Shown: positions 1 through 64,000 of the stretch, one piece after another | Layout: every line of letters starts with the position of its first letter | How positions within the stretch are numbered: the first letter of the stretch is position 1 | Origin: Chroococcidiopsis sp. CCMEE 29 | Lineage (GTDB): Bacteria; Cyanobacteriota; Cyanobacteriia; Cyanobacteriales; Chroococcidiopsidaceae | Length of the DNA: 64,000 bases | NCBI RefSeq assembly: GCF_023558375.1 | Contig: NZ_CP083761.1 | Coordinates: forward strand, 4,233,001-4,297,000 | Direction of reading: 5' to 3' | The notes under the pieces: model-generated | The model's input: the letters and a program-made list of their open reading frames with translations, nothing else | The model's database searches: none | Told to the model about the DNA's origin: nothing | Made by a program: the position numbers and the translations under genes

Positions 1-956
1 TCTTTTTCTCGCACCAGATCAGCAGCTGCTTTCAGTAACTCACTCAAAATATTTCGGATTTGGCGTTCTTTCCTAGCGATCGCTTCCGCAGCTTCCCGCA
101 GTCTTTCATCTAGTTGCGATCGCTTTTGGTCAGCTTGATCGACTACTACATCAGTTTTACTACGAGTGCGGCTGTACCAATTCTTAGCTTCCTCCAAATT
201 TTCCTTAATTTCCTCGTATCGCCCGCCATAGCGTGCCGCTAAGTTAGCTCGCAGAATCGCTGCTTGTGCTTGCAGTTGGGCATAGCGCTTCTTCAGCAAG
301 GCAAATTCTTCACTATTCTTGAAAGAATTAATTGAATCTGCAATCAATTCTTTGAGCTTGGGAGGAGACTCCTTACCTGCCTCTTCTACATCAATTATCA
401 GTCTGTCAATTTCTTGTTGGAGTTCTTCTTCTTGCGTGTCTATTTGTGCCTGGAGCTGTTTAACTTCTGACTGATTTTTAGTGATAGATTGCCGTCTGCC
501 GCTACTAAAACCTTCAATGAACCCCTCAACCGCAGCAGTAACTTCTTCTTTGATTTCGCTACCCTTTTCTTGCAAACTTTCACTCACTGCTGATACAGTA
601 TCTCTGAAAATTAAGCGGACATCGCTAGAGCCTGCTTTAATTTCTGTACCGACCTGAGATATAGCAGCTTGCACAATCTCTCGAATTCGTCCAGATCTTA
701 ACTGACCTGTTTCTTTAGCTTGCTGAAGCTCTGCTTTAATCTGCTCTCTGACTTGCTCAATCAAGTTTCCATTAGTATGGTTTTGTGGAATTCCATCTCG
801 AACAGAGCGTTGAGCAAAATCATCAAAATTTTCGTAATCCTCCGCATTAACTTGGTCATCCTGCGTATTACGAGGTGGCTCCTGATTGACTAATCCGGGC
901 TTTCCTTGTGCCAACTGGTCCATGATTTGGCGCTTCTCTTCGTTACTTAAAGACAC
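1..956 (-). CDS. Long charged coiled-coil protein, hypothetical (3' end outside window)
   Basis: I do not recognise this gene. The minus-strand frame is open from a GTG at 956 to the window edge (about 318 residues). The GTG is preceded by AGGAG at about 8 nt, which decides the start. The product begins MSLSNEEKRQIMDQL, has an acidic Gln/Asn-rich stretch to about residue 55, and is then almost entirely Glu/Lys/Gln/Ala-rich helix with heptad character. There is no signal peptide or membrane segment and there are almost no aromatic residues. This composition resembles stress-related LEA-like or structural coiled-coil proteins, but that is only a guess. The C-terminus is missing. Confidence 0.75.
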   Translation of the reverse strand, partial: MSLSNEEKRQIMDQLAQGKPGLVNQEPPRNTQDDQVNAEDYENFDDFAQRSVRDGIPQNHTNGNLIEQVREQIKAELQQAKETGQLRSGRIREIVQAAISQVGTEIKAGSSDVRLIFRDTVSAVSESLQEKGSEIKEEVTAAVEGFIEGFSSGRRQSITKNQSEVKQLQAQIDTQEEELQQEIDRLIIDVEEAGKESPPKLKELIADSINSFKNSEEFALLKKRYAQLQAQAAILRANLAARYGGRYEEIKENLEEAKNWYSRTRSKTDVVVDQADQKRSQLDERLREAAEAIARKERQIRNILSELLKAAADLVREK

Positions 957-1092
957 TTTGTCTATCTCCTAATTAACAGCAGATTTTTGAAAAAATATAG
1001 TTATCAGTTGAGTATTCAAGCCAGTATATCCTTGCTTTCCCATAGCCTAAAGTTTGTTGATTGACTGGAATTATTTTTACTTAGGTCACTTT

Positions 1093-1177
1093 AGTACCGT
1101 TTTTGGTTAGGAAGGTTACGAACAGGTACCTGCAAGTGCCTTGCAGCAAGACTTTGTTAATCTAAAATCCAAAATCC
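1093..1177. repeat. Dispersed repeat copy A (inverted relative to 10622-10711)
   Basis: About 85 bp here match 10622-10711 in inverted orientation. Both copies share a perfect hairpin, CTGCAAG-NNN-CTTGCAG (1130-1146 here), an AAAATCC/AAAATCT-type tract at one edge and an ACCGTTTTTGGTTAG-like block at the other. The remainder of the gap between the coiled-coil gene and the DUF72 gene shows no gene or other signal I can support. Confidence 0.75.
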
Positions 1178-1275
1178 GAAATTGGCAGAATCCTCTAACT
1201 ATAGGCTAAAAAATCAATTGTTTAATACCCTCTTCCTGACGACTGAAGTTTGGGCAAGCACAGGTAGTAGTCGCC

Positions 1276-2130
1276 TCAGAACAAACTGAGTTGGTCAGGA
1301 GATTGCTGAATGTTGCTCCAGGGGAGGGGCGGCACAGAAATACCTTGCTGTACTAACATCTGTTGAAAGTAACGAGCCGTGCCAGGCGATCGCGCTTCGA
1401 TTGGGCAATGAACAAAGAAATAAAGGCGCGTCCCCTGACGTAGCCAGTGGTCAACAAAGGCAATCCATTCTTCTAAAAAAGTTTGATTAAATTCCCGCTG
1501 AGGATGGCTAATGAAGCGAATCAAACTAAACGGTGCAGTGACACTCAATTGCAGAGGGAGCTTGGGTTTACGTCGCTCAGAAGCTATCTGTGGCTCGTCT
1601 GGACCACTGTAGATGGGACGGCTATCTAGCAAAACCCGACCAACGCCTAGCTGTTCCAGTACAGTTGTGAGTTGACTAGTATAAGGTTCCCGGAACCAGT
1701 CAGGATGACGGACTTCTAATGCCAGTGGTGCTTCACTATGAGGCCAAGCGCTGAGAAAGGCGGTGAGGTCATCTAGTAAAGTGGGGCTGTAACGAGGTGG
1801 CAGTTGAGCAAAGATGGGTCCCAGCCGATCGCCTAAATCGCGCATCTGTGCCAGGAAACTTAAAGCACCCGGAATAGATGGCTGTAGCCGTCCTTGGTGG
1901 GTCAAATCTCGCGGCAACTTGAGGCAAAATTCGAAACCCGGCGGTGTTTCTGCCACCCATCGCGCTACAGTATCCCGATCAGGGACGGCGTAGAAAGTAG
2001 TGTTACCTTCAACCGTGGTGAGGCGCTGGCTATAAAGATGCAGAAATTCGATTGGACGACTTCCAGACGGATAAAAATCGCCGACCCAACCTTTGTATGA
2101 CCAAACAGCGCAACCGAGACGGAAGTTCAT
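1276..2130 (-). CDS. DUF72 (YecE-like) family protein
   Basis: A 284-residue protein of the DUF72/YecE family, a TIM-barrel fold of unknown biochemical function. The family hallmarks are visible: the N-terminus MNFRLGCAVWSYKGWVGDFYP, the EGNTTFYAVP block near residue 40, FCLKLPRDLTH near 70, LALEVRHPDWF near 140 and YFFVHCPIEA near 240. The frame extends upstream to a TTG at 2199, but the family's conserved start coincides with the ATG at 2130, so that start is used; no clear ribosome binding site precedes either. It diverges from the small gene at 2219. Confidence 0.9.
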   Translation of the reverse strand: MNFRLGCAVWSYKGWVGDFYPSGSRPIEFLHLYSQRLTTVEGNTTFYAVPDRDTVARWVAETPPGFEFCLKLPRDLTHQGRLQPSIPGALSFLAQMRDLGDRLGPIFAQLPPRYSPTLLDDLTAFLSAWPHSEAPLALEVRHPDWFREPYTSQLTTVLEQLGVGRVLLDSRPIYSGPDEPQIASERRKPKLPLQLSVTAPFSLIRFISHPQREFNQTFLEEWIAFVDHWLRQGTRLYFFVHCPIEARSPGTARYFQQMLVQQGISVPPLPWSNIQQSPDQLSLF

Positions 2131-2218
2131 GTCTATTGATACTGACGGACTTGAACCGATGACCCTCATAATAGCAACAGGGCTAAATTCATCTTGCAAT
2201 TAGGAGACACAAAGCACA

Positions 2219-2452
2219 ATGCGCTGTGCCATTTCAAGTCGTGCTGGTCAAGTCTTAGCTAAGGGTCACTTACTCATTCAAAAAGAAGAGAGTGGTGCAC
2301 TCAGGCTCAGCTTCCAAACAGATGGAGGAAAGGTAATTTCAGGAGGGCTCATTGACCCGGAGGGAGATATGACTTCAGCCAGTAAAGTGCTATTTCGCGA
2401 ATTCTTTAAGACTTGGGGAATGAGCGATATCACAGTGACTGCGATCGCCTAA
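2219..2452 (+). CDS. Small hypothetical protein (77 aa)
   Basis: I do not recognise this gene. It has a credible ribosome binding site (TAGGAG, about 12 nt before the ATG) and reads MRCAISSRAGQVLAKG with a mixed alpha/beta composition, no signal peptide and no membrane segment. It ends 16 bp from the convergent J-domain gene. It could be a small conserved cyanobacterial protein; nothing in the sequence indicates function. Confidence 0.6.
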   Translation: MRCAISSRAGQVLAKGHLLIQKEESGALRLSFQTDGGKVISGGLIDPEGDMTSASKVLFREFFKTWGMSDITVTAIA

Positions 2453-2467
2453 TATCGAACTACGTAC

Positions 2468-3163
2468 CTAGGGGTGAATTGTCCCATCAGGCATAATTGT
2501 CCTCGTTAAAATTGCTCCGGTCAGTTTGACCATGAGGCGGTCTTTTGTTCCAACCTTGGCTCCCCTCAAATCGGCTTCGCTTAAGTCAGCTCCACTTAAG
2601 TCAGCTCCAATTAAGTTCGCCTCCTGCAAATTAGCCTGACTCAGATTTGATTGCAGTAAGTTGGCTCTAAACAAATTTGCTCTGTAAAGATTTGCTCCCT
2701 GCAAATTGACCTTATGCAGAAAAGCATCGCTGAGGTTAGCATTACTTAGATCGGCGTTGCTCAGATTTCTTCCTGATAAGTCTTTTTCTTTCAGAAAAGC
2801 TCCACGCAAGTCAGCTCCACTCAGATCGGAATTTGGCTTTTTGCCTTGATATTGAGCTTGAGAGGCAGAGTAATAGTGCGGTTGGGGTGGCTTTTGGGGT
2901 TGGCGTGGGGGTGCTGGTTTTGGTGATGGAGGTGATTGGGTATTGGGGTTGCGACTACTAGATCGCATTGACCGCAATTTGTCACGTGCCTGATTAATTT
3001 CCTTGAGCTTTTCTTGAGCCTTTTGCTGTAGCCTTTCATTGTCTTGAGGGATGCGATCAGGGTGCCAAATAAAAGCTAAATCTTTATAAGCCTGGTTCAC
3101 TTCTTCCGGTGACGCTCCAGGCTCAAGCCCAAGTACTCTAAAGTAGTGGTCTAGATCTTTCAT
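2468..3163 (-). CDS. J-domain protein fused to pentapeptide repeats
   Basis: A 231-residue fusion. Residues 1-65 form a DnaJ-type J domain (DHYFRVLGLEPGASPEEV, with HPD in the helix II-III loop, AFIWHPDR), so it should stimulate an Hsp70 partner. A Pro/Gln/Ser-rich linker follows (about 70-105). The C-terminal part is an A(D/N)LxX pentapeptide-repeat array (about 110-215: ADLRGAFL, NADLSNANLSDA, ADLSGADLSEADL), predicted to form a right-handed quadrilateral helix. The frame continues upstream to 3304, but the J domain starts at the ATG at 3163 and the extra residues look non-coding. Cysteine-rich zinc and C-terminal DnaJ domains are absent, so this is a type III J protein. Confidence 0.9.
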   Translation of the reverse strand: MKDLDHYFRVLGLEPGASPEEVNQAYKDLAFIWHPDRIPQDNERLQQKAQEKLKEINQARDKLRSMRSSSRNPNTQSPPSPKPAPPRQPQKPPQPHYYSASQAQYQGKKPNSDLSGADLRGAFLKEKDLSGRNLSNADLSNANLSDAFLHKVNLQGANLYRANLFRANLLQSNLSQANLQEANLIGADLSGADLSEADLRGAKVGTKDRLMVKLTGAILTRTIMPDGTIHP

Positions 3164-3336
3164 TACCACCAACCTACCATTTATTAGTTTGGCATACTGA
3201 AATTTGGTATACAACCAAGCACGGGCTGTTAATAGGCGTGGCGATCGCCTGAGTGGATCGACTTTGCAAACAACGCGCTGCAAGTGGACATGAACATAAG
3301 ACAATGGTGGGGTACATGAAGGAGAATGATTAATCT

Positions 3337-4065
3337 GTGATTGTTAACCAAGACGAGCAGGGTTGGGAAATTATCTACCATCGTGCCCATGCACTGCTTG
3401 CAGCTCAAATAGCGGCACACTGGAACCGTAAAGATACCCCTGTTCGCTTGATCGAGACAGTGGCGGCGATTTCCCATCACGATGACCTCGAACGCGAATG
3501 GGAAGAGAAGAATCTTACCCCAGCTGGCGCACCGTTGGACTTTACCCTCGACAAAAACACTGATTTGCAAAAGCTGAGAAAACTGATAACAGGTGCTCGC
3601 TACCGGGGACGGTGGGTGGCAATGTTGACTTCTATGCATACAAGCTTTCTGAATGAAGGCAAGCGGGGAGAGTCAGCTGAACTAGACAGCTTTTTGGACG
3701 AGCAACTAGAGATGCAAAAGCAATTGAGAAAAGGATTGCAGATTAACAAGCAGGAGGCTGAGCAAGCTTATGCGTTCATGCAGTGGTGCGATCGCCTCTC
3801 TTTGATCCTATGCCAGCGCCAATTACCAGTAGGTGAGCGAGCCTTAGAAATTAGTAAGGGACCAAACGGCAAGCGCTATGACGTGCTCCAGCTCAGTGAT
3901 GAACGAATAACCGTCACACCCTGGCCGTTTGAAGAGGAAGACCTCACTGTCAACGTTGAAGCTGCGTACCTGTCTCAAGTGCAATTTGATAGTAGCACTG
4001 CCCTTGCAGAAGCACTGCAAACTGCACCCATTAAAACTTTAAAGTGGACGTTTGCCAAGGCTTGA
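3337..4065 (+). CDS. DUF3891 family protein
   Basis: A 242-residue cytosolic protein matching DUF3891, a cyanobacterial/bacterial family without assigned reaction. Histidine-rich blocks suggest metal binding: YHRAHALLAAQIAAHW near residue 15, AAISHHDDLEREW near 45 and MLTSMHTSFL near 97, an arrangement reminiscent of HD-type hydrolases (inference). The start is a GTG at 3337 with AAGGAG about 12 nt upstream. Its 3' end overlaps the following thioesterase frame by 22 nt, suggesting translational coupling. Confidence 0.85.
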   Translation: MIVNQDEQGWEIIYHRAHALLAAQIAAHWNRKDTPVRLIETVAAISHHDDLEREWEEKNLTPAGAPLDFTLDKNTDLQKLRKLITGARYRGRWVAMLTSMHTSFLNEGKRGESAELDSFLDEQLEMQKQLRKGLQINKQEAEQAYAFMQWCDRLSLILCQRQLPVGERALEISKGPNGKRYDVLQLSDERITVTPWPFEEEDLTVNVEAAYLSQVQFDSSTALAEALQTAPIKTLKWTFAKA

Positions 4066-4517
4066 TAGATTCAGACGTGGAAGTATCACCTAAGAATTGG
4101 TTTGAATATTCAGTCCGGGTGCAACCTCATCACACTGACTATGCAGGTATTGCTTGGCATGGTTCTTATATAGCGTGGATGGAAGAGGCGCGGGTGGAAT
4201 GTTTACGCTCAATTGGGATTGAGTTTGCACAGCTAGTCGCGTTAGGGTGCGATTTACCAGTAGTAGAGCTTTCTGTGCGCTACCACCGGCAAATTCAACT
4301 GGGTAGGTTAGCTATAGTCAGGACGCGCATGGCAAACTTAAGCGGTGTTCGGATTCCCTGGGATTATCAAATTCAATCTCCAGATGGGCAAGAACTGTAT
4401 GTGACGGCGCGGGTAACATTGGTAGCAGTTGATCGAGAAAAAGGCAAGATTATGCGTCGGTTGCCCCCAGCAATGGAGCATGCTTTGGCTCCTCTTGCCA
4501 ATATATCTGGTGATTAA
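4044..4517 (+). CDS. Hotdog-fold acyl-CoA thioesterase family protein
   Basis: A 157-residue single-hotdog protein of the 4HBT/YbgC type. The family motif is clear near residues 29-51: HHTDYAGIAWHGSYIAWMEEAR, in which the Asp after HHT is the expected catalytic residue and HGSYIAWMEEAR is the hot-dog helix. It probably hydrolyses an acyl-CoA or acyl-ACP; the substrate cannot be read from the sequence (aromatic acyl-CoAs, including DHNA-CoA, are handled by relatives). The GTG at 4044 overlaps the preceding gene; a GTG at 4077 is an alternative start, and the conserved domain begins just after it. Confidence 0.85.
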   Translation: MDVCQGLIDSDVEVSPKNWFEYSVRVQPHHTDYAGIAWHGSYIAWMEEARVECLRSIGIEFAQLVALGCDLPVVELSVRYHRQIQLGRLAIVRTRMANLSGVRIPWDYQIQSPDGQELYVTARVTLVAVDREKGKIMRRLPPAMEHALAPLANISGD

Positions 4518-4656
4518 GCTTAATTAGACCGAAACCCTACTATGGATAGACTTGCCTCAAACGAGATGATGTTAATTGTGTTAGGAGTTGCCAAGACTAT
4601 CTGAATTATTTCACTCCCGCCTGGGTGCCAATGTATGTAGGGATAAGCAAAGACCA

Positions 4657-5181
4657 ATGGATGAGTACACAGACCAAAACGAAAGTATCAAGAAGCTGCA
4701 TGAACTGATTAAAGATATCAGATTTGCAATGCTGACGACTGTTGAAGAAGATGGTACGTTACGCAGCCGTCCGATGGCAACTCAGGAATTCGAGTTCGAT
4801 GGCAACCTTTGGTTTTTTACAAATGCTAACGCGCCTAAAGTTGACGAAGTAAAGCACGATCAGCACGTTAATCTCAGCTATGCTGAGCCGGATAAACAAA
4901 AGTATGTTTCGGTTTCGGGCAAAGCCCAACTTGTACGCGATCGCCACAAAATAGAAGAACTCTGGAATCCAATTTACAAAGCTTGGTTTCCCCAAGGTTT
5001 AGATGACCCCAACCTATCACTGCTGAAGGTGAGCGTTGACAAAGCAGAATATTGGGATTCGCCTTCGAGTCAAGTCGTGCGTCTTTTTGGATTTGTGAAA
5101 GCAGCTGTTACAGGTAAGCCTATTAGTAACGCTGGTGAGAACGAGAAGATTAAAGCTCCATTTCCTAGGCAAAGCAGTTGA
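4657..5181 (+). CDS. Pyridoxamine 5'-phosphate oxidase-like general stress protein
   Basis: A 174-residue split-barrel flavin-binding-fold protein of the general stress protein 26 (YdaG-like) group. Visible blocks are IRFAMLTTVEEDG near 19-31, LRSRPMATQEFEFDG near 33-47, LWFFTNANAPKVDEV and VSGKAQLVRDR. It is likely an FMN/F420-fold oxidoreductase or flavin-binding stress protein; the substrate is unknown. An in-frame TTG at 4588 would add 23 residues, but the ATG at 4657 starts at the family's usual position. It is preceded by a 140-bp gap and followed by the proline-alternating peptide gene. Confidence 0.88.
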   Translation: MDEYTDQNESIKKLHELIKDIRFAMLTTVEEDGTLRSRPMATQEFEFDGNLWFFTNANAPKVDEVKHDQHVNLSYAEPDKQKYVSVSGKAQLVRDRHKIEELWNPIYKAWFPQGLDDPNLSLLKVSVDKAEYWDSPSSQVVRLFGFVKAAVTGKPISNAGENEKIKAPFPRQSS

Positions 5182-5196
5182 AAGTATGAGGTTAGC

Positions 5197-5412
5197 ATGA
5201 TATCAACTCAGTCCCTCTCAAGCATCTCTAAGTTCGCTCTCAAGGCGATTACAACTAACCCTGAGCTTGAGCCGATGCCTGCATCTGAACCAGATCCTGA
5301 ACCAATTCCTTCTCCAGAACCAGGCTCTGAACCAGATCCTGAACCGACTCCCGCGCCTACTCCCGAACCGGATCTTGTGCCTGAACTCGATCCCGTTCCT
5401 ACCCCATCTTAA
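5197..5412 (+). CDS. Small proline-alternating peptide (PE/PD repeats)
   Basis: A 71-residue frame with an ATG 5 nt after GAGG. Residues 1-20 are ordinary (MISTQSLSSISKFALKAITT); from about residue 21 nearly every second residue is proline, with Glu, Asp, Ala or Thr between (units such as PEPDPEPIPSPEP). This would form an extended acidic polyproline-II rod. No signal peptide is evident. It is one of two such genes in the window; the other lies at 36571-36798 and is neutral (PGP/PQP). It may be a real secreted or linker-like protein or a low-complexity frame; the sense-strand bias and binding site favour a gene. Confidence 0.5.
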   Translation: MISTQSLSSISKFALKAITTNPELEPMPASEPDPEPIPSPEPGSEPDPEPTPAPTPEPDLVPELDPVPTPS

Positions 5413-5475
5413 GCCCAAGCGTCTGTTTTACTGACTGTAAGGACGTATCACTATGCGCCCCTACTTTGAAACAGA

Positions 5476-6612
5476 TCAAAACTGGTAAGAAACACCGACA
5501 GAAAGAACGGGGTAGATACGCAGTCCTCTCAGCTCATCCTCTAGATCCTCCTCTTCCCGCTGGATCGCATCTTGTAGAAATGGTCCGACCACTGGAGCAC
5601 CAACTAATGTACCTACTGGACCCGTGGCATTCAAATCTACTTGAGGCGAACCAGCAAACAATATACCCAGGTCAATAGAAAAACCAAATTGTCGCCCTTG
5701 CCTGACTGGGTTGCCATAGCCAATGCCGATATAGGGGGAAATCGTGTTGGGAAATGTGAGTTCACCTTCCAGTTGACCAACCAATGCGAGGGGAAACTCT
5801 ACACCGCCAATCTCCAAAGTTTCCGCCGATCGAGCCGTTCCTTCAACCTTGTTATTGTTATAGGCAAGACCGCCGGTAAGGCGAAATTCACTTCTGCTGG
5901 ATGGAAACCAGTCAACCAGCGCTGTTGCACTTAATAGCCGCACATCAGCATCGTAGTCAATATCTGCCTGCTCAGTGTTGATTCCGAAATCAAAGTAATT
6001 AAACCCCAGTCTGCCATTAAAGTTGGGAGAAATTGCGCCTGTCCCTTCAATACCAAAGCCTAGTGTACTAACCTTACCCGTAATTGCATAACCGCTTGAC
6101 TGTCTTTCCACTGCTGGTTGTGCTGCTGGCTGTTGCCTCTGCTGTTGTGGAGGCTGATAATTAGCACAGCGCGAATTGAGTGGATAATTTCGACAGAAGG
6201 TATCTATATCAACTTGTCTAGCAAGGAATTGTTCCTCCATTTTTTTTTCAACTAAAGCGAATTCACCCTCTAGTTGTAAATCAGCAGCATCATAAGAAAC
6301 ATCGGTCTGAGAATTAGTGTGAAGAGGAATGCTATTAAGCTCCTTTTTGCTATTGTTATTTTTCGAAAGCGCTTGAATCAGTTTAGCTTCCTTACTAAGG
6401 CTTTGGAGGCTAGACAACGTCGTAACACCACTGCTGTTTTTGCTTTGCTGGTCTATTGCTAGCTCTGCTGACTCATGCTCTTTTTCATTCGTGGTGTTCG
6501 GGTCAATTTCCGCAGCAATAACTTGTTGGGGTATTACTCCACTAATCAGGAATGTGGTAATGATGCTCAGGCAAAATAAACCTACTTGTGATGAATTTCC
6601 GCTGTTTGACAT
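5476..6612 (-). CDS. Probable outer-membrane beta-barrel protein
   Basis: A 378-residue exported protein. Residues 1-34 form a signal peptide (hydrophobic LFCLSIITTFLISGVI, cleavage likely after VIAAEI). Residues 35-170 are a low-complexity Ser/Asn/Gln-rich region ending in a PQQQRQQPAAQPA linker. From about 175 onward there are alternating amphipathic strands rich in Gly, Tyr and Phe (GRLGFNYFDFGI, FRLTGGLAYNN, ISPYIGIGYG), and the chain ends in SVGVSYQF with a terminal Phe, the usual outer-membrane insertion signal. It is not a recognised porin; the function is unknown. Confidence 0.8.
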   Translation of the reverse strand: MSNSGNSSQVGLFCLSIITTFLISGVIPQQVIAAEIDPNTTNEKEHESAELAIDQQSKNSSGVTTLSSLQSLSKEAKLIQALSKNNNSKKELNSIPLHTNSQTDVSYDAADLQLEGEFALVEKKMEEQFLARQVDIDTFCRNYPLNSRCANYQPPQQQRQQPAAQPAVERQSSGYAITGKVSTLGFGIEGTGAISPNFNGRLGFNYFDFGINTEQADIDYDADVRLLSATALVDWFPSSRSEFRLTGGLAYNNNKVEGTARSAETLEIGGVEFPLALVGQLEGELTFPNTISPYIGIGYGNPVRQGRQFGFSIDLGILFAGSPQVDLNATGPVGTLVGAPVVGPFLQDAIQREEEDLEDELRGLRIYPVLSVGVSYQF

Positions 6613-6822
6613 TCCTCGTCTTCCTCTAGACAGGTATATCAGCCTTTTAGCTGATTCAGCGTACTAACTCATCTAGCCTACTGAAGACGACAAAAAAAGC
6701 ATTATTTGCTGTTTCTCACAAATAGTTTCTGGATCTTCCGCTTGGTCTTAGCGAATCAAAGTTTCTTTTTGCTACTTGTTTTTTACAACTCAAAGTTGCG
6801 ACTCACTCATTTTTGGCTAGGC

Positions 6823-8142
6823 TTAACTCAACCGACCAAACAGCGCTGCCAAAACAACATTAGAAAATAAGAATCCTTCCGGATCGGTTAACCTCAGTTG
6901 CCCAGATGTTGGGATGTAACTAGCATTCGGTACGAACGTCGCTTTCTCCTCGGTTCCCAAAATTTCCACCCAACCTTGGCGATGGTAGGGTTGCAAACAC
7001 TGCCAAATCTTTCCCAGCGTTGCTTCCCCAAATTGCTGAGTCAAGGTTAATATGCTTACACCCTCTTTAAGCCGTAACCCTAGCATCAGCGTCTCTAGCA
7101 GCACTTCATCTGGCAGTGTTTGAGGATGATCCAATAAGCCACCTACCGCAATTAAGTTTTGCACCCACTGGTAATATTCTTTCGTCTTGCGGGGTCGGGT
7201 AAATCTTTTCTCTTCAACATAGCTTGTCGCTCCCATGCCAAAGCCATAATAAGAGCGGTTTTCCCAGTAAACCCGGTTATGACGACACTGATGTCCTGGT
7301 TGGGCATAGTTCGAAATTTCGTAGTGCTCGTAGCCTGCAGTTGTGATGAGAACTTGTCTTGCCTGACGGTACATCTGTACTGTGGTGTCATCGGTGGGCA
7401 AAGGTTGAACACCGGGTTGATAGTAACGACCAAAGGCAGTGCCAGGCTCGATGGTGAGGTCGTAAATAGAGATATGGGTAGGAGCGATCGCCACTGCTGC
7501 CTCCAGAGATTCCTGCCACTGTTCCAGGGTTTGACGCGGCAGTCCAGAAATCAAATCCAGGCTGAAATTTGGCACTCCCACTTGGCGAACAATCTCTACT
7601 GCTGCCCAGATATCAGCAACGGTATGCGATCGCCCACAAACTTGCAACAATTCTGGCTGAAACGCCTGCACGCCTAAACTTACTCTATTTACCCCGGCTG
7701 CGCGGTATCCCTGCAACTGTTCTAAACTGAACGTGCCAGGGTCCATTTCCATTGAAATTTCTGCATCCGCTGAGATCCCAAACCTTTGATTTAGGGCATC
7801 GAGTATATGATTCAGTTGGTTTATAGATAGCAACGAAGGTGTGCCACCACCAAAGAACACTGTTTTTAACGGTTGCCCTAGTGCTGGGGTGATAGCAATT
7901 TCTTGGCATAAAGCTTCAACGTACTGGGAAATAGTGCCAGAGGAGTCACCATGAAGGCGCTCGCCCACAACCGAAATTGGGAAATCACAGTAATAGCACC
8001 GCCGACGACAAAAGGGAATATGTACATAAGCGGAACTAGGAATGCCCAGAGCTATTGCTTCCTGGGCTGAATATAAGTTAACTAACACTGAATTTATAGC
8101 CAAAATCAAAACAGCAGGAAAATCTGAAAAGAATTTAATCAA
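6823..8142 (-). CDS. hemW: Radical SAM heme chaperone HemW
   Basis: A radical S-adenosylmethionine protein of the HemW (formerly HemN-like) group, thought to deliver heme rather than act as coproporphyrinogen oxidase. The 4Fe-4S motif CRRRCYYC follows SAYVHIPF near residue 40; VFFGGGTPSLL and the C-terminal HemN-type domain (LMLGLRLKEGV) are present. The extra Cys before the CxxxCxxC of true HemN is absent, consistent with HemW. Conserved homology begins around residue 33 (GIPSSAYVHIPF), so the ATG at 8142 gives an unusually long hydrophobic leader; a later start is possible. Confidence 0.92.
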   Translation of the reverse strand: MIKFFSDFPAVLILAINSVLVNLYSAQEAIALGIPSSAYVHIPFCRRRCYYCDFPISVVGERLHGDSSGTISQYVEALCQEIAITPALGQPLKTVFFGGGTPSLLSINQLNHILDALNQRFGISADAEISMEMDPGTFSLEQLQGYRAAGVNRVSLGVQAFQPELLQVCGRSHTVADIWAAVEIVRQVGVPNFSLDLISGLPRQTLEQWQESLEAAVAIAPTHISIYDLTIEPGTAFGRYYQPGVQPLPTDDTTVQMYRQARQVLITTAGYEHYEISNYAQPGHQCRHNRVYWENRSYYGFGMGATSYVEEKRFTRPRKTKEYYQWVQNLIAVGGLLDHPQTLPDEVLLETLMLGLRLKEGVSILTLTQQFGEATLGKIWQCLQPYHRQGWVEILGTEEKATFVPNASYIPTSGQLRLTDPEGFLFSNVVLAALFGRLS

Positions 8143-8405
8143 AAATTTCTTTTAACTTGTTACATCACTCAAAAGATAGAAAGGTCTCGTAGCCTTATAT
8201 ACTAAACCCTGCTTCCCTTCCAGATGAACTCAGTGCAGTTAAATCTGAGTGCAACTAGTTTTTGGTAACAAAATACTAAATCAATTGAAATGACTCAAAT
8301 TTATTAAATTTTGATTGGTGCCTACGGCAGTTCTTAACCAGCACCTAATAACGTTAAAGATATATCATAGAGCCAGATCAACAAATTGCTGATTCTAGTA
8401 CAAAA

Positions 8406-9542
8406 ATGGTTGCTGAATCCCAAGTAACGGACTTGCAACCAAATTCAATTAGATTTAAACCAATGCTTGATGCAATCATTATTATCTCATTTATCATAGC
8501 AGGAGCGGGCATCGGCTTCTATAGTATTGAGCTGCTACCATCAGGAGTGCAGCAGCAAGTTACGAATACAGATGCTTTACGCATAGTCTTTGCCGGTTTT
8601 GGCTTCCTGATTGGGGGTGCTGTTGGGCTGAGTTTCCAGACGACCTATCGTCGCCTTGAAGCCCAAGTCCGCGAAATGCCGGTAGATGTCCTATTAACTC
8701 GTGCAATTGGCTTGGTAATCGGGCTATTAATAGCAAACCTAATGTTGGCTCCGCTGTTCTTATTGCCTATTCCAGCAGATTTTGGCTTTATTAAGCCATT
8801 AGTTGCAGTTTTAGGAAGTGTGATGTTTGCCTTCTCTGGCATTAACCTGGCTGATACCCATGGGCGGACTTTCTTGCGGCTAATTAATCCCCACACTGTG
8901 GAAACGATGTTACTGGCAGAAGGTACGCTCAAGCCTGCTGCCACTAAAGTTTTAGACACTAGCTGCATCATCGATGGTCGGCTTGAGGGGTTACTAGATA
9001 CAGGATTTATGGAAGGGCAAATTCTAGTGCCACAGTTTGTGTTGCAGGAACTGCAACAATTAGCAGATGGTGCCAAAGATCTGAAGCGGGTGCGGGGACG
9101 GCGAGGACTGGAAATTCTCAACCGCATTAAGGTAGCTTACCCAGAACGCATCCTGATTAATCCCATTGACTACGAAGATGTACCGACGGTCGATGCCAAA
9201 TTAGTGCGATTCGCCCAAGAAATCAACGGCACTTTGCTAACGAATGACTACAACTTGTCTCAAGTTGCCAGTGTACAGAAAGTGCCTGTGTTGAATATTA
9301 ACGATTTGGTTAACGCAGTTCGTCCGACCTATCTGCCAGGTGACAACCTTGATCTGAAGATTCTCAAGGAAGGCAAAGAACCTAGCCAAGGTATAGGTTA
9401 CTTGGAGGATGGCACGATGGTTGTAGTCGAGGATGGCAGTAGTTATGTCGGTGGTGAAATCCGGGTAGTGGTGACGAGTGCTTTGCAAACTTCAGCAGGG
9501 AGAATGATTTTTGCTAGACCCCAAGCTTCTGCCTTTGCTTGA
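8406..9542 (+). CDS. PIN/TRAM-domain membrane protein (YacL-like)
   Basis: A 378-residue protein with four predicted membrane helices (about 21-42, 58-76, 97-118 and 128-145), a PIN nuclease-fold domain (about 180-300) and a C-terminal TRAM domain (about 307-372). PIN acidic residues are visible at DTSCIIDGR (near 184), QELQQL (near 215), VDAKLV (near 262) and TNDYNL (near 281). Related YacL proteins are annotated as membrane-bound PIN/TRAM ATPases/RNases. The start ATG has no strong binding site. It is transcribed alone, with a strong terminator 45 bp after the stop. Confidence 0.9.
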   Translation: MVAESQVTDLQPNSIRFKPMLDAIIIISFIIAGAGIGFYSIELLPSGVQQQVTNTDALRIVFAGFGFLIGGAVGLSFQTTYRRLEAQVREMPVDVLLTRAIGLVIGLLIANLMLAPLFLLPIPADFGFIKPLVAVLGSVMFAFSGINLADTHGRTFLRLINPHTVETMLLAEGTLKPAATKVLDTSCIIDGRLEGLLDTGFMEGQILVPQFVLQELQQLADGAKDLKRVRGRRGLEILNRIKVAYPERILINPIDYEDVPTVDAKLVRFAQEINGTLLTNDYNLSQVASVQKVPVLNINDLVNAVRPTYLPGDNLDLKILKEGKEPSQGIGYLEDGTMVVVEDGSSYVGGEIRVVVTSALQTSAGRMIFARPQASAFA

Positions 9543-9586
9543 GACGACGGGAAGGTAATGGCGCGATCGCTTCGGAGCAAACTTTG

Positions 9587-9621
9587 AAACCGGTGTAGTC
9601 AACCTGCACCGGTTTTGTTTT
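9587..9621 (+). terminator. Rho-independent terminator after the PIN/TRAM gene
   Basis: A perfect 9-bp stem AAACCGGTG (9587-9595) / CACCGGTTT (9607-9615) with an 11-nt loop, followed by a T-rich tail (TTGTTTT). Confidence 0.85.
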
Positions 9622-9743
9622 GAAGCAGTGGAGGACAACTGATTACAAAAGCACTGAACCTTCTTTTGTACCAGCGTACATCTACTCAATTGAAATAACC
9701 TGCAGCGCAAGCAATGCCAACATTCTCAGTAAATTTACGCTGG

Positions 9744-9775
9744 ATATTGCTCAGAGGGAGCAATATGTTTCTTTT
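9744..9775 (+). terminator. Second intrinsic terminator-like hairpin in the same gap
   Basis: ATATTGCTC (9744-9752) pairs with GAGCAATAT (9758-9766) around a 5-nt loop, followed by GTTTCTTTT. It lies about 130 bp beyond the terminator at 9587 and about 150 bp before the secreted-protein gene. It could end a short unannotated transcript, or act as leader attenuation for the downstream gene. No open frame in 9622-9743 looks coding. Confidence 0.55.
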
Positions 9776-9928
9776 GTAACTTTGTTGTGCGTTAGTGAAA
9801 AACATTCGTAAGCAGAATAATTCACCTTTGAGCTGATTTTTTAACATTTATTGTCTATTGACTTTTCTTTGCTTCTCGATTGCACAGCACCAGTTTGCAC
9901 AACAAGCAAGTCTTGAGGATAAATAACG

Positions 9929-10531
9929 ATGAAAACAGCAATTGCTGGAGCCGTTTTGACTGCGCTAAGCCTTAGCCTTCCAGCTATAGCCGCCACTACC
10001 AATAAATTCCATGTCAAGGGGCAGAATGTTTCTGCCAACTTTTACCAATATGACGACTGCAACTCAACCAATGTCTATGTCTCAGCCTATAACAATATCA
10101 CTAAGGATAGCCCAGGTGCTCCGACTGAGCAGCTGGGAGCATACCTCGACTATTACAACTACAATTACTGCACTGGGACATATTCATATGTTTCTGGCTC
10201 CAGTTCAAGCGCTAACTTCACAATTGACAACAGGCTCGACTCGGCAACTTTAAATGGCACGTTCACACTCTACGATTACTCATCAAGAACTCCCAAAACG
10301 GCGGATGTGGCGTTGACCTGGAAGGGAGTGGGTGATACGTCCAGTGGCAAGAGCAATTACACTTATCAGACACCAACTAGCACAATACGTTCTCGCTCCA
10401 ACGGCGAATCCCGCGATGCAGAAGTTTCGGGTAGCATTACCTTGGATGGCACAAACCTCATTACTAATACATCCAACTATGGTTATCTATCCTCCTCTAA
10501 GAGTGGGTACCTGGAACGCACTGCAAAGTAG
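9929..10531 (+). CDS. Secreted Ser/Tyr/Thr-rich protein, hypothetical
   Basis: A 200-residue protein with a clear signal peptide (MKTAIAGAVLTALSLSLPAIAA, cleavage after AIA near 21). The mature part is rich in Ser, Thr, Tyr and Asn, with two cysteines near 44 and 81, and looks like an all-beta extracellular domain (NVYVSAYNNIT, YLDYYNYNYC, ATLNGTFTLYDY). GAGGA stands about 11 nt before the ATG. I do not recognise a family; it could be a surface or secreted matrix protein. A long hairpin follows the gene. Confidence 0.8.
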   Translation: MKTAIAGAVLTALSLSLPAIAATTNKFHVKGQNVSANFYQYDDCNSTNVYVSAYNNITKDSPGAPTEQLGAYLDYYNYNYCTGTYSYVSGSSSSANFTIDNRLDSATLNGTFTLYDYSSRTPKTADVALTWKGVGDTSSGKSNYTYQTPTSTIRSRSNGESRDAEVSGSITLDGTNLITNTSNYGYLSSSKSGYLERTAK

Positions 10532-10560
10532 ACAGGAATTAGCCTTCGGGAAGCTTCTTC

Positions 10561-10618
10561 GGTGGTGTTGTAGAACTGTTGGTGAGGTGGCACTGACCAA
10601 CACACCTACAACACTACC
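10561..10618 (+). terminator. Long imperfect hairpin after the secreted-protein gene
   Basis: The outer arms GGTGGTGTTGTAG (10561-10573) and CTACAACACTACC (10606-10618) pair with one mismatch, and an inner 6-bp stem GTTGGT/ACCAAC (10578-10583 / 10596-10601) lies between. The sequence after it is CAATTTTGGATTTT, so it can serve as a terminator; it directly abuts the dispersed repeat at 10622. Confidence 0.6.
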
Positions 10619-10621
10619 CAA

Positions 10622-10711
10622 TTTTGGATTTTAGATTTTGGATTAGATAAACCTTTGCTGCAAGGCGCTTGCAGAGTACCTATTTGTAGTCTTGCTAACC
10701 GAAAACGGTGC
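10622..10711. repeat. Dispersed repeat copy B (inverted relative to 1093-1177)
   Basis: An inverted copy of 1093-1177. It starts with the TTTTGGATTTTAGATT tract, contains the hairpin CTGCAAG-GCG-CTTGCAG (10658-10674) and ends near CTAACCGAAAACGGT. The arms of the hairpin are conserved exactly between copies while the loop differs (GCG here, GCA on the same strand in copy A), which suggests the fold matters. Confidence 0.75.
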
Positions 10712-10826
10712 ATTGGATTTTCGTTACTAATTCTTGTGAGACACTACACCTGAAGCTTCTGTCTCAGGAATGCTTCTGATCGCATAAAATGTACTAACAT
10801 TGTGTAATAACATTTTTGCGATCGCT

Positions 10827-11144
10827 ATGCCAAGCAAACGCTACAAGGCAGCCTGGGCGAGAATCGGGAATTCGTCTGGTTTTCGAGTAGAGAACGGCTT
10901 TTTTAAGGATAATCCTCAATTTGCTGGAGCAAGGGGCGAAGTTCAAGTCATTAATTCCGATACCTTGCTAGTTCGCCTGCAACCTATAGAGCTTGAACAA
11001 GAAAAAGATGAATTGTTACTGAGTTTATTTCTAGATTTCTTGATGGATAATGCTTTACGCAATCCTGATGAACTGGAAGTTTACACCGAAGCAATGGCAG
11101 CCGAGGATGATGAATTGATAGCAGGAGTGGTAATTGATTCGTAA
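10827..11144 (+). CDS. PrlF-like antitoxin of a type II toxin-antitoxin pair
   Basis: A 105-residue protein directly upstream of, and overlapping, a YhaV-type toxin. The N-terminal half (YKAAWARIGNSSGFRV to DTLLVRL) is compatible with a SpoVT/AbrB-like swapped-hairpin DNA-binding domain. The C-terminal half (LFLDFLMDNALRNPDEL followed by LIAGVVIDS) resembles the C-terminus of PrlF, which binds YhaV. The ATG at 10827 is used; an in-frame upstream GTG-type extension to 10800 adds nine residues of no clear relevance. The pair is probably autoregulated, as PrlF/YhaV is, but no operator stands out. Confidence 0.75.
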   Translation: MPSKRYKAAWARIGNSSGFRVENGFFKDNPQFAGARGEVQVINSDTLLVRLQPIELEQEKDELLLSLFLDFLMDNALRNPDELEVYTEAMAAEDDELIAGVVIDS

Positions 11145-11583
11145 TGGCTGGCGGCTCTACTTCATCAAACGGCTGTTTGGTAAACAACGCCGGGACTTAC
11201 AAGCAAAAGTGCGCCAGTTGAAACAAACCTTGCCTGTCGCGGACTACTATAGCCACGCTACGGTGAAGTTATACACCGCAATCATGGTTGCCATTAAAGA
11301 GAAGATCCCTGAAGACCCTTTTGCCAGTCAATTCGTCCTGCAAGGTTTGCTCAAAAAGTATGGACGAGTAAAAAAAATGGGACTACCCGACCGTTATCGC
11401 CTTTTCTTTCGTGCCTTGCAAACACCAGACCACAAAGCGATTTTCATCCTCTGGTTAGGCTATCCACGTAAAGCAGGAGACAAAAATGATTGTTATCAGA
11501 CTTTTACAAAAATGATTGAAAAAGGAGAATTCCCTGACTCCTTTGATGATTTGCTGTTGAATAGCGACCAAGATGAACCCTAA
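11134..11583 (+). CDS. yhaV: YhaV family toxin (endoribonuclease)
   Basis: A 149-residue protein with the YhaV signature: NGWRLYF near the start, a basic central helix, RYRLFFRAL near 88 and IFILWLGYPRKAGDKNDCYQ, ending TFTKMIEKGEFPDSFDDLL. YhaV is a RelE-superfamily ribonuclease neutralised by PrlF. The start is a TTG at 11134 that overlaps the antitoxin gene by 11 nt, which is typical for coupled translation of such pairs. Its stop overlaps the stop of the convergent von Willebrand A gene by 3 nt. Confidence 0.88.
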   Translation: MIRNGWRLYFIKRLFGKQRRDLQAKVRQLKQTLPVADYYSHATVKLYTAIMVAIKEKIPEDPFASQFVLQGLLKKYGRVKKMGLPDRYRLFFRALQTPDHKAIFILWLGYPRKAGDKNDCYQTFTKMIEKGEFPDSFDDLLLNSDQDEP

Positions 11584-12827
11584 TCATCCTGCAGGATAGT
11601 TTTAGAAACAATCCGTGTTTTCTTGCGATCTGCTTCTGAGAGTTCTTCTCCTGACTGGAGACGGGTAGCACTTGTTTGCAGTACGGTGGCTGCTCCTTTG
11701 TCTCCCATTTGTAGTGCCGTTTTTGCCGCCGTTTGCAGCATTGTTGCCGCACCCGCGCGATCGCCCTGTTGCAACTTCGCCTCGGCGAGCTGAGTTTGCC
11801 GATACTTAGCTAATGCCAAGATATGTTGTTGCACTTGCGGGTTGGCATCAGGTTGATAAACCCGCATCATGTTTACCTCAACTGGGATATCTTCTGAAAG
11901 TAAGCCAGACTGGTTTAAAGCTGGATTGTCGTAGCGTACTTGCACATAGGCGATTGTTTGTCTTCCTTCTGGTAACTGACCCGCATAAAGGTTCACTAAC
12001 ACCACTCGCTCGACATCCTTCATCAAGTCTCCCAGCCGCACAGAGAATCGTCCATCAGCCTCTTGTTGAGCTGGCAGTTCAATTGTATCGGGTGCAACTT
12101 GCGCGATCGGTTTGAGTTCCGCTAGCCGTACTTTGGGCATCAGAGAAAGTAGGAGGTAGGCATTGGTTAATCCCACTGCCTGAATGCGGTTGAACAGGCG
12201 ACCAAACTCTTCTACTGCCTGAGCAGGCTGTTGAATGTAAGATAAACTGCCACCCCCAGCATCGGCAATTTTTTCCAAAATATCTTGGTTCCAGTAATCA
12301 CCAAATCCGAGTGTATTCAGCGTCAAGTTATAGCCAGCAGCTAGTTCAGCAAATTTAAGGCAGCGGTTGTTGTCGCCGTGTTCGTTCTCGCCGTCAGTCA
12401 AGAGGAAAGCTTGAGAAATTGCTTCTTTTTTGCCTTTTCCCATTTCCTCAATTCCTAAGCGCAGCCCTTCATCAATTGAGGTGCCACCCCCAGCGGCAAG
12501 CCGTTCAATTTGCTGTTTAATCTGGTCTGGGTTGTTGATCGCTTGATTGGGGACTAAGACCTTGGCTCGATGATCGAAAACTACAACTGAGAGGCGATCG
12601 CCTGGTGCCAGCCGGTCAACCAAACCCTGAGCCGCTTGTTTGACCGTTTCTAACGGTCGTCCTTTCATCGAGCCACTATGATCGAGAATCAAGCACAAAT
12701 TCAGTGGAACACTCCGATCAATCCTGTCGGCGATCGCCGAAATTGAAATCGCCATCTGACGTTGACTATTTGGTTTAGTCGCATCTAAATTGGCATCATT
12801 GAGAACAAGCTGCAAGCTAACCTTCAT
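11580..12827 (-). CDS. von Willebrand factor type A domain protein
   Basis: A 415-residue cytosolic protein. A VWA domain spans roughly residues 30-220 with a complete metal-ion-dependent adhesion site: CLILDHSGSM (DxSxS), GGGTSIDEGL (Thr) and LLTDGENEHGD (Asp). A beta-rich C-terminal domain and a helical tail (AKYRQTQLAEAKLQQGDRAGAATML) follow. The frame extends to 12863, but the ATG at 12827 (MKVSLQLVLND) is the natural start. Such cyanobacterial VWA proteins have no firmly assigned role; they are usually scaffolds for protein interaction. Confidence 0.88.
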   Translation of the reverse strand: MKVSLQLVLNDANLDATKPNSQRQMAISISAIADRIDRSVPLNLCLILDHSGSMKGRPLETVKQAAQGLVDRLAPGDRLSVVVFDHRAKVLVPNQAINNPDQIKQQIERLAAGGGTSIDEGLRLGIEEMGKGKKEAISQAFLLTDGENEHGDNNRCLKFAELAAGYNLTLNTLGFGDYWNQDILEKIADAGGGSLSYIQQPAQAVEEFGRLFNRIQAVGLTNAYLLLSLMPKVRLAELKPIAQVAPDTIELPAQQEADGRFSVRLGDLMKDVERVVLVNLYAGQLPEGRQTIAYVQVRYDNPALNQSGLLSEDIPVEVNMMRVYQPDANPQVQQHILALAKYRQTQLAEAKLQQGDRAGAATMLQTAAKTALQMGDKGAATVLQTSATRLQSGEELSEADRKKTRIVSKTILQDD

Positions 12828-13061
12828 ACCCCAGGTTCCTATCCAGGCTAGACGTTTTATCAACTACCCCACAGCACCACACGGATGCTAAGGAAAAAAC
12901 ATCAAAAACAGCTACAGTACTAATACACAGAATATCCTACGAACAAAGTAACGCAGCTAAGAAGCGCTAACTAAAGGTGAGTAAACCGTACAGCTGCACG
13001 GTCTATCCTCACGCTAGGATGTACTAAATGATAACGGCATTATTTCAGGCAACCAGTTGCT

Positions 13062-13721
13062 ATGGACTCACCCATCAAGGCTGTTCAAGCTCCCTACTAT
13101 GGCGATAGCTCTTACCGCACACCTCCTCCAGACCTACCGTCTTTATTATTAAATGAGCGGATTGTCTATTTAGGTATGCCACTGGTGCCAGCTGTCACCG
13201 AGTTGCTCGTCGCCGAGCTGCTGTATTTGCAGTCTGAAGACCCGGATAAACCAATCAAAATCTACATTAATTCTACCGGCACCTCTAGTTACAATGGCGA
13301 ACCAATTGGCTTTGAAACCGAAGCCTTCGCCATCTATGACACGATGAAATACATCAAGCCGCCCATCCATACCATCTGCATTGGCTCAGCAATGGGTATG
13401 GCAGCGGTGCTGCTCGCCGCTGGCACCAAAGGTTGCCGCGCCAGTTTGCCCCATGCCACGATTGTCCTGCATCAGCCCAAGAGCTATGCCCAAGGTCAAG
13501 CAACGGATATTCAAATCCGGGCAAACGAAGTTCTGGCAAATAGGGCGACGATGATTGACCTTCTGTCTCGCACCACCGGACAGCCTTTAGAGAAAATTGT
13601 CAAGGATATGGATCGGCTGTTCTACCTGTCTCCTTATCAAGCGAAGGAATATGGGCTGATTGACCGAGTTTTGGAAAAAGAAGACTTAGCCCATCCTCCA
13701 CTACCAGCCGGAGTCCTCTAA
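13062..13721 (+). CDS. clpR: ClpR, catalytically altered Clp protease subunit
   Basis: A 219-residue ClpP-fold protein that, with ClpP3, builds the mixed proteolytic core served by ClpC in cyanobacteria and plastids. Where ClpP has AASMG, this protein has IGSAMGMAA, so the nucleophile position is Gly; the His is kept (IVLHQPKS), and the Asp position reads MDRLFYLS (Leu in place of the usual DRD). It also carries an insertion (TSSYNGEPIGFETEA) in the handle region, as ClpR proteins do. It forms an operon with clpP3, 47 bp downstream. Confidence 0.93.
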   Translation: MDSPIKAVQAPYYGDSSYRTPPPDLPSLLLNERIVYLGMPLVPAVTELLVAELLYLQSEDPDKPIKIYINSTGTSSYNGEPIGFETEAFAIYDTMKYIKPPIHTICIGSAMGMAAVLLAAGTKGCRASLPHATIVLHQPKSYAQGQATDIQIRANEVLANRATMIDLLSRTTGQPLEKIVKDMDRLFYLSPYQAKEYGLIDRVLEKEDLAHPPLPAGVL

Positions 13722-13768
13722 TTATCGCGATAACCACCCTCAGCTAACTAATAACGGAGTAAACTACT

Positions 13769-14362
13769 ATGCCTATTGGCGTTCCTAAAGTTCCCTACCG
13801 CATGCCAGGGGAACAATTTACTCAATGGATTGATATCTACAATCGTCTCTACCGGGAACGCATCATATTTCTAGGGCGAGATGTTGATGATGAAATTGCC
13901 AACCAGATCATTGCTGTAATGCTGTATCTGGACTCAGAAGATCCAGGGAAAGACATCTATCTGTACATCAATTCTCCCGGTGGTATGGTTACGTCTGGCA
14001 TGGCGATTTATGACACCATGCAGCACATTAAATCAGATGTCGTCACGATTTGTGTTGGTCTAGCAGCCTCAATGGGTTCGTTCTTGTTGGCAGCTGGGAC
14101 CAAAGGGAAACGCTTAGCGCTGCCCCACTCACGGATTATGATTCACCAACCTTCTGGTGGCACTCGTGGGCAAGCGACAGACATCGAGATTGAAGCAAGA
14201 GAAATTCTGCGGATTCGGCAACAGCTAAATCAAATCTACGCAGATAATACGGGTCAGCCTCTGTCAAAGATTGAGAAAGACATGGATCGTGACTTTTTCA
14301 TGTCAGCAGAGCAAGCTAAGGAATACGGTTTGATCGACCGTGTAATTGAGGAACGCCCTTAG
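13769..14362 (+). CDS. clpP: ATP-dependent Clp protease proteolytic subunit (ClpP3 type)
   Basis: A 197-residue ClpP with an intact Ser-His-Asp triad: [24 protein letters not shown] and [19 protein letters not shown]. It is the active partner of ClpR and degrades unfolded or tagged proteins delivered by a Clp ATPase. The position immediately after clpR matches the clpR-clpP3 operon of Synechocystis and Synechococcus. AACGGAG stands about 10 nt before the ATG. A G-rich tandem repeat lies right after the stop. Confidence 0.95.
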
Positions 14363-14395
14363 CAGAGCAGGGGGAGCAGGGGAGGCAGGGGGAGA
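14363..14395. repeat. CAGGGGGAG-type 9-bp tandem repeat
   Basis: About three and a half units of a degenerate 9-bp G-rich repeat directly after clpP. It is the reverse complement of the CTCCCCCTG units at 56901-56954, so both belong to one repeat family. An AAAATCT-type tract follows at 14434-14453, abutting the next start codon. Confidence 0.75.
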
Positions 14396-14453
14396 CCCCA
14401 AACAGCGGCTCTCTTCTTCTCGTGCTTCCCTAGCTAAAATCTAAAATCAAATC

Positions 14454-15047
14454 ATGGAGCTTGCAGATTGCTATCAATTATTAGGATTAAAGTCGGGAGC
14501 CTCGGTTGACGAAGTTAAAGCGGCTTACCGATATTTAGCACGGCAATATCATCCCGACTTCAACCCAGATGATCGACAAGCTAGGGAAAAATTTATTGCG
14601 TTGACCGAGGCATACAAGCTGCTGATAAGCTTAGTGCAGCCAGCCCAGAATGAGGAACCAAGCAAGCAGCAAGTATCTAGTCGCCAACCCTTAACAATTA
14701 AGGTAAAACCTAAGGAAAAGCCAACTCCCAACTCACCCTTGCTGTCGGAAAGTGAAAAACAGCTAAAGAGAAGTTCTTATCTTGAGTTGCAGCAATTATT
14801 GAAATATAAGCGATTCCCCAAAGCGATCGCCCTGATAGAAGGTTTAGCAAAACGCTTGCCCCAAGATCGAGAAGTACGCCAGTGGCAAGCGATCGCCTAT
14901 CAGCGGTGGGGAAGTTACTTGATTACAGAAAAACAGCTGGATAAAGCAAGAATTTATCTAAAGAAAGCCCTGAAGACAGACCCCCACAACAAGTCTCTCT
15001 GGACTGCGGTGGAACGAGATTTCCGCCGGATGGAAAAGATATATTAA
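14454..15047 (+). CDS. J-domain protein with TPR-like C-terminus
   Basis: A 197-residue protein. Residues 1-62 form a J domain (CYQLLGLKSGASVDEVKAAYR, HPD in YHPDFNPDD), which should activate an Hsp70. A charged linker (about 65-100) is followed by a helical region with TPR character (RFPKAIALIEGLAKRLPQD, YLKKALKTDPHNKSLW, about 115-185), typical of protein-protein interaction. It sits 91 bp after clpP and 8 bp before moaD on the same strand. The proximity to Clp genes makes a quality-control role plausible, but that is inference. Confidence 0.85.
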   Translation: MELADCYQLLGLKSGASVDEVKAAYRYLARQYHPDFNPDDRQAREKFIALTEAYKLLISLVQPAQNEEPSKQQVSSRQPLTIKVKPKEKPTPNSPLLSESEKQLKRSSYLELQQLLKYKRFPKAIALIEGLAKRLPQDREVRQWQAIAYQRWGSYLITEKQLDKARIYLKKALKTDPHNKSLWTAVERDFRRMEKIY

Positions 15048-15055
15048 AGAATTTT

Positions 15056-15316
15056 ATGGCTGAGTTTACGGTTACGATAACAGTTAAGCTGTTCGCTGCC
15101 TATCAAGAAGCCTATGGCGTGTCGGAATTGGTAGTTGAGTTTCCAACAGAAACACCTGTGGCAGCAGTACGCGATCGGCTGATTGACGAACATCCAGAAC
15201 TTGCCCAATGGCGCGACCTTACTCGCTTTGGCATCAACCTCCAATTTGTAGAACCAGATACTCTTCTGCAAGACGGTGATGAAGTGGTGCTAATTCCACC
15301 CGTCAGCGGTGGCTAA
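15056..15316 (+). CDS. moaD: MoaD-type sulfur carrier (molybdopterin synthase small subunit)
   Basis: An 86-residue ubiquitin-fold sulfur carrier. Features are VTITVKLFAAYQEAYG at the N-terminus, a DGDEVVLIPPVSGG end and the terminal Gly-Gly that is adenylated and converted to thiocarboxylate. The length and LFA motif fit MoaD better than ThiS. It would pair with MoaE (not in this window) to make molybdopterin. It lies 8 bp after the J-domain gene and may be co-transcribed with the clp operon. A second carrier of this fold is at 18305. Confidence 0.85.
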   Translation: MAEFTVTITVKLFAAYQEAYGVSELVVEFPTETPVAAVRDRLIDEHPELAQWRDLTRFGINLQFVEPDTLLQDGDEVVLIPPVSGG

Positions 15317-15443
15317 ATTCGGCTACATTAGTTGGAGCAGATGGTACTCAACAACCAGATAGCAGTACTGTAGGGGCTGGATCGAGCACCACCTGTGTAC
15401 CTGCGTGTGGGCCAGAGTATCGCTGTTTCCACTCTCTTCTAAG

Positions 15444-16715
15444 CTACCGAGTTTCAACGCTAGGGAGTTGCTCAGGTTTGATCGTCAATGCTACATCCCG
15501 TCCATTTCGCCTCAGTTGCACCTGAAACTCGCCGCCAACTCCAGTTTCATCTAATAACTGCTGAAATGTTTTTGCGTCAGCTACGGGCTGGCTATTGATC
15601 TGTTCAATTACATCACCCGGTCTTATTCCTGCTTTAGCAGCTGGGGTGCGTCGCCCTACCTGGACAACCAAAATTCCCTGGTCTTCCTCTATCTGCATAC
15701 TACTTCTGGAGGCAGTTTTGATTTGCTGCTTGACTTGAGGATTGAGGGCTACCATCTGTACGCCAATGTAGGGGTGTTCAACTGTCCCCGTGGCAATCAG
15801 TTGTTGCGCGATCTGCCGTGCCGCGTTGATAGGAATGGCAAAGCCTAGCCCCTGCGATCCCCTAATAATGGCTGTATTGATGCCGATAACTTCGCCCCTA
15901 GCATTCAACAATGGTCCGCCAGAATTACCGGGATTGATCGCTGCGTCGGTTTGAATAAAGCCTATCCGTTTATCAGGGATGCCAATGGCTAAGCTGGAGC
16001 GTTCTGTACCACTGACTACGCCAACTGTCACGCTTTCCTGTAAGCCCAGCGGATTACCGATGGCGATCGCCCATTGTCCCTGCCGAACTTTGTCTGAATT
16101 GCCAAGTACAACTGTCGGTAAGTTCTCAGCTTGCACCTGAATCACAGCTACATCGGTCACGGGGTCTTTCCCCAACACTTTACCTTCCAATACGCGACCG
16201 TCTTGGAATGATACTGTGACTGTATCTGCTTCGTCCACAACATGGGCATTGGTCAATATCTGCCCTGTAGTATCAATAACAAAGCCAGAACCAATGCCGC
16301 GCAAAATTTGTCCACCAGGTGAACCTGCCTGAGGTCCGCCTAGAAAGGGTTTGAGGAAATCCGGTACGTCTCCTCCCAAGGTGCGGGAAACGTTAACCTG
16401 GACAACGGCGGACTCCACTTTGTCCACGGCTGCGGTGACAAAGTTGTCTTCTGTGTCAGCTTGCGCGAGCAGGGTACTGCCTGTACTAGCTAAACTCTCC
16501 CAAGTTGGCACAAGTGTTTGCCCAGATGGTGCTGCCATAGCAGTGGACCAACCACTGAACAGGCCAGTCCCCATACCAATCAACAGAAGCAATATGCAAT
16601 AGCCTAACTTCCGCAAAAATATCTTACCGACTGTGACTAAAGTTAGTTTGGGGTTGGGATAAAGGCAATTGCAGCTAGCAGTTAGCTGGTGGCGATCGCC
16701 AAGCATTGTACTCAT
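15444..16715 (-). CDS. HtrA/Deg-type serine protease with PDZ domain
   Basis: A 423-residue exported protease of the cyanobacterial HhoA/HhoB/HtrA group. An N-terminal membrane segment or signal (YCILLLLIGMGTGLFSG, about 39-56) is followed by a trypsin-like domain with the full triad: LTNAHVVDEAD (His), DPVTDVAVIQV (Asp) and GNSGGPLLN (Ser). One PDZ domain follows (about 310-410: GILVVQVGRRTPAAKAG, GDVIEQINSQPV). It degrades or refolds damaged proteins in the periplasm or thylakoid lumen. Which of the three paralogs it is cannot be told from sequence alone. It diverges from thrC. Confidence 0.93.
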   Translation of the reverse strand: MSTMLGDRHQLTASCNCLYPNPKLTLVTVGKIFLRKLGYCILLLLIGMGTGLFSGWSTAMAAPSGQTLVPTWESLASTGSTLLAQADTEDNFVTAAVDKVESAVVQVNVSRTLGGDVPDFLKPFLGGPQAGSPGGQILRGIGSGFVIDTTGQILTNAHVVDEADTVTVSFQDGRVLEGKVLGKDPVTDVAVIQVQAENLPTVVLGNSDKVRQGQWAIAIGNPLGLQESVTVGVVSGTERSSLAIGIPDKRIGFIQTDAAINPGNSGGPLLNARGEVIGINTAIIRGSQGLGFAIPINAARQIAQQLIATGTVEHPYIGVQMVALNPQVKQQIKTASRSSMQIEEDQGILVVQVGRRTPAAKAGIRPGDVIEQINSQPVADAKTFQQLLDETGVGGEFQVQLRRNGRDVALTIKPEQLPSVETR

Positions 16716-16834
16716 AAAACTTAATTCCTGTCTTCTGCTGTATCAGTTACGGTATACGTTTGGCGTTCAAGACTCTCTCTTTAGGGTAGCCACCCGGCAC
16801 AAATCATCTTCATCCTTACGACTAAACTGATTAA

Positions 16835-16855
16835 ACCCGACAAAAAAAGTCGGGT
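16835..16855. promoter_or_regulatory. Hairpin in the htrA-thrC divergent leader region
   Basis: A perfect 7-bp stem ACCCGAC (16835-16841) / GTCGGGT (16849-16855) with an all-A loop (7 nt). It lies about 70 nt before the thrC start and has no T tract in the thrC direction, so it is more likely a 5' UTR structure or protein-binding site than a terminator. Confidence 0.4.
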
Positions 16856-16923
16856 ATGTTTGACTCGGTATTTACACCGTGTTAACATCAGGCGATTGAC
16901 GGAAATTGAGGGAGAACCGACTC

Positions 16924-18228
16924 ATGACGCAGGCGACCACATACCAAGCTCAAGCAACAGATGCCACCTTTAAAGCCTTGAAGTGTAAGGAATGTGGCGC
17001 AGAGTACGAACTCAAAGCTAGCCATGTTTGTGAATTCTGCTTTGGTCCTTTAGAAGTTACCTACGACTACAGCGCTCTGCGCCGTAAAGTCACTCGCGAA
17101 AGCATTCAAGCAGGACCGCATTCAATTTGGCGCTATCGTCCGTTCTTGCCCGTTGCCACTGACACGCCAATTGATGTGGGAACAGGTATGACCCCCCTAG
17201 TGCAAGCAAATCGGTTGGCACGGCGCTTAGGGTTGAAAAAGCTTTACATCAAGAACGATGCCGTCAATATGCCTACCCTCAGCTTCAAAGATCGGGTAGT
17301 TTCAGTTGCCCTCACCCGCGCTCGCGAGCTAGGTTTCTCCACCGTCTCTTGTGCCAGCACTGGAAATTTAGCTAATTCTACAGCTGCGATCGCTGCCCAT
17401 GCTGGTCTAGACTGCTGCGTCTTCATCCCCGCTGACTTAGAAGCTGGGAAAATCCTGGGGACTCTAATTTACAGTCCTACCTTGATGGCAGTTCAGGGTA
17501 ACTATGACCAAGTTAACCGTCTGTGCTCAGAAGTTGCCAACACCTATGGCTGGGGCTTCGTCAACATTAACTTGCGCCCCTATTATTCTGAAGGTTCAAA
17601 AACCCTCGGTTATGAAGTTGCAGAACAGCTAGGATGGCAACTGCCAGATCACATCGTCGCTCCCCTAGCTTCAGGTTCCCTCTTTACCAAAATCTACAAA
17701 GGTTTCCAGGAATTTATTCAAGTTGGCTTGGTGGCAGATAAGCAAGTCCGGTTCAGTGGAGCTCAGGCAGAAGGTTGTTCGCCCATAGCCCAAGCCTACA
17801 AAGAAGAACGCGATTTTATCAAGCCAGTTAAGCCCAACACGATCGCTAAATCAATCGCGATCGGCAACCCAGCTGACGGTGTTTATGCGGTTGAAGTAGC
17901 GCGAAAAACCAACGGCAATATTGAATCAGTCAATGATGCTGAAATTATTGATGGTATCAAGCTACTAGCTGAAACTGAAGGCATTTTTACAGAAACAGCG
18001 GGTGGAACAACGATCGCTGTGCTGAAGAAACTAGTAGAAGCAGGTAAGATTGACCCAGATGAAACCACTGTGGTTTACATTACCGGCAATGGGCTAAAAA
18101 CCCAGGAAGCTGTTCAAGGCTACGTTGGTGAGCCTTTGACAATTGAAGCGAAACTGGATAGCTTTGAACGGGCGCTAGAGCGCTCGCGTACACTAGAGCG
18201 CCTCGACTGGCAGCAAGTCCTGGTTTGA
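16924..18228 (+). CDS. thrC: Threonine synthase
   Basis: A 434-residue PLP enzyme converting O-phosphohomoserine to threonine. It has an N-terminal zinc-ribbon-like extension (CKECGAEYELKASHVCEFC, four Cys), found in the longer threonine synthases, then the fold-type II core with the PLP lysine in PTLSFKDRV near residue 117 and the glycine-rich phosphate loop in ASTGNLANSTA. The ATG at 16924 has GGAG about 10 nt upstream; an in-frame TTG at 16906 is less likely. A sulfur-carrier gene follows on the same strand. Confidence 0.95.
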   Translation: MTQATTYQAQATDATFKALKCKECGAEYELKASHVCEFCFGPLEVTYDYSALRRKVTRESIQAGPHSIWRYRPFLPVATDTPIDVGTGMTPLVQANRLARRLGLKKLYIKNDAVNMPTLSFKDRVVSVALTRARELGFSTVSCASTGNLANSTAAIAAHAGLDCCVFIPADLEAGKILGTLIYSPTLMAVQGNYDQVNRLCSEVANTYGWGFVNINLRPYYSEGSKTLGYEVAEQLGWQLPDHIVAPLASGSLFTKIYKGFQEFIQVGLVADKQVRFSGAQAEGCSPIAQAYKEERDFIKPVKPNTIAKSIAIGNPADGVYAVEVARKTNGNIESVNDAEIIDGIKLLAETEGIFTETAGGTTIAVLKKLVEAGKIDPDETTVVYITGNGLKTQEAVQGYVGEPLTIEAKLDSFERALERSRTLERLDWQQVLV

Positions 18229-18254
18229 TTTTAGATTTTAGATTTTGGATTTGG
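18226..18254. repeat. TTTTAGATTTTGGAT-type tandem tract
   Basis: A short AT-rich tandem tract of TTTTAGA/TTTTGGA heptamers between thrC and the MoaD-like gene. Similar tracts occur at 1160-1177, 10622-10645, 14434-14453 and 36495-36525, always beside gene ends. Confidence 0.7.
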
Positions 18255-18304
18255 TCTCCCCATCTCCTCATCTGCCCATCTTCCTATCTACTCATCTCGT
18301 CACT

Positions 18305-18580
18305 ATGTCCGTCAAAGTATTAATTCCCACACCCCTACAGAAGTTTACGAACAATCAAGCCACGCTGGAATGTAGTGGCAGCAATGTAGCTGAGCTGCTG
18401 GAATCTTTAGAGCAAAGCTGTCCTGGTATCAAGTCGCGTGTTTGTGATGAACAGGGACAGCCACGTCGATTTTTGAACTTATACGTCAACAGTGAAGATA
18501 TCAGGTTTTTAGAAGGGACAGAAACACCGCTTAAAGAAGGAGACGAGGTTAGCATCGTCCCCGCTGTTGCTGGTGGTTGA
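18305..18580 (+). CDS. MoaD/ThiS family sulfur-carrier protein linked to thrC
   Basis: A 91-residue ubiquitin-fold protein ([18 protein letters not shown] start, [13 protein letters not shown] end) with the terminal Gly-Gly needed for thiocarboxylate formation. It differs from MoaD at 15056 by its VLIPTPL start and longer middle, and resembles CysO-like carriers that act in cysteine or other sulfur assimilation. It lies 76 bp after thrC, separated by an AT-rich repeat, and is likely co-transcribed. The ATG at 18305 fits the family start; the frame upstream of it is repeat sequence. Confidence 0.85.
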
Positions 18581-18674
18581 CTCTGGGTGCATAGCTCCTG
18601 TGTCAAAATAATCTTAAAGAAGACCTCCTAGTGAGCGATCGCTCTTAGAGCTAGACAAAGGATTAACCTGAGCA

Positions 18675-19403
18675 ATGGCAGAAGAACCCACTAATCACAA
18701 TGAAGCTGGAGAGGTAGCTCCCAGCACTGTTGATAAACAGGCTCCCAGCGTCTCTGAAGAACACGCTCCCAGTACCGATGAAGCCGTAGCAACAGATATT
18801 CCCACCGCCAACGCACCCGATCCAGATGCGAATTTAGTGGAGAACCCTGAAGCCGCTGAGGAGAAAGGAACTCCAGTGGTAGAAGGTACAGATCAATCTG
18901 CGTTGAATCCAAAAACAGATGGAAGACCAGCTGACAGAAAAACTGCTGCACCACCCAAGGGAGATAAGCCAGCGGGAGCTAAGGCGACAGGTGATAAACC
19001 AGCGGCTAAGGCTGCTAAAAAGGAGAAAGCACCAGCGGTTGAAAATAAGCCGTTTGCTGAATTTATGCAGCAAGACTACCTGCCAGCTGTGAAGAAGGCA
19101 CTTGAAGATCAGGGTGTCCAAGAGCTAGAGCTGACTTTTGCCAAACAGAAGGTTCCGATTGCTGGCTTGAGTCAAAATGAATATTGGCAAGTAATGGGAC
19201 GCTGGCAAAATGGTCTGCGTCAATTTAATATCTATTTTCCTGATGAAGATATTCAAGGAAAAAGAGCTTTTTCCTGCAATGAGGGTTCTAAGCCGAGTAC
19301 GCTTGAGCCATTTTTAATTGATGAGCGTAAAATTACGCTTGACCTGATGATATACGGTCTGGTGCAACGGTTAAACGGTCAAAAGTGGTTGTCGTTAAAT
19401 TAA
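18675..19403 (+). CDS. DUF2996 family protein
   Basis: A 242-residue protein. Residues 1-125 are low-complexity Ala/Pro/Lys/Glu (for example APSTVDKQAPS and KPAAKAAKKEKAP), probably disordered. From about 128 it carries the cyanobacterial and plant DUF2996 domain (FAEFMQQDYLPAVKKALEDQ, GRWQNGLRQFNIYFPDEDI, LEPFLIDERKITLDLMIYGL). The function is unknown; its distribution suggests a role linked to oxygenic photosynthesis. It ends 10 bp from the convergent TM2 gene. Confidence 0.88.
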   Translation: MAEEPTNHNEAGEVAPSTVDKQAPSVSEEHAPSTDEAVATDIPTANAPDPDANLVENPEAAEEKGTPVVEGTDQSALNPKTDGRPADRKTAAPPKGDKPAGAKATGDKPAAKAAKKEKAPAVENKPFAEFMQQDYLPAVKKALEDQGVQELELTFAKQKVPIAGLSQNEYWQVMGRWQNGLRQFNIYFPDEDIQGKRAFSCNEGSKPSTLEPFLIDERKITLDLMIYGLVQRLNGQKWLSLN

Positions 19404-19413
19404 TTACAGGCAG

Positions 19414-19920
19414 CTAGAGTTCCAGGAACTCGTAAATCACGATGCCAGTGTCAGGATGATTATCAACCCTGACGTAGCCAGATTTAACCATCTGCTTCAA
19501 AACAGCTTCTACCTCAGCAAAGCTAGCTCCTGTCTCCATAACTCCTTGGGTGACAGAAAGTTTCCCGTTCCGAGCTGCTGCAGCCTTGAGCAGTTTCACC
19601 ATTAGCTCTTCAGAGGTAGGTTTAAAAACAGTTCTAGTTACTACAGGTTGCGAGAGAGGCATACCAGGGACAGACATACCCAATTTGGCTCTCAACTTTG
19701 TGTTGTACTCTTCCACCATGTCAGGAATCAGGAACAGATCCACTAGCTGCCCTATACCAAACAGACCAAAGGTGAACAGCCATAAAAGCCCTGTCCCAAT
19801 TTTGCCGTTATAGATGCGATGTAGCCCATGTAGCTGAAGCAAGCAACCTAGCCAAAAAATATAGGCACTGGTAACTTTATTTAAAGGCTTTTCTGGAGCT
19901 TCAAGTTTCCTGTTTTCCAT
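19414..19920 (-). CDS. TM2 domain-containing membrane protein
   Basis: A 168-residue protein with a TM2 domain: two membrane helices (about 17-34 and 43-65: [21 protein letters not shown], then [20 protein letters not shown]) joined by the family's [11 protein letters not shown] turn. The C-terminal half (about 95-165) is soluble and looks like a winged-helix-type module ([22 protein letters not shown]). An upstream in-frame extension to 19986 is not conserved-looking; the ATG at 19920 begins [11 protein letters not shown]. The function is unknown. Confidence 0.88.
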
Positions 19921-20273
19921 ATTTTCTATTTTAGATAGGTTTTTTATATAACTTTCTACACAGATGCTGCAATCACAGATGACCAAATCAATTCTGGGTC
20001 TACTATCTTTAAGTTAAAACAGGAATTATCCAATGTGGAGACGCTGTGCGATCGCCTAATTGAATTGCGAATTTTCTCTACAATCTGAATGTGTAATCTC
20101 TACACAACTACGTTGAAAATTTGTAAAAAAAGTTGACGGCGTGTTGCAACTCTTAACGTCATCAGTCCCTTTCATTACCCTGTACATTGGTAGACTGAAT
20201 TCCATATAGCGTAAACAATAAATCAGCACGCCTGCCTTTTGTCAGAATTAAGAACGGAAAACAGCAAAACGAC
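19921..20273. other. Divergent intergenic region upstream of acsF
   Basis: About 350 bp between the TM2 gene and acsF. I see no coding frame, RNA gene or repeat in it apart from a HIP1 octamer near 20048. It must hold the promoters of both genes, but no promoter motif is clear enough to mark. Confidence 0.5.
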
Positions 20274-21350
20274 ATGGTAGATTCTCTCAAAAAACCAGAC
20301 CTTGAAGAACTGCGACCGGGCGTGAAAGTCCCAGCCAAGGAAACCCTGCTCACCCCCCGGTTCTATACCACCGACTTTGATGAGATGGCGCGGATGGACA
20401 TCTCAGTTAACGAAGATGAGCTGAAAGCCCTGTTGGAAGAGTTCCGCGCCGACTACAATCGCCACCACTTTGTCCGGGATGCAGAATTTGAACAATCTTG
20501 GGATCATATTGACGGGGAAACTCGCCGTTTGTTCGTTGAGTTTTTGGAGCGTTCCTGCACGGCAGAATTTTCTGGATTCTTGCTTTACAAAGAACTAAGC
20601 CGGAGGTTGAAAGACAAAAGCCCCTTGCTGGCAGAATCCTTTAGTTTGATGTCAAGGGATGAAGCACGTCATGCTGGGTTCTTAAATAAGGCACTATCAG
20701 ACTTCAATCTGTCGCTGGATTTGGGCTTTTTAACCAAGAGTCGCAAGTATACTTTCTTTAAGCCAAAGTTTATTTTCTATGCCACGTATCTATCTGAGAA
20801 GATTGGTTACTGGCGGTATATCACGATTTATCGTCATTTAGCAGCCCATCCTGAAGATCGGATTTATCCAATCTTCCGGTTTTTTGAGAACTGGTGTCAG
20901 GACGAAAATCGGCATGGAGATTTCTTTGACGCCATAATGAGATCTCAGCCGCAGATGTTGAATGATTGGAAGGCAAAGCTGTGGTGCCGGTTCTTCTTGT
21001 TGTCAGTGTTTGCAACGATGTATCTCAACGATATCCAGCGCTCAGGCTTCTATGCAGCAATTGGGCTGGATGCACGGGAGTACGACACCTATGTAATTGA
21101 GAAGACGAACGAAACAGCAGGACGGGTGTTCCCAGTGATTCTGGATGTGGAAAATCCAGAGTTTTATCGGCGGTTAGATGTTTGCATCAAAAATAACGAG
21201 AAATTGAGTGCGATCGCTAACTCCAACACTCCTAAAGTCCTGCAATTGTTCCAGAAGCTGCCGCTTTATCTCTCTAATGCTTGGCAATTCTTGTGGTTGT
21301 ACCTGATGAAGCCGATTGACATGACTTCGGTTCAAGGCAAGGTACGCTAA
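20274..21350 (+). CDS. acsF: Mg-protoporphyrin IX monomethyl ester oxidative cyclase
   Basis: A 358-residue diiron oxygenase that forms the isocyclic ring E of chlorophyll under aerobic conditions. The carboxylate/His iron ligands are visible: [26 protein letters not shown] and [12 protein letters not shown] (two ExxRH motifs). The length matches the cyanobacterial AcsF/ChlE. Cyanobacteria often hold two copies used at different oxygen levels; which this is cannot be told here. It is transcribed alone, ending at a very strong terminator. Confidence 0.96.
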
Positions 21351-21374
21351 GTTTCAGCAGTTTTGCTCCGCTGT

Positions 21375-21406
21375 AGTGGTTCTGCACTTTGCAGAACCAC
21401 TTTTTT
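21375..21406 (+). terminator. Strong intrinsic terminator after acsF
   Basis: A perfect 12-bp stem AGTGGTTCTGCA (21375-21386) / TGCAGAACCACT (21390-21401), a 3-nt loop and a T tract immediately after. Confidence 0.93.
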
Positions 21407-21416
21407 GTGAAAATTT

Positions 21417-21446
21417 GAACCGCATAGGCGCAGAGAATGCAGAGGA
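21417..21446. repeat. GAACCGC-AGGCGCAGAGA-type intergenic repeat
   Basis: The sequence GAACCGCATAGGCGCAGAG continues as a roughly 9-bp periodic unit right up to the next start codon. It is related to the repeats at 39553-39582 (opposite strand) and 56848-56880. Confidence 0.5.
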
Positions 21447-22145
21447 ATGAGAGATTGGTTATTAGCTTTCTGTTTGCCCCTTAGTATTTGGTTGCCTCTG
21501 GCATCTGTCCCTGCTTGGAGTGCGCCACAGCCAAAGACGCCCAACGCAGCGGATTTGGATTTAAGCCCAGAAGTGATTGAAGGCAGTCCAGTTTTGCAGC
21601 GTTGGATGCGTCAGGTGCCGAATGTTTTAGAAGAAATTACTAGTGAGCCGAGTTTTCGCACCCGATTGCGGTTAGGCTATTCCCTATTTCCCTCAACAGA
21701 TGTAGCCAGTGGCGTGAATGTTGGCGTGGAGGATGTGTTTATTGGTCGAACTGGTTTTACAGTCAGTGGGGAGTATCAGGCTACGTTCAATGGTGAGCGT
21801 CAAGCCTATGGCGGAGATCTGCGTTATTATGTGCTTCCCTTGGGCAGCTACATCAATGTTGCGCCAGTAGTGGGATATCGACATTTGGAAACTGATGAAT
21901 ACTCGACAGATGGTGTGAATCTCGGTGCTAGGCTGCTGTTGGTATTGTCTCGCGGTGGTGCGGCAGATATTTCATTGACTCAGAGTTGGGTGTCTCCGGG
22001 TACAGATGAGGAAGTTGGTTTAACAACGCTTTCTGTTGGTTATGCTGTGACTCGCAATTTGCGGTTATCTACCGATATTCAGCGGCAGAATTCGCCGGAA
22101 AGCAAAGATAGCCGAGTAGGGATTGTCCTGGAGTGGATGCGTTGA
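21447..22145 (+). CDS. Exported beta-barrel-like protein, hypothetical
   Basis: A 232-residue protein with a signal peptide (WLLAFCLPLSIWLPLASVPAWSA, cleavage near 25). The mature part has alternating strands typical of a small outer-membrane barrel (FRTRLRLGYSLFP, FTVSGEYQATFNG, YVLPLGSYINVAPVVGYRH, LSVGYAVTRNLRLSTDI). It ends in VLEWMR, so the classical terminal Phe is missing. I do not recognise a specific family. It is preceded by the acsF terminator and has its own transcript. Confidence 0.75.
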   Translation: MRDWLLAFCLPLSIWLPLASVPAWSAPQPKTPNAADLDLSPEVIEGSPVLQRWMRQVPNVLEEITSEPSFRTRLRLGYSLFPSTDVASGVNVGVEDVFIGRTGFTVSGEYQATFNGERQAYGGDLRYYVLPLGSYINVAPVVGYRHLETDEYSTDGVNLGARLLLVLSRGGAADISLTQSWVSPGTDEEVGLTTLSVGYAVTRNLRLSTDIQRQNSPESKDSRVGIVLEWMR

Positions 22146-22220
22146 GAATTCTCTATACCTAGCTTATTAGTAAAAGCTACTACCTTTATGGGTTGAGGTT
22201 TTGACGATTATGGTATGCTT

Positions 22221-22246
22221 CTAACACAACTTTATTGTTGTGTTAG
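22221..22246 (+). promoter_or_regulatory. Perfect 9-bp inverted repeat, candidate operator of the downstream NTase-HTH pair
   Basis: CTAACACAA (22221-22229), an 8-bp spacer, then TTGTGTTAG (22238-22246). It ends 11 bp before the ATG of the first gene of a two-gene module whose second product is an XRE-type HTH protein. Position and symmetry fit an autoregulatory operator overlapping the start of the transcript; it could also form an mRNA hairpin that covers the binding site. Confidence 0.6.
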
Positions 22247-22257
22247 GATTTGAGTGG

Positions 22258-22707
22258 ATGCTCCCACCCTTTGATTCTGATGGCAAAATGCCGCCAGGAA
22301 TTCACACTTGCACCTGGGAAGAATTTGTGGCTCGATTTGGAACCACACAGCATCGGTTAAACCTGATAGCTGGACTTAAGACGGCGATGAAGCAGTTACG
22401 GCAAGCAGGCTGTCCAACTGTCTACATTGATGGTAGCTTTGTGACCAAAAAGTTAGTTCCAGGCGACTTTGATGCCTGCTGGGATGCGAACGGTGTTGAT
22501 ATGAACAAACTAGTAACCATTGCCCCTAGTTTGCTGAATTTTGATGCTAAACGGGCAGTACAAAAAGCTGAGTATGGCGGAGAATTTTTTCCGGCTGGAT
22601 GGCCAGCAGATAGTGCTGGAACTCTGTTTTTAGACTTCTTCCAGATGGATAGAGATGGAAATCCTAAAGGAATTATCGCTATAGATCTAGTGAGGTGGCA
22701 GCCATGA
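22258..22707 (+). CDS. DUF6932-like nucleotidyltransferase-fold protein (candidate toxin)
   Basis: A 149-residue protein beginning MLPPFDSDGKMPPGIH. The central motif DGSFVTKKLVPGDFDACWD (near residues 60-78) matches a minimal nucleotidyltransferase active site (GS followed by DxD, here DFD). The family resembles DUF6932. The stop overlaps the next gene's start as ATGA, so the two are translationally coupled. A GTG at 22240 is also in frame but lies inside the inverted repeat, so the ATG at 22258 is preferred. By analogy with AbiE/MNT-type pairs it may be the toxic or modifying component; this is inference. Confidence 0.75.
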   Translation: MLPPFDSDGKMPPGIHTCTWEEFVARFGTTQHRLNLIAGLKTAMKQLRQAGCPTVYIDGSFVTKKLVPGDFDACWDANGVDMNKLVTIAPSLLNFDAKRAVQKAEYGGEFFPAGWPADSAGTLFLDFFQMDRDGNPKGIIAIDLVRWQP

Positions 22708-23171
22708 TCAAGAATGAGCGTCAGTACCGCGTCACCAAGACTCAAGCGCAGAAGTTCGAGCAAGCGCTGGCACAGTTAGCTAAATATTCGGAGGAAATGA
22801 AGAAAGAAAATCCGCTGTTGTGGCAAGCTCAAAAGTCTGCCTTAGAGAGTCAACTAAATGATCTGCGAGAGGAAATTGAGGAGTATAACGCACTTACTCC
22901 CAATTCTGTCAATAGGACTGTAGTATTTACAGTTGATTCACTAGAGGCGTTACCACGCGCTCTGATTAAAGCACGTATAGCTGCTAAATTAAGCCAGAAA
23001 GATCTGGCTGAGCGGCTTGGACTCAAAGAGCAGCAAATCCAGCGGTACGAGGCTACAGAATATGCCTCTGCCAACTTTGCACGAGTTATAGAAGTGAGTC
23101 AGGCTCTTGGCATGAGGTTGCAACCGAAGGCAGAGATACAAGTAGAAGTAGGGCGATCGCACCCAAGATAA
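22704..23171 (+). CDS. XRE-family helix-turn-helix protein (candidate antitoxin/regulator)
   Basis: A 155-residue protein. Residues 1-60 are a Lys/Glu/Gln-rich coiled coil (QYRVTKTQAQKFEQAL). An XRE/Cro-type HTH follows in the C-terminal half (about 88-140: PRALIKARIAAKLSQKDLAERL, then LKEQQIQRYEATEYASAN). It overlaps the upstream gene by 4 nt (ATGA). This coiled-coil plus XRE layout is common in antitoxins; it probably represses its own operon at the inverted repeat at 22221. Confidence 0.88.
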   Translation: MIKNERQYRVTKTQAQKFEQALAQLAKYSEEMKKENPLLWQAQKSALESQLNDLREEIEEYNALTPNSVNRTVVFTVDSLEALPRALIKARIAAKLSQKDLAERLGLKEQQIQRYEATEYASANFARVIEVSQALGMRLQPKAEIQVEVGRSHPR

Positions 23172-23277
23172 GATTTTAAATTCTATTCGCCCATACCATT
23201 TTTCGTGGGTACTGGTTGGATTAGAGTAGAGGGAGATCGCACCCCTTCTCTCTCCGCCTTGCCACTCACCATAACCT

Positions 23278-23678
23278 CACGGGAGTCGAGAAGCTCCGTG
23301 TCTTCAGACCGGAGAGGAACGACGACGCGGCGATTTTAATCGCCCTCATCATACAATTTATACATACCGAAATGCTGCAAGGGCACTGTCTGACTTCGCA
23401 GAAACAGCTTCGCCAGTAGGTAAGTGTTGGTGCATAACACGCAAACCGAAGTCTAATGGGGCACTCCGATGATTGAATCGGTGTACAAACAAGACTCCAG
23501 CAGGGGGACACAGGCTCTCGTACCGCTTGTGGGGAAGCGCTGGAGATGTAAGCGTGCCTGGAGGTTCCTGAACTAATATGCTTGTAGGTGTTCATCTGCA
23601 ACATCGTTAGGGATGAGGGCTACTGAAACATTCCATCTGGGAGACGCGCGGCGAATGCCCCGTCTCTTTAGAGCGGGG
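23278..23678. mobile_element. IS200/IS605-like remnant or non-autonomous element (non-coding)
   Basis: About 400 bp without a credible gene, bounded by two hairpins. The left one (23278-23300) pairs CACGG-AG with CTCCGTG. The right one (23658-23678) is CCCCG-T-CTC / GAGCGGGG with a TTTA loop, closely resembling right-end hairpins of cyanobacterial IS200/IS605 elements. No transposase or TnpB frame remains. The interior may derive from the guide-RNA region that sits at the 3' end of tnpB, but this is inference. No terminal inverted repeats are expected for this superfamily. Confidence 0.4.
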
Positions 23679-23782
23679 TGAGCTTACTTCTTAGCCTTTC
23701 CACAACGCCACTAACCCTAACAATTCGGCGGCATGAGTAAGGCAAATAGTGTAATGCTGAACAAAGAATCAACAGGTACGCT

Positions 23783-25294
23783 ATGACAACGGAATCGCAG
23801 TCTCCTAGAGTAGTAGTCGTCGGCGCTGGTTGGGCTGGATTGGGGGCTACCTACCACCTGGCAAAACAAGGGTACAATGTGACACTCCTAGAAGCTGGTC
23901 CCTATCCGGGTGGCTTAGTTGCAGGCTGGAAGACAGAAGGTGGACGCTCCGTGGAGGCAGGTGTTCATGGCTTCTGGTATCCATACAAAAATATATTTTC
24001 CCTGGTACGGGAATTGGGAATTAATCCCTTTACACCTTTTACTCGCTCCTCCCAATACTCGCCAGCAGGATTAGAAGTCGAATCACCAATCTTCCAAGAC
24101 TTACCGCGACTCCCCACCCCATTAGGAACTTTTCTCTACACCCAGTTCAAGCGTTTGCCATTGATTGACCGCCTCAGCGCCCTACCCCTGCTCTACGCAG
24201 TCATTGATTTTGACAATTCCGATCAAGCTTGGCGACGCTATGACTCAGTAACAGCCCGAGAACTGTTCAAAGATTTTGCTGTCTCCGCACGTCTGTACCG
24301 CGATTCCTTCGAGCCGATGCTCCTGGTAGGCTTATTTGCTTCGGGTGAGCAGTGTTCAGCTGCCGCCACATTGGGAATGCTTTACTTTTTTATCCTGGCT
24401 CACCAACCAGATTTCGATGTTGTCTGGTGTCGGGGTACAGTCGGGGAGATGATATTTCGACCTTGGGTTGAGCGTATCGAACAAGCTGGGGGAAGGCTAC
24501 TTGCCAGCCGCCGGGTAAGTGACATCATCCTTGATAGTACAGGTCGGGCAACAGGTGTTGTCTGTGGTGATGAAGTGTTTGATGCTGACGCAGTAATTTT
24601 TGCGGTTGGAATTAGCGGGATGCAGAAGATAGTCAGTAGTAGCCCCAGCCTGCAAAGCCGTAAAGAATTCCGGGATGTGATGAACCTGGGAGCAATTGAT
24701 GTACTTGCTACAAGGTTGTGGTTCGACCGCAAAATCTCTATTCCCCGTCCTTCCAACGCCTGCTTTGGGTTTAATGCAACAACAGGTTGGACGTTTTTCG
24801 ATCTAAATGCACTGCAAGATGAGTACCGCAACGAACCAGGAAGTGTTGTTGAGGTGGATTTCTATCACGCCAATCAGTTTTTACCGTTAAGTGATGAGGA
24901 AATTGTGCCCCTTGTCCAGCATGACCTAGCAACCTGTATTCCGGCATTTCGAGAGGCTAAAGTAATCGACAGCAGTGTAATCCGTCTGCCCCGAGCAGTT
25001 ACTCACTTTGCACCGGGTAGTTATCAGTACATGTTGCCAGCACAGACAAGTATAGAGAATGTGTTTATGAGCGGTGACTGGATTGTTACTCGCCACGGTT
25101 CTTGGTCTCAGGAAAAGGCTTATGTAACTGGTTTGGAAGCAGCAAATTTGGTGATTTCACGTTTTGGGCATGGGAGTAAGGCAGCGATCGCACCAGTGGA
25201 AGCTGATGAACCTCATATTCAAATAGCGCGATCGCTCAACCACACAGTACGCAGCTTGGGCAAAACCTTCCTACCAAATTTTTGGTTACCTTGA
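23783..25294 (+). CDS. FAD-dependent oxidoreductase, carotenoid-desaturase-like
   Basis: A 503-residue flavoprotein. The N-terminal dinucleotide fold is clear (VVVVGAGWAGLGATYHL, then VTLLEAGPYPGG). The body resembles the phytoene/zeta-carotene desaturase and amine-oxidase superfamily (GVHGFWYPYKNIFSL, GTVGEMIFRPW), and a C-terminal FAD segment reads NVFMSGDWIVTRHGSWSQEKAYVTGLEAA. The substrate is not evident; a role in isoprenoid/carotenoid oxidation is plausible. It sits 120 bp upstream of chlI, separated by a C-rich tandem repeat, so co-transcription is uncertain. Confidence 0.85.
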   Translation: MTTESQSPRVVVVGAGWAGLGATYHLAKQGYNVTLLEAGPYPGGLVAGWKTEGGRSVEAGVHGFWYPYKNIFSLVRELGINPFTPFTRSSQYSPAGLEVESPIFQDLPRLPTPLGTFLYTQFKRLPLIDRLSALPLLYAVIDFDNSDQAWRRYDSVTARELFKDFAVSARLYRDSFEPMLLVGLFASGEQCSAAATLGMLYFFILAHQPDFDVVWCRGTVGEMIFRPWVERIEQAGGRLLASRRVSDIILDSTGRATGVVCGDEVFDADAVIFAVGISGMQKIVSSSPSLQSRKEFRDVMNLGAIDVLATRLWFDRKISIPRPSNACFGFNATTGWTFFDLNALQDEYRNEPGSVVEVDFYHANQFLPLSDEEIVPLVQHDLATCIPAFREAKVIDSSVIRLPRAVTHFAPGSYQYMLPAQTSIENVFMSGDWIVTRHGSWSQEKAYVTGLEAANLVISRFGHGSKAAIAPVEADEPHIQIARSLNHTVRSLGKTFLPNFWLP

Positions 25295-25320
25295 GATATT
25301 TAGAAGACAGGAGAATTCTT

Positions 25321-25360
25321 CCCTCACCCCTCACCCCTCGCCCCTCGTCCCTCGCCCCTC
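25321..25360. repeat. CCCCTCA/CCCCTCG heptamer tandem repeat
   Basis: About five to six 7-bp units of CCCCTC(A/G) between the flavoprotein gene and chlI. The same heptamer, in reverse complement, is at 46549-46578. Confidence 0.8.
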
Positions 25361-25413
25361 ATAGTGTGGCAAAATGAAAAGCGGTATTCCAATCAATACT
25401 TCTAGGTAATCCT

Positions 25414-26541
25414 GTGAGTCCAACTGCCCTAGCTGCTCGTCGCGTCGTTTTTCCCTTCACTGCCATTGTGGGTCAGGAAGAAATGAAGCTTGCCTTGCTG
25501 TTGAACGTGATTGACCCTAAAATCGGCGGTGTGATGATTATGGGCGATCGCGGCACTGGTAAATCTACAACTATCCGGGCTCTGGCTGATTTACTGCCAG
25601 AGATTAAAGTGGTTGCCGATGATCCCTTCAACAGCCACCCTGGAGACCCTGACTTGATGAGCGATGCTGTGCGTCAGCAGTTGGAGCAACAGGCAGAAAT
25701 TCGCGTCACAAAGAAAAAAGTCTCAATGGTTGATCTGCCTTTGGGAGCCACAGAAGACCGAGTTTGCGGTACTATCGATATCGAAAAAGCGCTTTCAGAA
25801 GGTGTTAAAGCCTTTGAACCAGGACTCTTGGCTAAAGCAAATCGCGGCATTCTCTACGTTGATGAAGTTAACCTGCTAGATGACCACTTAGTAGACGTAC
25901 TACTTGACTCAGCAGCCAGTGGCTGGAATACGGTAGAACGGGAAGGCATTTCTATCCGCCACCCTGCCCGCTTTGTTCTTGTCGGTTCTGGCAACCCCGA
26001 AGAAGGTGAACTGCGACCTCAACTGCTGGATCGCTTTGGGATGCACGCCGAAATTCGCACGGTTAAAGAACCAGCCCTGCGAGTGCAAATCGTTGAGCAA
26101 CGGGCAGAATTTGACCAATATCCTCAGCAGTTTCTCGAAAAGTATCAGCCCCAGCAACAAGCTTTGCAACAACAGATAGTTAGCGCTCAAGAACTTCTGC
26201 CCTCAGTCGCAATGGACTATGACCTGCGGGTGAAAATCTCAGAAGTCTGCTCTGAACTAGATGTCGATGGCTTGCGGGGTGACATTGTGACTAACCGTGC
26301 CGCTAAAGCCCTAGCAGCGTTTGAAAGTCATACCGAAGTTACAGTTGATGATATCCGCCGCGTTATGACTTTGTGTCTGCGCCATCGGCTCCGTAAAGAC
26401 CCGTTGGAGTCAATTGATTCTGGCTATAAGGTAGAAAAAACCTTTAACCGTGTATTTGGCATTGAAACGAATTCAATAGAAGCCTCAGAGAAAACGGCAC
26501 AAGCCAATGGCATTGGTCAGACTAGTGGACGTTTTCGCTAA
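25414..26541 (+). CDS. chlI: Magnesium chelatase ATPase subunit I
   Basis: A 375-residue AAA+ subunit that, with ChlD and ChlH, inserts Mg into protoporphyrin IX, the first committed step of chlorophyll synthesis. Walker A is [10 protein letters not shown] near residue 44, Walker [15 protein letters not shown] near 147, with sensor [21 protein letters not shown]. The length equals that of the cyanobacterial family. The start is a GTG at 25414; no earlier start in frame is attractive. A small membrane protein begins 3 bp after the stop. Confidence 0.96.
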
Positions 26542-26544
26542 TTA

Positions 26545-26862
26545 ATGATTCTTCAGCTACGCATGATGAGAATTTGGCACTTTTGGTTAAATACCTTAAC
26601 TTTGTCAAGCCAGTACAATCCGCCTCGATTCGTAGAGCTATTGATGTTATTGCTGGCGATCGCCTTACTAGCGATTTGGAGTATGATCCCGAACTGGCCC
26701 TACTTGGTGCTGAGTTTAAGCTATGTAATTGGATCGTCAGTTTCTATCTTGGTAAGGGAAGCAATTACACCCTCTCCCCAGCCGCGAGTCACCCAAATAA
26801 CAGCAGTGCTATTGCTGATCATCAGCATCTGCGGTTTTGCTGACTTAATTCGCTACTTGTGA
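26545..26862 (+). CDS. Small membrane protein, hypothetical
   Basis: A 105-residue protein with three probable membrane helices (about 30-47, 51-70 and 86-104: FVELLMLLLAIALLAIWSM, YLVLSLSYVIGSSVSIL, AVLLLIISICGFADL). It starts 3 bp after chlI and 35 bp before the methyltransferase, so it is likely part of the same transcript. I do not recognise a family. Confidence 0.7.
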   Translation: MILQLRMMRIWHFWLNTLTLSSQYNPPRFVELLMLLLAIALLAIWSMIPNWPYLVLSLSYVIGSSVSILVREAITPSPQPRVTQITAVLLLIISICGFADLIRYL

Positions 26863-26897
26863 AGTGAGTAGTGAGCTCAAGGAGAAGTATCTGCCTG

Positions 26898-27650
26898 ATG
26901 TCTAAAAAGCGCGATTCTTCGTTTCAAGGCGATCGCTTCGCCTCACATAGTCCCCAAGGTGTTGGCAGTAACCATGAATCAGACCCTTGGCAGGCGATGC
27001 TGGAGCAGGTGGCGGCTCGCTTTAACCGGCAGTATCGGGGTGAAGCCTTTGAACTGCCAACAGAAGTGGAGGCAATGCCAATTTTTCGGGAGTGGGCTGC
27101 TGGCACGCTTCCAGCTAAAATTGCTTCCCCTTTCTGGGAAATTGCTCCACCCCAAAAGAACCAGCGCTGTTTAGATATTGGCTGTGGTGTCAGCTTTTTA
27201 ATCTATCCTTGGCGAGAGTGGGAAGCTTTTTTTTATGGACAGGAAATCAGTACGGTGGCACGGGATGCGCTCAATGCGCGTGGTCCCCAACTGAACTCGA
27301 AGTTGTTCAAGGGGGTCGAGTTAGGACGAGCTCACCAGTTGAAATACTCCTCAGCTCAATTTGATCTGGTGATCGCGACTGGATGGAGCTGCTATTTTCC
27401 ACTTGATTACTGGAGCACTGTTATATCTGAGGTCAAGCGGGTGCTAAAACCAGGCGGTCATTTCGTTTTTGACATCCTCGATCCAGAAAAGCCCTTGGCG
27501 GAAGATTGGGCGGTTTTGGAAACCTATCTTGGTACTGAGGTCTTTCTGCACCCTATGGCTGAGTGGGAAAAAACGATTAAAGCCACTAATGCCAAAGTGG
27601 TTGCACGGCAATCGGGGGAATTGTTTGAGTTGTACAAAGTGCATTTTTGA
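26898..27650 (+). CDS. Class I SAM-dependent methyltransferase
   Basis: A 250-residue methyltransferase. Motif I is CLDIGCGVSFLIYPW near residue 90, with FFYGQEIS as the acidic loop and FDLVIATGWSCYFP, then EVKRVLKPGGHFVFDILDPE as post-motif. The substrate is unknown. AAGGAG lies about 12 nt before the ATG at 26898, which decides the start over the upstream in-frame TTG/ATG-like codons. It follows chlI and the small membrane protein, which could indicate a photosynthesis-related role. Confidence 0.88.
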   Translation: MSKKRDSSFQGDRFASHSPQGVGSNHESDPWQAMLEQVAARFNRQYRGEAFELPTEVEAMPIFREWAAGTLPAKIASPFWEIAPPQKNQRCLDIGCGVSFLIYPWREWEAFFYGQEISTVARDALNARGPQLNSKLFKGVELGRAHQLKYSSAQFDLVIATGWSCYFPLDYWSTVISEVKRVLKPGGHFVFDILDPEKPLAEDWAVLETYLGTEVFLHPMAEWEKTIKATNAKVVARQSGELFELYKVHF

Positions 27651-27689
27651 ACAAAACATCTAAAACAACTCCCTCATAGGCAAAAGGCT

Positions 27690-28511
27690 CTAAGATGAGG
27701 TGGCTCTAGCATGTCTAAGTCTTTGGTAGCGCTTTTGCCTATGCTTGGAAGGAGCAGCCATCAGTAAAACCTTCTCCAGTAGCATTGGAGCAATGCGGTT
27801 GCACCATACCGCTAAATGACTTTGCCATCCTACCAAAATTTCAGGTGATTCTTTGTGCAGTCCGGCGACGAGTGCTTGAGCCACTTTCTGCGGAGTCATG
27901 GGCACTACCCACCGAAACCACTCTAATTCTCGCACCATGTCAGTATCAGTCAGGGATGGTAGCAAAGCTATCACCCGAATATTGTGTGCTGCTAGCTCAC
28001 CACGCAGGGCTTGGGTGAAACCCAAAATTGCAAACTTGGTGGCGGAATAGGTAGCCATTGTTGGAGCTGCCACTTTACCCATCAAGCTAGAAACGTTAAC
28101 GATTACCCCTTCCTGTTGAGCTACCATGCGTCGGGCAACAAGACGAGTGATGGTGTACATTCCGACTAAATTAGTAGTGAGCTCTTCCTGCACCTTTGGT
28201 AGTTGAGATTGTAAAAAGGGAGCTTGGTGCACAACTCCAGCACAGTTAACGAGCAGATGAATCGGTCCATGATCGCGCCATGCTTGTGCGAGCTTAATAT
28301 TCACCTCTACCGGCTGAGTCAGATCCAAAGCCAGGATCGCGACTTCCACGCCAAGCGCCGAGATTTCAGTGGCCACCTCAGCTAATCGCTGGCGATCCCG
28401 TGCTAGCAACAATAGACGTCTTACTCCTGTTTTCGCTAGTTCCAGAGCGATCGCTCGCCCAATTCCACGGGAAGCTCCAGTAACTAGAGCGGTCTTTCCT
28501 TGAATGTTCAT
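27690..28511 (-). CDS. Short-chain dehydrogenase/reductase (SDR)
   Basis: A 273-residue classical SDR: cofactor motif TGASRGIGRAIA near residue 13, LVNCAGVVHQ (NAG) near 88, catalytic Ser in VNVSSLMGK and YxxxK in YSATKFAILGF near 155-166. Charge at the end of strand 2 (LLLLARDRQRL) favours NADPH. The C-terminus has a hydrophobic stretch (APMLLEKVLLM) and a basic tail. The substrate is unknown. It is convergent with the methyltransferase gene, 39 bp away. Confidence 0.9.
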   Translation of the reverse strand: MNIQGKTALVTGASRGIGRAIALELAKTGVRRLLLLARDRQRLAEVATEISALGVEVAILALDLTQPVEVNIKLAQAWRDHGPIHLLVNCAGVVHQAPFLQSQLPKVQEELTTNLVGMYTITRLVARRMVAQQEGVIVNVSSLMGKVAAPTMATYSATKFAILGFTQALRGELAAHNIRVIALLPSLTDTDMVRELEWFRWVVPMTPQKVAQALVAGLHKESPEILVGWQSHLAVWCNRIAPMLLEKVLLMAAPSKHRQKRYQRLRHARATSS

Positions 28512-28738
28512 AACTAAAACCTCCAGAGTTAAGGTCTCAATGCGTTATTAGACAGTGCCGAGAAGATTTTGTAGATGAAGTATCCTCGGTTCACAGTGAG
28601 ACGAAAAGTGACTCGTGATTGGGGTACAACAGTGTCGAGTGAGTAACGGGATGAAGTCGATGTCAAGCAAGCGGAGAAATATCTTTTAGGCAATTCTGAA
28701 ATCAATCAATTGGTGCAGCGCCAAAACTGATGTAGAGC

Positions 28739-28916
28739 ATGAGTGGTACGCCTCCTAGATCCTCAGACTTTAATCAGAAACAACTCCGAGACCCCACTCT
28801 AACAATGGGATCAAGTACCTGCAACATTTATTAACAGAAACCTAGAATTGTTACGTACTTATACAACACTCTCAGAGACGTGGCGTGATTTAGAAGTTCA
28901 TCAAATACCTGTCTAA
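28739..28916 (+). pseudogene. Decayed small gene with one frameshift
   Basis: From an ATG at 28739 one frame reads MSGTPPRSSDFNQKQLRDP and then runs into unrelated codons. Shifting by one base near 28800 gives a natural continuation, QWDQVPATFINRNLELLR followed by TYTTLSETWRDLEVHQIPV, to a TAA at 28914. The two halves have matching protein-like composition, so I read this as a roughly 58-residue gene broken by an indel. I do not recognise the family. A sequencing error is the alternative. Confidence 0.45.
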
Positions 28917-29003
28917 CCCTTGCACAGAAGAGCTCCTGCTTGATGCGTTGCCTTTTAGTCAGCCAGGGAAGCTATGAGAGGAGGTGCTTGTATCGGAGGT
29001 GAA

Positions 29004-29171
29004 ATGAGCAGGAAATTGCTCCCAAACGCTACAGTGTCAGGGCTCAGCTTGAATACCCATATTTTCTCAAGCCAGCTGCGGGGCGAGATGGCTGCCCCAA
29101 ATCCACAGCAAAGATTCAACCAGAGGATAGAGGGAGTTTCACCTCTTAGCCTCGTAAACTATGAAGATTAA
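29004..29171 (+). CDS. Possible small protein (55 aa)
   Basis: An ATG at 29004 is preceded by GGAGGTG at 5-6 nt, one of the best ribosome binding sites in the window. The frame reads MSRKLLPNATVSGLSLNTHI and ends VSPLSLVNYED. No motif, signal or membrane segment is visible. It lies 38 bp before the response regulator gene, on the same strand, and could be its leader peptide or co-transcribed partner. Nothing else in 28917-29003 is recognisable. Confidence 0.4.
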   Translation: MSRKLLPNATVSGLSLNTHIFSSQLRGEMAAPNPQQRFNQRIEGVSPLSLVNYED

Positions 29172-29209
29172 TATAATTCAGTCCTCTCTGCCCTTTTAAT
29201 TTATCTTGG

Positions 29210-29614
29210 ATGTTAATGTTGTCCTGTCAGCCTTCCACCTTACGGGTCTTGGTTGTTGATGACCACGAACTGACTCGTTTTAGCCTCAAGTTGGCACTGT
29301 CGTGCCAAGAAAACATAGAATTAGTTGGTCTAGCCAGCAACGGTCAAGAAGCTATAGCAATGGTGGAACGCCACCATCCTGATGTCATCATTCTCGATCT
29401 CCAGATGCCAATTATGGATGGTTGGAGTGCCTCAACCCATATTAAAGATATTTCTCCGAAGTCCCAGATAATTGCTTATTCCTCATTGGAGGAACCTAAG
29501 TTAAAAGAAATCAGCCAAACAAATAGCTTAGATGCTTTTTGCAAAAAAGACACAGCTACCCCAGAACTGATTAAGTTAGTAAGAGAGTTAGGTCAGCGAG
29601 TAAGCAGCAATTAA
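29210..29614 (+). CDS. Single-domain response regulator
   Basis: A 134-residue receiver (CheY-like) protein with no output domain. The phosphorylation pocket is intact: VVDDHELTR (acidic pair near residue 17), VIILDLQMP (phospho-acceptor Asp near 63), IIAYSS (Ser/Thr near 91) and FCKKDT (Lys near 113). It ends at an alpha-helix 5 without a DNA-binding domain, so it should act by protein contact. No kinase is adjacent; the nearest sensor kinase is at 33.3 kb. Confidence 0.92.
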   Translation: MLMLSCQPSTLRVLVVDDHELTRFSLKLALSCQENIELVGLASNGQEAIAMVERHHPDVIILDLQMPIMDGWSASTHIKDISPKSQIIAYSSLEEPKLKEISQTNSLDAFCKKDTATPELIKLVRELGQRVSSN

Positions 29615-29730
29615 GCTACAGGAATGGTACTAGCAGTGGCAAGTTTGGCATCTGTGTGCTGCTGATTTCACCTTTCCAGACAGGTGCAAGGCGCTGAGAT
29701 TAAATAAATACTGTAAATGATGAGCTTTAA

Positions 29731-29776
29731 GCGCCGGTGGAGCTATTAATGAAAGTTAGCTGCCGGCGCAATTTTA
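29731..29776 (+). terminator. Hairpin after the response regulator gene
   Basis: The outer stem GCGCCGG (29731-29737) / CCGGCGC (29763-29769) plus the inner stem AGCTA (29741-29745) / TAGCT (29757-29761), followed by AATTTTATAATTT. The tail is only moderately T-rich, but the position between convergent genes fits a bidirectional terminator. Confidence 0.6.
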
Positions 29777-29802
29777 TAATTTAACGCTTACCCGATATTG
29801 GC

Positions 29803-29985
29803 TTAGTTGGTTTCCTGCGCTGGAAAAGTGCGTTTAAATTCATCAATCAGGTCATCCATTTCTTCAAGAGCCTGATTGACATCTATTCTCAATGTTCCCA
29901 GGTTGGGTTGCTCTAATAAGCGCAACAGGGATTCTCGTTTGCTCTCAATTAGGGTAATTCGTTCTCGAAGCGTTTGTGGATCCAT
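29803..29985 (-). CDS. Small helical protein, hypothetical (60 aa)
   Basis: MDPQTLRERITLIESKRESLL followed by VNQALEEMDDLIDEFKRTFP: a short all-helical, acidic, coiled-coil-like protein. A purine-rich GGAAGGAAACG precedes the ATG. The composition is that of a real protein and similar small helical proteins are common in cyanobacteria, but I cannot assign a function. Confidence 0.65.
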   Translation of the reverse strand: MDPQTLRERITLIESKRESLLRLLEQPNLGTLRIDVNQALEEMDDLIDEFKRTFPAQETN

Positions 29986-30099
29986 CGTTTCCTTCCTTTG
30001 CTGAGTCTGCCCTCATTTTAGTGAGAAATTTCCAAACTAGTCAGCAAAAGCTGATGATAATAAAGCTAAAGTGATTGCGAGCCATACTAGCTGATTATC

Positions 30100-30684
30100 A
30101 TGTTACGTCAAACTTCTTTTGGAACACTCGGCTTAATTCTGGGTGGTGTTTTAACGGTTGTGGGATTTACTGCCTATTTTGGGGGTAATGCCACGCTGAA
30201 TTTAGTAGGATTTTTTTACGGAATTCCTCTATTCTTAGGAGGGCTAGCGCTTAAAGCAGCGGAACTGAAGCCAGTACCAGTTAGCCAGCCTACTACGGCA
30301 GAAACATTAGCATTACGTCAGCAGCAAGCAACTGCCACTCAAAATCAAATTCGCCGAGATATCACCCGCTATCGTTATGCTCAAAAAGCTCATCTCGATA
30401 GCTCTTTATCTCACCTTAGTCTTAGCCCCACAGACGAAGAAAGACCCGTAATCAAAGGCTTACGGGAAACCGAGATTGAAGGAGCTTATGCGTTAATTTT
30501 GGAATTTGATTCGCCACTGATTCCCCTGGAAGTCTGGCAGCAGAAGCAGGAAAAGATGGAAAACTTTTTTGGTCCTGGAGTGGAGATTAAAGTAACCCAA
30601 CCGAATGAGGATGAGATTGAGCTAGCACTGATTGCCACACCAAAAGTTGAAAAATCGCTAATAGCTGATAGCAATGAACAATGA
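30100..30684 (+). CDS. DUF2854 family membrane protein
   Basis: A 194-residue protein of the DUF2854 family, shared by cyanobacteria and plants. Two N-terminal membrane helices (about 7-26 and 33-51: LGLILGGVLTVVGFTAYFGG, LVGFFYGIPLFLGGLALKA) are followed by a soluble domain (IRRDITRYRYAQKAHLDSSL, EIEGAYALILEFDSPLIP). The plant relatives are chloroplast proteins; the function is unknown. It is convergent with the CRR7 gene. Confidence 0.88.
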   Translation: MLRQTSFGTLGLILGGVLTVVGFTAYFGGNATLNLVGFFYGIPLFLGGLALKAAELKPVPVSQPTTAETLALRQQQATATQNQIRRDITRYRYAQKAHLDSSLSHLSLSPTDEERPVIKGLRETEIEGAYALILEFDSPLIPLEVWQQKQEKMENFFGPGVEIKVTQPNEDEIELALIATPKVEKSLIADSNEQ

Positions 30685-30736
30685 ATAGTTAGCAATTAGC
30701 AGTCCTCATTATTTAAGTTGACTTTTGGCTAAGTAG

Positions 30737-30994
30737 TTACTTTTCCAAGCGGACAGCGTACCACTGTAAATACTGCCCAGGACCAACATCCAATTCGCAG
30801 CTAGTATCTAGTAAATACTGAGCTTGAGCCTCCACAGAGGGAAATTTTTGTAACTCTTGTGGTAAATCCTGCTGTCTCGGGAACAAAATTCCCTTGAGTT
30901 TTTCCAGTAGCTCTGCTGCGCTGAGAAATTGCTCTGATTGATTGGTTTCCAGGACGACAAATGCATCCTGCCGATACATTAAGGGGTCTGGCAT
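30737..30994 (-). CDS. Chlororespiratory reduction protein 7 (CRR7) homolog
   Basis: An 85-residue protein beginning MPDPLMYRQDAFVVLETNQ and ending DVGPGQYLQWYAVRLEK, the conserved ends of CRR7. In plants CRR7 is needed for accumulation of the chloroplast NDH complex; in cyanobacteria it is a conserved small soluble protein, probably involved in NDH-1 assembly. It starts at the only ATG near its conserved N-terminus. No other ndh gene lies in the window. Confidence 0.9.
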   Translation of the reverse strand: MPDPLMYRQDAFVVLETNQSEQFLSAAELLEKLKGILFPRQQDLPQELQKFPSVEAQAQYLLDTSCELDVGPGQYLQWYAVRLEK

Positions 30995-31200
30995 AAAGTA
31001 ATATTTGTAACTTTAGATAGTGGCAAGACTCAAGGCTCAGCTGCTATTTTTGTTGAACAATGAATTACCTTGCTGTTTCAATTTTAGACGGAACTAGTTG
31101 AGCAGGTAAGAATATTTCTGGTGAACTTGGTGGGAAGAGTGATTCAGGTTGGCTAGATTGAAAATCAATTTATGTAGAGACTGAACATCAGTAAATTTCT

Positions 31201-32187
31201 ATGAACCGAACTAAAGCCTGCCTGATTTTTAATCCAGTTGCCGGTCAAAGTGATCCAGAGCAAGATTTAGCAGCTATCAGAGCGCTATTGGAGCCGGAGA
31301 TTGACTTAGATATCCGGTTCACTACCGAAGATGTAGATGGAGATACGATCGCCAAAGAAGCGATCGCTCAAGGTGCCAGAATCATCATTGCCTCTGGTGG
31401 CGATGGGACGTTATCTGCTACTGCCGCTGCTTTAGTAGGAACGAGCATTCCGCTGGGCGTAATTTCTCGCGGTACGGCTAACGCTTTTGCTGGGGCTTTG
31501 GATCTGCCAGACACGATTCCAGCTGCCTGCGAAATAATTTTGGGAGGTGCTACGCGGGTAGTTGATGCGGCTTTGTGTAATGGTTTGCCGATGGTGTTGC
31601 TGGCTGGGATTGGGTTTGAGGCGGAAACGGTAGAACGAGCTGATCGGCAGGCAAAAAAGCGCTTTGGGATACTAGCATATTTAATGGCGGGGCTTCAAGA
31701 GCTGCGAGAATTAGACAGCTTTACAGTTGAGATTGAAACTGAAGATAAAGTAATTACTGTAACGGCATCTGCTGTAACGGTAGCGAATGCAGCACCACCG
31801 ACCTCAATTTTGGCTCAAGGTCCAGCAGGGGTGATTTTTGATGATGGATTGCTGGATATCACTATAGTCGCACCCGCGAGTCGGGCAGGGGCGATCGCTG
31901 CTTCTTACCACTTACTACGAACCGCCTTGAATGAGAATGCTGCTGCCGAACGCAATGATATTGGTTATCTAAGAACAAGACGAGTTATTGTCCGTACCGA
32001 TCCCCCGCAAAAAGTAGCTCTGGATGGAGAAATTATTGGTAACACGCCTATCGATGTGGAGTGCGTGCCTGGGGGATTAACTATCTTTGTACCACGAGAT
32101 GCAGCCCCGCCTGCCCCATTAGAAAAACTTGAAGGACTACCGGAGTTAACCATTGAATCAAAGCCTGTTGTAGGGTTTGAAGAATAG
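31201..32187 (+). CDS. YegS/DagK-type lipid kinase
   Basis: A 328-residue member of the diacylglycerol/sphingosine kinase fold. The nucleotide loop SGGDGTLSATAAAL lies near residue 65, preceded by LIFNPVAGQSDPEQDL at the N-terminus and followed by GVISRGTANAFAGAL (near 95) and the C-terminal VALDGEIIGNTP, all family landmarks. It should phosphorylate a lipid at the membrane with ATP. It has no membrane helix. It is convergent with the oxidoreductase gene, 6 bp away. Confidence 0.92.
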   Translation: MNRTKACLIFNPVAGQSDPEQDLAAIRALLEPEIDLDIRFTTEDVDGDTIAKEAIAQGARIIIASGGDGTLSATAAALVGTSIPLGVISRGTANAFAGALDLPDTIPAACEIILGGATRVVDAALCNGLPMVLLAGIGFEAETVERADRQAKKRFGILAYLMAGLQELRELDSFTVEIETEDKVITVTASAVTVANAAPPTSILAQGPAGVIFDDGLLDITIVAPASRAGAIAASYHLLRTALNENAAAERNDIGYLRTRRVIVRTDPPQKVALDGEIIGNTPIDVECVPGGLTIFVPRDAAPPAPLEKLEGLPELTIESKPVVGFEE

Positions 32188-32193
32188 TAAAGT

Positions 32194-33180
32194 CTATTGC
32201 TGCAAAACGATTTTACCCACTGCCTGACCGGATTCGGCATACTGGTGCGCTACAGCGACTTCAGAAAAATTGAATGATTTCGGATCGAGCAAAGGACGGA
32301 CTTTTCCTTGGTCTACAAGCTTGGCAACGTTGAATAATATCTTGCCATGTTGTGCTCGACCAATTCTGTGCAGCAGGGGAATAAGCATGAAGACTACGTG
32401 TAGGGTAAGACCTTTGGAGTGGAGGGGACTAAGGTCATGGGTGGAACGGGTAGAAATTGAAACTACTGTGCCATTCAACGCCGCTGCTGCAAAAGATTTG
32501 TCAAGGTTATCCTTACCTACAGTGTCAAAAACGACATCAAAGCCTTTGCCACCCGTATACTCTGCGACATAATCCTCCACGGTTTGCTGGCGATAGTTGA
32601 TCGCTATATCCGCACCGAGATCTTTAGCGATCGCTAACTTCTGATCCGTGGAGGCGGTTGTGAATACTTTGGCACCCGCCCATTTTGCCAGTTGGATACC
32701 AATGTGACCCACTCCGCCTGTAGCAGCGTGGATCAGAACCGTTTGTCCAGGCTGTACCTTGGCGCGATTAATTAAACTCTCCCAAGCGGTGATTGCTACT
32801 AGGGGAAGTGCAGCAGTTTCTGTCATAGTGAGTGATTTTGGCTTTAAAGCTACTAAGTCAGCATCAGCCAACATAAACTCAGCTAAAGCACCACCCAAAC
32901 CTTTCACGCCGCCAGCACAGGCGTAGACTTGATCGCCAGGTTTAAAAGCGTTGACCCCTTCCCCCACTTGTTCAATTACACCTGCCACATCCCCATGCAG
33001 CACTGCGGGTAAATCTGGGGCAAAAGCTGGACCATACTGACGGATTTTATAGTCAACCGGGTTAATGCTAGAAGCAGCAACACGGATGAGTACGTGACCT
33101 GGAATTACTTCAGGTCGAGGCAAATCCATTAATTTGAATACACTCGGCTCTCCAAATTGGGCGATCGCCTGTACTTTCAT
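32194..33180 (-). CDS. MDR-family NADP-dependent oxidoreductase (quinone oxidoreductase-like)
   Basis: A 328-residue medium-chain reductase. The GroES-like N-terminal domain (SSINPVDYKIRQYGP, VLHGDVAGVIEQVGEGV) precedes a Rossmann domain with VLIHAATGGVGHIGIQLAKW near residue 150. The zinc ligands of alcohol dehydrogenases are absent, so it belongs to the zinc-free quinone oxidoreductase group and probably reduces alpha,beta-unsaturated carbonyls or quinones. ATG at 33180 with AGGAGAACAAAA just upstream. Confidence 0.92.
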   Translation of the reverse strand: MKVQAIAQFGEPSVFKLMDLPRPEVIPGHVLIRVAASSINPVDYKIRQYGPAFAPDLPAVLHGDVAGVIEQVGEGVNAFKPGDQVYACAGGVKGLGGALAEFMLADADLVALKPKSLTMTETAALPLVAITAWESLINRAKVQPGQTVLIHAATGGVGHIGIQLAKWAGAKVFTTASTDQKLAIAKDLGADIAINYRQQTVEDYVAEYTGGKGFDVVFDTVGKDNLDKSFAAAALNGTVVSISTRSTHDLSPLHSKGLTLHVVFMLIPLLHRIGRAQHGKILFNVAKLVDQGKVRPLLDPKSFNFSEVAVAHQYAESGQAVGKIVLQQ

Positions 33181-33268
33181 TTTTGTTCTCCTACGAGCTA
33201 CAAAAATTTTAAGGGCTAGTAGCTGGAAACAAAAACTGACTCAATTCTGCTCAGTGATTTATGACCCA

Positions 33269-35110
33269 TTAAGCCTTTGGCTGATTAGGTAAATAAACAG
33301 TAAAGGTAGTCCACCCTCTAGAGCTTTCAACTCGGATTGTCCCCTGCAACTGTTCGACTAGCTTCTGCACCAGGGTTAGCCCTAACCCAGTTCCGCCTTG
33401 TTTCCAGAGATCGGCTTTGGGGATGCGATAAAACTTCTCAAAGATATGTGGCAAATATGCTGCTGGAATTTCTGCTGAATTACTAATCGTAAAAATAGTT
33501 GCTGAAGCTGAATCTAGTGTAGGGGTTACTGTGGTTGCTGGTAATGAGCTATAGCGAACACTCAAGACAATTTCACCACTAGCCGGAGTATACTTGCAAG
33601 CATTATTCAGCAGTTCTGCTAAGATTCTTTCCAGGCTAGGACGGTCTGAGACTAGCACAGGCAGATCGGGGGGAAGATTAATTTGTAATGTTTGCTGGCG
33701 TTGCCCAGCCCGAACGTAAAACGGCTCAATGATAGTTGGTAACATTTCTTGCAGGTTTACAACCTCGACGCACAAAGCCGAATAAGACCCAGCTTCCAAT
33801 CGCTGCAAGTCTAACAGTTCATTGATCAGTTCGCTTTCACGGTTGCACTCAGCTTGCAAGATCTCCAAATAACGCTGACTGCGTTCATCGATATGAGTGA
33901 GAGAAATTTTTAGCATAGTCAGCGCGATCTTGATATTGGAGATGGGAGTCCGCAATTCGTGGGAAACTGTGCTGAGGAAGTCGTCTTTGAGAGTATTGAG
34001 CTTTGAGAGCTGTGCTATTGTACGCTCTTGCTCGCTCTGCTTTTGGCGCGCCTCTTCCGCCTGCTTGCGCTCGCTGATGTCGGTAGAAATGCCGCAGATT
34101 GCGTAGGGAACTCCAGCATGGTCTTTGAGGGGAAATTTGCTCGAAAGGTAGGTGCGTAGTTCATCGTCTTGAGGAACGGCTTCTTCCCACTCCAAGGGAG
34201 TTCCTGCTGAGAGCACCTTTTGGTCGTTTGCCCGCAATACGTCGGCTGTTTCCTTGGGAAAGATATCGTAGTCGGTCTTGCCTTTAACCAACTCTTTAGT
34301 GAGGTGGAACAGGGTTTCATATTGGCGGTTGATGGTAATGTATCGACCCTGTGTATCTTTGACGTAGATCACAGCCGTTGACCCGTCCAAAATAGCTTGT
34401 AGCTGCTGCTGACTTTCTCGCAGCGCCTCAGCCTGGTGTTGCGCTCTTTGAAGCGCATGCTTGTAGCTCTGGGATACCGCAATCAGTTGGTTCCTGGTAA
34501 AGGCTGCCAATAGACTCCCCACCAGGACTAATAAGCCAGTACTGGTTACGAGCACTAGATGTGCTACTTGCTCAGCTGCTTGGCTCCTCTCCTGGCGCAG
34601 CTTCTCCTCGGTTTGGATGAGCGACGCGATCTCACGCCGCATCGTGTCCATGCGCTCCTTGCCAATGATATTAATAGAGTACGTCTGATAATCCTCGCTG
34701 CGTTTTCTGAGCGTCAGCATATAACGCGCATAGCTTTCCCACTGGACATAATCAGAGCGCAAATTCGTGAGATGCTGCTGCTGCCGTTGGTTGTCCTTGG
34801 TTAAACGCTCAAAGTCATTAAACACGTCATCGATTAACAAACCCGCCTGTGTGTAAGGTTCGAGAAAAACTGAATTTCCGGTGACGAGATACCCGCGCAG
34901 TCCCGTTTCCATATCCACCAGAAGTTTCTGAAACTGATTCGCTTGGGCAATCACTTTGTTGGTATAGTCTACCCACTTCGTCACCTCAAGCAGGCGGCTC
35001 AGCTGCCAAGATAAGACACCTGCCAGCGCTAGCATCAGGAGCAACGGCAGTAAGATAGCCCGAGTGAGGCGGTGTTGAAAGTTTATGGGGACAATCTCAA
35101 ATAGTGCCAT
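33269..35110 (-). CDS. CHASE3-PAS sensor histidine kinase
   Basis: A 613-residue membrane sensor. Domain order: TM1 (about 18-38), extracytoplasmic CHASE3 (about 40-180, including LVDMETGLRGYLVTGN), TM2 (about 186-206), a PAS domain (about 240-350, ending GISTDISERKQAEE), HisKA with STVSHELRTPISN near 384-390 (phospho-acceptor His), and HATPase_c with LAELLNNACKYTP and GGTGLGLTLVQKL. It should autophosphorylate on His in response to an unknown cue. No response regulator is adjacent. The ATG at 35110 is preferred over a TTG one codon earlier. Confidence 0.94.
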   Translation of the reverse strand: MALFEIVPINFQHRLTRAILLPLLLMLALAGVLSWQLSRLLEVTKWVDYTNKVIAQANQFQKLLVDMETGLRGYLVTGNSVFLEPYTQAGLLIDDVFNDFERLTKDNQRQQQHLTNLRSDYVQWESYARYMLTLRKRSEDYQTYSINIIGKERMDTMRREIASLIQTEEKLRQERSQAAEQVAHLVLVTSTGLLVLVGSLLAAFTRNQLIAVSQSYKHALQRAQHQAEALRESQQQLQAILDGSTAVIYVKDTQGRYITINRQYETLFHLTKELVKGKTDYDIFPKETADVLRANDQKVLSAGTPLEWEEAVPQDDELRTYLSSKFPLKDHAGVPYAICGISTDISERKQAEEARQKQSEQERTIAQLSKLNTLKDDFLSTVSHELRTPISNIKIALTMLKISLTHIDERSQRYLEILQAECNRESELINELLDLQRLEAGSYSALCVEVVNLQEMLPTIIEPFYVRAGQRQQTLQINLPPDLPVLVSDRPSLERILAELLNNACKYTPASGEIVLSVRYSSLPATTVTPTLDSASATIFTISNSAEIPAAYLPHIFEKFYRIPKADLWKQGGTGLGLTLVQKLVEQLQGTIRVESSRGWTTFTVYLPNQPKA

Positions 35111-35403
35111 CAAATGCCTCTGCCGTCACTTCTCGTTGCACTTGTTGGGGTGTAGCCGAAATCCATTGCTGAAGCTTTCTGCCGTAGAGCACTTAAACTC
35201 TCACGTCTGCACCCGTGTGACAGCTTTACCTTTACCCCTACCCCACATCTCTACACAAGGAGCTTAAAACGAGAATCAATGGGGAAAACATAGTAGATTT
35301 ACGGGGATTTTTATCTCCCTATGACGAGCATCTGTATTAATACTGAAATAATACTGACGACGAAGCTTTTCATCAGTTCTAAGCGCCTCCGCATCGAGGA
35401 GTG

Positions 35404-36495
35404 TTACACATTAAACCGGAAGAGCAGCACATCGCCTTCCTGAACTACATAATCTTTCCCCTCACTGCGAACTAAACCCTTTTCCTTCGCAGCATTCATC
35501 GCTCCAGTTGCCACGAGGTCATTATAGGCAACAGTTTCAGCTCGAATAAAGCCCCGCTCAAAATCAGAGTGAATCACACCAGCTGCCTGAGGTGCAAGCA
35601 TTCCCGCCCGAATTGTCCAAGCGCGGGTTTCTTTGGGACCACTCGTGAAGTAGGTACGCAAACCTAAGAGTTCATAAGTAGCGCGAATCAAGGTCTTTAA
35701 CCCACCTTCTTCCACTCCCAAAGAGGCAAGAAAGTCTGCTCGGTCTTCCTCTGGTAACTCTACTAGCTCTGATTCCACCTGAGCCGAAACTACTACAACT
35801 TGAGCCTTTTCTTGTTGGGCAATTTGCCGCACCTGCTCTACCCACTGATTCCCCGTTGCTAAATCTTCCTCAGACACATTAGCAGCGTAGATGATCGGTT
35901 TACTGCTGAGTAGTCCCAGTCCCTTAATCATTTCAGCTTCTTCTTCAGTTAAACCAACCTGCCGAACCGATTTTCCCTCATTTAGCGCAGCACTCAATTT
36001 TTCCAGCAGAGCTAGTTCTGCTTGAGCATCTTTGTTGGCACGAGCTTGTTTACGAGTGCGCTCCATCCGCCGTTCGATTTGTGCCAAATCGGCTAAAGCT
36101 AGTTCCAAATTGATGATTTCAATATCTCGCACGGGGTCAACAGAACCAGCAACGTGGATAATGTCGTCGTTCTCAAAACAACGCACCACATGGACAATGG
36201 CATCAACTTCCCGGATGTGGGACAGAAATTGATTACCTAGTCCCTCGCCCTGACTCGCACCTTTGACCAAACCAGCAATATCCACAAACTCAACGCGAGC
36301 CGGGACAATTTGCGCCGAGGAAGAAATATTAGCTAGAACATTTAACCGCTCATCTGGCACTGAGACAACACCGACATTCGGTTCAATTGTGCAAAAAGGG
36401 AAATTAGCCGCCTCAGCTTTAGCATTGGCAACCAAGGCGTTAAATAAGGTAGATTTTCCGACGTTGGGAAGTCCGACAATCCCGGCTCTTAGCAT
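35404..36495 (-). CDS. ychF: Redox-regulated ATPase YchF (Obg-like)
   Basis: A 363-residue P-loop protein of the Obg family. G1 is [15 protein letters not shown] near residue 8, G3 [16 protein letters not shown] near 73; the base-recognition motif is altered (YAANVSEED), as in YchF, which prefers ATP. A coiled-coil insertion ([17 protein letters not shown]) and a C-terminal TGS domain ([18 protein letters not shown], ending VLLFRFNV) follow. It binds ribosomes and modulates translation under oxidative stress. Confidence 0.96.
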
Positions 36496-36525
36496 TTTGA
36501 ATTTTAGATTTTGGATTTTGGATTG
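36495..36525. repeat. TTTTAGATTTTGGAT-type tandem tract
   Basis: AT-rich heptamer tract (TTTTAGA/TTTTGGA) just upstream of ychF's start, of the same family as that at 18226. Confidence 0.7.
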
Positions 36526-36570
36526 AGTGGTAGAAGTCCAGCCACTAGGTGCGAAACTTGGGTGGCTTTT

Positions 36571-36798
36571 TCAGACTGGTTCAGGAATCGGTTGAGGAAC
36601 GGGACCTGGTACTGGCTGGGGAATAGGTCCTGGGACTGGCTCTGGCACTGGTCCTGGAATTGGTTCAGGTACGGGACCTGGAATAGGCTGAGGAGTTGGA
36701 CCTGGTACGGGTTCCGGTGTAGGAGATGGTGCCGGATTTGGTCCAGGTAAGGGATTTGGAGTTGGACTGGGAATTTGTGGATCGGGGATATAGATCAT
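36571..36798 (-). CDS. Small proline-alternating peptide (PGP/PEP repeats)
   Basis: A 75-residue frame, MIYIPDPQIPSPTPNPLPG, then units such as PGPVPEPIPGPVPEPVPG to the end. Proline occupies almost every second position through the whole chain, with Gly, Glu, Gln, Val or Ile between. No signal peptide or membrane segment and no clear ribosome binding site. The architecture parallels the acidic peptide at 5197-5412. The opposite strand would give an implausible Trp-rich frame. It may be expressed, but could also be a low-complexity repeat that happens to stay open. Confidence 0.45.
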   Translation of the reverse strand: MIYIPDPQIPSPTPNPLPGPNPAPSPTPEPVPGPTPQPIPGPVPEPIPGPVPEPVPGPIPQPVPGPVPQPIPEPV

Positions 36799-36871
36799 GG
36801 GAAGCTTAATTAAACCATTGGATTTTATCAGGGTAGTACCCCTACGAATCTAACAGCTAACTACCTGCCTC

Positions 36872-38353
36872 ATGCAATTTGACAACTCCTCTCAAGCAAA
36901 AGCACCCTTATTGGATGCCCTTTGGGAGTGTGCTAACAAAAATCATGCGCCCTTTTACACACCAGGACACAAGCGGGGACAGGGAATTTCCCAACAGCTG
37001 GCTAATTGTTTCGGACCCAGTGTGTTTCAAGCCGATCTCCCGGAATTGCCAGAGTTAGATAACTTGTTTGCTCCACAAGGCGTGATTCAGGAGGCTCAAC
37101 AGCTAGCAGCAGCAGCATTTAGGGCAGAACACACTTGGTTTTTGGTCAATGGTTCCACCTGTGGAATAGAGGCGGCAATTTTAGCTACCTGTAACACCGG
37201 AGATAAAATCATCCTGCCTAGAAACGTGCATTCCTCTGGTGTAGCTGCCCTAATTCTCTCAGGTGCCATTCCCATCTTTGTCAATCCTGAATATGACCCA
37301 GTTCTAGACATTGCCCACAGCATTACCCCTAGCGGAGTGCAGGCTGCCCTAGAGCAGCATCCTGATGCTAAGGCAGTGATGATGGTTTACCCAACTTACT
37401 ACGGTGTTTGTGGAGATGTGATGGCGATCGCTATCCTAGCTCACCAACACAATATCCCTCTATTGGTAGATGAAGCCCACGGTCCCCATTTTGCTTTTCA
37501 TCCCAATTTACCCACGCCAGCCTTAGCAGCTGGGGCAGATTTAACGGTGCAATCTATCCACAAGGTACTGGGAGCAATGACTCAGGCATCGATGCTCCAC
37601 GTCCAAGGCAGCAGGATAGATATTGACCGAGTGAGTAAATCATTGCAACTGGTGCAGTCTACTAGCCCTAGCTATTTACTCCTAGCTGCCCTAGATGCAG
37701 CGCGGCAACAAATGGCAACCCAAGGGAAACAGTTGATGTCCCGCACATTACAACTGGCTGATGCAGCCAGAAACCGCCTTAGTCAAATTTCGGGATTGTC
37801 GGTTCTACAACCCCTAAAAACACCAGGTTTTGTTGCCCTTGACAGCACGCGGCTAACTGTAACCGTTTCTGCTTTAGGACTAACAGGATTTGCTGCCGAT
37901 GAAATTCTCCATCAACAGTTGGGTGTTACAGCTGAGTTGCCTGCGCTCCAGCATCTAACCTTTATCATCACTTTAGGCAATACAGAGGCAGATATTGAGC
38001 GATTAGTGCAAGCTTTTACCACCCTTGCCAAAGAGTATCGACGGTCAAGCTTGACATTAAAAAACCCTGAGTGGGATAATTTTTTAAGTAAACTGGGTGA
38101 CTCTTTGCAAATTTCTCCCCGTGAAGCTTTCTTCGCTCCAACAGAGACATTACCGATTGAACAGACAAGCGATCGCATCAGCACCGAATTAGTCTGTCCC
38201 TACCCACCCGGAATACCAGTATTGATGCCCGGAGAAGTTATCACCCCAGAGGCAATCGATTACCTGCAACAAATCCAGGCAAAGGGCGGATTGATCAGCG
38301 GTTGTGCTGATCCAAGCATACGTACATTAAAGGTAGTAAAAGCATCAATTTGA
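36872..38353 (+). CDS. Orn/Lys/Arg decarboxylase-family PLP enzyme
   Basis: A 493-residue fold-type I PLP enzyme of the lysine/ornithine/arginine decarboxylase group, the short bacterial form lacking the N-terminal wing domain. Landmarks: FYTPGHKRGQG at residue 28, LVNGSTCGIEAAIL, LLVDEAHGPHFAF (Asp to PLP nitrogen) and the lysine in TVQSIHKVLGAMTQ near 232, with a C-terminal domain ending in CPYPPGIPVLMPGE. It probably decarboxylates a basic amino acid toward polyamines; the substrate is not certain. Confidence 0.9.
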   Translation: MQFDNSSQAKAPLLDALWECANKNHAPFYTPGHKRGQGISQQLANCFGPSVFQADLPELPELDNLFAPQGVIQEAQQLAAAAFRAEHTWFLVNGSTCGIEAAILATCNTGDKIILPRNVHSSGVAALILSGAIPIFVNPEYDPVLDIAHSITPSGVQAALEQHPDAKAVMMVYPTYYGVCGDVMAIAILAHQHNIPLLVDEAHGPHFAFHPNLPTPALAAGADLTVQSIHKVLGAMTQASMLHVQGSRIDIDRVSKSLQLVQSTSPSYLLLAALDAARQQMATQGKQLMSRTLQLADAARNRLSQISGLSVLQPLKTPGFVALDSTRLTVTVSALGLTGFAADEILHQQLGVTAELPALQHLTFIITLGNTEADIERLVQAFTTLAKEYRRSSLTLKNPEWDNFLSKLGDSLQISPREAFFAPTETLPIEQTSDRISTELVCPYPPGIPVLMPGEVITPEAIDYLQQIQAKGGLISGCADPSIRTLKVVKASI

Positions 38354-38453
38354 GGAACCACATAAGCAAAGCGCTTCAGCGCGTTAGGCACCAAAGAGAA
38401 CACGGGCAATCCTCCTCCGCTTACCTCTGCGTTCAAACTCCATGCTTAGGTAG

Positions 38454-39497
38454 TTATGCAACCTGATAGCTGGGTTCTGGCTCATAACCAATAGCCAATT
38501 GGTCTATTGACCGGTCAATTATCTCCAATCCCTGCTGTACTGTTTCTATTACACTCAGCTGTCCTCTTAACTCAGCAGCACCGGAGAAGCCTTTAGCATA
38601 CCAAGTCATGTGTTTGCGAGCTTGCCGCACGCCGCGATCGCCCTTGTACTCCCACAATGCCTGTAGATGTTCTCTAGCACATTCGAGCCGCTGGACTGGT
38701 GTAGGTGGTGCTAACTCTTGCCCAGTTTTCAGGAAGTAGTCAATTTCCCCTACCAAAAATGGATAACCCAGGGTACCCCGCGAACACATTACCCCATCGG
38801 CACCAGTCTGTTCCAAACACTTCACCGCCGCTTCTCCCGAAAAGATGTCCCCATTGGCAATCACTGGAATAGAAAGAACTTCCTTCACCCGTGCAATCCA
38901 TTCCCACCTAGCTGAACCATTGTAACCTTGGGCGCGGGTACGACCATGTACTGTAATCATCTGCGCTCCGGCATCCTCCATCCGCTTGGCAAAGTCCAGA
39001 ATTGTTATTTCCTTGTCTGTCCAGCCAATGCGAGTTTTAACGGTAACCGGCACATCCACCGCCTTCACCACGGCTCGCACGATCGCCTCTGCTGTTTCCG
39101 GTTCCCGCAGCAAAGAAGAACCACCGCCATTCTTGGTGATTTTGTTCACCGGGCAACCCATATTGATGTCTACCGTATCAGCCCCTTCCTCCACAGCTTT
39201 CACAGCCGCTTCTGCCAGAAAATCAGGGCGACAGTCAAATAGCTGAATGCTAATTGGCCGTTCGTTTGGGTCTACCTCCATAATTTTGGGCAACTCTTTA
39301 ACGTAGTGCAAGCCCGTAGCATTCACCATTTCGGTGTACATCATCGAATGGGGAGCATAACGCCGCACCAGACGGCGAAACACCAAATCCGTCACGCCTG
39401 ATAAAGGTGACTGTAGCACCCGACTTTTAACTTCAAAGGAGCCAATTTTGAGCGGTGATGAAAGTCTAGCTTGCAGATTAGGAGAAAGAGCAATCAT
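38454..39497 (-). CDS. dusB: tRNA-dihydrouridine synthase (DusB type)
   Basis: A 347-residue FMN enzyme that reduces uridines in the tRNA D-loop. Family motifs: SPLSGVTDLVFRRLV near residue 30, VDINMGCPVNKITKNGGGSSLL near 110 (catalytic Cys), VTVKTRIGW, ITVHGRTRAQGYNG and VIANGDIFSG. The frame runs on to 39626, but that extra N-terminus is read from an intergenic repeat (see 39553-39582), so the ATG at 39497 (MIALSPNLQARL) is the start. Confidence 0.94.
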   Translation of the reverse strand: MIALSPNLQARLSSPLKIGSFEVKSRVLQSPLSGVTDLVFRRLVRRYAPHSMMYTEMVNATGLHYVKELPKIMEVDPNERPISIQLFDCRPDFLAEAAVKAVEEGADTVDINMGCPVNKITKNGGGSSLLREPETAEAIVRAVVKAVDVPVTVKTRIGWTDKEITILDFAKRMEDAGAQMITVHGRTRAQGYNGSARWEWIARVKEVLSIPVIANGDIFSGEAAVKCLEQTGADGVMCSRGTLGYPFLVGEIDYFLKTGQELAPPTPVQRLECAREHLQALWEYKGDRGVRQARKHMTWYAKGFSGAAELRGQLSVIETVQQGLEIIDRSIDQLAIGYEPEPSYQVA

Positions 39498-39552
39498 GGG
39501 ATAGATATCGTAGCAATCAAGCATTTCTATTGTAAGAGCGATCGCTATAAAC

Positions 39553-39582
39553 CTCTTTGCGCTCTTTGCGTCTTTGTGGTTC
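39553..39582. repeat. CTCTTTGCG-type 9-bp intergenic repeat
   Basis: Units of CTCTTTGCG/TCTTTGTGG upstream of dusB. In reverse complement it reads GAACC-ACAAAGACGC-AAAGAGCGC, related to 56848-56880 and 21417-21446. Confidence 0.6.
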
Positions 39583-39741
39583 AAAATTTTTCCGCCATGA
39601 TTTTGCTCCAAAGACGGCAAACACAACTAATGAATTACGGTTCGCCCCAATTCCTCAACTCCTAAAGTTCCGTACATTAGACACAGTGAAAGCAATCAGT
39701 AGCATAAACAATCATTGAGCCAACTTATACACCTTCTGAAG

Positions 39742-39909
39742 CTAACCGTCCTCAATAGGTTCGGAAAACCACCCTTCATGGAGTAGCTGTACAAGCTCAG
39801 TATAGAGATCAGTACATGTGCATTCAAAGATATTGAAGCTGGAAAGCGCACTGATTAAACTAATTGGTTCAATTTTTAGCCCTGTATTTTCTTGAACAGT
39901 CTTTAGTAG
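39742..39909 (-). pseudogene. Startless reading frame antisense in the dnaK upstream gap
   Basis: In the 434-bp gap between dusB and dnaK, one minus-strand frame is open for 55 codons between two stops and reads protein-like: GLKIEPISLISALSSF, then CTDLYTELVQLLHEGWF, ending SEPIEDG. It has no ATG, GTG or TTG start, so it may be the 3' remnant of a lost gene. I do not recognise a family. The rest of the gap (39583-39741 and 39910-39931) shows nothing further; it must hold the dnaK promoter. No CIRCE element is visible. Confidence 0.3.
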
Positions 39910-39931
39910 TTATAGGGAGCCAAAATCTCCA

Positions 39932-41839
39932 ATGGCAAAAGTAGTTGGAATTGACTTAGGTACGACTAACTCCTGCGTAGCAGTGATGGAAGGTGGTAAA
40001 CCCACTGTTATTGCTAACGCAGAAGGTTTTCGGACAACGCCGTCAGTCGTCGCCTTTGCAAAGAATGGCGATCGCTTGGTCGGCCAAATCGCCAAGCGCC
40101 AAGCGGTGATGAACCCCGAAAACACCTTTTATTCTGTCAAACGCTTCATCGGACGTAAATTTGATGAAGTTACAAATGAAGCCACTGAAGTTTCTTATAA
40201 AGTTCTAAGTGGCGGCAACAGCAACGTCAAACTGGACTGCCCAGCTGCTGGCAAGCAGTTTGCACCTGAAGAAATTTCAGCGCAAGTCCTCCGCAAGCTG
40301 GTAGAAGATGCTAGTAAGTATCTTGGTGAAACTGTCACTCAAGCCGTAATCACCGTCCCAGCATATTTCAACGACTCCCAGCGTCAAGCTACCAAAGATG
40401 CCGGTAAAATTGCTGGTTTGGAAGTACTGCGGATTATCAACGAACCTACAGCTGCTTCTCTAGCTTACGGCTTCGATAAAAAGAGCAACGAAACCATTCT
40501 TGTGTTTGACCTGGGCGGTGGTACATTCGACGTATCCATCCTGGAAGTAGGCGATGGTGTGTTTGAAGTGCTAGCTACCTCGGGTGATACCCACTTGGGC
40601 GGTGATGACTTCGATAAGAAGATTGTTGACTACTTAGCCGAAGAATTCAGACGCTCAGAAGGGATTGACCTGCGTAAAGATAAGCAAGCTCTACAACGCT
40701 TAACTGAAGCGGCTGAAAAAGCCAAGATTGAGCTGTCTAGCGTTACCCAAGCGGAAATCAACCTACCATTTATTACCGCTACCCAGGAAGGTCCTAAGCA
40801 CCTGGATATGACGCTGACACGCGCCAAGTTCGAAGAACTCTGTTCTGACTTGATTGACCGCAGCCGCATTCCAGTAGAAAACGCGCTGCGCGACGCCAAG
40901 ATAGACAAGAGCGCGATCGACGAAGTGGTCTTGGTCGGTGGTTCGACCCGGATTCCTGCTGTGCAAGAACTAGTCAAGCGGATATTGGGTAAAGACCCGA
41001 ACCAAAGCGTTAACCCAGACGAAGTCGTAGCAGTCGGTGCAGCGATTCAAGCAGGTGTACTTGGCGGTGATGTCACAGGTATCTTGCTGTTAGACGTGAC
41101 GCCACTGTCCTTGGGTGTGGAAACACTGGGTGGTGTCATGACCAGAATCATCCCTCGCAACACCACAATTCCCACCAAGAAGTCCGAAGTCTTCTCTACC
41201 GCTGTCGATGGTCAGAGTAATGTGGAAATCCACGTTCTCCAAGGCGAACGGGAGATGGCTACCGACAACAAGAGTCTGGGAACTTTCCGCTTAGATGGCA
41301 TTCCTCCAGCACCTCGAGGTGTACCTCAGATTGAAGTGACATTCGACATTGATGCTAACGGCATTCTCAATGTCACCGCCAAAGACAAGGGCAGTGGCAA
41401 AGAGCAATCGATCAGCATTACTGGTGCCTCTACTCTGGATAAATCTGAAGTTGAGCGGATGGTCAAGCAAGCCGAACAAAATGCAGCAGTTGACAAAGAG
41501 CGTCGTGAGAAGATTGACCGCAAGAACCAGGCTGACTCTTTAGCTTACCAAGCTGAGAAGCAACTCAACGATTTGGGTGACAAAGTACCAGCGGCTGACA
41601 GAACCAAGGTTGAAGGTTTAGTCAAAGACTTGCGGGATGCTATCTCCAAGGAAGACGACGAGCAGATTAAGCGGCTGATGCCAGAACTGCAACAGACTCT
41701 GTATAGCATCGGTGCCAACCTGTATCAACAAGGTGGTGGCGGTACAGATGCGGGTGGTGGACCCACCCCAGATGGCAGCAGTTCTACCTCTGCTACTGGC
41801 GATGATGTGATTGACGCTGATTTCACTGAAACAAAGTAA
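39932..41839 (+). CDS. dnaK: Hsp70 chaperone DnaK
   Basis: A 635-residue Hsp70. The ATPase domain starts [22 protein letters not shown], with [15 protein letters not shown] near 170 and [15 protein letters not shown] near 340; the substrate domain has [17 protein letters not shown] near 395, and the lid ends [12 protein letters not shown], close to the canonical EEVD-like DnaK tail. The length and sequence match the essential cyanobacterial DnaK2. AGGGAG stands about 10 nt before the ATG. J-domain partners could include those at 2468 and 14454. Confidence 0.97.
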
Positions 41840-41925
41840 GCGTTTAATTTATCAGGCATCCAAACGCAGAAATCTACCAACAGAGGCATCACTGCGTTGA
41901 GGATAACCACTTAATTTAAAACTAC

Positions 41926-41976
41926 AAGGGTTGATCGGATCGGTAAATTGGGTCCTAGATCAACCCTTATTTATTT
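41926..41976 (+). terminator. Intrinsic terminator after dnaK
   Basis: A perfect 11-bp stem AAGGGTTGATC (41926-41936) / GATCAACCCTT (41958-41968) with ATTTATTTATC after it. The downstream frame's apparent upstream extension runs through this structure, supporting the later start at 41999. Confidence 0.8.
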
Positions 41977-41998
41977 ATCAGTAACCGAAATCAGCAAC

Positions 41999-42661
41999 AT
42001 GGCATATCCACAAGCCCCCTGGAAACTCCAAGGCTACGCTCTCCAAACCTTGCAACCGCTAGATATTGACCGAGTACGTCCTTTGATTCCCTCGGAGTTA
42101 GAAATTATCTCCGTGTGGCCTGGAAAGACAGTGGGTGGAGTTTATTTATCCTATTACGGCTCAGGTTCAGTGCTGGAGTATAGCGAGTTAATTGTGATTG
42201 CTGCCCTGGTAGCTCATTCAGGTAAATTTGGTGGTTGGGTTTCCCATATCTATGTTGATAATCCAGATTCTATTGCGGGTGGTCGAGACATCTGGGGTCT
42301 ACCAAAGGAAATGGCTGAGTTTAATTGGGAAAAAGGGAACCGCGTCACTGTCCGTCAAGGAAACCGGTTACTTTGCGCTCTTAGCTACAATCAGCAAGGC
42401 TTTGGGTGGAGACAGTGGTTAGGTGGGTCTAGTTTCAGTACTTTAGGTGCTGATTTGCTTTTATTCCCAGCTGAACTTGAATCTCGCTTGGGTTTGGTCA
42501 GTTCTAAGTTAGAAGTACCTTCAGAGAGTCCCTTTGCCAATTTAGCTTTAGGTCAGCCTTGGTTAACGGTTCACGCCGATCAAATGCGCTTGAAGGTTGA
42601 TGCACCAGAAGTAGTAGGGCAAAGGGCAGCTAAATTTAGCTATCCGCAGGTCGGAGATTGA
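41999..42661 (+). CDS. Acetoacetate decarboxylase-family protein
   Basis: A 220-residue protein of the acetoacetate decarboxylase-like fold. Motifs include PWKLQGYALQTLQPLD at the start, VSHIYVDNPDSIAGGRDIWGLPKEMAEF near residues 80-105 (the GR-WG-PK block typical of the family) and a hydrophobic barrel. The catalytic Lys of true acetoacetate decarboxylase is not certain here (the Lys in LPKEMA is the candidate), so the activity is not assured. The ATG at 41999 is chosen because earlier codons overlap the dnaK terminator. Confidence 0.8.
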   Translation: MAYPQAPWKLQGYALQTLQPLDIDRVRPLIPSELEIISVWPGKTVGGVYLSYYGSGSVLEYSELIVIAALVAHSGKFGGWVSHIYVDNPDSIAGGRDIWGLPKEMAEFNWEKGNRVTVRQGNRLLCALSYNQQGFGWRQWLGGSSFSTLGADLLLFPAELESRLGLVSSKLEVPSESPFANLALGQPWLTVHADQMRLKVDAPEVVGQRAAKFSYPQVGD

Positions 42662-43033
42662 GCCAAAGCGGGGTACAACTCGCTTAGGCGATGAATCGGG
42701 GTGGCGTTGTGATGCTCAAGTGGGACGCGGGTATGCCCCGGTCAGACAAACGCCAGAAATTCAACTAAGCAGCCAATGGACACGGGTGAGTTCCATTGCC
42801 AGCGTCAGGTTCTTTCTCTAATTCCCTAGCTCCGACCTCTGAAGAGTGACTGCTTCTTCAGTAGATCCTCCAAGTCAGTTGAGATGCTGAAGTGTCTGCC
42901 AGCTTCAAGTTTTAGGGTGTGCTACCAACTCAACTCAAAAATCTATCAGTAGTTATGTTTTTCCCTCTTGCTATCTACCTCACATAAACAGACACTAAAC
43001 TTGGGAATTGAACGGCAGTCAGGAGGAATTTCT
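42662..43033. other. Intergenic region upstream of glgC with a startless frame
   Basis: A 370-bp gap. The first 155 bp are unusually GC-rich and hold an open frame without a start codon, reading RGTTRLGDESGWRCDAQ and on through VRQTPEIQLSSQWTRV to a TAA near 42817. It may be a remnant of a lost gene. The rest has no gene I can support; the part next to glgC is its leader, ending with the ribosome binding site at 43021. Confidence 0.3.
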
Positions 43034-44323
43034 GTGAAAAACGTATTAGCGATTATTCTAGGGGGCGGTGCCGGAACCCGCCTTTATCCGTTGACTAAGC
43101 TACGCGCCAAGCCAGCTGTGCCATTGGCAGGCAAGTATCGCTTAATTGATATCCCTGTTAGTAACTGCATTAACTCAGAAATCTACAAAATCTATGTCCT
43201 GACTCAATACAATTCGGCTTCGCTCAACCGCCATATTGCCCGCGCCTACAGTTTTGCTGGCTTCACAGAAGGTTTTGTGGAAGTGCTAGCTGCACAGCAA
43301 ACGCCAGAAAACCCGAACTGGTTTCAAGGTACCGCTGATGCAGTCCGCCAGTATATCTGGCTGCTGGAAGAGTGGAATGTCGATGAATACTTAATTTTGT
43401 CGGGAGATCACCTGTACCGAATGGATTATCGCCAGTTTGTCCAACGTCACCGCGACACTCAGGCAGATATTACTCTTTCCGTTATCCCGATAGATCACCG
43501 CCGTGCTTCTGATTTTGGTTTGATGAAAATTGACAATGCAGGGCGGGTAATTGACTTTAGTGAAAAACCAAAAGGCGATGCATTGCTCAAGATGCAGGTT
43601 GATACTAGTGTGCTGGGGTTGAGCCCAGAACAGTCAAAGCAAAAGCCTTACATCGCGTCGATGGGCATTTATGTTTTTAAAAGAGAAGTAATGGTTAAGC
43701 TCTTAAGAGAGCAGCTAGAGCGGACAGATTTTGGTAAGGAGATCATTCCAGCCTCAGCCAAGGACTATAACGTCCAAGCTTACCTATTTGATGGTTACTG
43801 GGAAGATATTGGAACAATTGAAGCATTCTATGAAGCTAACCTGGCATTAACTAAGCAACCGGAGCCGCCTTTTAGCTTCTACGATGAAAATGCCCCGATT
43901 TATACCCGCGCCCGCTACTTACCCCCTAGTAAGCTTTTAGATTGCCAGGTAACGGAATCAATCATTGGGGAAGGTTGCATTCTGAAAAACTGCCGAATTT
44001 TTCACTCGGTGTTAGGTGTACGATCGCGCGTCGAAACAGGTTGTACGATTGAAGATTCCCTGGTAATGGGAGCTGATTTCTACCAGCCTTTTGCCGAAGA
44101 GCAATCTAGTTGCGAAAACGGCAATGTTCCCTTAGGCATTGGTTCTAATACAACAATTCGCCGCGCGATCATTGACAAAAATACCCATATCGGTTGTGAT
44201 GTGCAAATCGTTAACAAAGATAGAGTGGAAGAAGCCGATCGAGAAAATCAAGGTTTCTACATCCGCAACGGCATTGTTGTGATACTGAAAAATGCAGTTA
44301 TTCCGGATGGAACCATCATCTAG
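43034..44323 (+). CDS. glgC: Glucose-1-phosphate adenylyltransferase
   Basis: A 429-residue ADP-glucose pyrophosphorylase, the regulated first step of glycogen synthesis. The N-terminal [20 protein letters not shown] is followed by [31 protein letters not shown] and the left-handed beta-helix C-terminal domain with PDGTII. The start is the GTG at 43034, with a perfect AGGAGG 7 nt upstream (43021-43026); an in-frame TTG at 42968 has no such site. Regulation by 3-phosphoglycerate and phosphate is known for the cyanobacterial enzyme. Confidence 0.97.
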
Positions 44324-44324
44324 G

Positions 44325-44361
44325 GGTTAGGGATTAGGGGCTAGGGGTTAGGGGTTAGGGA
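44325..44361. repeat. GGGGTTA heptamer tandem repeat
   Basis: About five units of TTAGGGG/CTAGGGG directly after glgC. Related tracts flank the gap at 54631-54660 and 54791-54828. Confidence 0.8.
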
Positions 44362-44423
44362 ATGAAAATATATATCTCTCTGCTTCCCCGGCTTCTCTAC
44401 TCTCAAAGCCCCTGCTCACCACA

Positions 44424-44924
44424 ATGGTTAAACTAATCTTGCTAATCGGGTTGCCTGGCAGCGGTAAATCCTCAGTGGCGCAACATCTGCTGGCAGAAGA
44501 TCCACGGCGGCAGCTGATTTCCACTGATGCGATCAGGAAACAGTTGTTTAGAGATGAAGCGATTCAGGGACCATGGCTTCTAGTATGGCGGGAACTCCAG
44601 CGCCAATTTCTGCAAGCGGCTGAGCAAATCTCGCATACAGCAGCAGGGGAAGCCATTTACGATGCTACAAATACCCAGCGACGGCACAGGCGAGAAGTGA
44701 TTACACTTGCCCGGTCAATTGGCTTTAACCATATCACTGGGTTGTGGATAGATACACCTGTTTGGCTGTGCTTAGCTCGAAATCAGCGGCGCGATCGCCA
44801 AGTGCCAGAAGACGCGATCTTCCGCATGCATCGTCAACTCCGGGATGCTCCCCCAACACTCCAGGAAGGGTTAGAGCGCATAATCCGCTGCACCCCAAGT
44901 CCTGTCAGGTGTGGTCAAAAGTAG
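44424..44924 (+). CDS. P-loop kinase-like ATP-binding protein
   Basis: A 166-residue AAA_33/zeta-toxin-like kinase fold. Walker A is LIGLPGSGKSSVAQHLL near residue 8, then LISTDAIRKQLFRD (the DxxR lid-type motif), AIYDATNTQRRHR (Walker-B-like, near 80) and GLWIDTPVWLCLARNQRRDR, typical of small polynucleotide or sugar kinases. The substrate is unknown. It starts after a T/G-rich repeat and ends 93 bp before the convergent hisA. Confidence 0.85.
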   Translation: MVKLILLIGLPGSGKSSVAQHLLAEDPRRQLISTDAIRKQLFRDEAIQGPWLLVWRELQRQFLQAAEQISHTAAGEAIYDATNTQRRHRREVITLARSIGFNHITGLWIDTPVWLCLARNQRRDRQVPEDAIFRMHRQLRDAPPTLQEGLERIIRCTPSPVRCGQK

Positions 44925-45017
44925 TTGGTAGAGAGGGTGAGCGCACATTAGATTGAACAAGCGCAATCACGAACTCGTCCCTAACCAAAGGCAGTGCAGA
45001 TGAGGTGCAACTCCTAC

Positions 45018-45791
45018 TTAAGCAAAGGTCGAAAATCCTAGATCCGGTGGGATATCTTGTAAACGCCCTGGACCGATCGCCTGCAATGCTTCCTTGAGAG
45101 AAATATCGCCAGTATATAAAGCGCGACCGACAATCACACCGGTAACACCTAGGGGGGCAAGCGCTAGTAAGCTCAAAAGATCGGTGATAGAACTCACACC
45201 ACCAGAGGCGATCGCCGGAATAGAAACTGCTGTTGCCAGTTCTCTCAATGCTTCTAGGTTGGGACCTTGTAGCGTACCATCGCGGTGAATGTCTGTATAG
45301 ATAACTGCTGCGGCTCCCAGTCCTTGCATCTGTAAAGCCAACTCGGTTGCCAAAACTTCCGACGTTTCCAGCCAACCGCGAGTTGCCACTCTTCCATTAC
45401 GGGCATCAATGCCGACAACAATTTGCCCTGGAAATTCTTGACACAGTTCGGCTACTAGCTGTGGCTGTTCGACAGCAACGGTTCCTAATATTACCCGCTG
45501 CACACCTAGATCCAACAACTGGGCAACACTGTGGCGATCGCGCAATCCACCCCCAACCTGAATTGGTACTGATACTGCTTGCAAGATTGCTGCAATTGCC
45601 GAGCGATTTACTACTTTGCCCGTCTTCGCACCATCAAGATCCACTACATGTAACCAGCTCGCTCCCTGTTCTACCCACTGTCTGGCAACATCAGCTGGAT
45701 TGTCATTAAAAACCTGCGATCGCTCATAGTCTCCTTGATACAACCGCACACACCGACCTTCGAGTAAATCAATTGCTGGAATAACATCCAT
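45018..45791 (-). CDS. hisA: Phosphoribosylformimino-5-aminoimidazole carboxamide ribotide isomerase
   Basis: A 257-residue TIM-barrel enzyme of histidine synthesis (fourth step, an Amadori rearrangement). The catalytic Asp pair is in [17 protein letters not shown] (residue 8) and VVGIDARNG (near 128); the two-fold repeated half-barrels show [15 protein letters not shown] and [14 protein letters not shown] as phosphate sites. It lies 47 bp downstream of the DUF3593 gene on the same strand, so may share its transcript. Confidence 0.95.
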
Positions 45792-45838
45792 AGAAAGTGA
45801 GAACGATGAAATTTACATCTTTATTCTTCTTCAAACCC

Positions 45839-46186
45839 TCACCCCACTCTTCGAGAAGCCGCTGGCGCGTCTACGCCCCTCGCCCCTTTTACTGCTTGTC
45901 TGAAGCCTAGCACAATCAAAATGTTAGAAAGTGTCAAGAAAAATTCTGCACTTCCGTGCAGCCAATCAACATTTGCTAAGGTTTGACCATAATGCACTTG
46001 GGCATAAATCCCAGCGGGGATAGTGACGGCGACAAAAACCAGAGTACAGTAGAAACCAAACAGCGCCAAACGTGGCATTTGTTTGACTCGGCTGATAAAC
46101 CACAAGAAACCCAAGTAGGGAAAAAGAGATAGGGCGAACAAGGTTTCTTTAGAAGGAAGAATTAGGAAGGATGAATCACGAATCAT
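45839..46186 (-). CDS. DUF3593 family membrane protein
   Basis: A 115-residue protein with about three membrane helices (LFALSLFPYLGFLWFI, LALFGFYCTLVFVAVTIPAGIYA, AEFFLTLSNILIVLGF), matching DUF3593, a family restricted to cyanobacteria and chloroplast-bearing eukaryotes. The function is unknown. The start overlaps the stop of the DUF2499 gene as ATGA. The last dozen residues (KGARGVDAPAASRRVG) are read through an intergenic repeat, so the true end of the conserved domain is near IVLGFRQAV. Confidence 0.85.
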   Translation of the reverse strand: MIRDSSFLILPSKETLFALSLFPYLGFLWFISRVKQMPRLALFGFYCTLVFVAVTIPAGIYAQVHYGQTLANVDWLHGSAEFFLTLSNILIVLGFRQAVKGARGVDAPAASRRVG

Positions 46187-46542
46187 GATTTCGCCTTTTG
46201 ATTTAAGTGTGAAGTAAACCCAGGATTTTGTTGTTTATCATCTCTTCCGCCTGCTGTAGAACGCCAAATCCACCATCCAGCTGCCAAAAGCGTGAAGTTC
46301 CCTAAAACCGTCATAGCAGCTTGAAGTGTCACCAGCCATTCTAGAGATTTAGAATTGTCAAAAAAGTGCCAGGTGCAGGCACACATAGCACTAATCAGAG
46401 CTGGTAGCATAGCGAGGGACAATGTCCACCATGCCCGGTTACGACTGACTTCGCCGTAAGTCCAGATGAACCAAATAGCGGCAATCCACTCGATAACACT
46501 TGAAACATGAATAATCCAGGTGGGAATTGAAAGTACGTGCAT
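46183..46542 (-). CDS. DUF2499 family membrane protein
   Basis: A 119-residue protein with three or four membrane helices (WIIHVSSVIEWIAAIWFIWTYG, LSLAMLPALISAMCACTWHF, LQAAMTVLGNFTLLAAGWWIW), matching DUF2499. It begins MHVLSIPTWIIHVSS, the family start. Together with DUF3593 it forms a conserved cyanobacterial pair of unknown function; the 4-bp overlap shows tight coupling. Confidence 0.87.
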   Translation of the reverse strand: MHVLSIPTWIIHVSSVIEWIAAIWFIWTYGEVSRNRAWWTLSLAMLPALISAMCACTWHFFDNSKSLEWLVTLQAAMTVLGNFTLLAAGWWIWRSTAGGRDDKQQNPGFTSHLNQKAKS

Positions 46543-46548
46543 GAAATA

Positions 46549-46578
46549 GGGGCAAGGGGCGAGGGGTGAGGGGTGAGG
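46549..46578. repeat. GGGGTGA/GGGGCGA heptamer tandem repeat
   Basis: Four to five G-rich heptamers just upstream of the DUF2499 start; reverse complement of the family at 25321. Confidence 0.8.
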
Positions 46579-46712
46579 TTACGAGTTCGCATCGTAACTT
46601 AACCCTGATAAAGCTGAGAGTAGACGTTTTCTTATGCTACCGCCCGGAGTTCGTTAACACATAGCAAAGTTCCTGTAGAGTTTTGGTTAAGGTAAATTGG
46701 CGGAGTAATAGG

Positions 46713-47762
46713 GTGAGGAAGATCCGGGCAGTTTTGTGTGGCTACTACGGCAAGGGGAATGGTGGCGATGAGGCTTTGTTGGCTTCACTGCTGCAAATGC
46801 TACCATCTGAGGTTTCGCCTCTCGTGCTTTCTGGCAATCCAGATCAGACGCGCGATCGCTATCGGGTCGAGACGTGCGATCGCTTTCGCCTCTTACCCGT
46901 CCTCCAAGCATTACGCCAGTCGGATGTATTTATCTGGGGTGGCGGCAGTTTAATCCAAGATGCTACTAGTGCTGTGAGTCCCCTTTACTACGGCGGACTA
47001 ATGGCATTGGCTCAACAGCTTGGCTTAAAAACCATTGCCTGGGCGCAAGGAATTGGTCCCTTGAAGCGTCCTCTAACTAGTTGGTTAGCAAAAAAAACCT
47101 TCGCTAGCTGCACAGCTGTAAGTGTGCGCGATCGCGCTTCTGCTGCCCTTTTAGCCGATTGGCAAGTTCCTTTTATCCTAGCTCCTGACCCAGTTTGGGC
47201 ATTAGATGCTGCACCAGTACCTGGACTTTGGAATTTACCAGCTCCCAGAGTGGCTGTAACATTGCGATCGCACCCTCAACTAACTGAAACTCGTCTTGCT
47301 AATTTCACCCGCGCTTTGATTGACTTTCAAACGGCAACGCAAACCTGTATTTTGCTGGTACCGTTTCAACAAACTCAAGACTTAGCGCTCGCCCAAGCAA
47401 TACAGCCGCAACTACCAGGTATTAGCCAAATTCTTTATCTTGAAGATCCAAGGTTGTTGAAAGGTGTATTTCGAGGTGTAGAGATGGCGATCGGAATGCG
47501 TCTCCACAGCTTGATTATGGCTGCTGCTGAAGGCTGTCGCTGTTTTGCCCTTAGTTATGACCCTAAGGTGAGCCAGTTGATGAAAGAACTAGAAATGCCT
47601 GGTTGGGATTTAGCCCAGTTGCCAGAAGATCCTACCTTGATGAGCCAGGCGTGGCTAGAGCATTATGCTAATGGTGATTGCCTTACACCCGAGCAAATCC
47701 AATCTTTGGTAGACCGAGCGCTGATGCACAAAGATTTACTGAGTGAAGCTCTTTGTAAGTGA
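46713..47762 (+). CDS. csaB: Polysaccharide pyruvyl transferase CsaB
   Basis: A 349-residue transferase of the polysaccharide pyruvyl transferase family. Characteristic blocks: VLCGYYGKGNGGDEALLASLL at the N-terminus, FIWGGGSLIQDATS near 80, TIAWAQGIGPL near 110 and AIGMRLHSLIMAAAEG near 265. It probably adds pyruvate from phosphoenolpyruvate to a cell-wall polysaccharide. The GTG at 46713 has GGAG 7 nt upstream, so it is preferred over the TTG at 46683. Confidence 0.93.
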   Translation: MRKIRAVLCGYYGKGNGGDEALLASLLQMLPSEVSPLVLSGNPDQTRDRYRVETCDRFRLLPVLQALRQSDVFIWGGGSLIQDATSAVSPLYYGGLMALAQQLGLKTIAWAQGIGPLKRPLTSWLAKKTFASCTAVSVRDRASAALLADWQVPFILAPDPVWALDAAPVPGLWNLPAPRVAVTLRSHPQLTETRLANFTRALIDFQTATQTCILLVPFQQTQDLALAQAIQPQLPGISQILYLEDPRLLKGVFRGVEMAIGMRLHSLIMAAAEGCRCFALSYDPKVSQLMKELEMPGWDLAQLPEDPTLMSQAWLEHYANGDCLTPEQIQSLVDRALMHKDLLSEALCK

Positions 47763-47832
47763 TGTTTGTCATGAACTGCGACAAGACAAATTGAGAAACC
47801 CCTAGCAAATTGGCAAAACCCGGAGGTACTTG

Positions 47833-48561
47833 ATGAAGATTTGGAATTGGCGATCGCAGCTCTCAAATACTGAGCACAGTAGCACAGATATATCCGACTT
47901 GAGTTTGGAAGAGGCAGTTGAATTTGCTGAGAACCCAGAGCCGCGTTGCCCATGCATATTACTGCTAGACACTTCTGGCTCTATGCAAGGTGAAGCAATT
48001 AACGCCTTAAATGACGGTTTACGCACATTTAAGCATCAACTCAACCAAGATAATCTAGCAAAGAAGCGAGTCGAGGTAGCGATTATCACATTCAACACTG
48101 AGGTGGCAGTGGTTCAAGACTTTGTGACATCTGACGAGTTTGAGCCACCGACACTGGCAGCTGAGGGTTTGACTCAAATGGGTGCTGCCATCCTTCAGGG
48201 GTTGGAGATGATTGAAGCGCGTAAAGCCCAATATCGCGCCCACGGGGTCGCCTACTATCGGCCATGGGTGTTTTTGATTACAGATGGAGAGCCCCAGGGG
48301 GAGCCAGATAGTCTGTTAGAAAAAGCAGCGCAGCAAATCAAAAATGACGAAGAGCATCAACGAGTTGCTTTCTTTGCCGTGGGAATGGAAGAAGCCAACA
48401 TGACGCGCCTGAGCCAAATCGGTAAGCGTAGCCCGCTGAAGCTAAAAGGTTTAAACTTCCAGGAGCTATTTATTTGGCTTTCAGCTAGTATGCAACAAGT
48501 TTCGAAATCTCAACTGGAGGAGCAGTTACCGCTACCGCCAGCAGATTGGCAGATAGAGTAA
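47833..48561 (+). CDS. VWA domain protein (TerY-like)
   Basis: A 242-residue VWA protein. Its metal site is complete: ILLLDTSGSMQGEAINAL (DxSxS, near residue 43), LTQMGAAILQGL (Thr, near 116) and FLITDGEPQGEPD (Asp, near 148). It resembles TerY-type VWA proteins associated with stress and tellurium-resistance clusters, though no ter gene is in the window. GGAGG lies 6 nt before the ATG at 47833. It is 70 bp after csaB and may share its transcript. Confidence 0.88.
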   Translation: MKIWNWRSQLSNTEHSSTDISDLSLEEAVEFAENPEPRCPCILLLDTSGSMQGEAINALNDGLRTFKHQLNQDNLAKKRVEVAIITFNTEVAVVQDFVTSDEFEPPTLAAEGLTQMGAAILQGLEMIEARKAQYRAHGVAYYRPWVFLITDGEPQGEPDSLLEKAAQQIKNDEEHQRVAFFAVGMEEANMTRLSQIGKRSPLKLKGLNFQELFIWLSASMQQVSKSQLEEQLPLPPADWQIE

Positions 48562-48674
48562 GGCGCGGTTCGAATGCCCAAACTTCCTCCGCTGGACGCT
48601 TAAGTGCTTCCGTAGCGCGAGTTAGCCACGGAATTGGTATGAGTTTTGGCACCCGAGTTTTTGCCTGTCTCCGT

Positions 48675-48762
48675 TTAACCGCGGCACAGTGTTTGCCGCA
48701 TTTTCCGCATATTTTCTGGCAATTCCAAATGCATTGCCTGTTGAATGAAAATTGTCGGTATG
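48675..48762 (-). pseudogene. 3' fragment of SRPBCC gene displaced by an insertion sequence
   Basis: The sequence left of the insertion continues the SRPBCC frame interrupted at 49947. Joined after removal of the element and one TATG copy, it reads PNIPIPTIFIQQAMHLELP, then ENMRKMRQTLCRG and a TAA at 48675, which is the expected C-terminus of this family. The fragment has no promoter or start of its own. Confidence 0.88.
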
Positions 48763-49946
48763 CTCACATCTTGCACCAAGTCTCAAAAGATGGGAGAAAA
48801 GGGCGTGAAACACATTGAACGCAAGAACGATGTCAACCATCCTTGCCCACGCCCAAGGGTTAGTTTACACCCTGCTATCGATGATGCCGAGTCCCTACCA
48901 GCAAAAGAGTCTGCAAGCAATGTTGGGATTATTTTTACAAGCACAAGGGCATCCCTTACCGCAGCACAGTAAAGCTAAGTCTGCCAGTGCTTTAAGTCGG
49001 TTTCTCAACGTCTACTCTTGGTCAACTCGAAAGCTAATTCGCACAACTCGACAAATAGCACTTAAACGAATCATCAGTCAGTGTCACAAAGGGCGCAGAC
49101 CCTTTCTACAAGTGATTATTGACCTGACTACCCTAGAAAAAAGAGGTAAATTCAAAGCTTTTGAGCAATTGGTACGGGTGTATCATGGCAAGCGAGGACT
49201 ACACCTAGTCGTACTATATTTAGTTGTTGGACGTTGGCGGCTGCCCTGGAACTTTCGTGTTTGGAGGGGCAAAGGTACTGCTTCACCCACGCAGTTAGGA
49301 TTAAAACTAATAAAAAGTTTACCTCAAGCATTGACTAAACACTTTCAAGTCATCATTCTCGTAGATACTGCATTTGGAAGTGTAGAGTTTTTACACGCTG
49401 CACGCCAGTTAAAATATCATGTCATTGCTGGTGTACGTTGTGACCGAAAGCTACTAGACAAACGTTGTGTTGCGGATTTATCTAAGCGAGGGCAACAAGT
49501 ACGGCTTGTCGGTTTGAAGTTTCCCGTCTCAGTATCTTGGTATTATCTCAAACGCGATAATGGCAACCTAGAAAAACGGTTTGTCTTGTCAACCAAACCG
49601 CTTAAAGGCAGTACTATCACATGGTGGGGAAAGCGGCGCTGGCAAATCGAAGGCTGGTTCAAAACTGCCAAGCATCGCTTTGGTTTACATCGCTTTGGTC
49701 AAGGTACTCTTTTGGGAGTCTACCGCTGGCTAGTACTGTCGCTGATTGCTTATTTGTTGGCACATTGGGCGTATTTATCTACCAACACCACTGATCTACC
49801 TGATTGGGGAGCTGCTGCTCTTTTGGCACTACAGGCTTTCTTGCCCCAGTTGGTTTTGTTTTTGCTTTTACTAGAGATTGAGCGTTTACGACCACTATGC
49901 TGCGCACAAGGCATAGACATTCAATTTACTAGATGCAAGATGTGAG
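48763..49946 (+). mobile_element. Insertion sequence with 13-bp terminal inverted repeats and 4-bp target duplication
   Basis: A complete 1184-bp element. The left end CTCACATCTTGCA (48763-48775) is the exact inverse of TGCAAGATGTGAG (49934-49946), with weaker similarity further in. TATG is duplicated on both sides (48759-48762 and 49947-49950). It holds a single intact DDE transposase gene. The family looks like the IS4/IS701 superfamily. Intact ends, an open transposase and a reconstructable target point to recent insertion. Confidence 0.9.
48830..49945 (+). CDS. DDE transposase (IS4/IS701-like)
   Basis: A 371-residue DDE transposase. The acidic triad is visible: LQVIIDLTTLEKRGKF (first Asp, near 105), VIILVDTAFGSVEFL (second Asp, near 190) and KRRWQIEGWFKTAKHRFGL (Glu, near 290, with the R-x3-E-x6-K spacing of IS4 relatives). 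The C-terminus is a hydrophobic helical region. The stop codon lies inside the right terminal repeat. The ATG at 48830 is preferred to a TTG five codons upstream. No frameshift or stop interrupts it. Confidence 0.92.
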   Translation: MSTILAHAQGLVYTLLSMMPSPYQQKSLQAMLGLFLQAQGHPLPQHSKAKSASALSRFLNVYSWSTRKLIRTTRQIALKRIISQCHKGRRPFLQVIIDLTTLEKRGKFKAFEQLVRVYHGKRGLHLVVLYLVVGRWRLPWNFRVWRGKGTASPTQLGLKLIKSLPQALTKHFQVIILVDTAFGSVEFLHAARQLKYHVIAGVRCDRKLLDKRCVADLSKRGQQVRLVGLKFPVSVSWYYLKRDNGNLEKRFVLSTKPLKGSTITWWGKRRWQIEGWFKTAKHRFGLHRFGQGTLLGVYRWLVLSLIAYLLAHWAYLSTNTTDLPDWGAAALLALQAFLPQLVLFLLLLEIERLRPLCCAQGIDIQFTRCKM

Positions 49947-50420
49947 TATGGGGATATTAGGCGTTGCCTGAACCGCATAGGTGAGTATAGTACCCGCACC
50001 GCAATCTTGCAACTTTAAGTCTGCCGTAAAATCAATAAAGGTACCCTGTTCCATCTGAAACTGAATTTGCTGCTGCACTTCCTCAAACACGTTCAGGTAA
50101 ACTTCTACTTGAGCAGTGAAGAAAAGAAAGGCTTTGCGAGCAACTTGATACAGCCGCTTCTTGCTCCCGCCTCGGTGTAAAACTTCGCTTTTGATCACAT
50201 CTGGGAAGTATTGCACCCAACGGGGGTAATCAGTTAGCTGGTGCCAGACGCGCGATCGCGTGAGTGGTAAGTACATGTTAGCTGTAACCGCACCACCCCA
50301 AGCTGAGTGCGATCGCGTTTGTACCAAAATCTCTCCTTGCAAAAGTGCTGCTTGGTTAGCCTGACTCCAAGCCATGTCTAAAGCTGGATTGCTTGAGTTT
50401 GATGCAGAAAGTGCAGTCAT
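49929..50420 (-). pseudogene. 5' part of SRPBCC (polyketide cyclase/START-like) gene, truncated by the IS
   Basis: The frame from the ATG at 50420 reads a START-like ligand-binding domain (MYLPLTRSRVWHQLTDYPRW, VEVYLNVFEEVQQQIQFQM, AGTILTYAVQAT) and then runs into the insertion sequence, ending with the foreign tail LTSCI. The original gene ended at 48675; the restored frame would be 185 residues. In relatives this domain binds a hydrophobic ligand, function unknown. A GTG at 50429, closer to GAGGAG, is an alternative start. A truncated product could still be made. Confidence 0.9.
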
Positions 50421-50589
50421 AGAATTCACTCACTCCTCAACGAATACATCTGGCAATTAAGTATAAAAAATAACGATTCCGGCTCTAGTAAACGTTCTTG
50501 TTGCTTAACTATATTTAAAGTTTTGTAAGAAGATGGCAAATCTTCTATAAAGGTTCCTAGAATTTTGCCAAAAGTAACACTGCTATTCA

Positions 50590-50615
50590 TAAAAAATGGG
50601 GTTCCGACGAGAACC
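50590..50615 (-). terminator. Intrinsic terminator after transketolase
   Basis: Read on the minus strand: GGGGTTC / GAACCCC (50609-50615 pairing with 50596-50602) with a 6-nt loop, followed by ATTTTTT. A clear terminator for tkt. Confidence 0.88.
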
Positions 50616-50663
50616 CCTGATTAGCTTGCTCTTTAATTTAGCAACAACGCATCAACAATGTTG

Positions 50664-52691
50664 CTATCCCAACAAAGCCTTTGCCTTGGCTAGTACGTTG
50701 TCTACAGTAAAGCCAAACTTCTCCATGCAAATATTACCGGGAGCTGAAGAACCAAATTGATCGATACCAACGGCGATACCTTCATCGCCAACATAACGGC
50801 ACCAGCCAAAGGTAGTGCCTGCTTCCACAGATACCCGCTTCTTCACTGCTTTGGGCAATACAGATTCCCGATACTCAGCATCCTGCTCTTGGAAGAGTTC
50901 CCAACAAGGCATGGAAACAACTCGTACTTTCTTGCCTTCATTGCGTAACTGTTCAGCTGCCTTGACGCAAAGTTGCGTTTCGCTACCTGTGCCGATCAAA
51001 ATCAAATCGGGTGTGCCATCGCTATCAGATAGGATGTAAGCACCCTTGGTAACACCCTCAATAGAGGTACCAGCCAGGTTTGGCACTCCTTGCCGACTCA
51101 GCGCTAAAATCGAGGGACGTGTTTTGTTACCGAATCTCTTCCCTCTGGCGGCTTTGATCGCTACTTTGTAAGCCCCAGAGGTTTCGTTACCATCAGCAGG
51201 GCGGATCACATACAGATCGGGAATTGCCCTCAGCGAAGCTATATGTTCAACGGGTTGGTGAGTTGGACCATCTTCACCCAGGGCGATTGAGTCATGAGTC
51301 ATGACATAAATTACGCCAGCTTCCGACAAAGCAGACAGGCGAATTGCCGCCCGCATATAGTCAGTAAAGACTAGGAAAGTGGCACAGTAGGGAATCAGCC
51401 CCGATCCATCGAGGGCAAGTCCGTTAGCGATCGCTCCCATGCCATGCTCTCGAACTCCAAAGCGGATATTGCGATTGGCATATTGTCCTTTTTGGAAGTC
51501 TCCAGAAGACTTCAGCAAGGTTTTGTTGGAGGGAGCTAGATCCGCAGAACCACCAATCAATTCTGGTAAAACGCCTGCCAGAGCATTGAGGACTTTGCCA
51601 GAGTGGTTACGGGTGGCATCGCCCTTATCCTCTTGCGTGTAGGTGGGTAGAACTTTATCCCAGCCTTCCGGAAGTTCAGCCTCATGCATCCGCTCTAGTG
51701 TGCGAGCTTCTTCGGAATATTTTTGTTTGTAAGAAGCAAAGAGTTGATTCCACTCTTCTTCTATTTTTGCCCCGCGCTCAATCGCCTTGCGCCAATGATT
51801 GAGAGCATCTTCTGGAATTACAAATGGCTCGTATTGCCAGCCCAGGTTCTCCCGAGTTGCCTTTACTTCAGCTTCCCCAAGAGCATCGCTATGAATACCT
51901 GAAGTCCCAGCCTTATTAGAACCGTAACCAATCGTTGTCTTAACTTTGATTAAAGAAGGCTGATCGGTGACTGATTGTGCTGTTTCAATTGCCTGATGAA
52001 TAGCATCGAGGTCGGTATCGCCATTCTCAACTGTTTGAATGTGCCAACCGTAAGCTTCAAAGCGCTTACCCACATCTTCCGTAAATGCTAGATCGGTAGA
52101 GCCATCAATCGAAATGTGATTGTCATCGTAGAATGCAATCAGCTTACCCAGACCCAAGTGTCCCGCTAATGAACAGGCTTCGCCAGAGACACCTTCCATG
52201 TTGTCACCGTCACCCAGAATTACATAGGTGTAGTGATCGATGATTGGAAAATCGGGTTTATTAAATGTGGCTGCCAAGTGAGCCTCAGCCATTGCAATTC
52301 CCACACCATTGGCAATGCCTTGACCCAAAGGTCCAGTTGTAATCTCGACCCCAGGATTCATGAAGTTTTCTGGATGTCCCGGGGTTTTAGATTCCCATTG
52401 GCGGAATTGCTTCAAGTCTTCAAGGGTCAGATCATCGTAGCCAGTTAGGTAGAGCAGAGCATATTGCAACATACTGCCGTGACCCGCAGACAGCAAGAAG
52501 CGATCGCGATTGAACCAAGCGGGATTTTTCGGATTAAACCGCAAAAAGCGATCCCATAGCACAAATGCCAGCGGAGCTGCGCCCATGGGTAGTCCTGGGT
52601 GACCAGAATTTGCCTTCTCTACGGCATCAACTGCCAGAAGGCGGATCGAGTTAATACAAAGTTCTTCGAGGGATTGGGTTGCAACAACCAT
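50664..52691 (-). CDS. tkt: Transketolase
   Basis: A 675-residue thiamine-diphosphate enzyme of the Calvin cycle and pentose phosphate pathway. The ThDP motif is [22 protein letters not shown] near residue 155, with [22 protein letters not shown] near 35, [18 protein letters not shown] near 116, [17 protein letters not shown] near 410 and [20 protein letters not shown] near 470. It lies downstream of fabF on the same strand, as in Synechocystis (acpP-fabF-tkt order). Confidence 0.97.
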
Positions 52692-52815
52692 AGTCTCTTG
52701 TTCTTAACGACGGGTTAGCAGTCTTAATTGGCTGAGTGGATTGAACACTCTAGATCGCCCTAAGCACATATTACCGATCATCCCATTCTTCGGGATTGAC
52801 CGGCAAGCACTTATA

Positions 52816-52860
52816 AAGGATGAAAGATGAAATTTATCCTTCATCCTTCATCCTTTAGCC
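52816..52860. repeat. TTCATCC heptamer tract with hairpin potential, fabF-tkt gap
   Basis: AAGGATGAA (52816-52824) pairs with TTCATCCTT (52840-52848) inside a short CTTCATC tandem tract. A sister tract (CTTCAGC units) lies just downstream of acpP near 54222-54243. It may act as a weak terminator of fabF transcription. Confidence 0.5.
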
Positions 52861-52885
52861 TTTCCCCTTCAACTTTCAGCCCTTA

Positions 52886-54136
52886 CTAAACGTACTTCTT
52901 GAATGCTAACGTGACGTTGTGACCGCCAAAGCCAAAAGAATTTGACAGGGCAACTTCAACCTTTTGAGCGCGACTTTGGTGGGGAACATAATCTAGATCG
53001 CATTCTGGATCTGGATTGTCCAAATTGATCGTTGGAGGAATTTGGTCATTAGCGATCGCTAAAACCGTGCAAACTGCTTCAATCCCACCAGAACCACCCA
53101 ACAAATGACCAGTCATTGACTTAGTCGAGCTAATCACCACTTTATGGGCATACTCACCTAAGGCTTTTTTAATGGCGGCGGTTTCTGTCACATCATTTGC
53201 TTGGGTACTAGTACCGTGGGCATTGATGTAGCTTACCTGGTGTGGACTTAGCTTCGCATCTTTCAATGCTAGCTGCATCGCGCGCGCCGCACCTTCTCCA
53301 CCTGGGACTGGTGAAGTCATGTGGTAAGCGTCGCAAGTCATCCCATAGCCAACAATTTCCGCATAAATCTTGGCACCCCGGCTGAGAGCATGTCCTAATT
53401 CTTCCAGCAGTAAGATGCCTGAGCCTTCGCCCATTACGAACCCATCGCGATCGCGGTCAAAGGGACGGCAGGCGTGTGCTGGATCGTCATTCCGCCGGGA
53501 AAGTGTCCGCGCTGACGCAAACCCCGCTACTGACAATGGAGTTACCGCTGCTTCTGCTCCACCACACAGCATTGCCTGGGCATAGCCTCGCTGAATCAGA
53601 CGAAAGGCATCACCCACAGCGTTAGAACCAGCAGCACAGGCAGTTACTGGACAAGAGTTCGGTCCTTTGGCACCTGTATGAATTGCCGTTAAGCCGGCTG
53701 CCATATTAGCAATCATCATTGGTACCATGAAGGGACTGCAGCGGTCTGGACCTCGATTCAGGTAAACCGTTTGCTGCTCTTCTAGCACCTTAATGCCACC
53801 AATTCCGGTGCCAATAATCGCACCCACCTGTTCCGCGTTCAATTCATTGATCACAAACTTTGCATCGGCGATCGCTTGCAAACTGGCTGAAACCGCAAAT
53901 TGAGCGAATCGATCCATCCGCTTGGCATCTTTGCTGTCCATGTATTTGTTGGGGTCAAACCCCTTTACTTCACCAGCAATGCAGCATTTATGCTGTGAAG
54001 CATCAAATAACGTAATTGGACCAATGCCATTTCTTCCACCAAGCAAGCCTTCCCAGAACTCAGCTTGGGTGTTGCCAATTGGCGTAATTGCGCCGACACC
54101 TGTTATAACAACTCGTTTCTGTTCAAAATCTGTCAT
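52886..54136 (-). CDS. fabF: 3-oxoacyl-ACP synthase II
   Basis: A 416-residue condensing enzyme of fatty acid elongation. Catalytic Cys is in NSCPVTACAAGSNAVGDAF near 165, the two His in YINAHGTSTQANDVTE (near 305) and STKSMTGHLLGGSGG (near 340). The C-terminus SNSFGFGGHNVTLAFK is canonical. It acts with acpP, 116 bp upstream on the same strand, and precedes tkt by 194 bp. Confidence 0.97.
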   Translation of the reverse strand: MTDFEQKRVVITGVGAITPIGNTQAEFWEGLLGGRNGIGPITLFDASQHKCCIAGEVKGFDPNKYMDSKDAKRMDRFAQFAVSASLQAIADAKFVINELNAEQVGAIIGTGIGGIKVLEEQQTVYLNRGPDRCSPFMVPMMIANMAAGLTAIHTGAKGPNSCPVTACAAGSNAVGDAFRLIQRGYAQAMLCGGAEAAVTPLSVAGFASARTLSRRNDDPAHACRPFDRDRDGFVMGEGSGILLLEELGHALSRGAKIYAEIVGYGMTCDAYHMTSPVPGGEGAARAMQLALKDAKLSPHQVSYINAHGTSTQANDVTETAAIKKALGEYAHKVVISSTKSMTGHLLGGSGGIEAVCTVLAIANDQIPPTINLDNPDPECDLDYVPHQSRAQKVEVALSNSFGFGGHNVTLAFKKYV

Positions 54137-54252
54137 AGCTCAAGTTTTAGCCAGCTTCCCCACATATAGCGCAGACAAAGGATGAAGTGTGAAGTATGAA
54201 GTATAAAATTTTGTTTCAACCTTCAGCCTTCAGCCTTCAGCCTTTCTATCGC

Positions 54253-54504
54253 CTAAGCAGACGTGGCAACTTTATTGCTGATATAGTTTACTGCTTCTTG
54301 AACCGTTGTAATCTGTTCGGCTGCCTCATCTGGAATTTCGACATCAAATTCTTCTTCTAAAGCCATCACCAGTTCAACTGTATCAAGGGAATCAGCTCCT
54401 AGATCGTTGGCAAAGTTAGCTTGTGGTGTAACACTGCTAGCTTCAACACTAAGTTGTTCCGAGACGATTTTCTTAACTTTTTCAAAAATTTCCGCTTCGC
54501 TCAT
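54253..54504 (-). CDS. acpP: Acyl carrier protein
   Basis: An 83-residue acidic ACP. The phosphopantetheine serine is in [21 protein letters not shown] near residue 39, the invariant DSL motif. It carries acyl chains for fatty acid and lipid A synthesis (fabF and lpxD are neighbours). The ATG at 54504 ([12 protein letters not shown]) is the start; the extra N-terminus possible to 54564 is not family-like. AAGGA precedes the ATG at about 9 nt. Confidence 0.97.
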
Positions 54505-54832
54505 AAAAAAAATCCTTGACCAGTATCTAGAACCACCAAACCAGGGTGACACACTTTTAAGCATATTTATCTTATCGGAAAGAGCGATCGCATATCTCTA
54601 TAAAATGGTCTGTTTCTTAAGTGTCACTAAAAGAGGGGTTAGGGGTTAGGGAAAGAGGGGTCACGCCTTACTTTTCAGGCACCCAGAAAAAATAAAAGCT
54701 TATAAATTTATCTATAAGGCTGTTTTCGGTTCCTTCTTCGCAGACACGGGCAGTAACAATCCATGAGAGAAAGGTTAGCGTAGAGTTATCCAACCCTAAT
54801 CCCTAATCCCCAACCCCTAATCCCTAGGTTTT
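54505..54832. other. Divergent intergenic region with two GGGGTTA-family repeats
   Basis: A 328-bp gap between acpP and the HdrB-like gene. It holds TTAGGGG-type heptamers at about 54631-54660 and CCCTAAT-type heptamers at about 54791-54828, in opposite orientation and therefore able to pair at long range. No gene or RNA recognised between them. Confidence 0.6.
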
Positions 54833-55738
54833 ATGCCATCCCAGACTTTGAAATATGCCTACTTTCCTGGCTGTGTTGCTCAAGGTGCTTGTCGGGAACT
54901 TTATCAATCTACTCAAGCCTTAACTCAAGCCTTAGGAATTGAACTCATTGAACTTAAGAAAGCTGCCTGTTGCGGTTCCGGCACTTTCAAAGAAGATTCC
55001 CAGCTGCTGGAAGATACAGTGAATGCCCGGAATATTGCTCTAGCAGAGGAATTGAATCTGCCACTGCTAACTCATTGCAGTACTTGTCAAGGAGTGATCG
55101 GTCATGTTGATGAACGCCTGAAAGCTTGCCAAAGAAACGACCCTGCTTATGTTTTACAGGTTAATAACTTACTGCAAAAAGAGGGTTGCTTGCCTTACAA
55201 GGGAAGTACAGAAGTAAAACATCTACTGTATGCCCTAGTGACTGATTACGGTCTAGAGGAAATTCAGCAACGAGTCACAAAATCGTTGAGTGGATTGAAA
55301 TGTGCAGCGTTCTATGGCTGCTATTTACTACGCGCCCAAAAATCCATGCCTTACGATGACCCCTATAACCCACAAGCAATGGAAAATGTATTTCGGGCAG
55401 TAGGTGCAACACCAATTTATTACAGAGGTCGTACTCAGTGCTGCGGTTGGCCCCTTGCTAGCTATGCTACTACCCAATCATTCAAAATGGCGGGTATGCA
55501 TATTCAGGATGCGATCGCCTCTGGCGCAGATTGTATGATCACGCCTTGCCCCTTGTGCCACCTCAATCTCGATTCCCGTCAACCAGAGGTGGAAAAGGTG
55601 ATTGGTCAAAAATTAGGTCTACCAGTGCTACATTTACCTCAGTTGATTGCTTTGGCATTGGGCGTTAAACCGAAACAACTGGGTCTAGATCGCCATATTG
55701 TCTCCACTCGCCCAGTGTTGGAAAAACTAGGACTGTAG
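54833..55738 (+). CDS. HdrB-like protein with two CCG domains
   Basis: A 301-residue protein of the heterodisulfide reductase subunit B family. Two cysteine-rich CCG domains are present: GCVAQG / KKAACCGSGTFKE / HCSTCQGVIG near residues 14-90, and FYGCYLLR / RTQCCGWPLAS / TPCPLCHLNL near 160-245. In methanogens these bind a noncubane 4Fe-4S cluster. Cyanobacterial homologs have been annotated as succinate dehydrogenase subunit C-like, without a membrane helix here. The partner is not encoded nearby. Confidence 0.88.
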   Translation: MPSQTLKYAYFPGCVAQGACRELYQSTQALTQALGIELIELKKAACCGSGTFKEDSQLLEDTVNARNIALAEELNLPLLTHCSTCQGVIGHVDERLKACQRNDPAYVLQVNNLLQKEGCLPYKGSTEVKHLLYALVTDYGLEEIQQRVTKSLSGLKCAAFYGCYLLRAQKSMPYDDPYNPQAMENVFRAVGATPIYYRGRTQCCGWPLASYATTQSFKMAGMHIQDAIASGADCMITPCPLCHLNLDSRQPEVEKVIGQKLGLPVLHLPQLIALALGVKPKQLGLDRHIVSTRPVLEKLGL

Positions 55739-55771
55739 TCGCCTAAAAATCAAAAAACAGCTAGCTAGGAA

Positions 55772-56818
55772 TTACTTATCACTCAAAAGTCGTTGGATTT
55801 GTTTGAGGGATTGATACATTTCCGGCAGCCGAGTATAGATGGCAGACGCTTTAAGAAAAAGTTTATGAGGAACAGCTGGGAGACCGGAGACAATAGTTCC
55901 TGGCTCTACGTCATGATGGATTCCTGCTTTTGCCCCAGCGATCGCCTTATCTCCCACTTTTACTTGATTCGCAATCCCTACCTGACCCCCAAGAATGACT
56001 TGGTTTCCCACTTTCACACCACCAGCTAAACCCACTTGAGCGGCGATCGCACAGTTGGCACCCACCTGGCAACCGTGACCAATTTGCACTAAGTTGTCAA
56101 TTTTGGTGTTGCGACCAATTCGGGTTTCTCCTACTGCTGGGCGGTCAATTGTGCTGTTGCAACCAACTTCAACGCCATCTTCTAGCACTGTATAGCCGGA
56201 CTGCTCCATTTTGAACCAACCGGTTGCAGTGGGAACAAAACCAAAGCCTTCGGCACCAATGACTGCACCACTATGAATTACACAATCTGCACCGATGCGA
56301 GTGCGCTCGTTAATTGTGCAGTTAGCGTGTAAGACAGTGCGATCGCCTATCTCTACCTCTGGATAAATCACTACATTCGGGTGAATGCAAACTCCATCCC
56401 CAATTTTCGCTCCCGCCTGAATTACTACATGAGCGCCGATATATAAGTGATTACCCAGATAGACGGAGGGATGAATGACGGCGGTGGGATGAATTTCGGG
56501 TGCTGGGCGAAAAGGGTGGTAGAACAGAGCGATCGCCTGAGCAAATAACAATCGTGGTTGGGATGTGGCAATCCAAGCAATACCACGTTCTTGTGCTTGT
56601 AGCTGCAGTGTTTCTTCTTGGGGCAAAATCAAAGCACTTGCCTTGGTTTTCCCCACTTCAGCGGCGAATTTGGCTCCTTCTACGTAGCTGAGGGTGCCAG
56701 CAGATGCTTCGTCAACTGCTGCTAATCCAGTAATTTCAGGGTCGCAATCTTTATTAGTGTTTAGGCTGTTACAGGTTGCAGCTTCGCCCAGTGTCTGTAC
56801 TAGTTCGCTAAATTTCAT
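55772..56818 (-). CDS. lpxD: UDP-3-O-acylglucosamine N-acyltransferase
   Basis: A 348-residue lipid A synthesis enzyme that adds an acyl chain from ACP. The N-terminal uridine-binding domain (MKFSELVQTLGEAATC) precedes a long hexapeptide-repeat left-handed beta-helix (residues about 100-310, for example IHPSVYLGNHLYIGAHVVI), with the catalytic His region NLVQIGHGCQVG near 238, and a C-terminal helix (IYTRLPEMYQSLKQIQRLL). The ATG at 56818 is used; the upstream extension is read from intergenic repeat. Confidence 0.95.
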   Translation of the reverse strand: MKFSELVQTLGEAATCNSLNTNKDCDPEITGLAAVDEASAGTLSYVEGAKFAAEVGKTKASALILPQEETLQLQAQERGIAWIATSQPRLLFAQAIALFYHPFRPAPEIHPTAVIHPSVYLGNHLYIGAHVVIQAGAKIGDGVCIHPNVVIYPEVEIGDRTVLHANCTINERTRIGADCVIHSGAVIGAEGFGFVPTATGWFKMEQSGYTVLEDGVEVGCNSTIDRPAVGETRIGRNTKIDNLVQIGHGCQVGANCAIAAQVGLAGGVKVGNQVILGGQVGIANQVKVGDKAIAGAKAGIHHDVEPGTIVSGLPAVPHKLFLKASAIYTRLPEMYQSLKQIQRLLSDK

Positions 56819-56847
56819 CTTAGTGTCTGATAATCTAAGAACTATTG

Positions 56848-56880
56848 AACCGCCAAGATGCCAAGAACACCAAGAAAGAG
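56848..56880. repeat. CCAAGAAC-type 9-bp intergenic repeat
   Basis: GAACCGCCAAGATGCCAAG and two further degenerate 9-bp units upstream of lpxD; same family as 39553-39582 in opposite orientation. Confidence 0.65.
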
Positions 56881-56900
56881 GCAAGAGACTATAAATTTAT

Positions 56901-56954
56901 CTCCCCCTGCTCCCCCTGCTCCCCCTGCTCCCCCTGCTCCCCCTGCTCCCCCTG
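56901..56954. repeat. Six perfect tandem copies of CTCCCCCTG
   Basis: Six identical 9-bp units end 2 bp before the stop codon of the HI0933-like gene (minus strand). The uninterrupted identity suggests active slippage. Confidence 0.95.
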
Positions 56955-56955
56955 C

Positions 56956-58185
56956 TCAAGAACTGCTTGCCATCGCCTGACCAGCTATCCATGCAGTTGT
57001 CCAGGCACTTTGGAAATTAAACCCCCCGGTTACGCCATCAATATCTAGGATTTCTCCGGCAAAGTAAAGACCTGGACAGCAACGACTTTCCATGGTTTTG
57101 AAGTTTACTTCTTTCAAGCTGACCCCACCACAGGTGACAAATTCTTCTTTGAAGGCTCCTTTACCTTGAATTAGATACTTGCCCTGAGTTAGTTCTTGAA
57201 GTAGTTGATTTAGGGTTTTGTTAGATAGTCCAGCCCAGCGGTCTTCTGTTCCAATGCCTGCACGAGCAACTAAATATTGCCAAAGACGGTGGGGCAGGTC
57301 AACTCCACGATGTAAGGCGATCGCTTTTTTTGAGCATTCAGCTTTGACAGCCAGTAGTTTTTGCCGCAGGTCTTCTGAGTTTAACTGTGGTAGCCAATTA
57401 ATCAATAAGGTGGCTTGATAGTTGCAGTCATGTAACACCCGCGCCCCCCAGGCAGAAAGTTTGAGTACAGCAGGTCCACTTAGACCCCAGTGAGTAATCA
57501 GCAGTGGTCCGGTTTGCTCCAGCTTGGTCTTGCTATCTACTGATAAGCGCAATTGCACCGAGTTAGCGCTAATCCCAGCTAGTTCCCGTAGCTGGCGATC
57601 AAGAATGTTGAAAGTAAACAGCGACGGGACTGGAGGTTCAATCTGATGACCGAATGATTTTGCGATTTGATAACCAATTTGGCTGCTTCCTGTGGCAAGG
57701 AGGAGGCGATCGCTCTGCAAACCTCCTGATTTTAACGAAATTTCAAATCTAGCTTGCCGTGATACTGAAACAACGGCGGCACCAGTGCGAACTTCTACTC
57801 CAGAGGCAGCAGCTGCATTCATCAGACAGTCCACAATCGTTTCTGACCTATCGGTGATCGGAAACATCCGTCCGTCCGCTTCAGTTTTGAGCTTGACTCC
57901 GTGGGCAGCAAACCAGGCAACTGTATTGCTGGCTTGAAAGCGGCTGAAAGCACCTCGCAGGGCTCTGCCGCCTCTGGGGTAATTTTGTACTAATCCCGCT
58001 GGGTCAAAGCAAGCATGGGTGACATTGCACCGACCACCACCGGAAATCCGAACTTTGGCTAACGGTTGACGACTGGCTTCTAGTAAAGTGACTCTGGTGT
58101 GAGGATTTGCTTTGGCACAGGCGATCGCACCAAAAAAACCAGCTGCCCCACCCCCAATTACCACTACTGTTAGAGGTTGCAACAA
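56956..58185 (-). CDS. HI0933-like NAD(P)/FAD-dependent oxidoreductase
   Basis: A 409-residue flavoprotein of the HI0933/BaiN family. FAD fold: VVVIGGGAAGFFGAIACAKANP at the N-terminus; KVRISGGGRCNVTHAC near 45 is the family signature; the C-terminus has LYFAGEILDIDGVTGGFNFQSAWTTAW. The reaction is unknown for most members. The start is a TTG at 58185, the only reasonable codon before the Rossmann strand. lpxD follows at 138 bp downstream on the same strand. Confidence 0.92.
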   Translation of the reverse strand: MLQPLTVVVIGGGAAGFFGAIACAKANPHTRVTLLEASRQPLAKVRISGGGRCNVTHACFDPAGLVQNYPRGGRALRGAFSRFQASNTVAWFAAHGVKLKTEADGRMFPITDRSETIVDCLMNAAAASGVEVRTGAAVVSVSRQARFEISLKSGGLQSDRLLLATGSSQIGYQIAKSFGHQIEPPVPSLFTFNILDRQLRELAGISANSVQLRLSVDSKTKLEQTGPLLITHWGLSGPAVLKLSAWGARVLHDCNYQATLLINWLPQLNSEDLRQKLLAVKAECSKKAIALHRGVDLPHRLWQYLVARAGIGTEDRWAGLSNKTLNQLLQELTQGKYLIQGKGAFKEEFVTCGGVSLKEVNFKTMESRCCPGLYFAGEILDIDGVTGGFNFQSAWTTAWIAGQAMASSS

Positions 58186-58263
58186 GAAATTTACTAATCC
58201 GAATCAAACTATCCAATTCCAGCTTAACTATTCATCGCGCCTCTGTTGGTAAACTGCTTTTGA

Positions 58264-58422
58264 CTATGCTGGTTCAAACATATCTTTTGTTGCTCCACAC
58301 ACCGGACACACCCAGTCGTCTGGGATAGCTTCAAATGGTGTCCCCGGTTCAATTCCTCCATCTGGATCGCCTTCTTCTGGGTTATACTCATATCCACAAA
58401 GGGAACACAGATAATTTTCCAT
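58264..58422 (-). CDS. Rubredoxin (52 aa)
   Basis: A 52-residue soluble rubredoxin: [20 protein letters not shown] at the start, [18 protein letters not shown] at the end. The two CxxCG loops (CSLCGY and CPVCGA) bind the single iron, and YEYNPEEGD, then [12 protein letters not shown], are family constants. It lacks the C-terminal membrane anchor of cyanobacterial RubA, so it is not that photosystem factor, but a cytosolic one-electron carrier. It lies 78 bp upstream of the HI0933-like gene, on the same strand. Confidence 0.95.
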
Positions 58423-58454
58423 TTTTGTTATCTTAATAAACCACTTGCATAAAT

Positions 58455-58486
58455 ATTAAAAGCCTCTGGAACAAAAATTCCAGAGG
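58455..58486 (-). terminator. Intrinsic terminator after the ChaB-type gene
   Basis: A perfect 9-bp stem CCTCTGGAA (58463-58471) / TTCCAGAGG (58478-58486), 6-nt loop; on the minus strand it is followed by CTTTTAATATTT. It separates the stress-protein gene from rubredoxin. Confidence 0.85.
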
Positions 58487-58548
58487 TCATCTTGACCTGT
58501 GCAGGCTGGGAAGCCTGCCCCACCCACAAATCAAATCAGACTGCTAAA

Positions 58549-59340
58549 TCAGACTGTCATTGTAGACTTTGACCAAATGCCATTTTCATCTTGTTCAAAC
58601 TGTTGACACACAACATCCCAAGCGTGTTGCTCAGCCTTTCCTTCATCGCCAGACTTAGACAGCTCTTCATTATAGTTGGCAATAAATGTCCGTTGGGCAT
58701 CTTCCGAAAGGTGAGAGCGAATTTCTGGAGACAAATGGCTGGGGTCTTCGATTTGACCGGAGCGCCCCCGAGGCAAGGTGGTCTCACTAATGTGCATTTC
58801 TTCACCACCGGCACTTTCTAGCAGCAGCTGAATTTCACCCGTTTTATCGGCTGGAACTTCTACAGCTACGAGAAATTCTCCAGCTTCAATCCGGGTTTGA
58901 TAGACAGCGGCTTTATCTTCTGGCATCCCCAGTGCTACGAATGCTGAGACTAAACCAGCTCCAGCGCTCCCAGCGATCGCGCCAGTAGCCGCACCCAACA
59001 ATGCCGCACCGAGCGGTCCTGCTGCTACCAGCGTACCGACAAAAGGAACGAATAGTACTCCCACGCCTGTGAGCAAACCAAGGGCTGAACCAAAGATGGA
59101 ACCAAAGATCCCACCTTGTCGTAGTCCGCCTAAAATCACATCCCTTTTAGTGATAAAGCCAGCGATTTTAGTTTCAGAGTGAAAATTCTTGCCGATTACT
59201 GAGATGTGATCGCGGGAAATTCCCCGGTCAAGTAGACGGCGAATCACGTTATCAATTTGTTCGCGCTGTTTAAAAATCGCAGAGACGGTGCGTTCGACTG
59301 TGGAAAGATTTGGGGTTGAGGCTGTACCTGTAGCTGTCAT
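58549..59340 (-). CDS. ChaB-domain general stress protein with glycine-zipper
   Basis: A 263-residue protein. Residues 15-75 form a general-stress-type alpha/beta unit ([31 protein letters not shown]). About 85-150 is a glycine-rich membrane segment ([40 protein letters not shown]). The C-terminal part resembles ChaB ([28 protein letters not shown]). Proteins of this layout are linked to osmotic and oxidative stress in cyanobacteria. GGAG stands close before the ATG. Confidence 0.82.
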
Positions 59341-59950
59341 TTAGCTCTCCTTGAACCTTTTATCGGTATCTTTTCTCCTTGGAGGATACCAATAGGTCCC
59401 TCCCCTATGCCGTCGCCCCTAGGGTTGATTGGTGAAGGTTTGCTAATTTATGTCTCACTAAAGAGGGAGCAGTTTAGCAAATTTCGCGGAATCCCCACGC
59501 CGTCTCTTAGCGGCGCTGGGATGGATAGCGGACGGCAACGATGCCATCTCCGATGATGTTGGGCGTAGTCCAACGGTAGAGGGGGTGGTTGAGGAGTCGC
59601 CAAATACTGTTGACAACGCTGATTGATGTGTGGGATTATACTTATGGCACTGCGGAAAACGCCTTGATAGCCAATATTCGGTAGCTCCCGGACAGCTCGA
59701 CACAAACGTACTAGTAAAACTAGGTGAACAGTGCGAAGGCTGGAAGTAGCAGACAACGGAATTTGTATTGTGGGCATATATACAGCGGTCGGACAGATCG
59801 TGGTGCTGCCTGTGGAGGAACTGGAGCGTGGATGTTGCTGTATGGAGCAATCCTTGGGGCATCTGGGGCAATGGCCTATGAAGCAGGAAAGTCTCAGGAG
59901 CGATCTTGGGAAGCCCACGCCGTAGTGGTACTCCGTTCGGCGCTGGGAGG
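59341..59950. other. Gene-free region with paired palindromic repeats and degenerate coding-like stretches
   Basis: About 600 bp with no intact gene. Two hairpins share the arms CCCACGCCG and CGGCGCTGGG: one at about 59496-59521 with a short loop and one at about 59916-59949 with a longer loop. Between them, short plus-strand stretches look protein-like in different frames (GNDAISDDVGRSPTVEGVV; then NGICIVGIYTAVGQIVVLP), as expected for a decayed gene with several frameshifts. Frames that stay open longer on the minus strand have a Ser/Pro/His composition unlike a real protein. Confidence 0.4.
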
Positions 59951-59953
59951 ATG

Positions 59954-60151
59954 TCACAAACGTCGCCACCGTCTTTGCAGCAAACCAAAAATTCCAATCG
60001 CGATCGCCATTAGGATTAATAGCCAGATAATACCTCCCGGAATGAATGTCAAAATGCCAATGCCTCTCAAGAGCCAAACGACTAATGTGATTCCGAGAAC
60101 AATGGCAAAAATCTGCAATGTACGATTTATAGAGCTACGAGAGTGGCTCAC
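59954..60151 (-). CDS. Small two-helix membrane protein, hypothetical
   Basis: About 65 residues: a basic N-terminus, then two membrane helices (IFAIVLGITLVVWLLRGIGIL and IIWLLILMAIAIGIFGLL) and a basic tail (QRRWRRL). The GTG at 60151 is the likeliest start, with GGTGAA just upstream; the frame is open to a TTG at 60169. The positive-inside pattern suggests both ends are cytosolic. No family recognised. Confidence 0.65.
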   Translation of the reverse strand: MSHSRSSINRTLQIFAIVLGITLVVWLLRGIGILTFIPGGIIWLLILMAIAIGIFGLLQRRWRRL

Positions 60152-60214
60152 TTTGTTCACCAACAGCAACTGCAGGTTAAATCATACATGCCATTTTAAT
60201 TGCTCTAGCGTTGG

Positions 60215-60856
60215 TTAATGAAGGGTTTTTAGCTGTTGCATGAAGGTTTGAGCTAACTGGGCGATCGCCTCCCAATTTCCAGATGTTACTAGCTGTTGAG
60301 GAAATAATTGTCCAGAAAGACCAACTGCGAGCGCTCCAGCCGCCAAAAATTCCTTGGCATTTTCCAGAGTGACGCCTCCAGTGGGAATTAATGGAATATG
60401 ACCCAGCGGTGCTTGCAAACTTTTGATATAACTAGCGCCTCCCATTGCTTGTACTGGAAACACCTTGACACAGCTAGCTCCTGCCAACCATGCTGTAACA
60501 ATTTCGGTGGGAGAAAGTGCCCCTGGGATGATGGGTAGACCTTTGTGAATTGCTGCTTGAATCATGACTGGATCAACGTGTGGGGTGAAGAGAAATTGTG
60601 CTCCAGCTGCGATCGCTTGTTCCATCTGGTCTAGAGTTAACAGTGTGCCAGTGCCAATGGTACAAGCGGGTAATTCGGAGCGCAGTTGACTAATTAGCTG
60701 TTCTGGGCAATCGCTATTCCAAGTAATTTCAATCAGCTGCATTCCCCCAGATGCTACAGCCTTTGCCATTTGATAACCTTGGTCAATTTTGGGGGCGCGG
60801 ATCACTGCGATCGCACTGGTTTGCTGTAATAGCTTTAACCAAGAATGGTTAAACAT
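60215..60856 (-). CDS. eda: KDPG/KHG aldolase
   Basis: A 213-residue class I aldolase of the Entner-Doudoroff pathway (2-keto-3-deoxy-6-phosphogluconate to pyruvate and glyceraldehyde 3-phosphate). The Schiff-base lysine is in ASCVKVFPVQAMGG near residue 132, the Glu in QLIEITWNSD near 45, with GTGTLLTLDQM near 72 and the phosphate site IPTGGVTLENAKEFLAAG. ATG at 60856. No other Entner-Doudoroff gene is in the window. Confidence 0.94.
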   Translation of the reverse strand: MFNHSWLKLLQQTSAIAVIRAPKIDQGYQMAKAVASGGMQLIEITWNSDCPEQLISQLRSELPACTIGTGTLLTLDQMEQAIAAGAQFLFTPHVDPVMIQAAIHKGLPIIPGALSPTEIVTAWLAGASCVKVFPVQAMGGASYIKSLQAPLGHIPLIPTGGVTLENAKEFLAAGALAVGLSGQLFPQQLVTSGNWEAIAQLAQTFMQQLKTLH

Positions 60857-61007
60857 TCTCTCTATTTAATGCTAGGTAGATTTTGTCTTGAGAAGCTGAT
60901 ATTTGCTACTTGCAACTAACTTAAGTCAGCCGCCAGAAGGATGGAATCAAGCAAACATAATTTTTAGCCTAGTTACTAGCATATCTAAACAATTCTGGAA
61001 TACTTAT

Positions 61008-61877
61008 ATGCCTCTTTACAAACTCACAGAATTTGACCCTAACTACCAAGAAACCTTTGGGGGCGAAGATGTTAAGGCAATGGATCTCTATACCGAAGGA
61101 GAGCAGAAGGTTGGCACAGTTGCCGATGTTCTGGTCGATCCTGAAGGTCGTTTCCGTTACCTAGTCATTGATACAAGCTTGGAGACTGTCGGCAAAAGAA
61201 TATTGCTACCTATTGGTCTTGCTCGCATTGATTATAATGCGGGACGTATTTATGTAGACGGTATAAGCCAAGCGCAAGTAGGACAGCTACCTGAGTACAA
61301 TGACCGCATGACGGTTGATTACGATTATGAAGAGCAGGTGCGCGGAGTTTATCGCCCACTCATTTCTGCCCCAGGCTATACCTCTACTCAGGCTAGTGCT
61401 ACTTATGACCGCGATACTTACACTTACCAGCAAGAGCCGTCTCTATATGATTTAAATGAGCAGAATCATCAAACCTTCAAACTGTATGAAGAACGGCTGA
61501 TCGCGAACAAAAATCGTGTCAAGACAGGTGAAGTCGCCATTGGCAAGCATGTTGAAACTGAAACGGCGCGGGTTTCAGTGCCGATTGAAAAAGAGCGAGT
61601 CGTGATTGAGCGAGTCACTCCTACAGATAGTGGAACTACAGTTGCCCCCAGCGAGATTAACTTCCAGGAAGGGGAAGTAGCACGCATAGAGGTTTACGAA
61701 GAAACGCCTAACATTCACAAGGAAGCTTTTGTGCGTGAGGAAGTTAGAGTCAAAAAAGTAGTAGAGCAGGAAACCGTTGAGGCAGAAGAAACGGTACGTC
61801 GAGAAGAGTTAGACATTGATACTCAGGGACGTCCAGTTATGAATGAACTGGATCAAAGTGGCAATGACCAAATTTAA
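61008..61877 (+). CDS. PRC-barrel / DUF2382 (YsnF/AvaK-type) protein, copy 1
   Basis: A 289-residue protein. The N-terminal PRC-barrel (MPLYKLTEFDPNYQETFGGED, then VGTVADVLVDPEGRFRYLVID) is followed by a variable linker and the C-terminal DUF2382 domain (KLYEERLIANKNRVKTGEVAI, VSVPIEKERVVIERV, FVREEVRVKKVVEQETVEAEE). Its neighbours at 62080 and 63345 are clear paralogs. The family includes stress-associated YsnF and Anabaena AvaK, a protein of akinetes. The ATG at 61008 begins the conserved domain; the frame extends 35 residues upstream without similarity. Confidence 0.9.
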   Translation: MPLYKLTEFDPNYQETFGGEDVKAMDLYTEGEQKVGTVADVLVDPEGRFRYLVIDTSLETVGKRILLPIGLARIDYNAGRIYVDGISQAQVGQLPEYNDRMTVDYDYEEQVRGVYRPLISAPGYTSTQASATYDRDTYTYQQEPSLYDLNEQNHQTFKLYEERLIANKNRVKTGEVAIGKHVETETARVSVPIEKERVVIERVTPTDSGTTVAPSEINFQEGEVARIEVYEETPNIHKEAFVREEVRVKKVVEQETVEAEETVRREELDIDTQGRPVMNELDQSGNDQI

Positions 61878-61931
61878 GTAACTTTTCCGCAGGTGGTTAA
61901 GGTAGTTCATTGACCTAAATGTCTAAAACCG

Positions 61932-61966
61932 AGGCAGGGTGAATTTGCCACTCTGCCTTTATATTT
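61932..61966 (+). terminator. Intrinsic terminator after DUF2382 copy 1
   Basis: AGGCAGGGTG (61932-61941) / CACTCTGCCT (61949-61958), 10 bp with one G-U pair and a 7-nt loop, followed by TTATATTT. It shows that copies 1 and 2 are separate transcripts. Confidence 0.75.
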
Positions 61967-62079
61967 ACTCCTTTCATCACTACCCACTACTGATAACTCA
62001 CTCGATAGAAAGATGGAACTGTAGCGAGATATTTTTAGCCTAGACGTTGGGTGTTGTTACTACTTCAAAGGGCGATCGC

Positions 62080-63039
62080 ATGGTTCTCCACAAACTTGAG
62101 GAGTTTTATCCAAATTATCGGGAAGAACTTTTTGATGGCGAAGATATTAAGGGGCTTGATGTTTACGCTAGGAGGACAGGCGAGAAGATTGGCAGCATTG
62201 CTACTGTGTTAGTAGATCGGCAAGGGCGCTTTCGCTATTTCATTATTAATACTGGTTTTTGGATTTTCGGCAAAAAATTTCTGCTACCAGTTGATTATTG
62301 CCAAGTTAGCGTACAAGCACGACGCATATACGCCACAGGCATTCTGAACAAAAAGCAAGTGGAAGTGCTGCCAGAGTACAACAGCAGGACTAGAATCAAT
62401 CGCTCTTATGAAGAGCGACTAACAGAGGCTTATCATAAATCTGCTATCCAGTATGCATATAAATCAGCCGTGCCTGTAGAAGCGTCTGTACCCCTGGAAA
62501 CATCAGCATCTCTGGATAGAGCCTATACCCCCTCTCGTTCAGGGGGTATTTTGACTTCTGCAATGAACTACGCTGGTCGCGATCGCCATACCTACAACTA
62601 CCAACAAGGTGTATCTGTGGATGACTTGAATGGTCGTGCTCCCACAACCACGAAATTGTATGAAGAACGGTTAGTCGCTAATAAACGCCGCCGTCAAACA
62701 GGGGAAGTAGTGGTTAGCAAGCAAGTTCAAACAGAAAAGGCACGGGTTTCGTTACCGCTAAAAAAGGAACGAGTAGTTATTGAGCGTACTAATCCAACAA
62801 CCTCTAGAAATATAGCCTCTCTTAGTAATTTTGAGTTCCGTGAAGGGGAATTAGCACGCATGAAAGTTTATGAAGAAACTCCTGATATTCACAAGGAAGC
62901 CTTTGTGCGTGAAGAAGTCAAAATTAAGAAAGAAGTAAAGCGAGATACAGTTCAAGCGGAAGAAACGGTGCGTCGAGAAATGTTAGACATCGATAGTGAA
63001 GGTCATCAGGTTGTTGATAGAAGAATTGATCGGCGCTAA
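62080..63039 (+). CDS. PRC-barrel / DUF2382 protein, copy 2 (diverged)
   Basis: A 319-residue paralog of the genes on both sides. PRC-barrel: MVLHKLEEFYPNYREELFDGED, then IGSIATVLVDRQGRFRYFI. DUF2382: KLYEERLVANKRRRQTGEVVV, VSLPLKKERVVIER, FVREEVKIKKEVKRDTVQAEE. It is the most diverged copy and is notably more basic (more Lys/Arg in both domains; it ends VVDRRIDRR), where the others are acidic. It has a longer linker carrying SVPLETSASLDRAYTPS. The ATG at 62080 is used. Confidence 0.9.
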   Translation: MVLHKLEEFYPNYREELFDGEDIKGLDVYARRTGEKIGSIATVLVDRQGRFRYFIINTGFWIFGKKFLLPVDYCQVSVQARRIYATGILNKKQVEVLPEYNSRTRINRSYEERLTEAYHKSAIQYAYKSAVPVEASVPLETSASLDRAYTPSRSGGILTSAMNYAGRDRHTYNYQQGVSVDDLNGRAPTTTKLYEERLVANKRRRQTGEVVVSKQVQTEKARVSLPLKKERVVIERTNPTTSRNIASLSNFEFREGELARMKVYEETPDIHKEAFVREEVKIKKEVKRDTVQAEETVRREMLDIDSEGHQVVDRRIDRR

Positions 63040-63094
63040 AAAGATTGTATTTAAAAATTTTAACTCCAAAGCCCTGAAATTAGTAATAAAGCTT

Positions 63095-63130
63095 AACAGG
63101 TAAGGCAATAATAAGCTCTACCTGTTTTTT
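63095..63130 (+). terminator. Intrinsic terminator after DUF2382 copy 2
   Basis: AACAGGTA (63095-63102) / TACCTGTT (63119-63126), then TTTT. The remaining 200 bp to copy 3 are AT-rich with no gene; they must hold its promoter. Confidence 0.8.
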
Positions 63131-63344
63131 GATTAGTAAAAATGTTCTACTTATCCCAATTAAAAACTTTCAATTGTTGAGATTAATGAAGTAATTGCCA
63201 TTATTATCTAATTGTATAAATATCTAATATCTACCCTTTGTTATGGGTTAAATTGATTTGATTATGTCATTGGGAAGATGAGAAAAAGTATTTAACCTTT
63301 TAGATTTATATTGTGTAACAAATTTACAGTGGGAGAAGAATAGC

Positions 63345-64000
63345 ATGGCTCTTTACAAAATAGAAGAATTTGCTCCAGATTATCGTGATAGTTTTGATGG
63401 TAAAGACATCAAAGGTCATGGTGTTTATACAGAAGGTGATGAAAAGGTTGGTACAGTCAGCGATATTCTAGTAGATGAAGAGGGTCGTCTTCGCTACTTT
63501 GTCGTCGACTTAGGCTTCTGGATTTTTGGTAAGAAAGTGTTGCTGCCGGTTGGTCGTTCTCAGATCGACTATCAAGCTGATCGAGTCTATGCCGTGGGTT
63601 TGAGCAGACAGCAAGCAGAAGACTTGCCTGAGTTCAATGAAAACATGACGGTTGATTATGACTACGAAGAGCGGGTAAGAGGCGTTTATCGTACTCCTGC
63701 TGCTGGAGCAACTGGTACTCGGGCTACAGAACTACCTGTAGAGAGAGCAACACCTTTAGAGGCATCAGCACCTCTGGATAATGCATACGCAGCTTCTGGA
63801 ACAGGCGCTTACAGCCGCGATACCTATAACTATCAGCAAGAACCGGCACTGTATGGGCTAAATGAGCAGAACCATCAAAATCTGAGACTGTACGAAGAAC
63901 GGCTAGTTGCTAACAAACGCCGTGTTAAGACAGGGGAAGTTGCAATTGGCAAGCACGTTGAAACAGAAACTCAGCGAATTTCTGTGCCAGTTGAAAAAGA
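63345..64000 (+). CDS. PRC-barrel / DUF2382 protein, copy 3 (3' end outside window)
   Basis: The ATG at 63345, with GGGAGAAG about 8 nt upstream, opens a frame that reaches the window end (218 codons). MALYKIEEFAPDYRDSFDGKD and VGTVSDILVDEEGRLRYFVVD form the PRC-barrel; the linker has VERATPLEASAPLDNAYAAS; DUF2382 begins at LRLYEERLVANKRRVKTGEV and is cut at ISVPVEKE. It is closer to copy 1 than to copy 2 in the barrel-to-linker junction (ENMTVDYDYEERVRGVYR), but shares GFWIFGKKVLLPV with copy 2. The array may continue beyond the window. Confidence 0.93.
   Translation, partial: MALYKIEEFAPDYRDSFDGKDIKGHGVYTEGDEKVGTVSDILVDEEGRLRYFVVDLGFWIFGKKVLLPVGRSQIDYQADRVYAVGLSRQQAEDLPEFNENMTVDYDYEERVRGVYRTPAAGATGTRATELPVERATPLEASAPLDNAYAASGTGAYSRDTYNYQQEPALYGLNEQNHQNLRLYEERLVANKRRVKTGEVAIGKHVETETQRISVPVEK

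What the first reader, a model, noticed from the sequence alone, without database searches (positions are those of the whole stretch)
1093..10711. Inverted pair of about 85-bp dispersed repeats around a conserved hairpin
Segments 1093-1177 and 10622-10711 are diverged inverted copies. The hairpin CTGCAAG-NNN-CTTGCAG is identical in the stems while the loop differs, which suggests selection on structure. Each sits just after or between genes and carries an AAAATCC-type tail. It resembles REP/MITE-type elements or a small RNA family and would allow inversion of the 9.5-kb segment between.
Basis: seen in the sequence. Interest (0 to 1): 0.55.

Follow-up and report, generated by a model that had tools for sequence, protein, structure and literature searches.

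The report
MITE-like repeat family in cyanobacterium
The two repeats belong to a family of about 75 or more short, non-coding copies of about 95 bases scattered mostly between genes of this cyanobacterial chromosome, most probably miniature transposable elements: an ordinary kind of thing, though I found no description of this particular family.

Summary
In detail: window 1093-1188 (+) and 10617-10710 (-) are 83% identical over 92 bp. They are not a special inverted pair: a model built from 25 copies finds 75 matches at E <= 1.1e-8 in the same genome, 72 of them outside ORFs. The unit is about 95 bp, runs TACCGTTTT...AAAATTGGTA with imperfect inverted ends, usually with GC on either side, carries a 7-base tandem tail, and folds back weakly. 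Closely similar copies lie in unrelated flanks; the element interrupts a second repeat family whose uninterrupted form shows the empty site; at four of five places compared, relatives show no element, the fifth is inconclusive. Best reading: MITE-like non-autonomous transposable elements (0.77). The transposase was not found, and the 2-bp target duplication is only suggested. Selection on the hairpin is not supported (18 of 25 copies break or lose the stem; covariation no better than shuffles). RAYT-type REP is not supported. Inversion of the 9.5-kb segment has no support. No Rfam match; transcription could not be tested. Known kind, apparently new family, low to moderate interest.

The parts
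1093..1188 (+). Copy A of the element (family model match)
   Evidence: (E 6.3e-22)
10617..10710 (-). Copy B of the element (family model match)
   Evidence: (E 8.7e-25)
1095..1110 (+). Left inverted end of A, TACCGTTTTTGGTTAG
1159..1187 (+). Heptamer tail and right inverted end of A, ...GAAATTGGCA
1130..1146 (+). Central hairpin of A, CTGCAAG-TGC-CTTGCAG
   Evidence: not conserved in the family
10658..10674 (-). Central hairpin of B, CTGCAAG-CGC-CTTGCAG on the minus strand
   Evidence: not conserved in the family
10699..10710 (-). Left inverted end of B, CACCGTTTTCGG (T of TACC changed to C)
10615..10641 (-). Heptamer tail and right end of B, ...AAAATTGGGTA

Best explanation
A family of miniature, non-coding, non-autonomous transposable elements (MITE-like). 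The unit is about 95 bp (TACCGTTTTCGGTTAG...AATCCAAAATCTAAAATCCAAAATTGGTA). A transposase supplied in trans would recognise the imperfect inverted ends and insert the unit at sites rich in TGCA, perhaps duplicating the central 2 bp (usually GC). Shown: copy number, defined ends, placement outside ORFs, closely similar copies in unrelated flanks, no detectable element at four of five orthologous places in relatives, mutual nesting with a second repeat family. Inferred: that a transposase did it, which one, the target preference and the 2-bp duplication, and that hairpin and heptamer tail are not the reason for the spread.
For: 75 matches at E <= 1.1e-8 to a 25-copy model (150 of 3404 first-look candidates were scored, so a lower bound; E-values of such models are rough). 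Conservation drops at both ends: on the left at most 0.10 bits per column from -12 to -6, then 0.19, 0.34, 0.61 (T), 0.93 (G), 0.85 (C), 1.03 (T), 1.88 (A); on the right GGTA is followed by G in 39 of 46, C in 40, A in 24, T in 20 (64 left and 46 right ends of 75 copies). 25 of 48 copies with both ends readable have GC on both sides. A second repeat has 26 places matching its uninterrupted form GTGGSAT-NN-GCATC (NN: 15 GG, 9 AG, 1 CG, 1 TG; reversed-pattern controls 0) and five copies interrupted at that point by an element with both junctions. The closest two copies differ by 1.2% in the head while their left flanks are 32% identical; four close pairs range from 18 to 32%. 72 of 75 copies lie outside ORFs of 120 codons or more, while 2226 of 3304 random places fall inside such ORFs. 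At 647816 the flanking match blocks are 7 bp apart in three relatives against 251 bp here; at 427457 three relatives have 61-81 bp between the blocks, less than the element, with nothing above shuffles. Fold-back z -1.30 and -1.07 for the two strands against -0.05 for neighbouring DNA (56 copies).
Against: No unit with the same ends around a transposase was found. In the five interrupted copies only one (2102896) has the same two letters on both sides; the other four differ at one letter, and all five probably descend from one insertion (same place, similar heads). Outside GC/GC only 2 of the remaining 23 two-ended copies have equal dinucleotides and 1 has a palindromic pair, so a duplication and a longer inverted end cannot be told apart. 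At site A the interval in three relatives is as long as here (301-312 bp against 302), so there is no length difference to show an insertion. At 3582242 the result is inconclusive. Exact junctions of empty sites in relatives could not be read. With DNA energy parameters the consensus did not fold as one long hairpin.
Confidence: 0.77

Rival explanations
1. REP/REPIN element moved by a RAYT transposase; the hairpin is what the enzyme recognises.
For: The ends read CTACC...GGTAG, so a GTAG is present; REP families occur in cyanobacteria (PMC3733652, passages).
Against: One Y1 transposase match in the genome (12 of 12 candidates scored), next to a TnpB-like ORF, i.e. IS200/IS605 type; no stem next to the GTAG; the central stem is broken or lost in 18 of 25 copies without covariation.
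Confidence: 0.06
2. A repeat that spreads without a transposase of its own, by template switching or recombination between heptamer arrays (an idea near that of very small cyanobacterial repeats, recalled from Elhai 2008, paper not held).
For: Heptamer arrays occur without the head in many places; tail length varies (0 to 3 extra units in the 39 of 75 copies that the pattern caught); a second hairpin sits at the same point of the tail in five copies.
Against: The head holds no heptamers, has a sharp left end and is found with the tail in most of the 75 copies.
Confidence: 0.12
3. A regulatory or small-RNA element kept for its hairpin.
For: Copies lie mostly between genes and fold somewhat better than shuffles.
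Against: No Rfam match at E <= 1, no consensus pair, no covariation, not detected at the same places in relatives.
Confidence: 0.04
4. A simple old inverted duplication of two loci of the window.
For: B is the closest copy to A.
Against: 75 matches in the genome, and B is closer to at least six other copies than to A.
Confidence: 0.01

Closest known systems
Bacterial MITEs such as Nezha, NEMIS/Correia, RUP, ERIC (named in PMC3733652 and PMC10969869, passages seen)
   Same: Size class, inverted ends, no coding capacity, many copies mostly between genes.
   Different: No partner insertion sequence identified; inverted ends short (about 12-18 bp) and imperfect, where PMC3733652 gives 15-30 bp; heptamer tail inside the right end. 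Sequence not compared with Nezha (only its title seen, in a reference list).
STRR, short tandemly repeated repetitive sequences of cyanobacteria (Mazel 1990: title seen in a reference list; heptamer nature recalled)
   Same: The tail is a 7-base tandem array.
   Different: Here the array is the end of a larger unit with definable ends.
Small dispersed repeats of cyanobacteria (Elhai 2008: title seen in a reference list; paper not held; content recalled)
   Same: Very short repeats thought to be mobile and found within other repeats.
   Different: This unit is about 95 bp with inverted ends; sequences not compared.
REPINs (PMC3116915, passages seen)
   Same: Short interspersed fold-back units.
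   Different: No RAYT found, no conserved pair of REP stems.

Membership tests
MITE | Short unit without coding capacity (70-300 bp in PMC3733652) | tested here: met
   About 95 bp; 72 of 75 copies outside ORFs of 120 codons or more
MITE | Terminal inverted repeats | tested here: met
   TACCGTTTT.GG against TACCAATTTTGG read from the other strand; imperfect
MITE | Many dispersed copies in unrelated flanks | tested here: met
   75 matches; left-flank identity 0.18-0.32 in the four close pairs compared
MITE | Target-site duplication | tested here: inconclusive
   Suggested 2 bp at one insertion event, but only 1 of 5 interrupted copies has equal letters; GC/GC elsewhere also fits a longer inverted end
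MITE | Related autonomous insertion sequence with the same ends | tested here: inconclusive
   None seen at the mismatch levels used; a lost or diverged partner is possible
REP/REPIN | RAYT transposase in the genome | tested here: not met
   Single PF01797 match, IS200/IS605 type
REP/REPIN | Conserved stem next to a GTAG or CGTC tag | tested here: not met
   No stem next to the GTAG; central stem not conserved
Structured small RNA | Covarying stem | tested here: not met
   Covariation score reached by 233 of 500 shuffles; a version slid by -2 scores higher
Structured small RNA | Expression | not testable with these tools
   No transcript data

The most novel reading that the evidence does not exclude
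A minimal mobile unit of about 95 bp that has spread with no surviving partner transposase in its genome, inserting at TGCA-like sites with a 2-bp duplication, and whose heptamer tail serves as a landing place for further small hairpin elements, so that several very small repeat families build on one another.
Probability: 0.12. Interest if true: 0.5.

Novelty: new member of a known kind. Interest (0 to 1): 0.27.

Why it matters
It explains a puzzling pair of repeats as part of a genome-wide family, gives its ends and a natural empty site, and offers copies (closely similar ones, nested ones) with which activity in close strains could be tested. It also shows that a hairpin identical in two copies is no evidence of selection once the family is seen.

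Tried and rejected
Conserved structure: rejected (and the model used the 25 copies nearest to B, not a random sample; the variable tail shifts the 3' columns of that alignment, and one row, L010, was cut wrongly at its 3' end). REP/RAYT: rejected. Rfam: nothing at gathering threshold in the window or at E <= 1 at the two copies. Scan of genome contigs with the hairpin core: four records of unrelated bacteria by title, not used further. Plasmids and phages, searched with one copy (L002): one Nostoc plasmid matched by the tail only, no phage. Paper search with tail letters: 59 papers, the 12 listed unrelated by title.

Longer unit with the same ends: end matches (62 places, reversed-pattern controls 6 and 8; 69 places) were paired (61 and 69 used; the one place on contig 2 left out). 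Left-right pairs in transposon orientation: only 3586628-3592443 (5.8 kb, two separate copies) and two copies with spans of 176 and 211 bp. Right-right pairs facing outward: five, spanning 1.3-4.8 kb; ten ORFs in these stretches are host-type genes by Pfam, none a transposase (two shorter ORFs of 145 and 115 codons were not scanned). Right-right pairs facing inward: three, not looked into.

Relatives: a weak resemblance to copy A in the alignment did not exceed shuffles. At 440960 in G004 the best match (score 33, 0 of 60 shuffles) falls on the conserved sequence beside the element, aligned to our flank, and not on the element. At 3582242, G004 has a bare 18-bp heptamer stretch (score 36, 3 of 60) and G001 a borderline match (31, 2 of 60), G007, G012 and G006 nothing (12, 21 and 14 of 60): inconclusive. 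Copies B, 660775, 3586628 and 3592358 lie in stretches that I searched but were not evaluated.
Full report
Observation. The window looks cyanobacterial (70 GCGATCGC sites, 46.9% G+C) and lies at G000:C1:4233001-4297000 of a 6.39-Mb assembly of two contigs. Copy A (1093-1188, +) and copy B (10617-10710, -) align at 82.6% over 92 bp, E 2.7e-20.

Copy number. A DNA search with copy B gave 43 matches, 40 with E <= 9.1e-9; only 40 of 363 first-look candidates were scored. A sequence-only model from 25 copies (of the 30 loci, L017, L021, L024, L028 and L030 were left out as truncated or disrupted) gave 153 matches at E <= 0.01, with 150 of 3404 candidates scored. I took the 75 with E <= 1.1e-8, some of them partial; below that many are matches to the tail alone. 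The 75 were fetched and printed with flanks.

Anatomy. The commonest form reads (T)GC-TACCGTTTTCGGTTAG..AGGCTACAAAT.G.TACTCTG.AAGTGCCT.GCAGCA..AGTTTCTCAATCCAAAATCTAAAATCCAAAATTGGTA-GC(A). The ends are imperfect inverted repeats. A typed consensus folds as one long imperfect hairpin with RNA parameters (-24 and -31 kcal/mol for the two strands), but not with DNA parameters (-12 each, other structures). Over 56 of the 75 copies (those of at least 85 bases) the mean folding z-score is -1.30 and -1.07, against -0.05 for neighbouring DNA; 19 and 14 of 56 are below -2, none of 56 controls. The tail is a 7-base tandem array of variable length. Clustering of the heads puts 65 copies in one group with 29% mean difference, five in an outlying group, and five outside both.

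The hairpin. RNAalifold finds no consensus pair in 25 copies. 7 of 25 copies have all seven pairs of the stem; 18 have mismatches or gaps, one of them lacking the 5' arm. 77.6% of cells pair, shuffles give 76.8%; the covariation score (0.080) is reached by 233 of 500 shuffles, and a version slid by -2 scores 0.126; two pairs show one double change each. The true register pairs better than slid ones (77.6% against at most 41.2%), as a palindrome in the ancestor would give. So identity of the stems between A and B is no evidence of selection on structure.

Ends and target. Ends were located by end words (up to 2 mismatches on the left, 1 on the right), so only the flanking columns are an unbiased guide. 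64 left ends: at most 0.10 bits from -12 to -6, then 0.19, 0.34 (A or T), 0.61 (T, 43 of 64), 0.93 (G, 50), 0.85 (C, 48). 46 right ends: G 39, C 40, A 24 (0.31 bits), T 20 (0.20 bits, no more than some columns further out). This fits a preferred TGCA-like target with GC duplicated, but also a longer inverted end GCTACC...GGTAGC. Of 48 copies with both ends readable, 25 have GC/GC, two have other equal pairs (GG/GG in the composite described below, AG/AG in an outlying-group copy), one a palindromic pair, 20 neither. By eye, one copy that the script misplaced (2591301) reads TC/TC.

A natural empty site. A second repeat (TATAGCAATCC...GATTGCTATA) matches its uninterrupted form at 26 places (two of them, L144 and L145, in one duplicated stretch), with GTGGSAT-NN-GCATC at the critical point, NN being GG 15, AG 9, CG 1, TG 1. 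Six places run from it into our element at exactly that point; two are incomplete (L161, L163), four, and a fifth at 3582242, have both junctions. Left pairs GG, GG, AG, GG, GA; right pairs GA, GG, GG, AG, GG (order 5229235, 2102896, 5120320, 1878558, 3582242). So AT-RG-[TACC...GGTA]-RG-GCATC describes four of five left and four of five right junctions, but only 2102896 has equal letters on both sides. It suggests a 2-bp duplication and does not prove it; I count it as one insertion followed by spread of the composite. In the other direction the second repeat interrupts our element at 2248278, where our element resumes behind it, and it follows our element at 2927971.

Dispersal. The closest copies (5346833 and 1921621) differ by 1.2% in the head while their left flanks are 32% identical; three other close pairs have 18-24%. 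Five sites were compared with relatives. A: three relatives keep the two neighbouring genes and an interval of the same length (301-312 bp against 302), with no similarity to any of the 75 copies above shuffles (best 26; 95th percentile 28-29). 427457: 61-81 bp between the blocks in G004, G006 and G013, nothing above shuffles. 647816: 7 bp in G001, G007 and G012. 440960: six relatives; five show nothing above shuffles, and the G004 match is our conserved flank. 3582242: inconclusive. The G007 match and the weaker G012 match resemble the outlying group and lie in the same flanks, so some copies are old and inherited.

Location. 72 of 75 copies lie outside ORFs of 120 codons or more; the three inside are 3178830, 46136 and 5403246; random places fall inside in 2226 of 3304 cases. 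A lies between a DUF72 gene and the gene to its left; B between an ORF without Pfam match and a pair of ORFs whose second is YhaV-like.

Transposase. One Y1 transposase match, beside a TnpB-like ORF. No longer unit with these ends was found. The enzyme is unknown.

Conclusion. Two ordinary members of a MITE-like family. I did not find this family described in the listings, in an open-access library only; the paper on very small cyanobacterial repeats is not held. That G001 may be Chroococcidiopsis thermalis is recalled from its chromosome length, not checked.

Noticed in passing
G000:C1, e.g. 2248342, 2470201, 3474092 (loci L133-L158): A second repeat of about 95 bp with ends TATAGCAATC...GATTGCTATA, 26 places with its uninterrupted form; nested with the family of this report in both directions.
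   Followed up: partly
L097, L104, L110, L111, L120 (also L100 and L105 by eye): A G+C-rich hairpin of about 47 bp (ACGCCACTTTGC...GTGGCTCC) sits at the same point of the heptamer tail in five copies with different heads; one has a perfect 20-bp stem.
   Followed up: partly
window 10827-11583: A small ORF without Pfam match followed by a YhaV-like toxin gene (PF11663), probably a toxin-antitoxin pair, next to copy B.
   Followed up: no
window 14434-14451, 18224-18252, 36494-36524: Short matches to the heptamer tail without the head.
   Followed up: no
loci L165, L166, L169, L171, L173, L175-L177, L181, L182: Heptamer tails joined to AGCAGGGG-type arrays, some also to CCCCTCGCCCC-type arrays; a recurring mosaic.
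   Followed up: no
L221 and L222 (G007 and G012): Copies like the outlying group at the same place in two related genomes, apparently inherited.
   Followed up: no
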